37,322 nt of DNA from Centipeda periodontii DSM 2778. Its GTDB lineage: Bacteria; Bacillota; Negativicutes; Selenomonadales; Selenomonadaceae. Made by a program: the position numbers and the translations under genes. The notes below the pieces were generated by a model. That model had not been told where the DNA came from. It did not search any database and was given only the letters and a program-made list of their open reading frames with translations. Location: positions 1 through 37,322 of the forward strand of contig NZ_GL892076.1 in assembly GCF_000213975.1 (NCBI RefSeq), in the 5' to 3' direction. Every line of letters begins with the position of its first letter. The first letter of the stretch is position 1. Shown here piece by piece: positions 1 through 37,322 of the stretch.

Positions 1-70
1 GCGGGGGAAGTGGCGAGCGTAGCGAGCCGATAGGGGCGTTCGTGCAACAGCCCCGTTTGTGTTGCTAAAA

Positions 71-1351
71 TCAAAACTCCTGCCGCACGCCCGTATAAAA
101 CGCACGGTGCCGGCGGTCATTCACGTCGTTCCACTCACCGAAGAGGTAGGCGCCGCCCTTCAGCTGGTACTGGGCGCGCAGGCGCAGTGTGACGTCGTTT
201 GGGTCGTAGGCGTCGGCGGAGAACTTGAACTTCTCCCCCGCGTAGGCGTCAACACCGATGCCCGCCGCGCCCGCAACAACACCCGCGCGCGCGCCAAAGG
301 AGGTGCTGCGGGTGCCGACCTGCGCATTGAACTTGTCCCCGCCGCCGATATCGTCCACGCCGAATGTCGCGTACATTCCCTGCTTCTCCCCCACATCGAG
401 GTTGAAGTTCGTGCGCCAGTCGTCTGCCTTGCCGCTGTACATCGCGTCCACCTTCGGTGTCACCTTGATGTTCTGCAGACGCCCCATGAGTCCGCCCGCC
501 TTGTCCGTCATCGTGCGTGCGTTATGGATGAGGGCACGCGCATCCTCCTGCGTCTGCTTATCAGCTGCAACTGCCTCGATGCCCTCGGCAATGCGCAGGA
601 TGCGCTCGGAGGACTCAGTGATGTTCGCGAGGGTCTTTCGGAGATTCTCTGCGGTCTGCGGGTCGGCACCGACGGTCTCAAGGTTCGCCAGGATGCGCTC
701 GACGCTCGCCGTGGTCTGTGCAAGATTCGCCGACATCGCGTTCATATTTGCGAGCATGGCATGCAGGTCGCCACGGTTCTCGTTCGCCATCTGCTCAAGC
801 GTCGCCGTCAGCCCGTCGAGATGTGCCGTCATCTGCTCCATATTGACGACGAGCTGCACCATCGAGGTCTGGAAGCCGGGTGCGCCGACGATGTTGTTGA
901 TGGATGTGAGCATCGCCTCGACCTGAATGATCATCTTGTTCAGTTCGGTGAACATGGTGTCCATGCCCATCTCATCCGTGCCGTAGAGGTAGTCACCGTT
1001 TGCGTAAAAGTCCGTATGGGCAGACGGCGTGATGATGACGAATTTATCCCCCATAATGCCGGGCTGTCCGATGGTAATGGACGAGCCGCGCGGGATCTTT
1101 ACCCCATCCTGTATACGCATGGAGACGGTGACCCCCGTTCCGTCGTTCACGATCTCCTCCACCTGCCCGACGGGAACGCCCGAGAGGAGCACCTGCGCCT
1201 CAGGATTCAGCCCAACGGCACGCCCGAAGCCTGCATAGAGCATATAGTCCTGCCCGCCGCCAAGGCGCAGCCCGCCAAAGAACATAATCACGGCGATGAG
1301 GAGTGCGACTCCCCCGAGCGTAAACGCCCCAACCTTTGCCTCAGCACTCAT
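71..1351 (-). CDS. mlaD: MlaD-type MCE protein with long helical region and C-terminal barrel-like domain
   Basis: Substrate-binding component of the Mla phospholipid-transport system, acting in the envelope with MlaE and MlaF encoded just upstream. Seen: one N-terminal membrane segment (about residues 8-30), an MCE domain (about 35-115), a long helical Asn/Thr/Glu-rich stretch (about 120-300), then about 120 residues of alternating Gly/aromatic strands ending in Phe, as in outer-membrane barrels. At 426 residues it is more than twice the length of E. coli MlaD. I recall that work on Veillonella described such a MlaD as a trans-envelope bridge; that this copy is one is inferred from its layout. 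The start ATG overlaps the mlaF stop (ATGA), implying translational coupling. Downstream (1-70) only a G+C-rich hairpin without a clear U-run is visible. Confidence 0.93.
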   Translation of the reverse strand: MSAEAKVGAFTLGGVALLIAVIMFFGGLRLGGGQDYMLYAGFGRAVGLNPEAQVLLSGVPVGQVEEIVNDGTGVTVSMRIQDGVKIPRGSSITIGQPGIMGDKFVIITPSAHTDFYANGDYLYGTDEMGMDTMFTELNKMIIQVEAMLTSINNIVGAPGFQTSMVQLVVNMEQMTAHLDGLTATLEQMANENRGDLHAMLANMNAMSANLAQTTASVERILANLETVGADPQTAENLRKTLANITESSERILRIAEGIEAVAADKQTQEDARALIHNARTMTDKAGGLMGRLQNIKVTPKVDAMYSGKADDWRTNFNLDVGEKQGMYATFGVDDIGGGDKFNAQVGTRSTSFGARAGVVAGAAGIGVDAYAGEKFKFSADAYDPNDVTLRLRAQYQLKGGAYLFGEWNDVNDRRHRAFYTGVRQEF

Positions 1352-2094
1352 GCTCCTGCCTCCCTTCGATGGTGCAGCGTACGGAAAAACGCCTGAACAC
1401 GCTCATCTTTGATATCCTGAAAACGCTCCGCCGTATCTACGGCGATGAGCTCCCCGTCGTAGATCATCGCGATGCGGTCGGAAATCCGGCTCGCACTCGC
1501 CATGTCATGTGTGACGACGACGGAAGTCACGTCGAGTTTCCGCTGCATGTCGATGATGAGCTCGTCGATCTTCGCCGTCATGATGGGATCGAGTCCTGAA
1601 CTTGGCTCGTCGTAGAAAATGATCTCGGGATCCGTGGCGATCGCACGCGCGAGTCCCACGCGCTTCTTCATACCGCCCGAGAGTTCCTGCGGCATGAGCG
1701 ATGCCGCATCCGGAAGCCCGACGAGCTCCAGCTTCTCGGCGACAATGCGCGCAATCTCATTGTTACTTTTATCTGTATGCTCGCGCAGACCAAAGGCGAC
1801 GTTCTCCCCGACGCTCATCGAGTCAAAGAGGGCCGAGTACTGGAAGACCATGCCCATGCGCAGGCGCACGCGGTCGAGTGCGTTCTCGTTCATCGCCGTG
1901 ATGTTGTCACCGCCAATGTAGATCTCGCCGGACGTGGGGCGATCAAGCCCGATCATGAGTCGCAAAAGAGTGGATTTGCCCGAGCCGGAGCCGCCAATGA
2001 TGGCAATGGTCTCCCCTTTGTTGATCGTCAGGCTGATCCCTTTGAGTGCCTCCTTGTCACCGAAGCGCTTTTTGACATTGTTCAGTCGTATCAT
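1348..2094 (-). CDS. mlaF: Mla ABC transporter ATP-binding protein
   Basis: ATPase that powers the MlaE permease in phospholipid transport at the inner membrane. Seen: Walker A GGSGSGKST (about residues 34-42), Q-loop, signature LSGGMKKRVGLARA, Walker B IIFYDEPSSGLDP and a switch His in VVVTHD; 248 residues, normal for the family. The SGGMKKR variant is typical of Mla-type ATPases. A strong AGGAGG lies 5 bases before the ATG. Between this gene and upstream mlaE lies copy 1 of the 165-bp repeat, so mlaF and mlaD expression must read through that palindrome if there is no internal promoter. Confidence 0.96.
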   Translation of the reverse strand: MIRLNNVKKRFGDKEALKGISLTINKGETIAIIGGSGSGKSTLLRLMIGLDRPTSGEIYIGGDNITAMNENALDRVRLRMGMVFQYSALFDSMSVGENVAFGLREHTDKSNNEIARIVAEKLELVGLPDAASLMPQELSGGMKKRVGLARAIATDPEIIFYDEPSSGLDPIMTAKIDELIIDMQRKLDVTSVVVTHDMASASRISDRIAMIYDGELIAVDTAERFQDIKDERVQAFFRTLHHRREAGA

Positions 2095-2111
2095 AGCGTC
2101 CTCCTAGCCCT

Positions 2112-2277
2112 AGGGAAGCACTGATAAATTCAGCACCATCATCTTGGCGCATCTTTTTTGCCCGCTTTTCGTCGGCAAATCCTCCACAGAGCACCACTCT
2201 GCGTCCGGTTTGCCTCCTCAACCGGACGAAAAAATCTACGCCAATCTGACGGACTTCATTTTATCAGCGATTCCCTA
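2112..2277 (-). repeat. 165-bp palindromic repeat, copy 1 (between mlaE and mlaF)
   Basis: One of five copies in the window. Ends are GGGAATCGCTGATAAA (right, minus strand) and the imperfect inverse GGGAAGCACTGATAAA (left). Central hairpin CAGAG-tggtg-CTCTG and an adjacent hairpin CGTCCGGTT...AACCGGACG are both fully paired in this copy. The mlaE stop codon TAG (2275-2277) is the first triplet of the element on the minus strand. Confidence 0.93.
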
Positions 2278-3042
2278 AAACAGGAAGAACGTCAGCACAG
2301 CGTTCAGGATGAAAATGACGATGATGGAGGTGACAACGGTCTGCATGGTCGCCTTGCCGACGCCCTCCGCGCCGCTCGGCGCATTCAGTCCGTAGTGACA
2401 GCCGAGAACGGCAATGACGTTGCCGAAGAAGATTGCCTTGATGAGTCCGCCCGTCATGTCGTAGATCTCCGCGAACTGCGTGATGGAGTGCGTGAAGGTA
2501 TAGGGTGAGATGCCCGAGTAGTGCACCGCCGTGAGGTAGCCGCCAAGAACGCCGATCACGTCGCCGAAGACGGTAAGAATCGGCACGACGACCATGCATG
2601 CGAGCATGCGCGGCACGATGAGATAGTTCACGGGACTGACCGCCATGACGCGCAGGGCATCGATCTGTTCCGTGACCTTCATGGTGGAGACCTCCGCCGT
2701 GATCGCCGCGCCCACGCGCCCCGCGCAGACGACGCCGACAAGGACGGGGCCGAGCTCACGTCCGATGCCGATGGCGATGACCGCACCGATGGTGCTCTGC
2801 GCGCCGTAGCGGATGAACTCGTGGGCGATCTGGAGTGTCAGAACAATTCCCGTGAAAAGGAGGGTCAACCCGACGATGAGGAGAGAGTCCGCGCCGAGAT
2901 GCGCCATCTGGTAGACGATGCTCCGCACGCGCAGACGCTGTATGACCTGACGCGCAGTTTCCCCGTAGAGGAGAGTGATGCGGCCGATGTTCGCGAGGTG
3001 CGTGAGGACAAGGCGCCCCACCGCCTCAAAGATGCGCTGCAT
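2275..3042 (-). CDS. mlaE: Mla ABC transporter permease
   Basis: Inner-membrane permease of the Mla phospholipid transporter (MlaE/YrbE family). Seen: 255 residues, about five hydrophobic segments, and the family signature around FTGIVLTLQIAHEF and GRELGPVLVGVVCAGRVGAA. The start ATG at 3042 has GAGGAGGG 6 bases upstream; reading further upstream in frame runs antisense through rnhA and is not real. It is followed by mlaF and mlaD; no mlaA, mlaB or mlaC is visible, so this is the minimal D-E-F set. Its stop codon is supplied by the terminal bases of repeat copy 1. Confidence 0.96.
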   Translation of the reverse strand: MQRIFEAVGRLVLTHLANIGRITLLYGETARQVIQRLRVRSIVYQMAHLGADSLLIVGLTLLFTGIVLTLQIAHEFIRYGAQSTIGAVIAIGIGRELGPVLVGVVCAGRVGAAITAEVSTMKVTEQIDALRVMAVSPVNYLIVPRMLACMVVVPILTVFGDVIGVLGGYLTAVHYSGISPYTFTHSITQFAEIYDMTGGLIKAIFFGNVIAVLGCHYGLNAPSGAEGVGKATMQTVVTSIIVIFILNAVLTFFLF

Positions 3043-3095
3043 GGATTCCCTCCTCTCGTGACGATAATAGAAACGTATTCGTGCGGAAGTTCCCG

Positions 3096-3150
3096 CCCCT
3101 TCCACCACGCTGTGCGTGGTCCTCCTTCCCCGCTGCGGCGGGGAAGGCTT
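3096..3150 (-). repeat. Double-hairpin repeat family 2, copy A
   Basis: Short element of about 53 bp with outer CCTTCC...GGAAGG and two internal hairpins, CCACGC-tgt-GCGTGG and CCCCGC-tgc-GGCGGGG. It lies directly after the rnhA stop and before the mlaE ribosome binding site. A second copy with the same plan but changed stem sequences is at 32252-32303. Confidence 0.75.
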
Positions 3151-3824
3151 TAGTATGCGAGTTTCTCCGCCTCTGCGCGCGCCAGCTCGTCGCAGCGCTC
3201 GTTGCGTGGGTTGCCCGCGTGCCCCTTGACCCAGTGGAACTGCACGCGGCGTGCGGCAAACGCCGCATCGAGCTTCATCCAGAGATCCTGATTCAGCACG
3301 GGCTGCCCGTCCGCCTTTTTCCAGCCGCGTTTTTTCCATGCAGGCAGCCAGAACTTTGTGAACGCATTCTTTAGATACTGACTGTCCGTATAGAGTGCAA
3401 TGTGCGCGCCCTCCGGCACGGCAGTGATCGCCTCGAGTGCCGCCGTCAGTTCCATGCGGTTGTTCGTCGTTTTGGGATCGCCGCCGCTGTATTCTGCGAC
3501 CTCTCCCGTTGCGACGGTCTCGATGACGGCAGCCCATCCGCCTGCACCGCCCGGATTGCACAGACAGGAACCATCCGTGTGGACGATATAGTCCGCGTCG
3601 ACGCGTTCTGCCGACTCATCAATTTCCTTCGCAGAGCGCGCAGCCCCGCTCTTTGCAGAGTCTTCCGACAGTCCCCCGTCCAGCCAGTCACGTGCCTCGG
3701 TTTCCGTCATAAAACCCTTGTAGACCGCGCCTTGAAAGCCCTGCACCTGCGTCGAACACTCCGCCCACACGGTAAAGATGCCCGTTCTGCGCCCGCGCTT
3801 CACAGCGTAAAATTTCTTTGCCAC
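3150..3824 (-). CDS. rnhA: Ribonuclease HI with N-terminal viroplasmin-like domain
   Basis: Cleaves the RNA strand of RNA-DNA hybrids. Seen: an N-terminal viroplasmin/RNase H1-type hybrid-binding domain (residues 1-48, FYAVKRGRRTGIFTVW), a linker, and an RNase H domain from about 78 with catalytic D84 (HTDGS), E125 (NRMELTAAL), D147 (YTDSQYL) and D212 (RCDELAR), plus HWVKGHAGNPRNE. GTG start at 3824 is chosen because AAGGA lies 7 bases before it and the hybrid-binding domain begins there; the longer upstream frame overlaps the PagL-like gene. It yields 224 residues. The start is 11 bases downstream of the previous stop, so it is probably co-transcribed with the genes upstream. Confidence 0.94.
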   Translation of the reverse strand: MAKKFYAVKRGRRTGIFTVWAECSTQVQGFQGAVYKGFMTETEARDWLDGGLSEDSAKSGAARSAKEIDESAERVDADYIVHTDGSCLCNPGGAGGWAAVIETVATGEVAEYSGGDPKTTNNRMELTAALEAITAVPEGAHIALYTDSQYLKNAFTKFWLPAWKKRGWKKADGQPVLNQDLWMKLDAAFAARRVQFHWVKGHAGNPRNERCDELARAEAEKLAY

Positions 3825-3834
3825 AAATATATCC

Positions 3835-4458
3835 TTAGTACGAGTACCGATAGCCAATCGAGAAGCCCACCCCGTTGTACCCGGGGTTCTTCGTCCGCTG
3901 CCCGTTTGACACATGATGTCCGAGATAGGCGACGCTGAGCGCGTTCCGCTCATTGAAGTTGTACGTCACGCGAGGTCCCACGCGCCACAGGAAGCCGTAG
4001 TTTCTCGTATGAGCCGGGTGTACTCGATTGTAGACGAGAACCGCCCCCGTAAAGTCAAAGGACGCCTCCCACTTCGAACCGAGCGGCTTGGTCCAGCGTA
4101 TCATGTACGCAGGTCCCGCACCGACCGCAGAGGAATCGAGCTCGACATCCGGCCGATCCTTCTCCGCCCATGAACCGACCGGACGCGAGACCGTCAGCCC
4201 CCAGTGCAGCGACATCCCGTGCATTGCCTTGTATTGGCGAAAAACATGCAGATTATAGAGATCGACATGCCGTCGTTCGCCGCGATGCTCCAGATAGTCC
4301 ATCTGGATCTCTGCTTTCTTGTCCTTTTTCTCTGCCGTGCCCATATGCATCTCGGTCACGTTTGCAGCCGTATCTGTGGACGCTGCCTCCGTCACAGAGG
4401 GCAGCACAAGCGCACCGACAAGAGCAAATGCGGCAAGTCCTGCTTTTGAAAAGACCAT
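3835..4458 (-). CDS. Outer-membrane barrel protein, acyloxyacyl hydrolase (PagL-like) family
   Basis: Probable outer-membrane lipid A 3-O-deacylase-like protein. Seen: signal peptide (residues 1-26, ending VTEAA), about 180 residues of amphipathic strands, a conserved C-terminal block with H182-V-S184-N185-G followed by NPGYNGVGFSIGYRY, and a terminal aromatic. PagL uses a His and Ser in a similar H-x-S-N motif plus an acidic residue; a clear equivalent of the acidic residue is not obvious after NPG, so activity is inferred, not shown. GGAGGTGA for the ATG at 4458 overlaps the end of ubiX. Its place among ubiX and mla genes fits envelope maintenance but is not proof of function. Confidence 0.78.
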   Translation of the reverse strand: MVFSKAGLAAFALVGALVLPSVTEAASTDTAANVTEMHMGTAEKKDKKAEIQMDYLEHRGERRHVDLYNLHVFRQYKAMHGMSLHWGLTVSRPVGSWAEKDRPDVELDSSAVGAGPAYMIRWTKPLGSKWEASFDFTGAVLVYNRVHPAHTRNYGFLWRVGPRVTYNFNERNALSVAYLGHHVSNGQRTKNPGYNGVGFSIGYRYSY

Positions 4459-4463
4459 ATCTG

Positions 4464-5018
4464 TCACCTCCAACGTGTAAAGAGCTCCGCCTCAATGCCG
4501 AGGCGGTCGAGTATCTTTCCCACCATCATATTGACGAGATCATCCAGTGTTTCGGGTTTATGATAAAATCCCGGCGCGGCGGGCATGATGACCGCCCCCG
4601 CGCGTGCGAGCCGCATGAGATTCTCGAGATGAATCTCGTGCATTGGGGTTTCGCGCGGCACGAGAAGAAGCCGCCGTCCCTCCTTGAGCGTCACATCCGC
4701 CGCGCGCGTGAGGAGATCGTCTGTCACACCGTGCGCGATTGCGCCCGCCGTCTTCATCGAGCACGGCAAGATCACCATCGCATCCATGCGAAACGAACCG
4801 CTCGCGATCGCCGCACCCACGTCATCGTTCGGATAGAGAACATCGACGCGCCGCGCCAGCTCCTCCGTCGTTACGCCGCACTCGTAGTCGAGTACGCACC
4901 GTCCGCTGTCAGTTATGACAGCGTGCACCTCAATGCCCTGCTCACGCAGTACGTCAACGAGTCGGACGGCATAGATGCTTCCGCTTGCTCCCGTAATGCC
5001 GACGACAATCTTTTTCAT
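4464..5018 (-). CDS. ubiX: Flavin prenyltransferase UbiX
   Basis: Prenylates FMN to make the cofactor of UbiD-type decarboxylases. Seen: 184 residues; N-terminal Rossmann-like [48 protein letters not shown]; and [17 protein letters not shown], all UbiX hallmarks. The start ATG at 5018 overlaps the serS stop (ATGA), so translation is coupled to serS. The longer in-frame extension runs inside serS and is rejected. No ubiD is visible in the window. Confidence 0.95.
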
Positions 5019-6286
5019 CGGATAACCGTGACGCCGCCCATGTAGGGAACGAGAGCCTTCGGCACGACGACAGAGCCGTCTGCCTGCTGATTGTTCTCGA
5101 GGATTGCTGCCACTGTGCGTCCAACAGCAACACCCGAGCCATTCAGCGTGTGGAGGAATGCGGGCTTCGCCCCGCGTTCCGGACGATACTTGATGTTTGC
5201 GCGGCGCGCCTGATAGTCTGTGCAGTTCGAACAGGACGAAATCTCGCGGTATTTGTCCTGCGCCGGCATCCAAACCTCGATGTCATATGTCTTTGCCGAG
5301 GTAAAGCTCATGTCACCCGTGCAGAGCTGTACGACGCGGTACGGAAGTTCAAGGGTTTTCAACACATCCTCCGCCGCCTCCACCATCGTCTCAAGCTCAT
5401 TCCAACTCGTTTCGGGCGCAACGAATTTGATCAGCTCCACCTTGTTGAACTGATGCTGACGGATGAGCCCGCGCGTGTCGCGCCCTGCGCTGCCCGCCTC
5501 CGCGCGGAAGCACGCCGTATAGGACGTGAAGTACTCCGGCAGCTGCTCCGCATCCAGGATCTCGTCGCGATGATAGTTCGTTGTCGGCACCTCCGCCGTC
5601 GGCACGAGGTAGTAGTCGAGGCCCTCAAGTTTGAACATATCCTCCGCGAACTTCGGCAACTGCCCCGTTCCGATCATGCTTGCTTCATTCACAATGTAGG
5701 GCGCGAGCATCTCCGTATAGCCGTGCTTCTGCGCGTGGAGATCCATCATGAAGTTGATGCAGGCACGCTCAAGGCGTGCGCCGAGCCCCTTGTAGAATGT
5801 AAAACGCGCGCCCGTGACCTTTGCCGCACGCTCCGCATCGAGCACGCCGAGTTTTTCCCCGATGTCCCAATGCGCCTGCGGCTCGAAGTCGAATGTGCGC
5901 GGCGTACCCCAGCGGCGCACCTCCGGATTCTCCGTGTCATCCACGCCGATCGGCACATCCGCCTTCGGCATGTTCGGGATCTGGAGCAGCAGCTCGCGCA
6001 GCCGCAGCTCCACATCACGCAGATCCTCGTCGAGCGCCGCGATCTCATCGCCGAGCGCACGCATCTCCGCAACCACATCGTCCGCGCTCTCGCCCGCCTT
6101 CTTGCGCACGCCGATCTCCTTCGAGACCGCATTGCGGCGCGCCTTCTTCTCCTCCACGTCCTGTAGAATCGCGCGGCGGCGCTCCTCAAGTTCCGTGAAC
6201 GACGAGAGATCGAGCGCGTTACAGCGATGTTTCAGCATCTCCTGCACCTGAGGCAGATTCTCGCGCACAAATTTCATATCCAACAT
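5015..6286 (-). CDS. serS: Seryl-tRNA synthetase
   Basis: Charges tRNA-Ser in the cytoplasm. Seen: 423 residues; N-terminal antiparallel coiled-coil arm (about 1-105), then the class II core with motif 2 around [24 protein letters not shown] and motif 3 in [17 protein letters not shown]. The ATG at 6286 is preceded by GGAGTGA at a 6-base spacing; a GTG three codons upstream is also in frame but badly placed. No T-box leader is seen in the short upstream region; instead there is a promoter with a palindrome in its spacer. Confidence 0.97.
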
Positions 6287-6321
6287 CAAAATCACTCCAT
6301 ATAAAGAATTTGTTATCTGCT

Positions 6322-6350
6322 ATCATAGTACAAAGCCCGCACTTTGTAAA
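6322..6350 (-). promoter_or_regulatory. serS promoter with palindrome in the spacer
   Basis: TTTACA (6345-6350) and TATGAT (6322-6327) at a 17-base spacing. The inverted repeat TACAAAG-N6-CTTTGTA (6329-6348) spans the spacer, the layout of a repressor site. The first downstream gene is serS. Confidence 0.7.
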
Positions 6351-6419
6351 GGAAAGACCGTTTCTTCATCCCCCTTTCACAGAACCATAGTAAAATCTCG
6401 GGAAAAGGAGAGCATTCCA

Positions 6420-7526
6420 ATGAAAATTTTACCGTGGGCGGGGGACTCCATCTTCCCCGCCCTGTGCGAAACGCTGCTCGCATGGCGCAAATCCGCACCC
6501 GACACGCGCGACCTTCCGTGGCGTGACGAACCGACGCCGTATCACGTCTGGATCTCGGAGATCATGTTGCAGCAGACACGCGCTGCCGTCGTACGAGGCT
6601 ACTATCTGCGCTTCCTCGATGCGTTGCCAACCGTCCGTGACCTCGCCGCCGTGGACGACGACGCCCTCATGAAGCTGTGGCAAGGGCTCGGCTACTACAG
6701 CCGCGCACGCAACCTCAAACGCGCGGCACAGGCAATCGTCACGGATCACGGCGGCGAACTTCCAAGCGACTTCGACGCACTGCTCGCCCTCCCCGGCATC
6801 GGGCGCTATACAGCAAGCGCGATCGCGTCCTTTGCCTACGGTGAGCCGCGTCCCGCTGTCGATGGCAACTTCCTGCGCGTCGCTGCACGCGTCACGGCAA
6901 ACGGCATTGATATCGCAAAGGACACGACGAAGCGCGCACTCGAGTCGGCGCTCGCCCCCTCCTATCCGGGCGGCCGCGATGCGGGACTCCTCAACGAGGC
7001 GTTTATGGATCTCGGCGCGACCGTTTGCCTACCGAACGGCACGCCGCTCTGCCGCGTCTGCCCCGCCGCGCGGCTCTGCCTCGCACATGAGTACGGCACA
7101 GAGCAGGACTATCCCGTCAAGACCGCGCTCAAGGCACGCCGCAAGGAGCAGCACACCGTCCTCCTCCTCTCCTGCGGCGATCGGATCGCGATACGAAAAA
7201 GACCCGCGCGGGGACTCCTCGCGGATCTCTGGGAATATCCGAACATCGAAGGAAAGCTGACCAAACGCACTGTGCGTGCGCATCTCGAAGCAGAAGGATT
7301 CCACATTCTCGACATCACACCGCTCCCGCCCACACGGCATATCTTCAGCCACATCGAATGGAATTTGGCAGGCTGGGCGGTCAGCGTCGCCAACACGAAC
7401 GAGCCGCCGCTGATGGTAGCCGAAGAGATTGAGGGAGCACCGCCCACCCTGCTCTGGGTACGTCGTGCAGAACTCACGGAGCGGTACAGCATACCTACCG
7501 CGTTCGGATATTTTACACCCCAATAA
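6420..7526 (+). CDS. mutY: A/G-specific adenine glycosylase MutY
   Basis: Removes adenine mispaired with 8-oxoguanine. Seen: glycosylase core with catalytic E47 (ISEIMLQQT), helix-hairpin-helix LLALPGIGRYTASAI and catalytic D148 (RPAVDGN); iron-sulfur loop C-x7-C-x2-C-x5-C (VCLPNG...CRVCPAARLC); and a C-terminal NUDIX-like recognition domain (about 240-368). The first Cys spacing is one longer than in E. coli, a variant I recall from clostridia. AAAAGGAG lies 8 bases before the ATG. It is divergent from serS and ends in a strong bidirectional terminator. Confidence 0.95.
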   Translation: MKILPWAGDSIFPALCETLLAWRKSAPDTRDLPWRDEPTPYHVWISEIMLQQTRAAVVRGYYLRFLDALPTVRDLAAVDDDALMKLWQGLGYYSRARNLKRAAQAIVTDHGGELPSDFDALLALPGIGRYTASAIASFAYGEPRPAVDGNFLRVAARVTANGIDIAKDTTKRALESALAPSYPGGRDAGLLNEAFMDLGATVCLPNGTPLCRVCPAARLCLAHEYGTEQDYPVKTALKARRKEQHTVLLLSCGDRIAIRKRPARGLLADLWEYPNIEGKLTKRTVRAHLEAEGFHILDITPLPPTRHIFSHIEWNLAGWAVSVANTNEPPLMVAEEIEGAPPTLLWVRRAELTERYSIPTAFGYFTPQ

Positions 7527-7540
7527 CATACCGCATAAGA

Positions 7541-7576
7541 ACACCCCATTCGGATATCGGTATCCGAATGGGGTGT
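7541..7576. terminator. Bidirectional terminator between mutY and hutW
   Basis: Perfect inverted repeat of two 16-base arms (7541-7556 and 7561-7576) with a 4-base loop TCGG, placed between two convergent stop codons. Both exits are T-rich (GTTTAT on plus, GTTCTTAT on minus). Confidence 0.85.
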
Positions 7577-7590
7577 TTATCTATAATATA

Positions 7591-9249
7591 TTACACAGCT
7601 TTTCCAAGGTCACGCGACTGTGTGCGCATGACAGTGTTGAGATCGGGGGTGGAGGTTGCCGCGGCAGCAGCCTTTTCCTTCTCCCGTTCCTTAGCAATGA
7701 GATCCTTCAGCATCTGCATATGCGGATGGTTCTCGAGCTCGGGCGTAGGTTTGCCCGAGAGCGCGGTCGCCATCTGCGGAGGCATCCCGTCGGGGAACAT
7801 CGCCTCGAGCATGGAGCGCACGGATTTTGGAATCATATCCTGAAGGGCGACGTTCTCCTTGCGGAGCTTCACCTCGTCCTTCTGTGTGAGCGCATACGCC
7901 TCAAGGAAGCCCTGAATGAGATTGTCGTGCCAGAACTCGCCCGCAAGCGTCAGACGGAAGCCCGTAGCAGTGCGCGTAACAAGCCCGTTCTCCGCCCATG
8001 CGGCAAGAAGCGGCTCCAGTTCCGTGAGAAGATCGACGCCATACTTCTTCTCAAAGAAGGGCGCATAGAGATAGCCGTGCTCGATCTGGTCGCCGATCTC
8101 ACTGTGCATACGGTGTTCATCTGCCTGCTCGCCCATGAACTGAAAGGGCTTTGTGCCCTCCTCGACCATTTTCTCATATGGTGCGAGTGCGCCGTGGTTG
8201 CGCCACATCACCTCTCCGATGAAGCCGCCCGCACCCGAGCCGAAGGCAAGGATATCGTTGCCGCGCTTGGCGAGTGTATTGTAGATGCTGCGCTCGCGGT
8301 GATCCGTTGTCCAATGCGTTGTGTCAATGCGACGTGCCATCGGATTCTCCGCGACGATCTCAAGACCGCGTTTGAAATACTCTGCCTGCTCCTCCGTCGT
8401 CGGAAGCATGGGCAGATCGCCGGACTCGATGCGGCGTGCCAGCTCGCTCGACGGGAACACATTCAGCTGATAGAGGTCGCCGCCCGCAATGCCGATCTCG
8501 AACTGCGTGCGCACGTCGTTTTCCCAGACCTCCATGGACTGATACGGCAGCCCGTAGATGAGGTCGGCGATGACGACAGCGCCCTGCTTTTCGACCATGC
8601 GGCGCAGCGTATTGATAACAGTCTCGCGGTCGTCAATGCGGCCGATTGCCTGACGGACGCGCGTGTCAAAGGACTGCACGCCGAGGGAGAAACGGTTGAT
8701 GCCCGCATTCAGCGCGGCGTCCACCTTGCTCTCAGAGAGATCGTGAATGCGTCCCTCGAGCGTGATCTCGCAGTCGCTTGTGAGCGGCAAACGCTCACGC
8801 ACGGTGCGCACGAGACGCGAGAGATCTGCGTCACTCAGCGCCGTTGGCGTGCCGCCGCCGAAGAACACCGCCTGAAATGGCGCGCCCATCACATACGGCG
8901 TATCTGCCGCCGCCTCGATCTCGTCAATGAGGACATCGACGTAGTGATGTGCCGCCTCCTCGCGCGTGAAGTTCTGGAAGAAACCGCAGTAGCTGCATTT
9001 CTTGTCGCAGAAGGGGATGTGGATGTAGACCGCACGCTCATCTGCGGGGTCGGGCGTCGCATTCATCAGCTCCGTCCAGACAGCCGCCTGCTCCGCCTTG
9101 TCCGCAATCATGCGCTTGCCGCCCGCGCCGGGATGCACCACGCGCTTCTTCGCAAAAGCACAGCCGAGCGGGTTCTCCGACTTCGTGCCGAGCAACCAAC
9201 CGCGCGCCTCCTCCGAGAGTGCCGCGAGCTTTGTTTCAAACGTATTCAT
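7591..9249 (-). CDS. hutW: HutW/ChuW-type radical SAM haem-degrading enzyme
   Basis: Probable anaerobic haem-opening radical SAM methyltransferase (anaerobilin-synthase family), a cousin of the HemN/HemW proteins. Seen: 552 residues; [4Fe-4S] motif C81-x3-C85-x2-C88 followed by GFFQNF, which I associate with the HutW/ChuW branch; FFGGGTPTAL; EITLEGR; LGVQSFD; a HemN-like C-terminal domain; and an extra Lys/Glu/Ala-rich tail. The start ATG overlaps the flavodoxin stop (ATGA), so the two are coupled, which fits the flavodoxin as electron donor. ChuW chemistry is known from E. coli; that it applies here is inferred from family features and the partner gene. Confidence 0.88.
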   Translation of the reverse strand: MNTFETKLAALSEEARGWLLGTKSENPLGCAFAKKRVVHPGAGGKRMIADKAEQAAVWTELMNATPDPADERAVYIHIPFCDKKCSYCGFFQNFTREEAAHHYVDVLIDEIEAAADTPYVMGAPFQAVFFGGGTPTALSDADLSRLVRTVRERLPLTSDCEITLEGRIHDLSESKVDAALNAGINRFSLGVQSFDTRVRQAIGRIDDRETVINTLRRMVEKQGAVVIADLIYGLPYQSMEVWENDVRTQFEIGIAGGDLYQLNVFPSSELARRIESGDLPMLPTTEEQAEYFKRGLEIVAENPMARRIDTTHWTTDHRERSIYNTLAKRGNDILAFGSGAGGFIGEVMWRNHGALAPYEKMVEEGTKPFQFMGEQADEHRMHSEIGDQIEHGYLYAPFFEKKYGVDLLTELEPLLAAWAENGLVTRTATGFRLTLAGEFWHDNLIQGFLEAYALTQKDEVKLRKENVALQDMIPKSVRSMLEAMFPDGMPPQMATALSGKPTPELENHPHMQMLKDLIAKEREKEKAAAAATSTPDLNTVMRTQSRDLGKAV

Positions 9250-9746
9250 GCGAGTGCCTCCTTTGCCGCTGCAATAACCTGTGCAAAATCGCCTTCATCC
9301 GGGTGGCTTGCCGCTGCCTCGTACCGTGCTGCATTCTCCTCCGTAAAGGCGTGTACGTTGTCCTTCGGCATACTCTTGAACATCTCGATCAACATCGGGT
9401 CGATCGCGCCCTGCACGAGAATCGCGCCCAGAATCTCATTCGACGGATCAAAGAGTGCGCGGATGTTTGCGATACACTTCGCGCAGTGCTCCGAGTCCGG
9501 CTCTGCCCCGAGCGTGCCGTAGATGAACACGCGCCGTCCGCGCAGGCTCTCGATGTACTTCTTTGCCGAAGCATCCGCTGTGCCGCGGTCAATCCATGTG
9601 CCGATGCAGAGGTCAGCGTTCTCAGGCACCGCCGCAGTATCCTTTACGCTGTGGCAGGAGGCGCCGAGCGCCTCCGCCAGATGCTCCGCAACCTTCTGCG
9701 TGTTCCCCGTACGCGAGGAGTAGATGACAGCAATATCGTTCTTCAT
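9246..9746 (-). CDS. Flavodoxin partner of HutW
   Basis: Small FMN electron carrier. Seen: 166 residues; N-terminal phosphate-binding loop SSRTGNTQKVAEHL; a WIDRGTAD loop typical of short anaerobe flavodoxins; and YGTLGAEPDSEHC with two Cys (EHCAKC). AGGAGTG lies 9 bases before the ATG at 9746. It is the first gene of a two-gene unit with hutW and probably supplies electrons to it. The AT-rich upstream region carries a good promoter and a Fur-like box, so iron control is likely. Confidence 0.88.
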   Translation of the reverse strand: MKNDIAVIYSSRTGNTQKVAEHLAEALGASCHSVKDTAAVPENADLCIGTWIDRGTADASAKKYIESLRGRRVFIYGTLGAEPDSEHCAKCIANIRALFDPSNEILGAILVQGAIDPMLIEMFKSMPKDNVHAFTEENAARYEAAASHPDEGDFAQVIAAAKEALA

Positions 9747-9800
9747 AAAAATACACTCCTATATATCAACGTGAATATCATGTTTCCTCAATTCATGTAT

Positions 9801-9829
9801 ATAATATAACAGGTCTTTTGAAAAATCAA
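9801..9829 (-). promoter_or_regulatory. Promoter of the flavodoxin-hutW unit
   Basis: TTGATT (9824-9829) and TATTAT (9801-9806) at a 17-base spacing, about 55 bases before the flavodoxin start. Confidence 0.7.
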
Positions 9830-9849
9830 GTGTTTTTTACAAAAATCAT

Positions 9850-9864
9850 AAATAATAATTATGA
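9850..9864 (-). promoter_or_regulatory. Fur-like box
   Basis: AAATAATAATTATGA matches 11 of the 14 fixed positions of the 7-1-7 Fur consensus (TGATAATNATTATCA), with a perfect ATAAT-A-ATTAT core. It lies about 20 bases upstream of the -35 box. Such matches are easier to get by chance in AT-rich DNA. Confidence 0.45.
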
Positions 9865-10069
9865 ACTAAATTCATATTTGTTGGATCGTATACGTAACTT
9901 ATAAACATCTATATTCGTTCTCAAGTATATTCTCATTTATATCAGCATATTGAGAATATCCCCATTCATCTTTTCTTCAGATTATCCATTTTCAATATTT
10001 TTATACTCAATTACGATATAATTCATTATTTCATACATAAAATAGTTTTTGGTTATGATGTTTTGCATC

Positions 10070-10091
10070 AAAAAACACCGCCGAAGCGGTG
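10070..10091 (-). terminator. Terminator of the DUF134-NifX gene
   Basis: Hairpin CACCGC-TTCG-GCGGTG (10076-10091) followed on the minus strand by TTTTT; the stable TTCG tetraloop supports it. Confidence 0.85.
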
Positions 10092-10105
10092 CTTTCTATC
10101 ATGTA

Positions 10106-10876
10106 TCAACGTGCGCCGTGCCCGTGATGACCACAGTGCTCCCCGTGCTCATGATGTGCTCCATGTCCGCAGCCGTGTCCGTGCTCATGTCCATGCCCGT
10201 GCTGGTGTTGGTGGCGATGCGTGCACTTGCCCTCATCTGCGCTGCGCTCAAGCGTCCCCGCGAGGTACTGCTTCACGGATTCATCCGCGTTCCCCTTCAC
10301 GCCGGACACGAGCGTAATGCCTGCCTCGGCGAGTGCCGTCTGCGCTCCCGCGCCAATTCCGCCACAGATGACAAGATTGACCTGCGCCGTGTGGAGAAAT
10401 CCCGCAATCGCACCATGCCCCTCGCCGACCGTATCCACGATCTCCTCTGACAGTTCTTCGCCGACATCGTAGAATTTGAACTGCTTTGCTCTGCCGAAAT
10501 GCTGCTCAATCATCTCATTTTCATAAGGTACTGCGATTCTCATAATATGCTCTCCTTTATCTTGAATCTCGAGGGCTGTCGGATACTCGATCCGATATGC
10601 ACCGCCCGCAATGCGGATGCGCTTCCCACAGATGATTGCCTCCGCGAGTTTGTAGCGCGCCGCCTCGTAGATGCTCGTCACCGTCGCGCGGGACACCCCC
10701 ATCGCGGCGGCACATTCCTCCTGCGTCTGCCGCCGGTAGTCGATCCGTCGAATCGTCTCGAGCTCATCCAGCTGGAGAACAACCGTCTCCGCTATCTCTT
10801 CCTCCGCATCCTCCGGCGCAAAGCTCCAATAATCCGGATAACCGCAAATACGACGGCATCTCTTCGGTCTTGGCAT
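10106..10876 (-). CDS. DUF134 helix-turn-helix / NifX-type cofactor-binding fusion with His-rich tail
   Basis: Seen: residues 1-105 form a DUF134 domain (MPRPKRCRRICGYPDYWSF; HTH in TQEECAAAMGVSRATVTSIYEAA); residues 112-215 form a NifX/NifB-type metal-cofactor domain (MRIAVPYENEMIEQHFGRA); residues 218-254 are a tail of His, Gly and a few Cys, a likely metal-binding tail. No nitrogenase genes are visible, so the role is probably metal or iron-sulfur-linked regulation rather than nitrogen fixation; this is inference. Within the gene, AAGGAG sits 8 bases before Met112, so the NifX part may also be made alone. GGAGGGG precedes the ATG. Divergent from a small secreted Cys-rich protein. Confidence 0.88.
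   Translation of the reverse strand: MPRPKRCRRICGYPDYWSFAPEDAEEEIAETVVLQLDELETIRRIDYRRQTQEECAAAMGVSRATVTSIYEAARYKLAEAIICGKRIRIAGGAYRIEYPTALEIQDKGEHIMRIAVPYENEMIEQHFGRAKQFKFYDVGEELSEEIVDTVGEGHGAIAGFLHTAQVNLVICGGIGAGAQTALAEAGITLVSGVKGNADESVKQYLAGTLERSADEGKCTHRHQHQHGHGHEHGHGCGHGAHHEHGEHCGHHGHGAR
10541..10557 (-). promoter_or_regulatory. Internal ribosome binding site for the NifX-like half
   Basis: AAGGAG (10552-10557) with an 8-base spacing to the in-frame ATG at 10543, which is Met112 and begins the NifX-type domain. Initiation there would give a 145-residue metal-binding protein without the DNA-binding half. Confidence 0.6.
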
Positions 10877-10908
10877 AGCCCCTCCATTTCTGTCATATGA
10901 TAGTTATT

Positions 10909-10937
10909 ATGTTAGCACGGTTTTTTTCATATGTCAA
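10909..10937 (-). promoter_or_regulatory. Promoter of the DUF134-NifX gene
   Basis: TTGACA (10932-10937) and TAACAT (10909-10914) at a 17-base spacing. TCATATG-type motifs overlap both ends: TGTCATATGATAG (10891-10903), TCATATGTCAAAT (10928-10940) and TGACAGATATGATAG (10957-10971), possible autoregulatory sites shared with the divergent gene. Confidence 0.7.
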
Positions 10938-11010
10938 ATATTATTTCTCACAGCTTGACAGATATGATAGAATAAAGGTAAGAAGTGTATTGTAGTTGGG
11001 AGGAATTGTT

Positions 11011-11241
11011 ATGAAAAAGATGATTGCAGGGCTCTTTGCGGGACTCATCCTCGCCACCGGCGCACAGGTACTCGCCTATGGCTGCGAAGGCGGGGTATGC
11101 GAACTGCCGCAGCGTCAGAACACGTCGTACTGCTACGGCAACGACGCGGGGTATTGCTACGACGGCGACCGCACACCCGCGGCACGTAACGAACGCACTT
11201 ATCAGGGACGTGGCGGCTGTGGCTGCTATCGCGGACGCTAA
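11011..11241 (+). CDS. Small secreted Cys-rich protein
   Basis: 76 residues, family not recognised. Seen: signal peptide (residues 1-22, ending AQVLA) and a mature part of about 54 residues rich in Gly, Tyr, Arg and Cys, with Cys at 25, 30, 41, 49, 70 and 72, the last pair as GCGC. Six Cys suggest disulfides or metal binding. GGGAGGA precedes the ATG at 11011; a start five codons upstream lies within the ribosome binding site and is rejected. It is divergent from the DUF134-NifX gene and followed by a terminator, so it is probably monocistronic and may share regulation with its neighbour. Confidence 0.75.
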   Translation: MKKMIAGLFAGLILATGAQVLAYGCEGGVCELPQRQNTSYCYGNDAGYCYDGDRTPAARNERTYQGRGGCGCYRGR

Positions 11242-11249
11242 ACGAATGA

Positions 11250-11293
11250 AAAGATGGGGCTGATCGGGTTTTCCGGTCAGTCCCATCTTTTAT
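11250..11293 (+). terminator. Terminator after the Cys-rich protein
   Basis: Stem AAAGATGGGGCTGA (11250-11263) with TCAGTCCCATCTTT (11277-11290), one G-T pair; followed by TTA. Confidence 0.8.
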
Positions 11294-11370
11294 TGTGAAG
11301 GATATTGGAACGAAACATAGAATTATAAATAACAGAGAACATTTCAACATTTTCAAAAGGAGTCTCCATC

Positions 11371-11742
11371 ATGAGTACATCGATTACAAACGACTTTGAG
11401 ACGCGCCGCTATCGGCTTACCGACGTGGCAAGGGCGGGCGACGCGGCGACGCGCACGCCGGTCTACAGCACGGAGTCAACGAGCGGTGTGGTCTGGGTAC
11501 TAAAGCCGGGACAGGAAATCAAGCCGCACGGTCATGCAAAGGCGGACGACATCTGGATTTGCATTCAGGGTGAAGGCGTATTTTACCCCGCCCCCGGCGA
11601 GGAGCGTCCCATCGCTAAGGGCGACGTCATCGTCTCAGCGAAGGGCATGTGCCACGGCATGAAGAACACGGGCACGGAGGACTTCATCTTCGTCGGCATC
11701 CTTGCGCCCGTTCCGGCAGATTATTTCCCCATTGAGGGGTAA
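11371..11742 (+). CDS. Small cupin-domain protein
   Basis: 123 residues, single cupin_2-type barrel. Seen: first cupin motif around G-x5-HGHAKADDIWICIQGEG with H and E-like metal ligands and second motif GDVIVSAKGMCHGMKNTG. Such proteins are metal-dependent isomerases, dioxygenases or sensors; nothing here fixes the substrate. AAAAGGAG precedes the ATG by 9 bases. It stands alone between a terminator and a convergent toxin-antitoxin pair. Confidence 0.82.
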   Translation: MSTSITNDFETRRYRLTDVARAGDAATRTPVYSTESTSGVVWVLKPGQEIKPHGHAKADDIWICIQGEGVFYPAPGEERPIAKGDVIVSAKGMCHGMKNTGTEDFIFVGILAPVPADYFPIEG

Positions 11743-11807
11743 CCTGTTCTCTTATTCTACGCACAAGTGGAGGTAATGTATAACGCATACCATCGCTCTA
11801 CATGCTG

Positions 11808-12068
11808 TTAGTATATTTCCCGCCGATGCCCGATGGCAAGTGCAAGGATGACAAGGCGATCGTCCTCGATGGCACAGATCAGGCGATAGTCGCCGATGCG
11901 GTAACGCCACTGCCCCTTTCGGTTCGCCGTGAGTGCCTTGCCAAATGCACGCGGATTCTCGCAGTGGATAAGATTTTTCGTAATCCAACCACGAAGGATA
12001 CGTTGCGTATACCGATCCAACTTCTTAAAATCCCGATCAAATGCGGCCGTTGTCTGTACTTCGTACAT
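11808..12068 (-). CDS. RelE/ParE-family toxin (YafQ-like)
   Basis: 86 residues. Seen: FDRDFKKLDR near the N-terminus, a conserved basic middle (GKALTANRKGQWRYRIGDYRLICAI) and the C-terminal LALAIGHRREIY, the usual RelE-fold end with His and Arg used for ribosome-dependent mRNA cleavage. The ATG at 12068 lies inside the antitoxin reading frame, so the genes overlap by about 30 bases, normal for such modules. Activity is inferred from the family. Confidence 0.87.
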   Translation of the reverse strand: MYEVQTTAAFDRDFKKLDRYTQRILRGWITKNLIHCENPRAFGKALTANRKGQWRYRIGDYRLICAIEDDRLVILALAIGHRREIY

Positions 12069-12291
12069 CTTCAAGATCTAGTTCCTTCCACAATTCCTCA
12101 ATCGGCTTTGCCTGCTTGCCGTCTTTTAGATACTCCGCATACGCCTCCTCGGCGAGTGCAATATCGTACTCATCCTCGATTTTTTCAAAGAGTGCCCGCT
12201 TGAATGCCTCGCCGAGGGAGATCGCGTGCAGCTTCGCATAGCTCTCCGCGAGCGCTTTCTCTGCGTCTGTCAGTCGAATCGAAAAACTCAT
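12037..12291 (-). CDS. RelB-like antitoxin
   Basis: 84 residues. Seen: N-terminal ribbon-helix-helix-like segment (MSFSIRLTDAEKALAESYAKLHAISLGEAFKRAL) and an acidic C-terminal part (about 45-84) that would wrap the toxin. AGGAGG lies 7 bases before the ATG at 12291; another ATG two codons upstream is too close to the ribosome binding site. It precedes and overlaps the toxin gene, so antitoxin is made first. A promoter with a TACAATGTA palindrome at its -10 box lies upstream and suggests autorepression. Confidence 0.85.
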   Translation of the reverse strand: MSFSIRLTDAEKALAESYAKLHAISLGEAFKRALFEKIEDEYDIALAEEAYAEYLKDGKQAKPIEELWKELDLEDVRSTDNGRI

Positions 12292-12311
12292 TGTCATCCC
12301 TCCTTTTTGAT

Positions 12312-12343
12312 TACAATGTACTACACGCAATTCACTTTGTCAA
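12312..12343 (-). promoter_or_regulatory. Promoter and putative operator of the RelB/RelE pair
   Basis: TTGACA (12338-12343) and TACATT (12315-12320) at a 17-base spacing; the perfect palindrome TACAATGTA (12312-12320) overlaps the -10 box. Confidence 0.7.
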
Positions 12344-12420
12344 ATTCTATTTAAGATAAACACTCCTCCCCCGATATTACTATTAGAAGGAATTGTATCC
12401 CACGGATTGGAGATGGTACT

Positions 12421-13155
12421 ATGCGTATCGGAGAGAATGCAGGCAAGCTCCCCTTCCTGCATGGGGACAGCTCTGCTGCGGAAAAATCGTCCGAGCAGAA
12501 AAAAAGCGCGGTGACGGATATCCTGAACCGCGCGGTCGAGGTCTACATCAGCGCGAAGGGGAAATCCCTGAGTGAAAGCGCCGATATGGAGGAGGATCTG
12601 ACGCCCGCCGAGATGGCGCTTGCCGCAAACGAAAAAGAGATTGCGGACAAGAAGGCGAAGAAAGCGCAAGCGGCGGAGATCGAGAAGCGCATTCAGACGG
12701 ATGCCGAACTCACGGACGAGGACAAGGCAAAGCTGCAGAAGCAAGCAGACGAACTGAAACGCGCGGGCATGACCGACGAGGACAAGCTGAGCGAGCTGCA
12801 TGGCAAGGTGGATGCACTCGAAAAGCTCGTAAAGGACGGATTTGCAATCGCTCAGGAAATAGAAGAACCGGTAAAACTCTACAATGGACAAATCAACCAG
12901 CTGAAATCTACAATGGCGGCAAAGGACGAGCACATCCGAAAGCTGCGCGGACAGGCACTGCAGGAGCGTGCCGACCGCGATGCGGAGATCACAAAGGCGC
13001 AGGAGAAGGAACGCGCAGCGCTTGCGGCAGTGCAGCCGGATGATATGACCGCACTTGCCGCCCTCCGCGAGTACCAAAAGACCGCCGCTGCAAAGAAACA
13101 CGCAGATCGGGGTACGGTCGTTGTACCGACGAATAAGAATACAAGCGATACATAA
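12421..13155 (+). CDS. Coiled-coil protein of unknown function
   Basis: 244 residues, not recognised. Seen: no signal peptide or membrane segment; almost entirely Lys/Glu/Ala/Gln-rich and predicted helical, with a likely coiled coil from about 60 to 215. A short phrase recurs: LTPAEMAL, LTDEDKAKLQ and MTDEDKLSELH, giving two TDEDK repeats. The C-terminus is Lys/Thr-rich. GGAGATGG precedes the ATG by a workable spacing. It lies between a toxin-antitoxin module and a terminator, an accessory-looking context. A structural or phage-scaffold-like role is possible, but no sequence sign decides it. Confidence 0.7.
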   Translation: MRIGENAGKLPFLHGDSSAAEKSSEQKKSAVTDILNRAVEVYISAKGKSLSESADMEEDLTPAEMALAANEKEIADKKAKKAQAAEIEKRIQTDAELTDEDKAKLQKQADELKRAGMTDEDKLSELHGKVDALEKLVKDGFAIAQEIEEPVKLYNGQINQLKSTMAAKDEHIRKLRGQALQERADRDAEITKAQEKERAALAAVQPDDMTALAALREYQKTAAAKKHADRGTVVVPTNKNTSDT

Positions 13156-13172
13156 CGCCACAATGCACAAAC

Positions 13173-13211
13173 GGCGGCAGCCCATGAGGTTCAACCTCAC
13201 GGACTGCCGCC
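13173..13211. terminator. Bidirectional terminator
   Basis: GGCGGCAG (13173-13180) pairs with CTGCCGCC (13204-13211); an inner TGAGGTTCAACCTCA hairpin lies between. It is located between the convergent coiled-coil gene and the ABC ATPase gene. Confidence 0.75.
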
Positions 13212-13233
13212 TTAATTTATGTTATATCACCGC

Positions 13234-13998
13234 TCAGATCAGTGCTGCCGGCTCGTACTCCTCGGGGAGAATGCGGCGGAGGAAGCGGCGCGTGCGCTCC
13301 TCGCGCGGCGCGGTGAAGATCTCCTTCGCACTGCCCTCCTCGACGATAACGCCGTCCGACATAAAGACGACGTGGGTCGCGACCTCCTGCGCGAACTTCA
13401 TCTCGTGGGTCACGACGATCATGGTCGTCCCCTCCTCGGCGAGCTGCTTCATGACCTGCAATACCTCGCCGACCAGCTCGGGGTCGAGCGCGGAGGTCGG
13501 TTCATCAAAGAGGATGACATCGGGCTTCGCCGCAATGGCGCGCGCAATGCCGACACGCTGTTGCTGTCCGCCCGAGAGCTGTGCGGGGTAGTAGTCCACA
13601 CGCGCCTCCATACCGACCTTCCGCAATGCCTCCATCGCGATCTCGCGCGCCTCGTCCTTTGCGATGCCGCGCCCGACGGTCAGCCCGAGCGTCACATTCT
13701 CGAGCGCGGTCTTGTTCGCAAAGAGGTTGTAGTTCTGAAAGACGAATGCGGTCTTTTTCCGCACGTCTGCAATCTCGCGGTCGCTCGCCTCCGCAAGGGA
13801 GATCTGTGCGCCGTAAAAGTCCATCGTGCCGCCATCGGCGCGCTCAAGGAAGTTGAGGCAGCGCAGGAAGGTGGTCTTGCCCGAACCGCTCGGGCCTAGG
13901 ATAACGACGACATCCCCCTTTTCAACGGAGAGTGAGACATCCTTCAGCACCTCGGTGTGCTCGAAACTCTTGCTTACATTTTTTACTTCCAGTAACAT
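13234..13998 (-). CDS. Polar amino acid ABC transporter ATP-binding protein
   Basis: Cytoplasmic ATPase of an amino-acid importer (GlnQ/TcyC-like). Seen: 254 residues; Walker [11 protein letters not shown]-loop [17 protein letters not shown]; signature [14 protein letters not shown]; Walker [15 protein letters not shown]; switch His VVTHEM. The ATG at 13998 with AGGAGGTGG just before it is preferred over the longer frame, which runs into the preceding permease gene. Last gene of the unit; a bidirectional terminator follows. Confidence 0.94.
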
Positions 13999-14008
13999 GC
14001 TCCACCTC

Positions 14009-14713
14009 CTAGATGCTGCGGAATGCCCCGACGCGCCGCTCAGCTGCCGCAAACAGCAGCTGAACAATGGTGCAGAGCACGAGATAGACGACGAACACGT
14101 CGAGATACGCCTCGATGTAGTTGTAGCCGTAGGATGCGGCGATCTTGCCGACCGCCATGATGTCCTTGACCGTCATGAGGAACGCGAGCGACGTGCTCTT
14201 GATGAGGTTGACCGTGATGTTCGCGATGCTCGGCAGTGCGACGACGAGCGCCTGCGGGAGGATGACGTGTACATATGTCTGAAATGCACTCATCCCGCTC
14301 GCAAGCCCCGCCTCAAGCTGCCCCTTCGGGATCGCGAGCAGCGCCGAGCGAAATGCCTCCGTGAGCAGTGCAATCGTATTGATCGTAAAGATAAAGACGG
14401 CGTAGTAAAAGGGATCAACCGCCTCGAATATGTTGATGCCAAGCCCCAGATCCCGCACGATTTCGTTGAGGATGCTCGGCAGGAGGCTGTAGAGCAGGAG
14501 AATCTGCAAAATCAGCGGCGTACCGCGCACGAATGACACGTAAAGACGTGCAATTGTCCCGCCCACGCGATGTCCACGCACGCGCAGGACAGCGAAGTAG
14601 AACGCCACAGGCGCGGCGAGCAGGAGGGAGAGCGCCGTAAGAGCGAGCGTTACGCCCGCACCCTGCCACACGAGCAGAAAGGTTTCCTGCATGAACTCAA
14701 GATCCAGTTCCAA
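14009..14713 (-). CDS. Amino acid ABC transporter permease (second subunit)
   Basis: Inner-membrane subunit of the His/Glu/Gln family importer. Seen: 234 residues, about five membrane segments, and the EAA-type loop [37 protein letters not shown] that docks the ATPase. It starts with TTG at 14713, preceded by AAGGAGGGG at an 8-base spacing and overlapping the end of the first permease by 17 bases; the next in-frame ATG would cut off conserved sequence. The two permeases probably form a heterodimer. Confidence 0.92.
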
Positions 14714-15458
14714 CGGCGTCCCCTCCTTTCAGCGTCAGGCTCTTTGTGGTATTGACGCGCAGGCTTGTCCCCACATCGAGACGTTTTTCGACAAGGGCAA
14801 AGCCCTGCTCAAGCAGGAGCACGAGCACCCAGTAGATGAGCATGGCGGCGAAATAGATCTCGATGGCGTATGCGCCGTAGTTCTGCGCAATCACCAGTGT
14901 CCCCCGTCCGATCATATCGACAAGCCCGATGGTATAGGCGAGCGAACCTTCCTTGAGCAGATTGATCGTCGAATTGCCGAAGTTCGGCAATGCAATGATC
15001 GCTGCCTGCGGGAGCATGATATGCACAAATGCCTGAAACGGCGTCAGTCCCGCACTCACCGCCGCCTCGTACTGCCCGCGCGGCACTGCCTTGTACGCCG
15101 CGCGGAACACCTCCGAGATGTACGCGCCGAAAAGCAGTGTGAACGTAATGATCGCGAAGACGGCGCGATGTAGGTCGTTCATATCATACCGAAACACCGC
15201 CTCCATGAGCTTTGGCAGACCATAGAATACAATGAATAGCAGAACGATCGACGGCGTACAGCGCATGATGTACACATAGATAGTTGCAGCACCGTGCAAA
15301 ACGGCATTCCCGCCGAGCCTCGCCCATGCAAGCAGCAGACCGAGGGCGGATCCGAATCCGACTCCGCCGGCGGCGACAAGCAGCGTGACATCCAGATAGG
15401 ACAACAGATCCGGCAGGAACTGTACGATCATCGCGGCATCAAAAGCCCGTGTTTCCAT
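14697..15458 (-). CDS. Amino acid ABC transporter permease (first subunit)
   Basis: Inner-membrane permease, 253 residues, with about five membrane segments and the EAA-type loop EVFRAAYKAVPRGQYEAAVSAGLTPFQAFVHIMLPQA. It pairs with the overlapping second permease. The C-terminal stretch after the last membrane segment is about 20 residues longer than in the partner. It is separated from the binding-protein gene by repeat copy 2, so in this operon the repeat divides the highly needed binding protein from the membrane parts. Confidence 0.92.
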   Translation of the reverse strand: METRAFDAAMIVQFLPDLLSYLDVTLLVAAGGVGFGSALGLLLAWARLGGNAVLHGAATIYVYIMRCTPSIVLLFIVFYGLPKLMEAVFRYDMNDLHRAVFAIITFTLLFGAYISEVFRAAYKAVPRGQYEAAVSAGLTPFQAFVHIMLPQAAIIALPNFGNSTINLLKEGSLAYTIGLVDMIGRGTLVIAQNYGAYAIEIYFAAMLIYWVLVLLLEQGFALVEKRLDVGTSLRVNTTKSLTLKGGDAVGTGS

Positions 15459-15484
15459 CCTGCGTTCACCTCAATTCATGTGTT

Positions 15485-15651
15485 TAGGAATCGCTGATAA
15501 AATGAAGTCCGTCAGATTGGCGTAGATTTTTTCGTCCGAACAAGGAGGCAAACCGGACGCATAGCCAGAGCTATGTGGAGGATTTGCCGACACAGTACGG
15601 GCAAAAAAGATGCGTCAAGATGGCGTGGCTGAATTTATCAGTGCTTCCTTA
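15485..15651 (+). repeat. 165-bp palindromic repeat, copy 2 (between binding protein and permease)
   Basis: Same family as copy 1. The central hairpin here is CATAGC-caga-GCTATG rather than CAGAG/CTCTG, so both arms changed together. The last triplet TTA (15649-15651) is the complement of the binding-protein stop codon TAA. TTA lies at both ends, possibly a 3-bp target duplication. Confidence 0.93.
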
Positions 15652-16509
15652 CTTCAAATAGTCCGAAAGGCTCTCACCGAAATACTTCAACTCCAACTCC
15701 GCAATTTTCCCCTCGGTGCGCAGTTCCTCAATCGCTTTGTCATACTCGTCGGCGAATTTCTGCTCATTGCGGTTGAAGATCGGATAGGTCTCGATGCCCT
15801 TGTAACGGATGTATGAAAGCTTGTCATCAAACTGGTGGTACGCCGCATCCTCTTTTACAATATTGTTCTTGTAGCTCAGCTCGACCTCAAGATAGGCATC
15901 ATAGCGTCCCTCCATGACCCAACTGTAGGCATCCGCGTTCTGGAAGTTCTCGGAGGAGACCAGCTTGATCGGGTTGTCCGGATGCTCCTTGTTGAAATTC
16001 TCAATGACCATGTAGCGCGCATCCTGCGGTGCAATCGGAACGAGTTTGCCGCTGAACTTCGCAAAGGACGGCAGATCCTTGATCTCATTCGCCGTATCCT
16101 TGCGGATGACAAGACCGATCACACTCGCACCGATGTTGTTCTTCGGGAACACATACTTCTTCTTGCGTGCCTCCGTGATCCAGATTCCTTTTGTACCCAC
16201 ATTATACTTGCCGGACTCGACACCGATCAGAAGATCATCGTTCGATGTCGGTACAAACTTGAATTCATACTGCGGCAGCTTCTTTGCCACCTCCTTCATC
16301 ACCGCGACCTCGAAGCCGTCCGATTCCCCCTGCTCGTTCACGTAGTCATAGGGCACATAGTAGTTCGTGTGCGCAACCGTGATGATCTTCTTGCCATCCG
16401 CGGACTTCGCGCCGTCCGCACTATCCTTGCCGCAGCCGACAAGCCCTGCCGCGAGTACCGCTGCGAAAAATCCTGTCAGTGCCGCCTTGCCGATTTTCTT
16501 GAAATTCAT
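15649..16509 (-). CDS. Amino acid ABC transporter substrate-binding lipoprotein
   Basis: Extracytoplasmic binding protein of the importer. Seen: 286 residues; lipoprotein signal with lipobox AAGLVGC (lipidated Cys about 26); SBP_bac_3 fold with DGFEVAVMKEVAKKL, LLIGVESGKYNVGTKGIWITEARKKKYVFP and a C-terminal Leu/Lys-rich helix. The family binds polar amino acids, cystine or related compounds; the surrounding sulfur-amino-acid genes make cystine or a methylated sulfur amino acid the best guess. Its stop TAA coincides with the edge of repeat copy 2. The start is 12 bases after the URO-D-like gene's stop. Confidence 0.92.
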   Translation of the reverse strand: MNFKKIGKAALTGFFAAVLAAGLVGCGKDSADGAKSADGKKIITVAHTNYYVPYDYVNEQGESDGFEVAVMKEVAKKLPQYEFKFVPTSNDDLLIGVESGKYNVGTKGIWITEARKKKYVFPKNNIGASVIGLVIRKDTANEIKDLPSFAKFSGKLVPIAPQDARYMVIENFNKEHPDNPIKLVSSENFQNADAYSWVMEGRYDAYLEVELSYKNNIVKEDAAYHQFDDKLSYIRYKGIETYPIFNRNEQKFADEYDKAIEELRTEGKIAELELKYFGESLSDYLK

Positions 16510-16521
16510 ATCGCTCTCTCC

Positions 16522-17529
16522 TTATCCCTCGCGGGCTGCGCCGCGTACCCAGTCAAATCGCTTCCGGTCAATATCACGCGGGACCGTGCAGTCCGCGCCG
16601 AGAATGACGCCCGTGCGTCCTGCCGCCGCGAGGATGCGCCGCGTCTCCGCCTCCACCTCCGCGCGCGTGCCGCGATAGAGAATGTCCGTCGGCAGATTGC
16701 CGAAGCCGCCGAGCAACGCGTGCTGCGGGAAAATCCTGCGTCCCTCCTCGAGCGGTACCCCCTCGACCACCGCCGCCCAGTTGATCGTCTTGGCGTCATA
16801 GTCCTTGTACCAGTCGAGTTCGTTGCGGTGTCCCGCATAGCCGCAGATGTGGAGGATGTTGTAGGAGCTTGCCGCATTCGCGACGCGCAGAATCTCCTTC
16901 TCGCCCGGCGCGAACACCTCCTCATAGAGCGCGCGGTCCGCGCCCTCGCCGACGAGGTTCTGCAGGCTGAAGTAGATGCCCGTCACGCCCGCCTCCGTGA
17001 TGATGCGATGCGCAAGCCTCGCCAGATCCGCAGAGATCACAGCAAACGCCTGCTTTACCGCTTCTTTATCCTCACGCACAAGCCCTGCGAGGAACGCCTC
17101 ATCCTCGGCGAGCGTGCCCGGCTGCATGAATTTGATCGTCGTGCCCGCGCAGAAGATATTGTAGAATGTCGCGATGTCGCTGCCGTAACGCTTCGTGATT
17201 TCCTTTGCATAGGCGACCTGTCGCTCAAAAAACGGATGATCGTCGGGGAGCGGCTGTACCTTCGCGAGCTCTGCCGCCGTGCGCGCCTTCTGCACAATGG
17301 GATTCGGATAGGAGAAGAAGCCGTCCGTCATGATCTTGACGAAGTCGGGCTGTGCCTCCTCGATGTAGCGAATCTCGCCGTCGAGTACCTTCTTCTCGAG
17401 TTCCGGATGCGTGTAGGCATCCGCATGGATCTCATCGTCGAGGAAGTGGAACCAAAAGCCCGCAGGCACGCGCTCCACTGCTTTACGGTCCATCGCATTC
17501 AGTACCAGTTCTTTGTTTGATATTGCCAT
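16522..17529 (-). CDS. URO-D superfamily protein, probable Zn-dependent methyltransferase-like
   Basis: 335 residues of the uroporphyrinogen decarboxylase superfamily. Seen: N-terminal helical part (ERVPAGFWFHF), TIM-barrel strands, H227-x-C229 in ILHICGYAG and C314 in LGADCTVPRDID. This H-x-C...C arrangement is the zinc/thiol site known from MtaA/MtbA-type methyltransferases and not from true HemE, so methyl transfer to or from a thiol is more likely than porphyrin decarboxylation; no reaction can be assigned. It is the first gene of the amino-acid ABC operon and divergent from cystathionine-lyase-family enzymes, pointing to sulfur-compound use. An AAGGGG-type ribosome binding site precedes the ATG. 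Confidence 0.85.
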   Translation of the reverse strand: MAISNKELVLNAMDRKAVERVPAGFWFHFLDDEIHADAYTHPELEKKVLDGEIRYIEEAQPDFVKIMTDGFFSYPNPIVQKARTAAELAKVQPLPDDHPFFERQVAYAKEITKRYGSDIATFYNIFCAGTTIKFMQPGTLAEDEAFLAGLVREDKEAVKQAFAVISADLARLAHRIITEAGVTGIYFSLQNLVGEGADRALYEEVFAPGEKEILRVANAASSYNILHICGYAGHRNELDWYKDYDAKTINWAAVVEGVPLEEGRRIFPQHALLGGFGNLPTDILYRGTRAEVEAETRRILAAAGRTGVILGADCTVPRDIDRKRFDWVRGAAREG

Positions 17530-17590
17530 ATTGTCCCCTTCTTTCCATTCGGAAGATATAATGTTGTTTGCATATATGTTTTTCTAAACT

Positions 17591-17609
17591 CGTGTGCACA
17601 TCATACACG
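17591..17609. promoter_or_regulatory. Putative operator in the divergent sulfur-locus promoter region
   Basis: Inverted repeat CGTGT-N9-ACACG overlapping the -10 box of the minus-strand promoter. Confidence 0.45.
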
Positions 17610-17628
17610 TAAATAACATCGTTGTCAA
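17600..17628 (-). promoter_or_regulatory. Promoter of the URO-D-like/ABC transporter operon
   Basis: TTGACA (17623-17628) and TATGAT (17600-17605) at exactly 17 bases; near consensus. Confidence 0.82.
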
Positions 17629-17650
17629 GTATGTTTTATATATTTTCTTG

Positions 17651-17680
17651 TTGACAGGAAATAGAGAACATGCTTATAAT
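17651..17680 (+). promoter_or_regulatory. Promoter of the cystathionine-lyase-family/patB unit
   Basis: TTGACA (17651-17656) and TATAAT (17675-17680), both perfect, 18-base spacing. Transcription from here gives a leader of nearly 400 bases before the first gene, containing repeat copy 3. The -35 boxes of the two divergent promoters are 22 bases apart. Confidence 0.82.
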
Positions 17681-17713
17681 GAGAAAAACGCAAAGCAGCC
17701 ATACAATACTCCT

Positions 17714-18021
17714 AAGCGAACCCTAGTGAAGCAAGCGGGGAAAGTGCACGTTCTGCCCCCTGCGGATTTCTTTCGTTCAAGCGCAGCGCGTTTAAGGGAA
17801 GCACTGATAAATTCAGCCACGCCATCTTGACGCATCTTTTTTGCCCGCACTTCGTCGGCAAATCCTCCACATAGCTTTGGCTATGCGTCCGGTTTGCCTC
17901 CTTGTTCGGACGAAAAAATCTACGCCAATCTGACGGACTTCATTTTATCAGCGATTCCTAAGAAGTCCGCAGGTATTTAGGCAGATAAGTGCACGACCGT
18001 TTGCGTAACGAGGTGTTCGCG
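17714..18021. repeat. Large imperfect inverted repeat enclosing repeat copy 3
   Basis: The left arm (about 17711-17773) and right arm (about 17961-18024) are imperfect inverse copies, sharing in order GCGAAC, GCAA, CGG, GTGCAC, CTGCC, CTGCGGA and TTCT. Repeat copy 3 plus 21 extra bases lies between. The transcript leader could fold into one long structure. This region, 17681-18080, holds no credible gene. Confidence 0.7.
17795..17960 (-). repeat. 165-bp palindromic repeat, copy 3 (5' leader of the PLP-enzyme unit)
   Basis: Same family; closest to copy 2, with central hairpin CATAGC/GCTATG. It lies between the plus-strand promoter at 17651-17680 and the first gene at 18081. Confidence 0.93.
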
Positions 18022-18080
18022 TGGAGTTTGTATGGCGTGACATTGGTATCGAATTATGGGTTTGAGGGAGGACATATTTT

Positions 18081-19235
18081 ATGAAGGATTTCTCTGCCGA
18101 GGTACATGGCTGTCACACATATGATGCGACGGGCGCACTCACGACCCCTGTCTATCTGTCCGCGACATTCCGCCATCCCGCATTCCGTCAGAGCACGGGC
18201 TACGACTACGGGCGCGTTGCGAACCCCACGCGCACGGCGCTCGAGCAGACAATTGCCCTGCTTGAGGGCGGCGGGCGTGCATGGGCGCTCTCCTCGGGCA
18301 TGGCGGCGATCAACCTCGTCTTTGCACTCTGCAAGCCCGGCGATCATGTGCTGCTGCCCGAGGATCTCTACGGCGGCACCGTACGTCTTGCGAATGATAT
18401 CTATCGCCGTTACGGCATTGCGTTCGAGTACATCGATCAGCGCGACACGGCACTCGTCCGTGCAAAGATGCGGAAGGAAACAAGGATCGTATTCATCGAA
18501 ACACCGTCAAATCCGATGATGTTCATCACCGACATCCGCGCTCTCGCAGAGATCGCCCACGAATACGGCGCGCTGCTCGTTGCGGACAACACCTTTCTCT
18601 CGCCACATTTCCAAAAGCCGCTCGCACTCGGCGCGGACATCGTCGTCGAGAGCGGCACAAAGTATCTCTGCGGCCACAACGATGTGATCTGCGGCTTCCT
18701 TGCCGTGCAGGATGCAGACTCCGACCTTGCGAAGGAGATCGAACTACTCGTCAAATCCGAGGGACCGAACCTCTCCCCGATGGATGCGTGGCTCATGCTG
18801 CGCAGTCTCAAGACGCTCGGCGTGCGCGTCGAGCGTCAGGCAGAGAGTGCGCTCGTCATCGCAGAGTGGCTGCGCACACTCCCCGATGTCACGGAGGTCT
18901 ACTATGCGGGGCTTCCCGATCATCCGCAGTATGCACTGCAGAAAAGTCAGAGCACGGGCTCCGGCGGCATGATCTCGTTCAAGGTGAAAACAGCTGAGAT
19001 CGCGCAGAACGTCCTCGCTCATCTGAGGCTCATCGCCTTTGCCGAGAGCCTCGGCGGCGTTGAAAGTCTGCTGACCTATCCCATCGTACAGACGCATGCC
19101 GAGATGCCGCAGGACCTCATCAAACGCACGGGACTCGATGACCGCCTCCTCCGCCTCTCTGTCGGACTCGAGAACGTGGAGGATCTGAAGGAGGATTTGG
19201 AGCAAGCGCTCAAGAAAGCCACTCAGGAAGGATAA
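18081..19235 (+). CDS. Cys/Met-metabolism PLP enzyme (cystathionine gamma-synthase/lyase family)
   Basis: PLP enzyme acting on cystathionine, homocysteine or a related thioether. Seen: 384 residues; YDYGRVANPTRTALEQ; SSGMAAINLVFAL; VADNTF; PLP lysine K194 in SGTKYLCGH; SLGGVESLLTYP. These mark the MetB/MetC/MGL fold-type I family, but the precise reaction (gamma-synthase, beta- or gamma-lyase, methionine gamma-lyase) cannot be decided here. GGGAGGA lies about 10 bases before the ATG. It is followed after 5 bases by a PatB-like beta-lyase, so the two are co-transcribed, and it is divergent from the URO-D-like/ABC operon. Confidence 0.92.
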   Translation: MKDFSAEVHGCHTYDATGALTTPVYLSATFRHPAFRQSTGYDYGRVANPTRTALEQTIALLEGGGRAWALSSGMAAINLVFALCKPGDHVLLPEDLYGGTVRLANDIYRRYGIAFEYIDQRDTALVRAKMRKETRIVFIETPSNPMMFITDIRALAEIAHEYGALLVADNTFLSPHFQKPLALGADIVVESGTKYLCGHNDVICGFLAVQDADSDLAKEIELLVKSEGPNLSPMDAWLMLRSLKTLGVRVERQAESALVIAEWLRTLPDVTEVYYAGLPDHPQYALQKSQSTGSGGMISFKVKTAEIAQNVLAHLRLIAFAESLGGVESLLTYPIVQTHAEMPQDLIKRTGLDDRLLRLSVGLENVEDLKEDLEQALKKATQEG

Positions 19236-19240
19236 TAAAT

Positions 19241-20410
19241 ATGCACATCAATTTTGACGAAATCATCGACCGCCGCAACACCTCCTGTCTGAAATACGAC
19301 TTCGCCGCCGAGCGCGGCTACCCAAAGGACATCCTGCCGTTCTGGGTCGCGGACATGGACTTCCGCGCCCCCGTTCCCGTCATTGACGCACTGAAGACAC
19401 GCGCCGATCACGGCATCTTCGGCTATACACAGATCAAAGACGACTACTTTAACGTCCTTCAGAACTGGTTCCGCACACGGCACGATTGGGAGATCGAGCG
19501 GAGCGATCTCGTCATCACGCCTGGCGTCGTCTTTGCTGTCGCAACAGCCATCCGCGCTTTTACAAGGCACGGTGATGCGGTGCTCATTCAGCAGCCCGTC
19601 TACTACCCCTTTGCGAATATGATTCGACAGAATGAGCGCGTGATCGTTGACAATCCCCTGCATCTCATCGAAGGGCGCTATATGATCGACTTCGAGGACT
19701 TCGAGGAGAAGATCGTCGAACACGGCGTCAAACTCTTCATCCTGTGCAGCCCGCACAACCCCGTCGGGCGCGTCTGGACGCGTGCAGAGCTCGAGCAGAT
19801 CGCCGCCATCTGCCTGCGTCACGACGTCATCGTCGTTGCAGACGAGATTCACGAGGAGTTCGTGCGCCCCGGCTTCCGTCACATCCCGTTCGCCTCGCTT
19901 TCAGAGGAGGCAGCGGCGATCACCGTCACCTGCACCTCACCGAGCAAGACATTCAACCTTGCGGGACTGCAGATCTCCAACATCTTCATCTGTGATAAAG
20001 ATCTGCGCCGCCGCTTCAAGGAGGAACTCAGCCGCACCGGCTATGACGAACCGAATACGCTCGGACTTGCCGGTGCAAAGGCGGCATACGAACACGGCAC
20101 AGAGTGGCTCACGCAGCTACTCGCCTACATCGAGGAGAATCACGCACGTACCAAGAGTTTCCTCACTGCACATCTGCCGAAGGTACAGATCATCGCCCCC
20201 GAAGGAACCTATCTCCTCTGGCTCGACTTCCGCGCCTACGGACTCTCGGACGAAGCGCTCAACGAAAAGATCATCCATGAGGCTCATCTCTGGCTCGACG
20301 ACGGCCCCATCTTCGGTGCGGGCGGCAGCGGCTTCCAGCGCATCAACATCGCCTGCCCGTGGTCAACACTCGAAATGGGACTGAAAAACCTCGCGCAGGC
20401 ATTCAACTGA
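19241..20410 (+). CDS. patB: MalY/PatB-family cystathionine beta-lyase / aminotransferase-like enzyme
   Basis: PLP-dependent C-S lyase of the PatB/MalY family, splitting cystathionine or cysteine conjugates to a thiol, pyruvate and ammonia. Seen: 389 residues; N-terminal FDEIIDRRNTSCLKYD and LPFWVADMDF, hallmark of PatB/MalY; SPHNPVGRVWT; VADEIHEEF; PLP lysine K236 in TSPSKTFNLAGLQ; and a conserved Arg near RINIACP. A beta-lyase next to a gamma-family enzyme suggests transsulfuration or release of thiols from imported compounds. It ends in a strong terminator. Confidence 0.92.
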   Translation: MHINFDEIIDRRNTSCLKYDFAAERGYPKDILPFWVADMDFRAPVPVIDALKTRADHGIFGYTQIKDDYFNVLQNWFRTRHDWEIERSDLVITPGVVFAVATAIRAFTRHGDAVLIQQPVYYPFANMIRQNERVIVDNPLHLIEGRYMIDFEDFEEKIVEHGVKLFILCSPHNPVGRVWTRAELEQIAAICLRHDVIVVADEIHEEFVRPGFRHIPFASLSEEAAAITVTCTSPSKTFNLAGLQISNIFICDKDLRRRFKEELSRTGYDEPNTLGLAGAKAAYEHGTEWLTQLLAYIEENHARTKSFLTAHLPKVQIIAPEGTYLLWLDFRAYGLSDEALNEKIIHEAHLWLDDGPIFGAGGSGFQRINIACPWSTLEMGLKNLAQAFN

Positions 20411-20423
20411 ATACGCGCACATA

Positions 20424-20463
20424 AAACGAGGCACGACAGCATTTTCGCCGTCGTGCCTCGTTT
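20424..20463. terminator. Bidirectional terminator after patB
   Basis: 14-base arms AAACGAGGCACGAC (20424-20437) and GTCGTGCCTCGTTT (20450-20463), perfectly complementary, between convergent genes; T/A-rich on both sides. Confidence 0.9.
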
Positions 20464-20478
20464 GCGTTTGTGATCCGA

Positions 20479-20928
20479 TTACGTGTTAGGGATTTTTTCC
20501 AACTCTTTGCGCCGTGCGCGCGGGGTTTCAAGCCCCTGCGGGTATTCCTGCAAGATCAGCAGGAGATTTGCCATCGTCCGGCTTGGCAGGACCTCCCCCG
20601 ACTCATACTTCTGAAACGCGCGTGCCCCACCGCCGAGGATCGTGCCCGCCTGCTCCTGCGTCAGTCGGAATTTCTTCCGAATGGAGCGGATTTCTGTGGG
20701 GAGCGGAAGTCCTTCCACGCGTGCCTTCAACGTATTCAAGGCTTGATCTGAATACTTCTTATCCTCCTGAGAATGTTCACTCGTTTCTCCATCTGCCGAA
20801 TACCAACCGGGCATATCTACGGTGATACTCTCTCCACGGTAACTCAGTGTCATGGGTCTGACATCACGATGCAGTTCTTCGCCCGTCTCACAACTGGTAA
20901 TAATTTCCTCGACCTCTCTCATTTTCAT
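20479..20928 (-). CDS. MqsA-like antitoxin lacking the N-terminal zinc-finger cysteines
   Basis: 149 residues. Seen: C-terminal helix-turn-helix with the MqsA signature IRKKFRLTQEQAGTILGGGARAFQKYESGEVLPS (about residues 80-120). The N-terminal half has one Cys (about 13) instead of the paired CxxC zinc ligands of E. coli MqsA, so zinc binding looks lost or replaced. AGGAG lies 8 bases before the ATG at 20928. Upstream is a short frame that looks like a collapsed mqsR toxin, so this is probably an antitoxin that has outlived its toxin and may now act only as a repressor. Confidence 0.8.
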   Translation of the reverse strand: MKMREVEEIITSCETGEELHRDVRPMTLSYRGESITVDMPGWYSADGETSEHSQEDKKYSDQALNTLKARVEGLPLPTEIRSIRKKFRLTQEQAGTILGGGARAFQKYESGEVLPSRTMANLLLILQEYPQGLETPRARRKELEKIPNT

Positions 20929-20961
20929 AACATCATCTCCTATAAATTGTTGTAAATGTCA

Positions 20962-21048
20962 TTACTTTTCCTTGAACGATAACAGTGTAAACTCCTTGAA
21001 CCGTTCCAAATCATGACTTGGTTTGAACTTTTCCACGTAGTACATCAT
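20962..21048 (-). pseudogene. Collapsed mqsR toxin remnant (internal deletion)
   Basis: 28-codon frame. Its N-terminal part contains KFKPSHDLERFKEF, resembling the start of MqsR toxins (KPTYDL...), and it ends LLSFKEK, resembling the conserved MqsR C-terminus (VLIVSFKEK in E. coli). The roughly 70 residues normally in between are missing without loss of frame. It lies 33 bases upstream of the MqsA-like gene in the toxin-first order usual for mqsRA. The match rests on short segments recalled from the family and needs a profile search. Confidence 0.6.
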
Positions 21049-21062
21049 CCTTCATCTTCGTA

Positions 21063-21091
21063 ACTTTACACCATAATGATGTAAAAAACAA
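21063..21091 (-). promoter_or_regulatory. Promoter/operator of the mqsRA-like unit
   Basis: TTGTTT (21086-21091) and TAAAGT (21063-21068), 17-base spacing. The palindrome TTACACCATAATGATGTAA (21066-21084, one mismatch) fills the spacer and is a likely antitoxin operator. Confidence 0.5.
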
Positions 21092-21113
21092 GACCTCCCC
21101 GATTGGAGAGATC
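21083..21113 (-). terminator. cysK terminator
   Basis: Minus-strand stem GATCTCTCC-AATC-GGGGAGGTC (21092-21113, two G-T pairs) followed by TTGTTTTTT, which overlaps the -35 region of the next unit. Confidence 0.82.
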
Positions 21114-21139
21114 CTGCGATATCACTGATACTGCGTTAT

Positions 21140-22075
21140 TTACTTATCCTGAAACAGATCCGTGGAGAGGTAGCGATCGCCGCCGTCGGGGAGCAGGACG
21201 ACGATCGTCTTGCCCGCAAAATCCGGACGGCGCGCAAGCTCTGATGCTGCAGCCAGCGCGGCGCCGGAGGAGATGCCGACAAGCGCGCCCTCGCGGCGTG
21301 CAAACTCTCTGCCGTAGGCAAAGGCATCCTCATTCTTCACCTGAATGATTTCGTCATAGACTTTCGTATCGAGAGTTGCAGGGATAAAGCCCGCACCGAT
21401 CCCCTGAATCTTGTGCGGTCCCGGCTTGCCGCCCGAGAGCACGGGGGAATCGGTCGGCTCAACAGCAACGACATGAATGGAGGAATTCTTGCTCTTGAGG
21501 TAGCGCCCGACGCCGGACACCGTTCCGCCTGTGCCGACACCGGCGACAAACGCATCGACATTCCCGTCCGTATCTTCCCAAATCTCTGGTCCCGTCGTAT
21601 GCTCGTGCACTGCCGGATTCGCCGGATTCTCGAACTGCGAGGGGATGAACGAATTCGGAATCTCCTTCTGCAGCTGTTCGGCACGTGCGATCGCACCCTT
21701 CATGCCCTGCGATCCGTCCGTCAGCACAATCTCAGCACCGTATGCCTTGAGCAGGTTGCGGCGCTCTACGCTCATCGTCTCCGGCATTGTGAGGATGGCA
21801 TGATAGCCGCGTGCCGCCGCAACGGCTGCAATCCCGATCCCCGTATTGCCGCTCGTCGGCTCGATCAGTGTCGCGCCCGGCGCGATCTTTCCTTCCTTTT
21901 CTGCCTGCTCAATCATCGCGATCGCAATGCGATCCTTTATCGAGCCCGCAGGATTGAAATACTCGAGCTTCACCACAATATTTGCCGAAAGATCGTGTGC
22001 CTTTGCAAAATTCTTCGCTGCAAGCAGCGGCGTATGCCCGATCAGCTCCGTCACCGACTGATAAACGTTTGCCAT
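21140..22075 (-). CDS. cysK: Cysteine synthase (O-acetylserine sulfhydrylase)
   Basis: Makes cysteine from O-acetylserine and sulfide with PLP. Seen: 311 residues; PLP lysine K47 in [23 protein letters not shown] phosphate loop; [39 protein letters not shown]; and C-terminal [16 protein letters not shown]. The ATG at 22075 is chosen because AAGGAG lies 9 bases upstream and homologues begin with this segment. It has its own strong promoter with an inverted repeat near the transcription start and a terminator downstream, so it is monocistronic. Confidence 0.96.
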
Positions 22076-22110
22076 AATCCATTCTCCTTTGATCATCATT
22101 TTATAAAAGT

Positions 22111-22133
22111 AAACATATCGAAAAAGTATGTTT
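22111..22133. promoter_or_regulatory. Putative cysK operator
   Basis: Inverted repeat AAACATA-N9-TATGTTT just downstream of the cysK -10 box, at the expected transcription start. Confidence 0.5.
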
Positions 22134-22135
22134 GT

Positions 22136-22164
22136 ATATTACTCTATTTTTTTCATTCTGTCAA
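22136..22164 (-). promoter_or_regulatory. cysK promoter
   Basis: TTGACA (22159-22164) and TAATAT (22136-22141) at 17 bases. Confidence 0.8.
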
Positions 22165-22170
22165 GACCAA

Positions 22171-22204
22171 AAAGGAAAAAGCAGAAGCCATTACAACTTC
22201 TGCT
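22171..22204 (-). terminator. Terminator upstream of the cysK promoter
   Basis: Minus-strand hairpin AGCAGAAG (22197-22204) / CTTCTGCT (22180-22187) followed by TTTTTCCTTTTT. It would stop transcription from the unknown gene at 22423-22935 after it has crossed repeat copy 4. Confidence 0.8.
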
Positions 22205-22246
22205 TGGAAAGTCTCTGCTCTTGGGCGTCAACCAAGGTGGATTTCT

Positions 22247-22413
22247 TAGGAATCGCTGATAAAATGAAGTCCGTCAGATTGGTGTAGATTTTTTCGTCCG
22301 ATTGAGGAGGCAAACCGGACGCAGAGTGGTGCTCTGTGGAGGATTTGCCGACGAAAAGCGGGCAAAAAAGATGCGTCAAGATGATGGCGCTGAATTTATC
22401 AGTGCTTCCCTTA
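22247..22413 (+). repeat. 165-bp palindromic repeat, copy 4
   Basis: Same family, central hairpin CAGAG/CTCTG. TTA lies at both ends (22246-22248 and 22411-22413). It is directly downstream of the unknown gene 22423-22935 and in the same orientation as copy 5 on its other side. Confidence 0.93.
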
Positions 22414-22422
22414 GCTTCTATG

Positions 22423-22935
22423 CTATTGTTTCCTCTGCTCCAGCAGATCAAAAACATCATCCACATCCATCTCGAACATCTGACTGTCCGCATCGATCGG
22501 CGCGAAGTAATAGGCGACCTGCTCCGCGCCAAATTCCCGCTCCAGCTTTTCCCACTGCGATGCAGGGAAAACGACAAACGCAAGCGTATCACTGCCGAGC
22601 GAGCCCATATACCAGCGAATTGCATATGCGGGCGCGATGTATTCCTGCGCAGCCTTCAGTGTCGTATCCCTGTCCGCAGCATCTGCCGCATAGGGTATGA
22701 CGCGCACCTCTCCATCCTTTTTCAGCAGGATATCAAAGCCGCGCTCCTCCTCTGCGTCCGTGCATTCGTAGTCAATCTGTGCATTCTCCGGCAGAACATC
22801 GTTCAAATAGGACAGAACACTCTCGTCCTCATCGCCCCAATCCACCCAGATCAGCGCATCACTCGCGTCAAATTCATCCCTCTGCGCAGCCGGGTCGGCA
22901 AGAAAATCATGCACGCTACGAAACAATTCGTCCAT
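22423..22935 (-). CDS. Acidic protein of unknown function bracketed by repeats
   Basis: 170 residues, not recognised. Seen: no signal peptide or membrane segment; strongly acidic, with many Asp/Glu and aromatic residues; motifs ALIWVDWGDED (about 27-37), ALAYAIRWY-like central part and FVVFPASQWEKLEREFG (about 120-136). The size, acidity and solitary position resemble immunity or SMI1/KNR4-type small proteins, but this is only an impression. GAAGGAG lies 9 bases before the ATG. TATAAT (22980-22985) with a weak TGGACT (23003-23008) may drive it. It sits alone between repeat copies 4 and 5. Confidence 0.72.
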   Translation of the reverse strand: MDELFRSVHDFLADPAAQRDEFDASDALIWVDWGDEDESVLSYLNDVLPENAQIDYECTDAEEERGFDILLKKDGEVRVIPYAADAADRDTTLKAAQEYIAPAYAIRWYMGSLGSDTLAFVVFPASQWEKLEREFGAEQVAYYFAPIDADSQMFEMDVDDVFDLLEQRKQ

Positions 22936-23056
22936 ATAGAAAAACTCCTTCGACAGATAAGAGAAACATCTCGACCTATATTATACGGCTTCTCAAAGCG
23001 TAAGTCCATGGTTTTCAAAATCAGGCTCTTTGTCAAATGTTGTGGAGAAATATGAT

Positions 23057-23219
23057 AGGAAGCACTGATAAAATAGACCTTACGATTGGCGTAGTTTTTT
23101 TCGTCCGATTGAGGAGGCAAATCGGACGCAGAGTGGTGCTCTGTGGAGGATTTGCAAGCGTTGTGCGGGTAAAAAAGATGCGCCAAGATGATGGTGCTGA
23201 ATTTATCAGTGCTTCTCTA
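23057..23219 (+). repeat. 165-bp palindromic repeat, copy 5 (divergent copy)
   Basis: The most diverged copy: both ends are of the GGAAGCACTGATAAA type, giving better terminal inverted repeats than the others. The hairpin CGTCCGATT...AATCGGACG is fully paired, where copy 1 has CCGGTT...AACCGG, a compensated change. It lies 2 bases after the aldolase stop. Confidence 0.9.
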
Positions 23220-23221
23220 AA

Positions 23222-23941
23222 TCAAAGGAGTCGATGCAGCCGATCGAGCGCATCCTTAACACGCTTCGGATCGGTCCGCCCCGTTTCCTTGTCGACAAAC
23301 GCCGTGTAGATATGCGGGATGATAATTTCCGCACCATTCTCCAGGCAGGTCTTTACCACCGCTTCAACATTATCTCCGTTGATGCCGCCCGTCGGCTCGA
23401 ACACGGTGACACCTGCGGCAACGGCAGCACGCACCATTGCGGCGACTTCATCGAGATGCTGATCGCCGCCGATCGGATAGAACTTCACCGAGGGGATGTC
23501 GATTTCCTTGAGCGCCGCTGCCGCCGCCGCGCAGCTGACATATTCATCGAATGCCGAGGTCTCGGGTCCTGTCAGGATGGAGACCTTTCCCGCCGTGCCA
23601 CTCGGACGGATGACGGCATTGACCATTGAGTGCTCTGCACCGACAGCACGGAGCGCCGCAACGGTGTAGCCCGCCCCCGGATAGACTTGGTTGACATGCA
23701 CGGGTTTTGTGCGCACCGCCGTCTCAGCCACGCGCCGCCACATCGCAGGATCCGCCGCACCGAGCCCGACGGATACGGGTACGCCCGCTTCCTGCATCTC
23801 ATTGACATACGCGACGGCAGCGTCTACGGTCGGATAGGGCTTGACCATGACGCCGATGTAGACCTTGCCCTCTGCGGCATCGACAATTTCCTTCGCGTTC
23901 TTCACATCTGCCGCGAGGATATTCAGTTTGATTTCTGCCAT
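23222..23941 (-). CDS. dagF: KDGP-type aldolase (DagF family)
   Basis: Probably cleaves a 2-keto-3-deoxy-phospho-sugar acid to pyruvate and a triose phosphate. Seen: 239 residues, TIM-barrel with VMVKPYP, VNQVYPGAGYT, GPETSAFDEYVSC, K153 in SVKFYPIGGDQHLDE as likely Schiff-base lysine, and EPTGGINGDNVEAVV. In the Salmonella D-glucosaminate pathway DgaE and DgaF act in series; here the two genes are 1 base apart, which supports the same chemistry. It is the last gene of the nine-gene cluster, ended by repeat copy 5. Confidence 0.87.
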   Translation of the reverse strand: MAEIKLNILAADVKNAKEIVDAAEGKVYIGVMVKPYPTVDAAVAYVNEMQEAGVPVSVGLGAADPAMWRRVAETAVRTKPVHVNQVYPGAGYTVAALRAVGAEHSMVNAVIRPSGTAGKVSILTGPETSAFDEYVSCAAAAAALKEIDIPSVKFYPIGGDQHLDEVAAMVRAAVAAGVTVFEPTGGINGDNVEAVVKTCLENGAEIIIPHIYTAFVDKETGRTDPKRVKDALDRLHRLL

Positions 23942-23942
23942 G

Positions 23943-25058
23943 TTATTTTTTCTCCTTTGCCATACGGACGATCTCTTTCAATCGCTCCGCAATCGTCATC
24001 TCCTGCCCCGCAAGAAGCGGACGCGGATCAACGAAGATCTCTCCCTGCGCAAGTCGATAGTTGCGCGTGTGAATTGCAGGATTGCCGCGCTCGAGCTCCT
24101 TTGCGATCGACGTGGCGGAGATTCCCGTCACCGCCTCATCAATTACGAGCTTCGCACGGTAGATCTCACGTCCCGCCTCGTCCTGTGCAATGCTTCCGCG
24201 GATGCCCGCGACATCCTTCAGCGCCGCTAAAAGGGCATTCATGCGTGCCTTCTGCCCATCGCCGTCCGATGTGCGATCCGCATAACGACGCAGTGCCGTG
24301 AGGAGTCCGATGATGCTCTCCTTGCCGGTCTTCATGGGGCGTCCGATACCCTGATATTGTTTGCGGCACGCCTCAGCAAGTGAGGATGTTCCGCAGATGA
24401 ATCCCGACGTCGGGCCCTCGAGCGCCTTGCCACCGCTGTAGATGACAAGATCGGCGCCCATCGCGATGTATTTATGCAGATCTTCCTCCGCCGCCGCATC
24501 GACAATGATCGGCAAATTATGTCGGTGGGCGATCTCGATCATCTCCGCTAGGGAAACCATGCCCTTCTGCACGGCATGATGCGATTGCACATAGAGGAGC
24601 GCCGCTGTCCGGTCGTTGATGGCGTTCTCAACATTCACCGGTGCGACGAGATTGGCGTAGCCGACCTCGACAGGGTGTCCGCCGCCGAGACGAATCATCT
24701 GCGTGATAGACGCACCGAAATTGACGGCATGTCCCTTTTGCAGGATGATCTCGTGTGGTAGCCCCGTGCTGTCCGGGAGGCGCTCGATGAGATCGACATT
24801 CGTGCCACTGATGACCGCCGCCACTGAGATTGCGATCCCGGCCGCAGCTCCGCACGTCGGGCATCCATCCTCTGCGCCCGTTGCACGCGCAATGGCGCGT
24901 CCCGCCGCCGGCAAAAGCTCCTCGATCTCCACATAGTCCATCGCTGCCTGTCCCATCGCCTCGGCAACGGCAGGCGCGACCGCACTCGCACCGAGCACGG
25001 TCATCTTGCCGCAGCCGTTGATGACCTGACGTGGTCCGTACTGTTCAAATATACTCAT
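23943..25058 (-). CDS. dgaE: DgaE-like PLP-dependent ammonia-lyase (SelA-like fold)
   Basis: Likely removes water and ammonia from a 2-amino-2-deoxy-sugar-acid phosphate, giving a 2-keto-3-deoxy product for the aldolase. Seen: 371 residues; NGCGKMTVLGAS start; CPTCGAAAGIAISVAAVISG; VDAAAEEDLHKYIAMGADLVIYSGGK with PLP lysine K211; GPTSGFICG. This is the DgaE branch rather than selenocysteine synthase, because no selA/selB context is visible and the aldolase is adjacent. The exact substrate is inferred from the Salmonella dga pathway. The GC-poor 15-base gap from the DUF4310 gene indicates one operon. Confidence 0.86.
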   Translation of the reverse strand: MSIFEQYGPRQVINGCGKMTVLGASAVAPAVAEAMGQAAMDYVEIEELLPAAGRAIARATGAEDGCPTCGAAAGIAISVAAVISGTNVDLIERLPDSTGLPHEIILQKGHAVNFGASITQMIRLGGGHPVEVGYANLVAPVNVENAINDRTAALLYVQSHHAVQKGMVSLAEMIEIAHRHNLPIIVDAAAEEDLHKYIAMGADLVIYSGGKALEGPTSGFICGTSSLAEACRKQYQGIGRPMKTGKESIIGLLTALRRYADRTSDGDGQKARMNALLAALKDVAGIRGSIAQDEAGREIYRAKLVIDEAVTGISATSIAKELERGNPAIHTRNYRLAQGEIFVDPRPLLAGQEMTIAERLKEIVRMAKEKK

Positions 25059-25073
25059 ATCTCTGCCTCATAT

Positions 25074-25748
25074 CTACTGCGAAATGATGGGGAAAAACGA
25101 TCCGAACAGCATCGCACCGAGAATCGCACCACCCGCGATCGGTTTTTTCCACGCGTAAAAGATGGCAGCACCGATCGATGCACCAATTCCGACAGGGATG
25201 GATGCCGATACCGCTGCAATGACAATCAGGGGACCGAGATAGCGCCCGGAAGCGTTGCCCGCCCCCATCATGATATCCGCGCCAAAGGTCGAATTCCCCG
25301 CCGCCACGGTATAGCGGCGAATGAAGATGATGACGCCGCCAATGAGCGCACCGATGCCACCGCCCACGACAAGGGCAAGTGGGAAGGACTCAAGCGGTCC
25401 AATGAGCCCCATGCTGAGCAGAATGGCAGGAATCCCAATGCCGACCCCCGTCATGATGGATCCGCCAATATCCAGAATGCCGACGAGCGGACCTTCCAGA
25501 ATACGCGCGAAGAGAAAGCTCGCACCGAACGCAGCAGCTGCACCATACCCCGCCCCCTCGATACCCGCCTGCAGCATTGCGACGATTGCGATCTCATTGA
25601 ACGCACCGATGTGATGCACATAGTACATATGCGTCCCTGCGAACACGCCAGCCGCAAGACATGCTGTAAAGAGCGGGAAGAGCATTTCCGAAAACCAGAT
25701 ATTTTGTTTCTCCGCCGTCATTTCCATTTCCTCGCGATCCATATTCAT
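25074..25748 (-). CDS. DUF4310-family membrane protein (probable transporter subunit)
   Basis: 224 residues, polytopic, about six membrane segments rich in Gly and Ala (VGGGIGALIGGVIIF; GASIGAAIFYAW). I place it in the DUF4310 family (EF_0833/AHA_3914-type) from sequence character and gene order. Always paired with the DUF4311 protein, it is likely one half of an uncharacterised transporter for the cluster's substrate. The ATG at 25748 overlaps the DUF4311 stop (TGATG); a second ATG two codons later is also possible. There is no ATPase gene in the cluster, so transport is not of ABC type. Confidence 0.8.
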   Translation of the reverse strand: MNMDREEMEMTAEKQNIWFSEMLFPLFTACLAAGVFAGTHMYYVHHIGAFNEIAIVAMLQAGIEGAGYGAAAAFGASFLFARILEGPLVGILDIGGSIMTGVGIGIPAILLSMGLIGPLESFPLALVVGGGIGALIGGVIIFIRRYTVAAGNSTFGADIMMGAGNASGRYLGPLIVIAAVSASIPVGIGASIGAAIFYAWKKPIAGGAILGAMLFGSFFPIISQ

Positions 25749-26530
25749 CACACTCCTGCCTTAAATAGTGCGTGGAACGCCTTCCAGCTCTCCGGCACTT
25801 CGATGTAGAACTGTGTCATCATCTTGAGATCGAACTCGCGGAAGAAACCGCTGAGGACAAAGAGAGCGATGACCGCGACCACCAAGATCCGCGTGATATG
25901 ATTCCATCCGCTGTCCTCGAGTCCCTGCCCGATGAGGATACCGAGCACAATACCCGGAACGGCATTGCCCATGACGAGATGCGACAGACCGCCGAGCACC
26001 GTCGCCCATACGCCCGTCCTGCGTCCCGCATCCAACGCCGCCATCCAGAACACAATCGGCATGACGAGGTTGATGAGCCAGTTCGCTGCCGGAACGAGCA
26101 CCTTCGTCGCGATGAGCTGGAGCGCCTGCGGGATTGCAACCGCCGTCGAGTTCATGATGCCGACGACGAGCGCACCGACCACTGCCCCCGCCATCGCCAT
26201 ACGCGCGGGACTGTGCAATGTCTCCTCAATATTTCGATTGCGTGCAAGCAGCGATGCCGCCGCCCAGTTGGGGATGATGCGATGCGCCACGTCCTGTGTA
26301 AATGCGCCCGCTCCGACAATCGACGCCCACGAGTTGAACAAGAATCCAAGTCCGAAGGAAAAATGCGCGATCGGATCCCCCTCACAGGCATTGAGCTCTC
26401 CAAGGGTACGGAATGCTCCCATCCCCTGTGTCTGCGGTGCACGAAACATGCGTGCCGCACCTGCACCGACGGCAAAGCCGATCAGACCTCCGATCACGAG
26501 GGACTTTATCAAAATCTCAACAAAATCCAT
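25748..26530 (-). CDS. DUF4311-family membrane protein (probable transporter subunit)
   Basis: 260 residues, about six to seven membrane segments. Seen: N-terminal LVIGGLIGFAVGAGAARMFRAP; a conserved-looking loop GELNACEGDPIAHFSFGLGFLFNSW; VMGNAVPGIVLGILIGQGLEDSGW. I place it in DUF4311 (EF_0832-type). The polar loop with Glu, Cys, Asp and His inside a membrane protein is a candidate substrate site. It overlaps the DUF4310 gene. The pair resembles in layout PTS IIC/IID or a two-subunit secondary transporter, but no homology to those was recognised. Confidence 0.8.
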   Translation of the reverse strand: MDFVEILIKSLVIGGLIGFAVGAGAARMFRAPQTQGMGAFRTLGELNACEGDPIAHFSFGLGFLFNSWASIVGAGAFTQDVAHRIIPNWAAASLLARNRNIEETLHSPARMAMAGAVVGALVVGIMNSTAVAIPQALQLIATKVLVPAANWLINLVMPIVFWMAALDAGRRTGVWATVLGGLSHLVMGNAVPGIVLGILIGQGLEDSGWNHITRILVVAVIALFVLSGFFREFDLKMMTQFYIEVPESWKAFHALFKAGV

Positions 26531-26545
26531 GAACCATACCTCCTT

Positions 26546-26884
26546 TTACCGCATCTCCAAAACATGACGTGCTACCGACAGTTTCTCCCGATCCTCGCGG
26601 TAGGGAATGCTGCCGGGCAGAACGCTGCACACGGAAACAGTGACCTGTGCGCGAATCGTATAGAGCTTTCGCTCGCGTGGAAACAAGATTCCCATAAACT
26701 TCTCTGTATAAATGCGAATCGAAGCATCCACGATTTTCATATCCCTCGGCTCGATCCGCAGAAGAATCTCACCACCCTGTACTTCAAGGCGCGGCTTGAC
26801 CTGCCCGAGAATGTGCTGCAGTGCCTCTCGTTCCGTTTCCCCCTGTCCTTCCAGCAGCAGGGTTTCCTCCCGATGCGACAGCAT
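26546..26884 (-). CDS. DUF4312-family small protein
   Basis: 112 residues, soluble, alpha/beta. Seen: EETLLLEGQGETEREALQHILGQ at the N-terminus and KFMGILFPRERKLYTIRAQVTVSV in the middle. I place it in DUF4312 (EF_0831-type) by gene order and size. Function unknown; being always next to the membrane pair suggests a cytoplasmic subunit or accessory factor. The ATG at 26884 has AGGGAGG 8 bases before it; an ATG two codons earlier is too close. The longer frame upstream runs antisense-like into the SFCGS gene and is rejected. Confidence 0.76.
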   Translation of the reverse strand: MLSHREETLLLEGQGETEREALQHILGQVKPRLEVQGGEILLRIEPRDMKIVDASIRIYTEKFMGILFPRERKLYTIRAQVTVSVCSVLPGSIPYREDREKLSVARHVLEMR

Positions 26885-26897
26885 TGTCATCGCCTCC

Positions 26898-27260
26898 CTA
26901 TTTTGCTTTCGTGTCGAGATATGCCTCCACGAGGCGCTGTCCCAGCTCTTCCTTATCCATGAAGCCAAAGCCGACCACACGTGCCCCGTTCTTGATCGCA
27001 GTGACTCCGGCATCGATCGACCGCAGACCGAACTCGACGGCGTATCCGTGCTTCGTCTTCGCCGTGATGGCACCCGCACCGCCGCTCCCACAGAACGAGA
27101 TGCCGAAATCAGCATCGTGCTCCTTCATCGTGTCGCCGATCTTCATGTCCGCACCAACCCCCTTGATGAGGATTGCCTCGCCCCCCGCAGCTTCGACCCC
27201 TGCGGCAACTTTCTGTCCTTTGCCCAGACGATCTCCGATAACAACTTTTACCTTGCTCAT
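26898..27260 (-). CDS. Glycine-rich SFCGS-family protein (EIIB-like Cys loop)
   Basis: 120 residues. Seen: N-terminal VKVVIGDRLGKGQKVAAGV, then ISFCGSGGAGAITAKTKHGY with Cys57 in a Gly/Ser loop, then a C-terminal helix. The name SFCGS comes from this motif. The Cys followed by a Gly/Ser turn after a beta-strand recalls the phospho-Cys loop of PTS EIIB proteins, and the cluster has PRD/EIIB regulation; whether Cys57 is phosphorylated is a guess. AAAGGGG precedes the ATG. Family corresponds to EF_0830 as I recall it. Confidence 0.8.
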   Translation of the reverse strand: MSKVKVVIGDRLGKGQKVAAGVEAAGGEAILIKGVGADMKIGDTMKEHDADFGISFCGSGGAGAITAKTKHGYAVEFGLRSIDAGVTAIKNGARVVGFGFMDKEELGQRLVEAYLDTKAK

Positions 27261-27282
27261 GACATAGTCCCCTTTCTAAAAT

Positions 27283-27636
27283 TCAGAACCCCTCGGCAGC
27301 GCACTGCAGATGGATTGCAAGCAGCACTACTTCAGAAGAGCGCCGCATTGTGTCCCCCTCCTCGGAAAGCTCCCACAAGATCGTGCGGCTCTGCTCTACA
27401 CAGGCGGGATCGATCTGCGCCATGGTGTCCTCATCCAGCTCCTCCAGCTGCTCTTTGCGTGCAGATCGGTTGACCACCTCCGCCATATGGTGCCCCATCG
27501 CAAGCCAACGCTCCCGCGGGATGGCAATGTCTCCCAGTGCAGCCGCAATCGCCGCAAGTCCCTGCTGCAATCGCTGCTCTGAATTGCAGCTTTGACGCTC
27601 CGCCTCTAGGATCTCCTGCCAGATCTCATCGCTCAT
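27283..27636 (-). CDS. Stand-alone PRD-domain protein
   Basis: 117 residues, a single PTS-regulation domain without DNA- or RNA-binding part. Seen: first phospho-His site at H49/H50 in MGHHMAEVVNR, second at H109 in VVLLAIHLQ. Similar short PRD proteins (EF_0829-type, E. coli YhfY) occur in related clusters. It could buffer or relay phosphorylation to the cluster regulator. The ATG overlaps the amidohydrolase stop (ATGA). Confidence 0.78.
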   Translation of the reverse strand: MSDEIWQEILEAERQSCNSEQRLQQGLAAIAAALGDIAIPRERWLAMGHHMAEVVNRSARKEQLEELDEDTMAQIDPACVEQSRTILWELSEEGDTMRRSSEVVLLAIHLQCAAEGF

Positions 27637-28757
27637 AACAGAGTGACACTCCCTTCACGCACGACACCTTTTACATCAAGTGTCTGATGTCCGCATATCC
27701 TGCAGTCCTCGGCATCGACGTATTCCCGCACCTCATCACACACGGCAAAACGCGTGAGATCGGCGACAGAACCGGCGCGCAGACTGCCGATCTGGGGCAT
27801 GCGCAGGATCGCTGCCGGTCGCGCGGTGACTGCGGCGATTACCTCATGTAGTGTCATGCCGAGCGCCATGCACTTCTCCATCGTATCGGAAAGGCTTCGC
27901 ACCGGAGCCTCGTAGTTCCGACTGTAGAGATCCGTGCTGATCGTATCGACCATGAGCCCGCGCGCATGCGCCTGCCGCATACGGTGAAAGCTACAGCTCT
28001 CCGTGCCGTGCCCGAGATCGATATAGACGCCGCGTCGGAGAGCCGCCTGCAGCTGCGGCAGGATTTCCTCCCGCTCGTTCAGGCAGCCGCCGGGCTTTCC
28101 GTGAAAGATATGCGTCACGACATCACCTGCGCCGAGCAGATCGAGTACATCCGTCAGCTTCGGTGGCTGATTCCCGATGTGAACGAAGACGGGAACTTCC
28201 GCTTTTGCTGCAATCGTCTTGGCACGCCGCAGCCCCTCGACATCCGTGCCCTTTACAACCGAACTGCTCATACGCACCTTGATGCCGCGTATGGATGCGT
28301 TCTCCGCAATGAGACGCAGCGTCTCTTCCTCATCGATCTCACTCAAATCGGCAAGCTCCGATAATCCGTCAAAGAGCCCTGCACGCGAGACATTGAGCCA
28401 CGCAAGGACACGCGTCTTCGCCTTGCTGATGACATGTTCCACAAAGCCGGGAAAGGTTCGCGATCCCGTACTCCCTGCATCGACAATGGTCGTCACCCCT
28501 TGGCGCACACCCACCGTATCCGCATCAATACCGATGACCGCACCATCGGCGACATGGACATGGAGATCGATCCACCCGGGACTGAGATAATCGCCATCGA
28601 TATCAATCACTTCCGCTGCCGCCGGCAGAATCCCACCGCCCGGATAGAGCCCGGCAACCCGCCCGCCCTTGATACCGATATCATATCTTCCATCACGCCC
28701 TGTATAGGGATCCAATACATGCCCGCCAACGAGCAGCAAATCCATTTTTTCCACCAT
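27633..28757 (-). CDS. Amidohydrolase/deacetylase-family metalloenzyme
   Basis: Dihydroorotase-like amidohydrolase, 374 residues (EF_0837/AHA_3915-type). Seen: metal ligands H66-x-H68 in GWIDLHVHVADG; VTTIVDAGSTG; VHIGNQPP; THIFHGKPGG; and DTISTDLYSRN with the likely catalytic Asp; C-terminal small beta-domain (GSLRAGSVADLTRF). Likely opens a cyclic amide or removes an acyl group from the substrate before the DgaE-like lyase acts. A carboxylated lysine cannot be assigned with certainty. The ATG directly follows the regulator's stop codon (TGA ATG); an ATG four codons later is also possible. Confidence 0.87.
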   Translation of the reverse strand: MVEKMDLLLVGGHVLDPYTGRDGRYDIGIKGGRVAGLYPGGGILPAAAEVIDIDGDYLSPGWIDLHVHVADGAVIGIDADTVGVRQGVTTIVDAGSTGSRTFPGFVEHVISKAKTRVLAWLNVSRAGLFDGLSELADLSEIDEEETLRLIAENASIRGIKVRMSSSVVKGTDVEGLRRAKTIAAKAEVPVFVHIGNQPPKLTDVLDLLGAGDVVTHIFHGKPGGCLNEREEILPQLQAALRRGVYIDLGHGTESCSFHRMRQAHARGLMVDTISTDLYSRNYEAPVRSLSDTMEKCMALGMTLHEVIAAVTARPAAILRMPQIGSLRAGSVADLTRFAVCDEVREYVDAEDCRICGHQTLDVKGVVREGSVTLL

Positions 28758-30626
28758 TCATCCCTCCGCTTCCGCAAAATAATTCAAAATTGCCTCCACC
28801 TCGCTGTCTGGCACCTTCGGAGCATATTCTCGAAGTACGTTGCGAATATCTGTCGCAAGATCCGCCATCTCCCCGCCATACATTCTCGACGGAAGAAGCC
28901 CGGCATATGCTGCTCCGCCCGCGAATCGGTTGACGGCAAGGAGGCAGTGTAGCAGGAGTCCTTTCTCCCGCTGCGGTGCAAGACGCCGCCCGGCAGCCTC
29001 CATCACCTGACCAAACAGATTGAATCCGCTGCAGATTACTTCTTCGGCAAACTGATGATAGATCTGCATTTCGTTCGTTCGTACTGGACTTGATTTTTGC
29101 AGAGTGCATTCTCGTGCCTTTGATACAACCCGAAATTCTGCCAGCGTCGCACGAATTTTTTCTACATCCTGCTTCTGCAGGATTGCCTGCACGACGACGC
29201 AGGGGAGATGACTCTGCAGAGGGAGAACACTGATAATAAGCTCCACAGGGTTCTCCGCAACAACACGCTCAACCTCCGCGATGGAGCAGCAACCGACGAT
29301 CTGTAGCACATCAAACGTATTCTGCAGCTGCTTCATGAGCAGCTTGGCCGACGAGATACCCGAACTGCACACAACAAGGGTGCGCACATACGTTTTTCCA
29401 AACAGCGTTTCATAACTTAGCCGGAAATAGAGTACGATGTAGGAGATGTCCCCATCGTGCAGATAGATGTGGGAGGCATCAAACAGATCATAGCAGACCT
29501 GCTTCACCGTTTCGAAGAGCCCGCCAAAGCGCCTGCGGATATCATCGATCAGCGGATTCACATTGATCGCATACGACTGTTTCTTGATCAGAATGCGCCG
29601 CATGTGCAGGAGCAGATTCTCATAGAGCTCCCCGTCCGTTTCAAACGGCACATCCATAACCTCGCTTGTCCGCCGGATCAGCTGCCGCACGAGCCCCTCC
29701 ACCGGGAAATTCTCACCTGCGGCATATGTATGTGCAAGGGGCAGTGCAAGCCAGTCCAGTTCATCCCGTGTGATCGTGAGATCAAAGGCAGCGAAAAGTT
29801 CCTCCAGCCGGTGATCCAATCTTGTCCGCAAATCTGAGTTCCAGTGCACCCCATCTCCGGTTGATTCAATCACGTTACCGCTCCGCACGGCATGAAAGGA
29901 AACACAAATGCGCACAAAGAGTTCCAAGAGTTCCTTTGCCTGCAAGTTCTCTCGCCCAGCCCGCATTTCACGCAAAATAATGCGACAGCCCCGATAGAGT
30001 CGGGAGAACTCTTCTTCCGTCATCAGATAGCAACAAATGGTCGTCTGCAAGGTCTTGGCGTCTGCACCATGCCAAAACTGTGCAATTGTCTTCTCCATAT
30101 CCGGCAGCTCGAACCCAGACAGAATGAAATAGGCAATTGCCTGACGCCTCTTCGACTCTGTCGTCACCAGACGAAGTCCACGATGTGCCCGCCGCTCGAC
30201 ATGGATGTTCCATGCTGTAAAAAATGCGTCAACCGCCTCCATGTCCCGTAGCACGGTATCCTTGCTTACTTGCAGTACATCTGCCATGGATTGCAGCGTA
30301 ATATAATCCCGGGTAAGGAGCATTGTGAAGACTATATGGCGGATGCGTTCACTTGAGAAGGCCGACGGTTTTTGAAGTTCCACATCCATCTTTTGTTGAA
30401 ATGCATACAGGGCATCGGGCTTTGCCTCAAAGGAGAATCCGCGCCGTGCCTGATATGCGAGCGTGACATCCGGCGCATTCTCTGCCAGATATGCACGCAG
30501 CTTCCCGATATCGTATTTGATGCTGCGCTCACTGACGTCGTATTTTTCCATCAATATCTCTGTAGGGATAGGATAAGGAGCATTCAGCAGATCGGCAAGA
30601 ATCTTTCGGCATCGAACATTCAGCAC
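28758..30626 (-). CDS. PRD/EIIB transcriptional regulator (BglG/LicR-like)
   Basis: Regulator of the cluster, 622 residues from GTG at 30626 (GGGAGGAGG 4 bases upstream). Seen: N-terminal helix-turn-helix (about 5-65), Mga-like HTH (about 105-150), PRD1 (about 205-300, with SFHAVRSG), PRD2 (about 310-410, with H341 in LLLHMRRIL) and EIIB-like domain with C420 in VVCSSGISSAKLL. In PRD2 the usual second His is Tyr (about 400, YIVLYF). Instead of a C-terminal EIIA it ends in about 90 residues resembling another PRD (GLLLHCLLAVNRF). It is probably phosphorylated by PTS proteins and activates the downstream operon; no terminator lies between it and the amidohydrolase. Confidence 0.87.
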   Translation of the reverse strand: MLNVRCRKILADLLNAPYPIPTEILMEKYDVSERSIKYDIGKLRAYLAENAPDVTLAYQARRGFSFEAKPDALYAFQQKMDVELQKPSAFSSERIRHIVFTMLLTRDYITLQSMADVLQVSKDTVLRDMEAVDAFFTAWNIHVERRAHRGLRLVTTESKRRQAIAYFILSGFELPDMEKTIAQFWHGADAKTLQTTICCYLMTEEEFSRLYRGCRIILREMRAGRENLQAKELLELFVRICVSFHAVRSGNVIESTGDGVHWNSDLRTRLDHRLEELFAAFDLTITRDELDWLALPLAHTYAAGENFPVEGLVRQLIRRTSEVMDVPFETDGELYENLLLHMRRILIKKQSYAINVNPLIDDIRRRFGGLFETVKQVCYDLFDASHIYLHDGDISYIVLYFRLSYETLFGKTYVRTLVVCSSGISSAKLLMKQLQNTFDVLQIVGCCSIAEVERVVAENPVELIISVLPLQSHLPCVVVQAILQKQDVEKIRATLAEFRVVSKARECTLQKSSPVRTNEMQIYHQFAEEVICSGFNLFGQVMEAAGRRLAPQREKGLLLHCLLAVNRFAGGAAYAGLLPSRMYGGEMADLATDIRNVLREYAPKVPDSEVEAILNYFAEAEG

Positions 30627-30743
30627 AAAACCTCCTCCCTTCTGAAGAATCATTCTTTTTCCATTATTATATAATTGAAATCATAAATATAAAATATGAA
30701 CTTTTTGCCCTCTCTCCCCTGCAAAGCACTCATTTTCACGCAC

Positions 30744-30774
30744 AAAAAAAGCCGTACGCTTTGAAACGCACGGC
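30744..30774 (-). terminator. Terminator of the wecB-atpZ unit
   Basis: Minus-strand hairpin GCCGTGCG-N8-CGTACGGC (30751-30774, one G-T pair) followed by TTTTTTT. It separates the upstream cell-envelope genes from the nine-gene cluster. Confidence 0.88.
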
Positions 30775-30784
30775 AACAAGCCAT

Positions 30785-31024
30785 TCAAACTATTTTATAA
30801 TATTTCAGCTGTCGATAGAGCGAATAGATCGCGGCGGGGAAGCCGAGGACGATGCCCACGATGGTGCAGGTATGCCCCGTACCGAGAAAGTCGTCGGCGC
30901 ATTTGCCGAGGAAGATGAAGATGCCAAGGAAGACAACGAAGTAGATGCCGACGCCCGAGAGGAGTCCAAAGGCGCGCAGCGCCTCCGCCATGCCCGATGG
31001 AGGCGGCGTTTTTTTCTGCTCCAT
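30785..31024 (-). CDS. AtpZ/AtpI-family small membrane protein
   Basis: 79 residues with two membrane segments (about 20-40 and 50-70) and the typical short polar loop GKCADDFLGTGHTC. AtpI/AtpZ proteins help assemble or supply Mg to F-type ATP synthase. The ATG at 31024 follows GGGGGAG at a 6-base spacing. Normally this gene leads the atp operon, but here a terminator follows at once and no atpB comes after. It is 29 bases after wecB, so probably co-transcribed with it. Confidence 0.85.
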   Translation of the reverse strand: MEQKKTPPPSGMAEALRAFGLLSGVGIYFVVFLGIFIFLGKCADDFLGTGHTCTIVGIVLGFPAAIYSLYRQLKYYKIV

Positions 31025-31053
31025 AGTCTTCTCCCCCACATCATGAACGCTGC

Positions 31054-32211
31054 TTATACGCTCTGAAACGGCTCCGGCTTCGTCTGCGTGTGTCCTGCGT
31101 GGTAGAGGATTGCCTCGACGGTGCGTCGTGCCGCCTTCCCGTCGCCATATGGATTCACCGCCTCTGCCATATGCGTATAGGCGGTCGGCTCGGTGAGGAG
31201 ACGCATCGTTTCCTCATAGACGCGCTGCTCATCCGTACCAATCAGGCGTACCGTTCCCGCTGTGACCGCCTCGGGGCGCTCCGTCGTGTCACGCAGGACG
31301 AGGACGGGCTTGCCGAGCGACGGAGCTTCCTCCTGGATGCCGCCCGAGTCCGTAAGCACGATATCAACGCGCGCCATGAGATTCGCAAACGGCTCATAGT
31401 CAAGCGGATCGATGAGGTGGACACGTGCGAGTCCGCCGAGCTCCTCGCGAACAATCTCACGCACCTTTGGATTGCGGTGCACGGGGAAGATGACCTCCAC
31501 ATCATCCAGTTCCTCAATGATGTCGCGAATCGCTCGATAGACGTGGCGCATCGGTTCTCCAAGATTCTCGCGCCGATGCGTCGTAACGAGGAGGACGCGA
31601 TGATTTTCGAAGTCCACACCCCCAAGCTCTGCGGGGAGTACATAGTCGGGACGCACGGTATGGTGCAGTGCGTCGATGACGGTGTTCCCCGTGACGAAGA
31701 TGTGCGCCTCTGGAATCCCCTCGGCGAGGAGATTCGCGTGCGCGGTCGGCGTCGGTGCAAAATGCAGGGTCGCGATGCCGCCCGTAAGGCGGCGGTTCAT
31801 CTCCTCGGGGAACGGCGAGTAGATGTCGTGTGTACGCAGGCCAGCCTCGACGTGTCCGACGGGAATCTGGTGGTAGTACGCAGCAAGCGCACCGGCAAAG
31901 GTGGTCGTCGTATCGCCGTGGACGAGCACGAGGTCGGGACGCTCCTGCCGAAACACCTCGTCAATACCATGCAAGGCGCGCGTAGTGATGTCAAAGAGCG
32001 TCTGCCCCGCCGCCATGATGTTGAGGTCATAGTCGGGAACGATGCGGAAGAGGTGCAGTACCTGATCGAGCATTTCACGGTGTTGCGCCGTAACGAGCGT
32101 CCGCGTTTCGATCTCGTCACCGTGACGCATGAGCTCCATAACAACAGGTGCCATCTTGATCGCCTCCGGCCGCGTGCCAAAGATCGACATGACTTTGATT
32201 TTGCCGGTCAT
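31054..32211 (-). CDS. wecB: UDP-N-acetylglucosamine 2-epimerase
   Basis: Converts UDP-GlcNAc to UDP-ManNAc for surface-polysaccharide synthesis. Seen: 385 residues; SIFGTRPEAIKMAPV; LVHGDTTTTFAGALAAY; GHVEAGLRTHDIYSPFPEEMNR; VTTHRRENLGEP; LTDSGGIQEEAPSLGKPVLVLRDTTERPEA. The ATG at 32211 gives the normal N-terminus; the longer frame upstream runs through the family 2 repeat and is rejected. It follows wecA, fitting a cell-envelope glycan pathway. Confidence 0.95.
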   Translation of the reverse strand: MTGKIKVMSIFGTRPEAIKMAPVVMELMRHGDEIETRTLVTAQHREMLDQVLHLFRIVPDYDLNIMAAGQTLFDITTRALHGIDEVFRQERPDLVLVHGDTTTTFAGALAAYYHQIPVGHVEAGLRTHDIYSPFPEEMNRRLTGGIATLHFAPTPTAHANLLAEGIPEAHIFVTGNTVIDALHHTVRPDYVLPAELGGVDFENHRVLLVTTHRRENLGEPMRHVYRAIRDIIEELDDVEVIFPVHRNPKVREIVREELGGLARVHLIDPLDYEPFANLMARVDIVLTDSGGIQEEAPSLGKPVLVLRDTTERPEAVTAGTVRLIGTDEQRVYEETMRLLTEPTAYTHMAEAVNPYGDGKAARRTVEAILYHAGHTQTKPEPFQSV

Positions 32212-32251
32212 TCTGTCCGTGCTCCTCTCTTTATGAAGCAGATTTTTAGTG

Positions 32252-32303
32252 TCCCTTCCACCGCTTACGCGGTCCCCCGCCCCCGTGACAACGGGGAAGG
32301 CTG
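32252..32303 (-). repeat. Double-hairpin repeat family 2, copy B
   Basis: CCCTTCC-A-CCGC-ttac-GCGG hairpin and CCCG...CGGG hairpin, then GGAAGG-type outer pairing. Same plan as copy A at 3096-3150 with different stem sequences. It lies between the wecA stop and the wecB start, the same relative place as copy A. Confidence 0.72.
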
Positions 32304-32308
32304 TTTCT

Positions 32309-33358
32309 TCATTTCTGCTGTGGTACATCCATCTGCAGGATGCCCAGCTTGCGTGCACCGATGAAGACCACCGCCGCGACGATCAGGATGATGAGGATCG
32401 CCGCCTGCATGCTGACCGCCGTGAGGGCAAGAGCGCATAGCCCGAAGAGCGCGCTCACAACATACATGAGCAGCACTGCCTGTTTCTGCGTAAAGCCGTG
32501 TGCGAGCAAGCGATGGTGGAGATGTCCCTTATCCGGCTTGAAGATCGGGCGATGGTTGCGCATGCGGCGCACAATGGCAAACGTGGTATCGAGAATCGGA
32601 AGCCCGAGCGCGAGGATCGGCACGATGAGTGCAATCGTCGCGGCGCTCTTCACGGCACCAACCACCGATATCCCTGCCAGCATAAAACCGAGGAACATAC
32701 TGCCCGTATCGCCCATGAAGATGCGTGCTGGATTGAAGTTGTAATAGAGGAAGCCGACCGCCGCGCCTGCGAGCGCCGCCGTCACCATCGCGACAAAGGG
32801 AATGCCCTCCTCCATCGCCACGAGGAAGATCGTGATGGCGGCGATGGAGGAAACCCCTGCTGCCAGCCCATCCAGTCCGTCGATGAGGTTGACGGTGTTT
32901 GTCAGCCCCACAATCCAGAAGATCGTCGCGGGAATCGCAAAGAGTTCAAGATAAATAAAATCGCCAAGCGGGTCGGTGATAAAGTCGATGCGCACATCAA
33001 AGCCGACGACGAGCACCACCGCCGCAAGGATCTGCCCAAGCAGCTTCACCTTTGCCGGCAGATCGCAGTAGTCGTCGATGATGCCGATGGCAACGATGAT
33101 CGTTCCGCCAACCATGAGCCCGATCAGGCTCATCATGAACTCGGGCGTGAGCTCGACAAAGACAAGCTGCACGAGGATCGACACCATAAATGCGGCATAG
33201 ATCCCGATGCCGCCGATGCGCGGGATGGGACGGACATGCACCTTGCGTGCGTCGGGCTTGTCGAGCGCACCCGTACGGCGCGCAAAGGCAATGACCACAG
33301 GCGTCAGTATGAGCGCCATACCGAGCGCGATCATAAATGCTAAGACATTATCGGGCAT
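32309..33358 (-). CDS. wecA: Undecaprenyl-phosphate N-acetylglucosaminyl 1-phosphate transferase (WecA/TagO family)
   Basis: First membrane step of polysaccharide or O-antigen-type synthesis: transfers GlcNAc-1-P to undecaprenyl phosphate. Seen: 349 residues, about ten membrane segments; KVHVRPIPRIGGIGIY; IGIIDDYCDLPAK with the catalytic Asp pair; NTVNLIDGLDGLAAG; FMGDTGSMFLGF; KGHLHHRLLAHG. GGAGAGC precedes the ATG. It has its own promoter, overlapping the end of the upstream YqgF-like gene. Confidence 0.94.
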   Translation of the reverse strand: MPDNVLAFMIALGMALILTPVVIAFARRTGALDKPDARKVHVRPIPRIGGIGIYAAFMVSILVQLVFVELTPEFMMSLIGLMVGGTIIVAIGIIDDYCDLPAKVKLLGQILAAVVLVVGFDVRIDFITDPLGDFIYLELFAIPATIFWIVGLTNTVNLIDGLDGLAAGVSSIAAITIFLVAMEEGIPFVAMVTAALAGAAVGFLYYNFNPARIFMGDTGSMFLGFMLAGISVVGAVKSAATIALIVPILALGLPILDTTFAIVRRMRNHRPIFKPDKGHLHHRLLAHGFTQKQAVLLMYVVSALFGLCALALTAVSMQAAILIILIVAAVVFIGARKLGILQMDVPQQK

Positions 33359-33406
33359 GAAACATTGCTCTCCTTAGTAGAGGTATCCGCAAACACATTT
33401 CTAATC

Positions 33407-33435
33407 ATCTTACCGCAGGACAGGGACTCTGTCAA
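33407..33435 (-). promoter_or_regulatory. wecA promoter
   Basis: TTGACA (33430-33435) and TAAGAT (33407-33412), 17-base spacing; the -35 box touches the stop codon of the upstream gene. Confidence 0.75.
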
Positions 33436-33828
33436 TCAAACAATTTGCAGGAACCTCTGCGCGAGGATCACGGCAACGAAATCATCGACTGGTACGGGCG
33501 GCACTAGCATGCCGCGCGGCACAAGCCGCCGCCAGCCGCGGGGCGGATGGGCCTCCCAATAGGCGCGTTTTGCCGCATCCGTTGTGCGGTACTCATCGAC
33601 AAGGATAACCTCATATCCAAGTGCCTCCACCCGCGCTTTCGCCGCCGCGCTCGTCGTTCCGTTGCCCATAATAACGATCGGTGTATACGCCGCAATGAGC
33701 GCACCAACGACCGCATCGAGCTCCGCCGTCACCACGACCTCCTGCACGAGAATTCTGCCGTCCGTCGCGAGGACGGCGACACCGCATTTCTCACGGCCGG
33801 GATCAATTGCTAAAACAGGGCAGCTCAT
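33436..33828 (-). CDS. YqgF/RuvC-like RNase H-fold protein
   Basis: 130 residues. Seen: N-terminal VLAIDPGREKCGVAVL, the RNase H-fold first strand with catalytic-type Asp; a middle IVIMGNGTTSAAAKARVEALG; EVILVDEYRTTDAAKRAYW; and a C-terminal Asp in VPVDDFVAVILAQRFLQ. Members are called RuvC-like or YqgF-like nucleases; the true YqgF 16S processing gene is usually elsewhere, so the role here is unknown. The ATG overlaps the DUF3084 stop (ATGA), so the two are translated together. Confidence 0.82.
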   Translation of the reverse strand: MSCPVLAIDPGREKCGVAVLATDGRILVQEVVVTAELDAVVGALIAAYTPIVIMGNGTTSAAAKARVEALGYEVILVDEYRTTDAAKRAYWEAHPPRGWRRLVPRGMLVPPVPVDDFVAVILAQRFLQIV

Positions 33829-35000
33829 GTCCCGCCCTCATGTTCACTCTCGATCTTAAATTTCAGCCGCAGGGGGCCCATCGCGTCCGTATCGCCGTCC
33901 GCATACGCAGAGATGACGACCGGATCCGTATGCCCCGCGAGTTCCTGCACAAGCCCGTAGAATTCCGCCCCCTCGATGACGCCGACCGTTCCGCGAATCG
34001 GGTCGGGGAGGATCCCCTTTGCCGACGCCGCCGCGTTGGCCTCGCGCAGGAACGCCATGATGGTCTGCTCTGCCGCACCTCCGACCCCCTCGGAGGCATA
34101 GACACGCGCGATGATGAGCTCCCCATCATGATAGATGATGCGGTTCGGATAGAGCTCGATGGAGGCGCGGATCTCATCGCCGCGCACGAGATTTCCCGCC
34201 GCCACGATGCGCACGATCATATCCACGGAGCTCTCCTCAATCGTATGCACAGCGGCGTCATACTCAGGCCCATAGATCCAGATGTCCTGATCCGTATGGT
34301 TCTCACCGAGCCGTGCCGAGATATTGCGCGTACCCAGTTGGGCGATCCCCGCCAACCCGCGTTCGATCTCATCATGACTGAGCCCTGCCGGAATTGTTCC
34401 GCTTGCGATGATCTCCCCTGCCTGATAGACGATATTCCCTTCGCGCAGATTCAGGATGTTCTCGCGCAGCTCGTTTGCGCGAACGCCAAGCGTCCGAATA
34501 TCCGCAAGCAAGGTCTCATTTTCACCGGAGAGCTGCCCATTGAGAGAAACGAGCCCCTCCTTTTCCATCATGAGGGCGCGGTTCCCTGCCGAGAGGCGCT
34601 CGGACTCAGCCCGCAGATCATCCTGCTCTCCTTTGAGGCGCGCAATCTCATCCTCAGATTTTTTGAGATCGCCGCTCGCCTGTTCCTGCGCACTCTTTGC
34701 ACGCGTAAGTTCACCCGAGGTAAAGTCCAGTGCTGCAGTTGTCTCAGCAATCATAGCGTTCAGCCGATCCATGCCAAAGAGCGCCGTGCGCACATTCTCA
34801 GACACTGCCGCCATGATTCCGAACGTCACCGTCGTGATACAGATGCCCGTAAAGATCGTAACGATGACCGCCGTATGACGTGGGCGCAGTCCAAAAATGG
34901 AAAGTTTCTTTTTCCCTATGCGCGTGCCGAGACGGTCGCCGATAAAGGCGATGACACCGCCGACGACAGCGAGAACAAAAATCAGTGTAATACCGTACAT
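33825..35000 (-). CDS. DUF3084-family membrane-anchored coiled-coil protein
   Basis: 391 residues. Seen: two N-terminal membrane segments (about 1-20 and 42-65) around GDRLGTRIGKKKLSIFGLRPRHTAV, a coiled coil (about 75-180, repeating Glu/Leu/Lys), then an alpha/beta C-terminal domain. I assign DUF3084 from this layout and the GLRPRHTA motif, which I recall from the family. Function unknown; its place after lptG and before wecA suggests a cell-envelope role. The ATG at 35000 has GGGGTGA upstream; the longer frame overlaps lptG. Confidence 0.84.
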   Translation of the reverse strand: MYGITLIFVLAVVGGVIAFIGDRLGTRIGKKKLSIFGLRPRHTAVIVTIFTGICITTVTFGIMAAVSENVRTALFGMDRLNAMIAETTAALDFTSGELTRAKSAQEQASGDLKKSEDEIARLKGEQDDLRAESERLSAGNRALMMEKEGLVSLNGQLSGENETLLADIRTLGVRANELRENILNLREGNIVYQAGEIIASGTIPAGLSHDEIERGLAGIAQLGTRNISARLGENHTDQDIWIYGPEYDAAVHTIEESSVDMIVRIVAAGNLVRGDEIRASIELYPNRIIYHDGELIIARVYASEGVGGAAEQTIMAFLREANAAASAKGILPDPIRGTVGVIEGAEFYGLVQELAGHTDPVVISAYADGDTDAMGPLRLKFKIESEHEGGT

Positions 35001-35046
35001 AGAGCGTGTCACCCCTTTCTGTTTGCAAACATATATCCTGTGAAAA

Positions 35047-36147
35047 TTATTGCGAAGCGCGGCGCAGGAGAATCCCGCCCGCAATGACACCGACAATGTT
35101 TGGCAGCCAGACCGCCGGCAGCGCCGGCAGCACCTCGCCGCGTGCAAACGCATTGCCCATCATCATCAGTGCGTAGTAGATAAAGATGATGATGACACTC
35201 ATCGCAAAGCCCGCCGACGAAGAGTTGCGCGTCGGCTGCAGCCCGAGCGGTACACCGATCAGCGTGAAGATCAGGCTTGCCATCGGAATCGAAATGCGCT
35301 GATAGAGCTCTGTCTCAAGCTTCGTCGTATTGACATACTGTGTCTGCATGAGTGCAATCTGATGACGCAGCTCACGCATCGTCATCTCCTCGGGATTCTT
35401 CTGCTCGCGGATGATCTGGCGCGGATCCTTCTGCACGGGAAGCACCTGTGTTTCAAAGCGCATGCGGCGCTCAAGGCGTTCATCCGCGATCTCATAGACA
35501 TCTCCCTTGTGCATGATCCACTCAGAACCCGTCCATTCCGCGTATTCCGCATTCTCGACGTGTGTCACCTTGCCGGCCGCATCAAAGACCTGCAGACTGA
35601 CTCCCGTCAGACGCTGCCGCTCCGCGTCGTAGGAGCGTGCGTAGACAAGACGCTGGATCTTTCCGTCCGTGATTTCCTTGATAATGAGATGCTCCTGCGA
35701 TTTCATGCCGGAGTTGCCCTCAATCTCGTAGTAGATGACGTTGCGGTACGCTGTATTCGCACGCGGTACAACGTGCTCATTGAAGAGGATCGCGCCGACG
35801 CTCACGACGAAACCAAGCAGGATCGCAGGTGCGGCAATGCGTCCGAAACCAATGCCGCAGGACTTCATCGCCGTGATCTCGCTCGCGGACGACAGGCGTC
35901 CGAACGTCAGGAGACTCGCAAGCAGCATGGACATGGGGAACGTCCACATGACAACCCCGGGCAGACTGAACACAAAGATCTTGATGATCGACGGCAGTGA
36001 CGCGCCGTAGTCCGTGATGTACTGTGCAATGCGAAAAAGCGTGCCCGAGCCGATGAAGACGGCCGAGAACGCACAGATGGCAAAGAGGAAGGACATAAAG
36101 ACCTCCCGAAAGATATATTGATCAAGAATTCGGATCTTCAGACGCAT
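35047..36147 (-). CDS. lptG: LptF/LptG-family permease
   Basis: Inner-membrane part of the lipopolysaccharide exporter, working with LptB and the trans-envelope Lpt bridge. Seen: 366 residues; ILDQYIFREVFMSFLFAICAF start; about three N-terminal and three C-terminal membrane segments flanking a periplasmic beta-jellyroll (about 135-265); MSMLLASLLTFGRLSSASEITAMKSCGI coupling region. Negativicutes are diderm and carry LPS, so a Lpt permease is expected; whether it acts as LptF, LptG or a homodimer is unknown. GAGGAGAG precedes the ATG. Confidence 0.9.
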   Translation of the reverse strand: MRLKIRILDQYIFREVFMSFLFAICAFSAVFIGSGTLFRIAQYITDYGASLPSIIKIFVFSLPGVVMWTFPMSMLLASLLTFGRLSSASEITAMKSCGIGFGRIAAPAILLGFVVSVGAILFNEHVVPRANTAYRNVIYYEIEGNSGMKSQEHLIIKEITDGKIQRLVYARSYDAERQRLTGVSLQVFDAAGKVTHVENAEYAEWTGSEWIMHKGDVYEIADERLERRMRFETQVLPVQKDPRQIIREQKNPEEMTMRELRHQIALMQTQYVNTTKLETELYQRISIPMASLIFTLIGVPLGLQPTRNSSSAGFAMSVIIIFIYYALMMMGNAFARGEVLPALPAVWLPNIVGVIAGGILLRRASQ

Positions 36148-36190
36148 TTTGCTCTCCTCTGATCATTCAGTCATTCATATTATCCGCTTT

Positions 36191-36219
36191 ATTTTATCAT
36201 TTTCGCCTGCCCTTGACAA
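36191..36219 (-). promoter_or_regulatory. lptG promoter
   Basis: TTGTCA (36214-36219) and TAAAAT (36191-36196), 17-base spacing, directly after the autotransporter terminator. Confidence 0.65.
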
Positions 36220-36225
36220 GGATAC

Positions 36226-36268
36226 AAAAGGGCTGCCGCACGAAGTGTTTCACTTCATGCGGCAGCCC
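36226..36268 (-). terminator. Terminator of the autotransporter gene
   Basis: 18-base arms (36230-36247 and 36251-36268) with one mismatch and a 3-base loop; the minus strand continues CTTTTGTAT. Confidence 0.88.
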
Positions 36269-36286
36269 CGTTCTATATTCTGCTTG

Positions 36287-37321
36287 TCAGAACGCCCAGT
36301 TCACATGTGCGCCGCCGGAGTAGCCCTGACGCTTGCCCTGCCAGCCCGTGAAGCGCAGATCATACGAGAAGCGGCTGTCCTTCGGTGCGAAGCGGTACCC
36401 CACTTCGAGCATCCCGCTCCCGCCCCGAAGGCTCGGACTCGGTGTGTCGTACCCTTGGTACGACGCCGTTGCCTTCCCGCTCAGTTCGTACTCCCAGGCA
36501 AGTCCTGCGAAGATCTCGCTCTTGTCACTGTCCTTGTGCGTATATGTAAATCCAAGACGTACACGGTTCGAGCTTACTGCGCCGAAGTCGTATTCATCAA
36601 CGCTTGCATTCCGTCCGCCCGTATGGATTTTTGCCTGCATCCCCGACTGGTACGACCAGAAGTACCGCAGATAGGTGTTCAGTCGATCCTTCTCGTTGGT
36701 CTTCATCTCTTTGCCAATGCCCAGATGTGCCGCATAGTACGCGTTCGAGCTGTCGTAGTGCGAGCTCGTCCCCGTATAGAGCGAGCCGCTGTAGTCGCTG
36801 CGTGTCTTGCCGCCGTGCAGTGCCGCCTCTGCCCAGAGTCCCTGTGCGTTTTCCACGCGTCCCATGACGCCGACGCCGAGGTAGCTGATCTTGCCGCTGC
36901 CGTGTACGCCGTCGTCCAGGTACGAGTCGTACTTGCCTCTGCCGTATTCGACAAACGGGCTGAAGAGGAGGGTATGTCCTTTCCTGCCGAGTTCTCTCGT
37001 CCACCCAACGGCAAGTCCATAGCCCTGCATGTCGCTGTAGGAGCCGGATTTGACGGTCATGCCGCTCTGCTCCATCGCTGCCCAGAGATGATACCCCCGT
37101 GCGTCCTTGTCTTTGTCCCCGCTCCCCTCTTTCTTCGCGGAGGTCATGCCCGCGCCCGCAAGAAGGTCGGCGCCGCCGTTGATGAAGCTGGTCGCTCCTG
37201 CTCTGGTTTCGACAAAGGATTTGGTCTGTTCGCTAATCGCCGCTCGGGTGACGGTGGCAATGAGCTCATCGCTGCTTCGCTTCATCAGGTCAAAGCCGTA
37301 GAGGAGAGATACGCCGTGCAT
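36287..37321 (-). CDS. Autotransporter outer-membrane beta-barrel, C-terminal part (5' end outside the window)
   Basis: 344 residues visible, the reading frame running to the window edge, so the passenger and signal peptide are not seen and the first Met here is not a real start. Seen: an alternating-strand barrel (about residues 70-344) with GYHLWAAMEQSGM, YGLAVGWTRELGRKGHTLLFSPFVEYG, YLGVGVMGRVENAQGLWAEAALHGG, and the C-terminal GGAHVNWAF ending in Phe, the BAM signal. Family: autotransporter beta-domain. It probably secretes or displays an N-terminal passenger; identity cannot be told. Confidence 0.88.
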   Translation of the reverse strand: MHGVSLLYGFDLMKRSSDELIATVTRAAISEQTKSFVETRAGATSFINGGADLLAGAGMTSAKKEGSGDKDKDARGYHLWAAMEQSGMTVKSGSYSDMQGYGLAVGWTRELGRKGHTLLFSPFVEYGRGKYDSYLDDGVHGSGKISYLGVGVMGRVENAQGLWAEAALHGGKTRSDYSGSLYTGTSSHYDSSNAYYAAHLGIGKEMKTNEKDRLNTYLRYFWSYQSGMQAKIHTGGRNASVDEYDFGAVSSNRVRLGFTYTHKDSDKSEIFAGLAWEYELSGKATASYQGYDTPSPSLRGGSGMLEVGYRFAPKDSRFSYDLRFTGWQGKRQGYSGGAHVNWAF

Positions 37322-37322
37322 G

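Follow-up and report, generated by a model that had tools for sequence, protein, structure and literature searches.

A nine-gene operon at positions 23222–30653 of the window (the whole 37,322-nucleotide stretch of DNA analysed here) probably contains a PTS-coupled uptake system in its five-gene part, composed of a stand-alone PRD protein, an SFCGS protein, DUF4312, DUF4311 and DUF4310; we give this reading a probability of roughly two in three. The nine ORFs are all intact and lie on the minus strand (Table 1), as a sequence-only reading of the window had described them. The tight spacing it reported was also found, with two of the eight junctions overlapping by 4 bases and the other six measuring 0 to 22 bp. 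The regulator gene had been placed with its end at 30626, which proved to be an in-frame GTG located nine codons further in. DUF4312 starts at ATG 26890, preceded by GGGAGG. A search of the window for RNA elements gave no Rfam match at gathering scores.

Table 1. Genes of the operon and the upstream promoter-like site, in window coordinates.
Feature	Position	Strand	Basis
Regulator	28758–30653	-	HTH_11, DeoR-like HTH, PRD, EIIB-like stretch, C-terminal PRD-like stretch
Amidohydrolase/deacetylase, EF_0837 type	27633–28757	-	NF006689; PDB 8wzy, 2ogj, 2ics
Stand-alone PRD protein, candidate phospho-acceptor (EIIA-like role)	27283–27636	-	TIGR03582, PDB 3nuf
SFCGS protein, candidate phospho-cysteine carrier (EIIB-like role)	26898–27260	-	TIGR03577
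DUF4312 protein, accessory	26546–26890	-	PF14189
DUF4311 membrane protein, permease candidate	25748–26530	-	PF14188
DUF4310 membrane protein, permease candidate	25074–25751	-	PF14187
DgaE-like PLP ammonia-lyase	23943–25058	-	TIGR01437; PDB 7lc0/7lce
DgaF-type KDGP aldolase	23222–23941	-	PF07071; PDB 3nzr
Promoter-like site, just upstream of operon	30666–30693	-	TTTATA-16-TATAAT, 10/12, consensus match only

This gene set is already catalogued by NCBI as conserved families of unknown function. The window operon matched six NCBIfam models above cut-off (TIGR03577, TIGR03580, TIGR03579, TIGR01437, TIGR03581 and NF006689) and three below it, namely EF_0829 PRD (30 of 69 bits), EF_0831/DUF4312 (63 of 90) and EF_0837 (329 of 432). 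It corresponds to the EF_0829-EF_0839/AHA_3910-3917 cluster (TIGR03577-TIGR03583), whose families are given as hypothetical equivalogs in the NCBIfam model names; the sequence-only reading had pointed to an EF_08xx/AHA_39xx cluster, and the names agree. Relative to these model names, the linkage to HPr and Enzyme I (EI) and the PTS role are new. The set recurs in 65 genome loci (34 proteobacterial and 31 non-proteobacterial) from Bacillota, Pseudomonadota and Actinomycetota, where two gene orders predominate, and its composition is therefore not due to chance. For these loci we computed which genes they contain, how well these are conserved, and where HPr/EI linkage and fusions occur. Literature searches whose coverage leaves out most subscription papers returned no match for DUF4310-4312 and six TIGR/Pfam accessions, and, with the same limited coverage, nothing relevant for EF_0829-0833, SFCGS/DUF2620, a stand-alone PRD or a novel PTS permease.

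The degradative part of the operon supports the order of reactions that had been proposed from the sequence, in which removal of an acyl or amide group is followed by beta-elimination of ammonia and aldol cleavage, each step being matched by an enzyme that resembles one of solved structure or characterised function. That chemistry fits the enzymes and had missed the phosphate and the energy source. The amidohydrolase scored 399 bits against NF006689 (cut-off 371). The lyase scored above the cut-off of TIGR01437, which represents a broader subfamily (473 bits), and matched its PDB entries with an E-value of 1.1e-99, but remained below the cut-off of the DgaE equivalog (436.8 of 600 bits). Likewise, the aldolase matched PF07071 (2.7e-70, 237 bits vs cut-off 26.7) and PDB 3nzr (E 6.7e-48), but was below the DagF equivalog NF047796 (246.8 of 300 bits). 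By family membership, both enzymes belong with those acting on 6-phosphorylated substrates.

The low equivalog scores would be expected if the cluster degraded an acid other than an amino-sugar acid, its lyase and aldolase having shifted in substrate. COG3964 amidohydrolases, moreover, may reportedly act on esters of alpha-hydroxy acids. We consider such a shift, which is compatible with PTS-coupled uptake, to be a minority prospect, because the catalytic lysine and histidines and the arginine triad of the lyase are unchanged: Arg 301, Arg 332 and Arg 346 are kept in 65/65 rows, and the window lyase also has the PLP lysine (Lys 211) and both loop histidines. In a Streptomyces locus (L057) it is an Eda-type KDPG aldolase that replaces the PF07071 aldolase, which also argues against a different substrate. 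Both the kept arginines and this replacement speak for PTS-coupled uptake as well. PMC9529869 describes a manual docking model in which the three arginines were placed at the 6-phosphate of the substrate; that the Arg-phosphate contact comes from manual docking counts against our proposal. The window operon contains no kinase gene. In one relative (L024), however, a PfkB gene resembling KDG kinase adjoins the enzymes, and in another (L023) a gene of equal size occupies that position; this arrangement would fit a non-phosphorylated route and counts against our proposal.

The presence of HPr and Enzyme I within the clusters of relatives is the evidence that makes PTS coupling of uptake probable. 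We identified HPr in the cluster, on the same strand, in 22 of the 31 non-proteobacterial loci, as compared with 0.41 expected by chance, using a profile search that covers the GIHSRPA form. HPr was also present in two of nine further loci (L117 and L120). Enzyme I lies in the cluster in 11 of the 65 loci and in L117, and five of these 12 (L016, L017, L022, L048 and L050) were confirmed by Pfam. An opposite-strand EI candidate in L120 was rejected, as it did not recur at E 1e-6. On a DUF4311 tree, no fewer than six changes are required to account for the HPr label, and strongly supported branches force two of them. Neither protein is encoded in the window operon or in any of the 34 proteobacterial loci, which counts against the proposal; dedicated linkage is thus found in relatives and absent in the window, whose own genome encodes HPr and EI side by side (C1:299795-301869). 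Genome-wide searches identified Enzyme I above cut-off in all 55 genome entries searched, comprising 51 with DUF4311 (one genome entered twice; 46 of the 65 loci covered) and 4 with YhfT; all 32 entries searched for HPr had it.

Regulation by way of PRD domains is a classical function of HPr, and most clusters include a PRD regulator. In the window operon this regulator matched Pfam PRD (3.7e-11) and HTH_11 (3.9e-10), which confirms the PRD half of its previous designation as a PRD/EIIB regulator; the EIIB-like stretch, like the last PRD-like stretch, was unscored by Pfam and was read from the sequence alone. Of 56 regulators, 37 retain the cysteine of the EIIB-like stretch. The linkage might accordingly reflect control, with DUF4310/4311 acting as a conventional permease, secondary or driven in some other way, the PTS proteins phosphorylating only PRD domains that govern expression or activity, and the substrate receiving its phosphate from a kinase encoded elsewhere. 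A role of HPr solely in phosphorylating the stand-alone PRD protein as a regulator would count against our proposal, and the PfkB gene adjoining the enzymes in L024 is in keeping with this alternative. We nevertheless regard it as unlikely. All six actinobacterial loci show no PRD-regulator match and still retain one PRD protein and HPr, which is fused to DgaE in three of the six, so HPr does not serve the regulator only. In addition, the operon runs of the 65 loci yielded a single kinase, with 14 of their 54 unassigned ORFs Pfam-scanned, and control of the permease alone would leave SFCGS without a place.

PTS-coupled uptake would involve more than the two membrane proteins. DUF4310/4311 had been named as the only transporter candidate, and the operon indeed encodes no other evident membrane protein. 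However, three loci devoid of the enzymes (L011, L013 and L115) keep PRD, SFCGS and DUF4312 beside DUF4310/4311, and the transporter is therefore probably larger than this pair. In L011 and L013, HPr also accompanies the importer, its end positioned 16 bp before the regulator; no HPr was found within the fetched 20 kb of L115. Searches with the five proteins returned no EII family among Pfam (E≤1) or NCBIfam (E≤0.001) matches.

The stand-alone PRD protein does not reach the Pfam PRD cut-off (14 of 23 bits, E 0.06). Its assignment, made earlier from the sequence, is borne out by TIGR03582 (4.2e-7, below cut-off) and by the match of the family profile to PDB 3nuf (6.6e-23). H50 and H109 are invariant in 69/69 rows, and the relatives share only 16–46% identity with the window protein. 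For SFCGS (TIGR03577, 185.6 bits), C57 is invariant in 72/72 rows. The two histidines and this cysteine are the candidates for the relay, and their invariance speaks for it. Its profile aligned with that of RpiB, cysteine on cysteine (hhalign P 4e-5), as compared with P 0.02–0.5 for four unrelated profiles, and NCBIfam RPI_actino was matched at 1.2e-5, below cut-off; the PDB search by itself gave a weak match (E 1). Profile similarity and the aligned catalytic cysteine thus place SFCGS with the RpiB superfamily, although it is shorter than the RpiB/LacAB sugar-phosphate isomerases and stays with the permease. Homology to EIIB was rejected (hhalign P 0.054 against the EIIB stretch of the regulators), and the closest relationship being to an isomerase rather than to EIIB counts against the proposed role.

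It is very improbable that the importer takes in an already phosphorylated amino-sugar acid for SFCGS to act on as an RpiB-like isomerase, with no kinase or PTS step, since this would suit the phosphate-dependent kinds of lyase and aldolase and the alignment with RpiB but would leave HPr/EI in the cluster and the invariant PRD histidines unexplained, and loci devoid of the enzymes still have SFCGS next to the importer.

DUF4312 matched PF14189 at 3.1e-20, above the Pfam cut-off, and showed no convincing homologue of solved structure. DUF4311 (PF14188, 1.3e-113) was predicted as a single chain of eleven helices with pLDDT 85.9, and DUF4310 (PF14187, 7.1e-98) with pLDDT 70.6. Neither single-chain model had a Foldseek match at E≤0.001, which does not imply a new fold, and the best VIA match had a Z of 4.6 for each. 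That no fold match of these models backs a permease role counts against the proposal.

As to the phosphorelay, the transport, the substrate and whether it is deacylated before or after phosphorylation, we infer the following. PEP would be the phosphate donor, and Enzyme I and HPr, supplied by the chromosomal ptsHI in the window's genome, would hand the phosphate on to the five-part importer. Here the stand-alone PRD protein would play the part of EIIA as histidine acceptor and SFCGS that of EIIB as cysteine carrier, with DUF4311 and DUF4310 in the membrane together with DUF4312. The substrate would be an N-acylated (or lactam/lactone) form of an amino-sugar acid, for example of D-glucosaminate, taken up by group translocation. 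The amidohydrolase would then deacylate the 6-phosphorylated acid, the DgaE-like lyase would deaminate the product to KDPG, and the DgaF-type aldolase would yield pyruvate and glyceraldehyde-3-phosphate. We hold the exact relay tentatively, and for the exact substrate the odds likewise fall a little short of even. The same applies to the broader suggestion of a PTS enzyme II class without any part homologous to known EIIA, EIIB or EIIC, in which phosphate may travel from HPr to the stand-alone PRD, the RpiB-like SFCGS cysteine and the sugar acid via DUF4311/DUF4310; we put this slightly below an even chance.

The Salmonella dgaABCDEF system (D-glucosaminate PTS), described in PMC9529869, has a lyase and an aldolase of the same families as the window operon, with PTS phosphorylation predicted ahead of the lyase in both; DgaABCD is a mannose-family EII, going by the reference title of Miller 2013 in that paper. 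The proposed system would operate like this one, the window operon having five unrelated proteins in place of the EII, plus an amidohydrolase. Few bacterial transport systems have been studied as thoroughly as the PTS, whose EII permeases fall into a small number of families. If our reading is true, a permease of unrelated proteins would add a family to the PTS, place a PRD domain in the relay and not in regulation only, and give functions to five conserved families (DUF4310, DUF4311, DUF4312, SFCGS and the stand-alone PRD). By the same logic, YhfY-YhfU-YhfT of E. coli and many Bacillota would be a second unrecognised PTS, which provides a hypothesis open to testing for the yhf operon in E. 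coli K-12, so far uncharacterised.

The yhf operon (yhfSTU-php-yhfWXYZ) may hold a cousin of the importer, because SFCGS is homologous to YhfU, the profile match to DUF2620 having an hhalign P of 4.4e-5 and the cysteine being kept. The stand-alone PRD protein resembles YhfY, whereas YhfT has no detectable similarity to DUF4311/4310 and the enzymes are different ones. A DUF4311-DUF4310 fusion had been considered for YhfT from its length and a weak PF14188 match in E. coli, and was rejected for lack of profile similarity. Another weak PF14188 match (L007) resembles an AbgT-type carrier by eye, and the E. coli match may be noise. A 575-aa DUF2620 ORF in G683 was rejected as a YhfU-YhfT fusion, as it contained no YhfT match. 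Within the stretches fetched, neither HPr nor EI occurs in eleven of the 12 yhf-type loci, that of E. coli among them, which counts against our proposal; in its favour, the last gene of the remaining cluster (L138) encodes HPr.

The run on the minus strand encodes, in order, a PRD regulator, an amidohydrolase, a stand-alone PRD protein, SFCGS, DUF4312, DUF4311, DUF4310, a DgaE-like lyase and a KDGP aldolase. All nine ORFs are intact and, as the sequence-only reading had described, closely spaced, with each of the eight junctions at 22 bp or less and two showing a 4-base overlap. Given the promoter-like site and the terminator-like hairpin ahead of it, the nine genes are likely to form a single transcript. 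That reading had also described the set as a conserved cluster of unknown function. The cluster already has its entries in NCBIfam, as EF_08xx/AHA_39xx families of type 'hypoth_equivalog', and is thus not a new gene set. Directly downstream of the operon, a small gene is flanked by a 144-nt direct repeat (88% identical). Elsewhere in the window, a short protein resembles, by eye, an antitoxin of the MqsA type that ends in an HTH.

Coordinates of features in the window and in related loci
Feature	Position	Strand	Remark
Promoter-like site	30693-30666	minus	TTTATA-16-TATAAT; directly ahead of first operon gene
Terminator-like hairpin	30774-30751		upstream of promoter-like site
Direct repeat	22268-22411 and 23075-23218		
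Small gene	22423-22935		
Short protein	20479-20928	minus	
HPr and EI, window genome	G000 C1:299795-301869		
PfkB kinase	L024:4551-5576		
Second amidohydrolase and five genes	L015:1805-5510		Brevibacillus daliensis
SFCGS-DUF4312 ORF	L026:9281-9958		Providencia stuartii NCTC11800
Interrupted DUF4311	G612:C1:242116-242751		L116
yhf-type run with HPr	L138:9310-17499		

The gene set, its conservation and modularity, the linkage to HPr and Enzyme I (EI) of the phosphotransferase system (PTS), the fusion and the residue invariance were computed directly, using 65 related genome loci (31 non-proteobacterial, 34 Pseudomonadota). DUF4311 was absent from all 13 other same-genus genomes among those sampled. 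The closest relatives found are from Propionispira (83–84% identity), which would put the window within Selenomonadaceae or close to it. The stand-alone PRD, SFCGS, DUF4312, DUF4311 and DUF4310 genes form the constant part of the gene maps; the amidohydrolase and lyase are near-universal and the PF07071 aldolase is variable. Two Paenibacillus loci (L011, L013) and one from Bacillota (L115) carry the regulator and the five-gene part with no enzymes recognised nearby. L024 groups the enzymes into one block with a GntR regulator and a KDG-kinase-like PfkB; 187 bp beyond the end of this block come HPr, the PRD regulator and the five-gene part, and everything is on a single strand. L023 has the same layout, judged by gene size. 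Because of these loci, we consider that the five genes behave as one machine, separable from the enzymes. Elsewhere, L015 has a second, tandem copy of the amidohydrolase together with all five importer genes, without lyase and aldolase, SFCGS and DUF4312 form one 225-aa ORF in L026 (a true fusion or a record indel), and a TAG stop breaks the DUF4311 match in L116, perhaps a decayed copy.

HPr and EI were detected by profile search on the same strand as the cluster, and part of the matches were rechecked with Pfam. Of the 31 non-proteobacterial loci, 22 have HPr with the cluster, versus 0.41 expected by chance; this expectation takes account of genome size, locus length and the number of HPr copies, and ignores relatedness. 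For the actinobacterial loci, HPr was seen in 6/6 versus 0.031 expected. Nine Paenibacillus loci (L014, L016–L022, L070) share the order HPr-EI-regulator, with gaps of 0–47 and 13–197 bp, respectively; a 579-aa Paenibacillus ORF that precedes the regulator was identified as PTS EI. HPr lies 16–67 bp ahead of the regulator in four further loci (L011, L013, L023, L024) and 173 bp ahead in Fusibacter L069, where it gave no motif-expression match and a Pfam E-value of 1.5e-24. Downstream, the order is aldolase-HAD-HPr-EI in Desulfosporosinus (L048) and genome G455 (L117) and aldolase-HPr-EI in Hungatella (L050); HPr is also found downstream of the aldolase in genome G012 (L120), 62–157 bp after the lyase in three Streptomyces loci (L062, L063, L065), and fused to DgaE in L057, L060 and L066. 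On a quick DUF4311 tree (74 rows), the HPr label changes at least six times, two changes being forced by starred branches. Three Chimaeribacter loci (L047, L049, L056), outside the 22/31 count, have HPr on the other strand some kilobases off. None of the 34 proteobacterial loci has HPr in the operon, and EI is present in those proteobacterial genomes searched. The EI search, which took in 46 of the 65 loci, scored above cut-off in 55/55 entries and in 7/14 control genomes; of the 55, 51 carry DUF4311, with one genome entered twice, and 4 carry YhfT. EI co-occurrence alone is weak evidence; the HPr/EI linkage is the strong part.

The stand-alone PRD is poorly conserved overall (16–46% identity to the window's protein), with H50, R57, E102 and H109 identical in 69/69 rows and E62 in 66/69; H50 and H109 are the established sites at which PRDs are phosphorylated. 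In SFCGS, one Cys within a glycine-rich loop is invariant (72/72); the protein is similar to DUF2620/YhfU and to RpiB, unrelated profiles giving P of 0.02 to 0.6. Since the aligned Cys of RpiB acts as catalytic base, SFCGS is possibly an isomerase. HPr classically acts on PRD domains, and its presence in the cluster could be explained by the PRD regulator, yet the six actinobacterial loci, with no match to that regulator, retain HPr and one stand-alone PRD protein. We infer phosphotransfer, transport, the order of steps and the substrate. A PTS-coupled importer of this kind has a probability of roughly two in three; the specific HPr-PRD-SFCGS relay is tentative, at slightly under even odds. 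AlphaFold models of the membrane proteins (single chains, shallow alignments) reached pLDDT 85.9 for DUF4311 and 70.6 for DUF4310, and neither chain, folded alone, had a convincing PDB match.

The YhfT comparison covered 12 loci, eleven from Bacillota plus E. coli L073. A DUF2620 gene is in the run with yhfT in all 12, directly adjoining in 11. A PRD protein was recognised in 10/12, and the DUF2620 Cys motif was likewise present in 10/12; the exceptions in both cases are L135 and L136, where the motif expression gave no match. In E. coli YhfY, the first of the PRD His motifs is present and the second was not found. HPr or EI occurs in one of the 12 stretches, L138, where the closing gene of an otherwise complete run overlaps at its end with an HPr gene (PRD, DUF2620, YhfT and, by eye, php, YhfS-, YhfX- and YhfW-type genes). 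Extension to yhf would rest on homology of two parts and this one linkage.

In PMC9529869, manual docking puts the substrate 6-phosphate near Arg 301, 332 and 346. All 65/65 lyase rows keep these arginines, together with the PLP lysine and the two loop histidines; the rows comprise the window and lyase ORFs >300 aa, among them repeat fetches of the window's own gene and fused proteins. In Streptomyces L057, PF07071 had no match, and the aldolase present is an Eda-type KDPG enzyme (PF01081); L048, L112, L114, L117 and L118 carry a Cof-type HAD phosphatase after the aldolase; Chimaeribacter L047 has a lactonase, with same-size ORFs in L049 and L056; and a cellobiose-type EIIC and chitin-disaccharide deacetylase start 228 bp downstream in L012. 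Taken together, these features are consistent with an amino-sugar acid that is phosphorylated and derives from a lactone, lactam or N-acyl precursor. Among the 14 Pfam-scanned of 54 unassigned operon-run ORFs, one kinase was found (L024); with only these 14 scanned, a kinase in other operon runs is possible. The L024 PfkB, which precedes the importer genes in company with the aldolase, lyase and amidohydrolase, may point to a second route that is non-phosphorylating.
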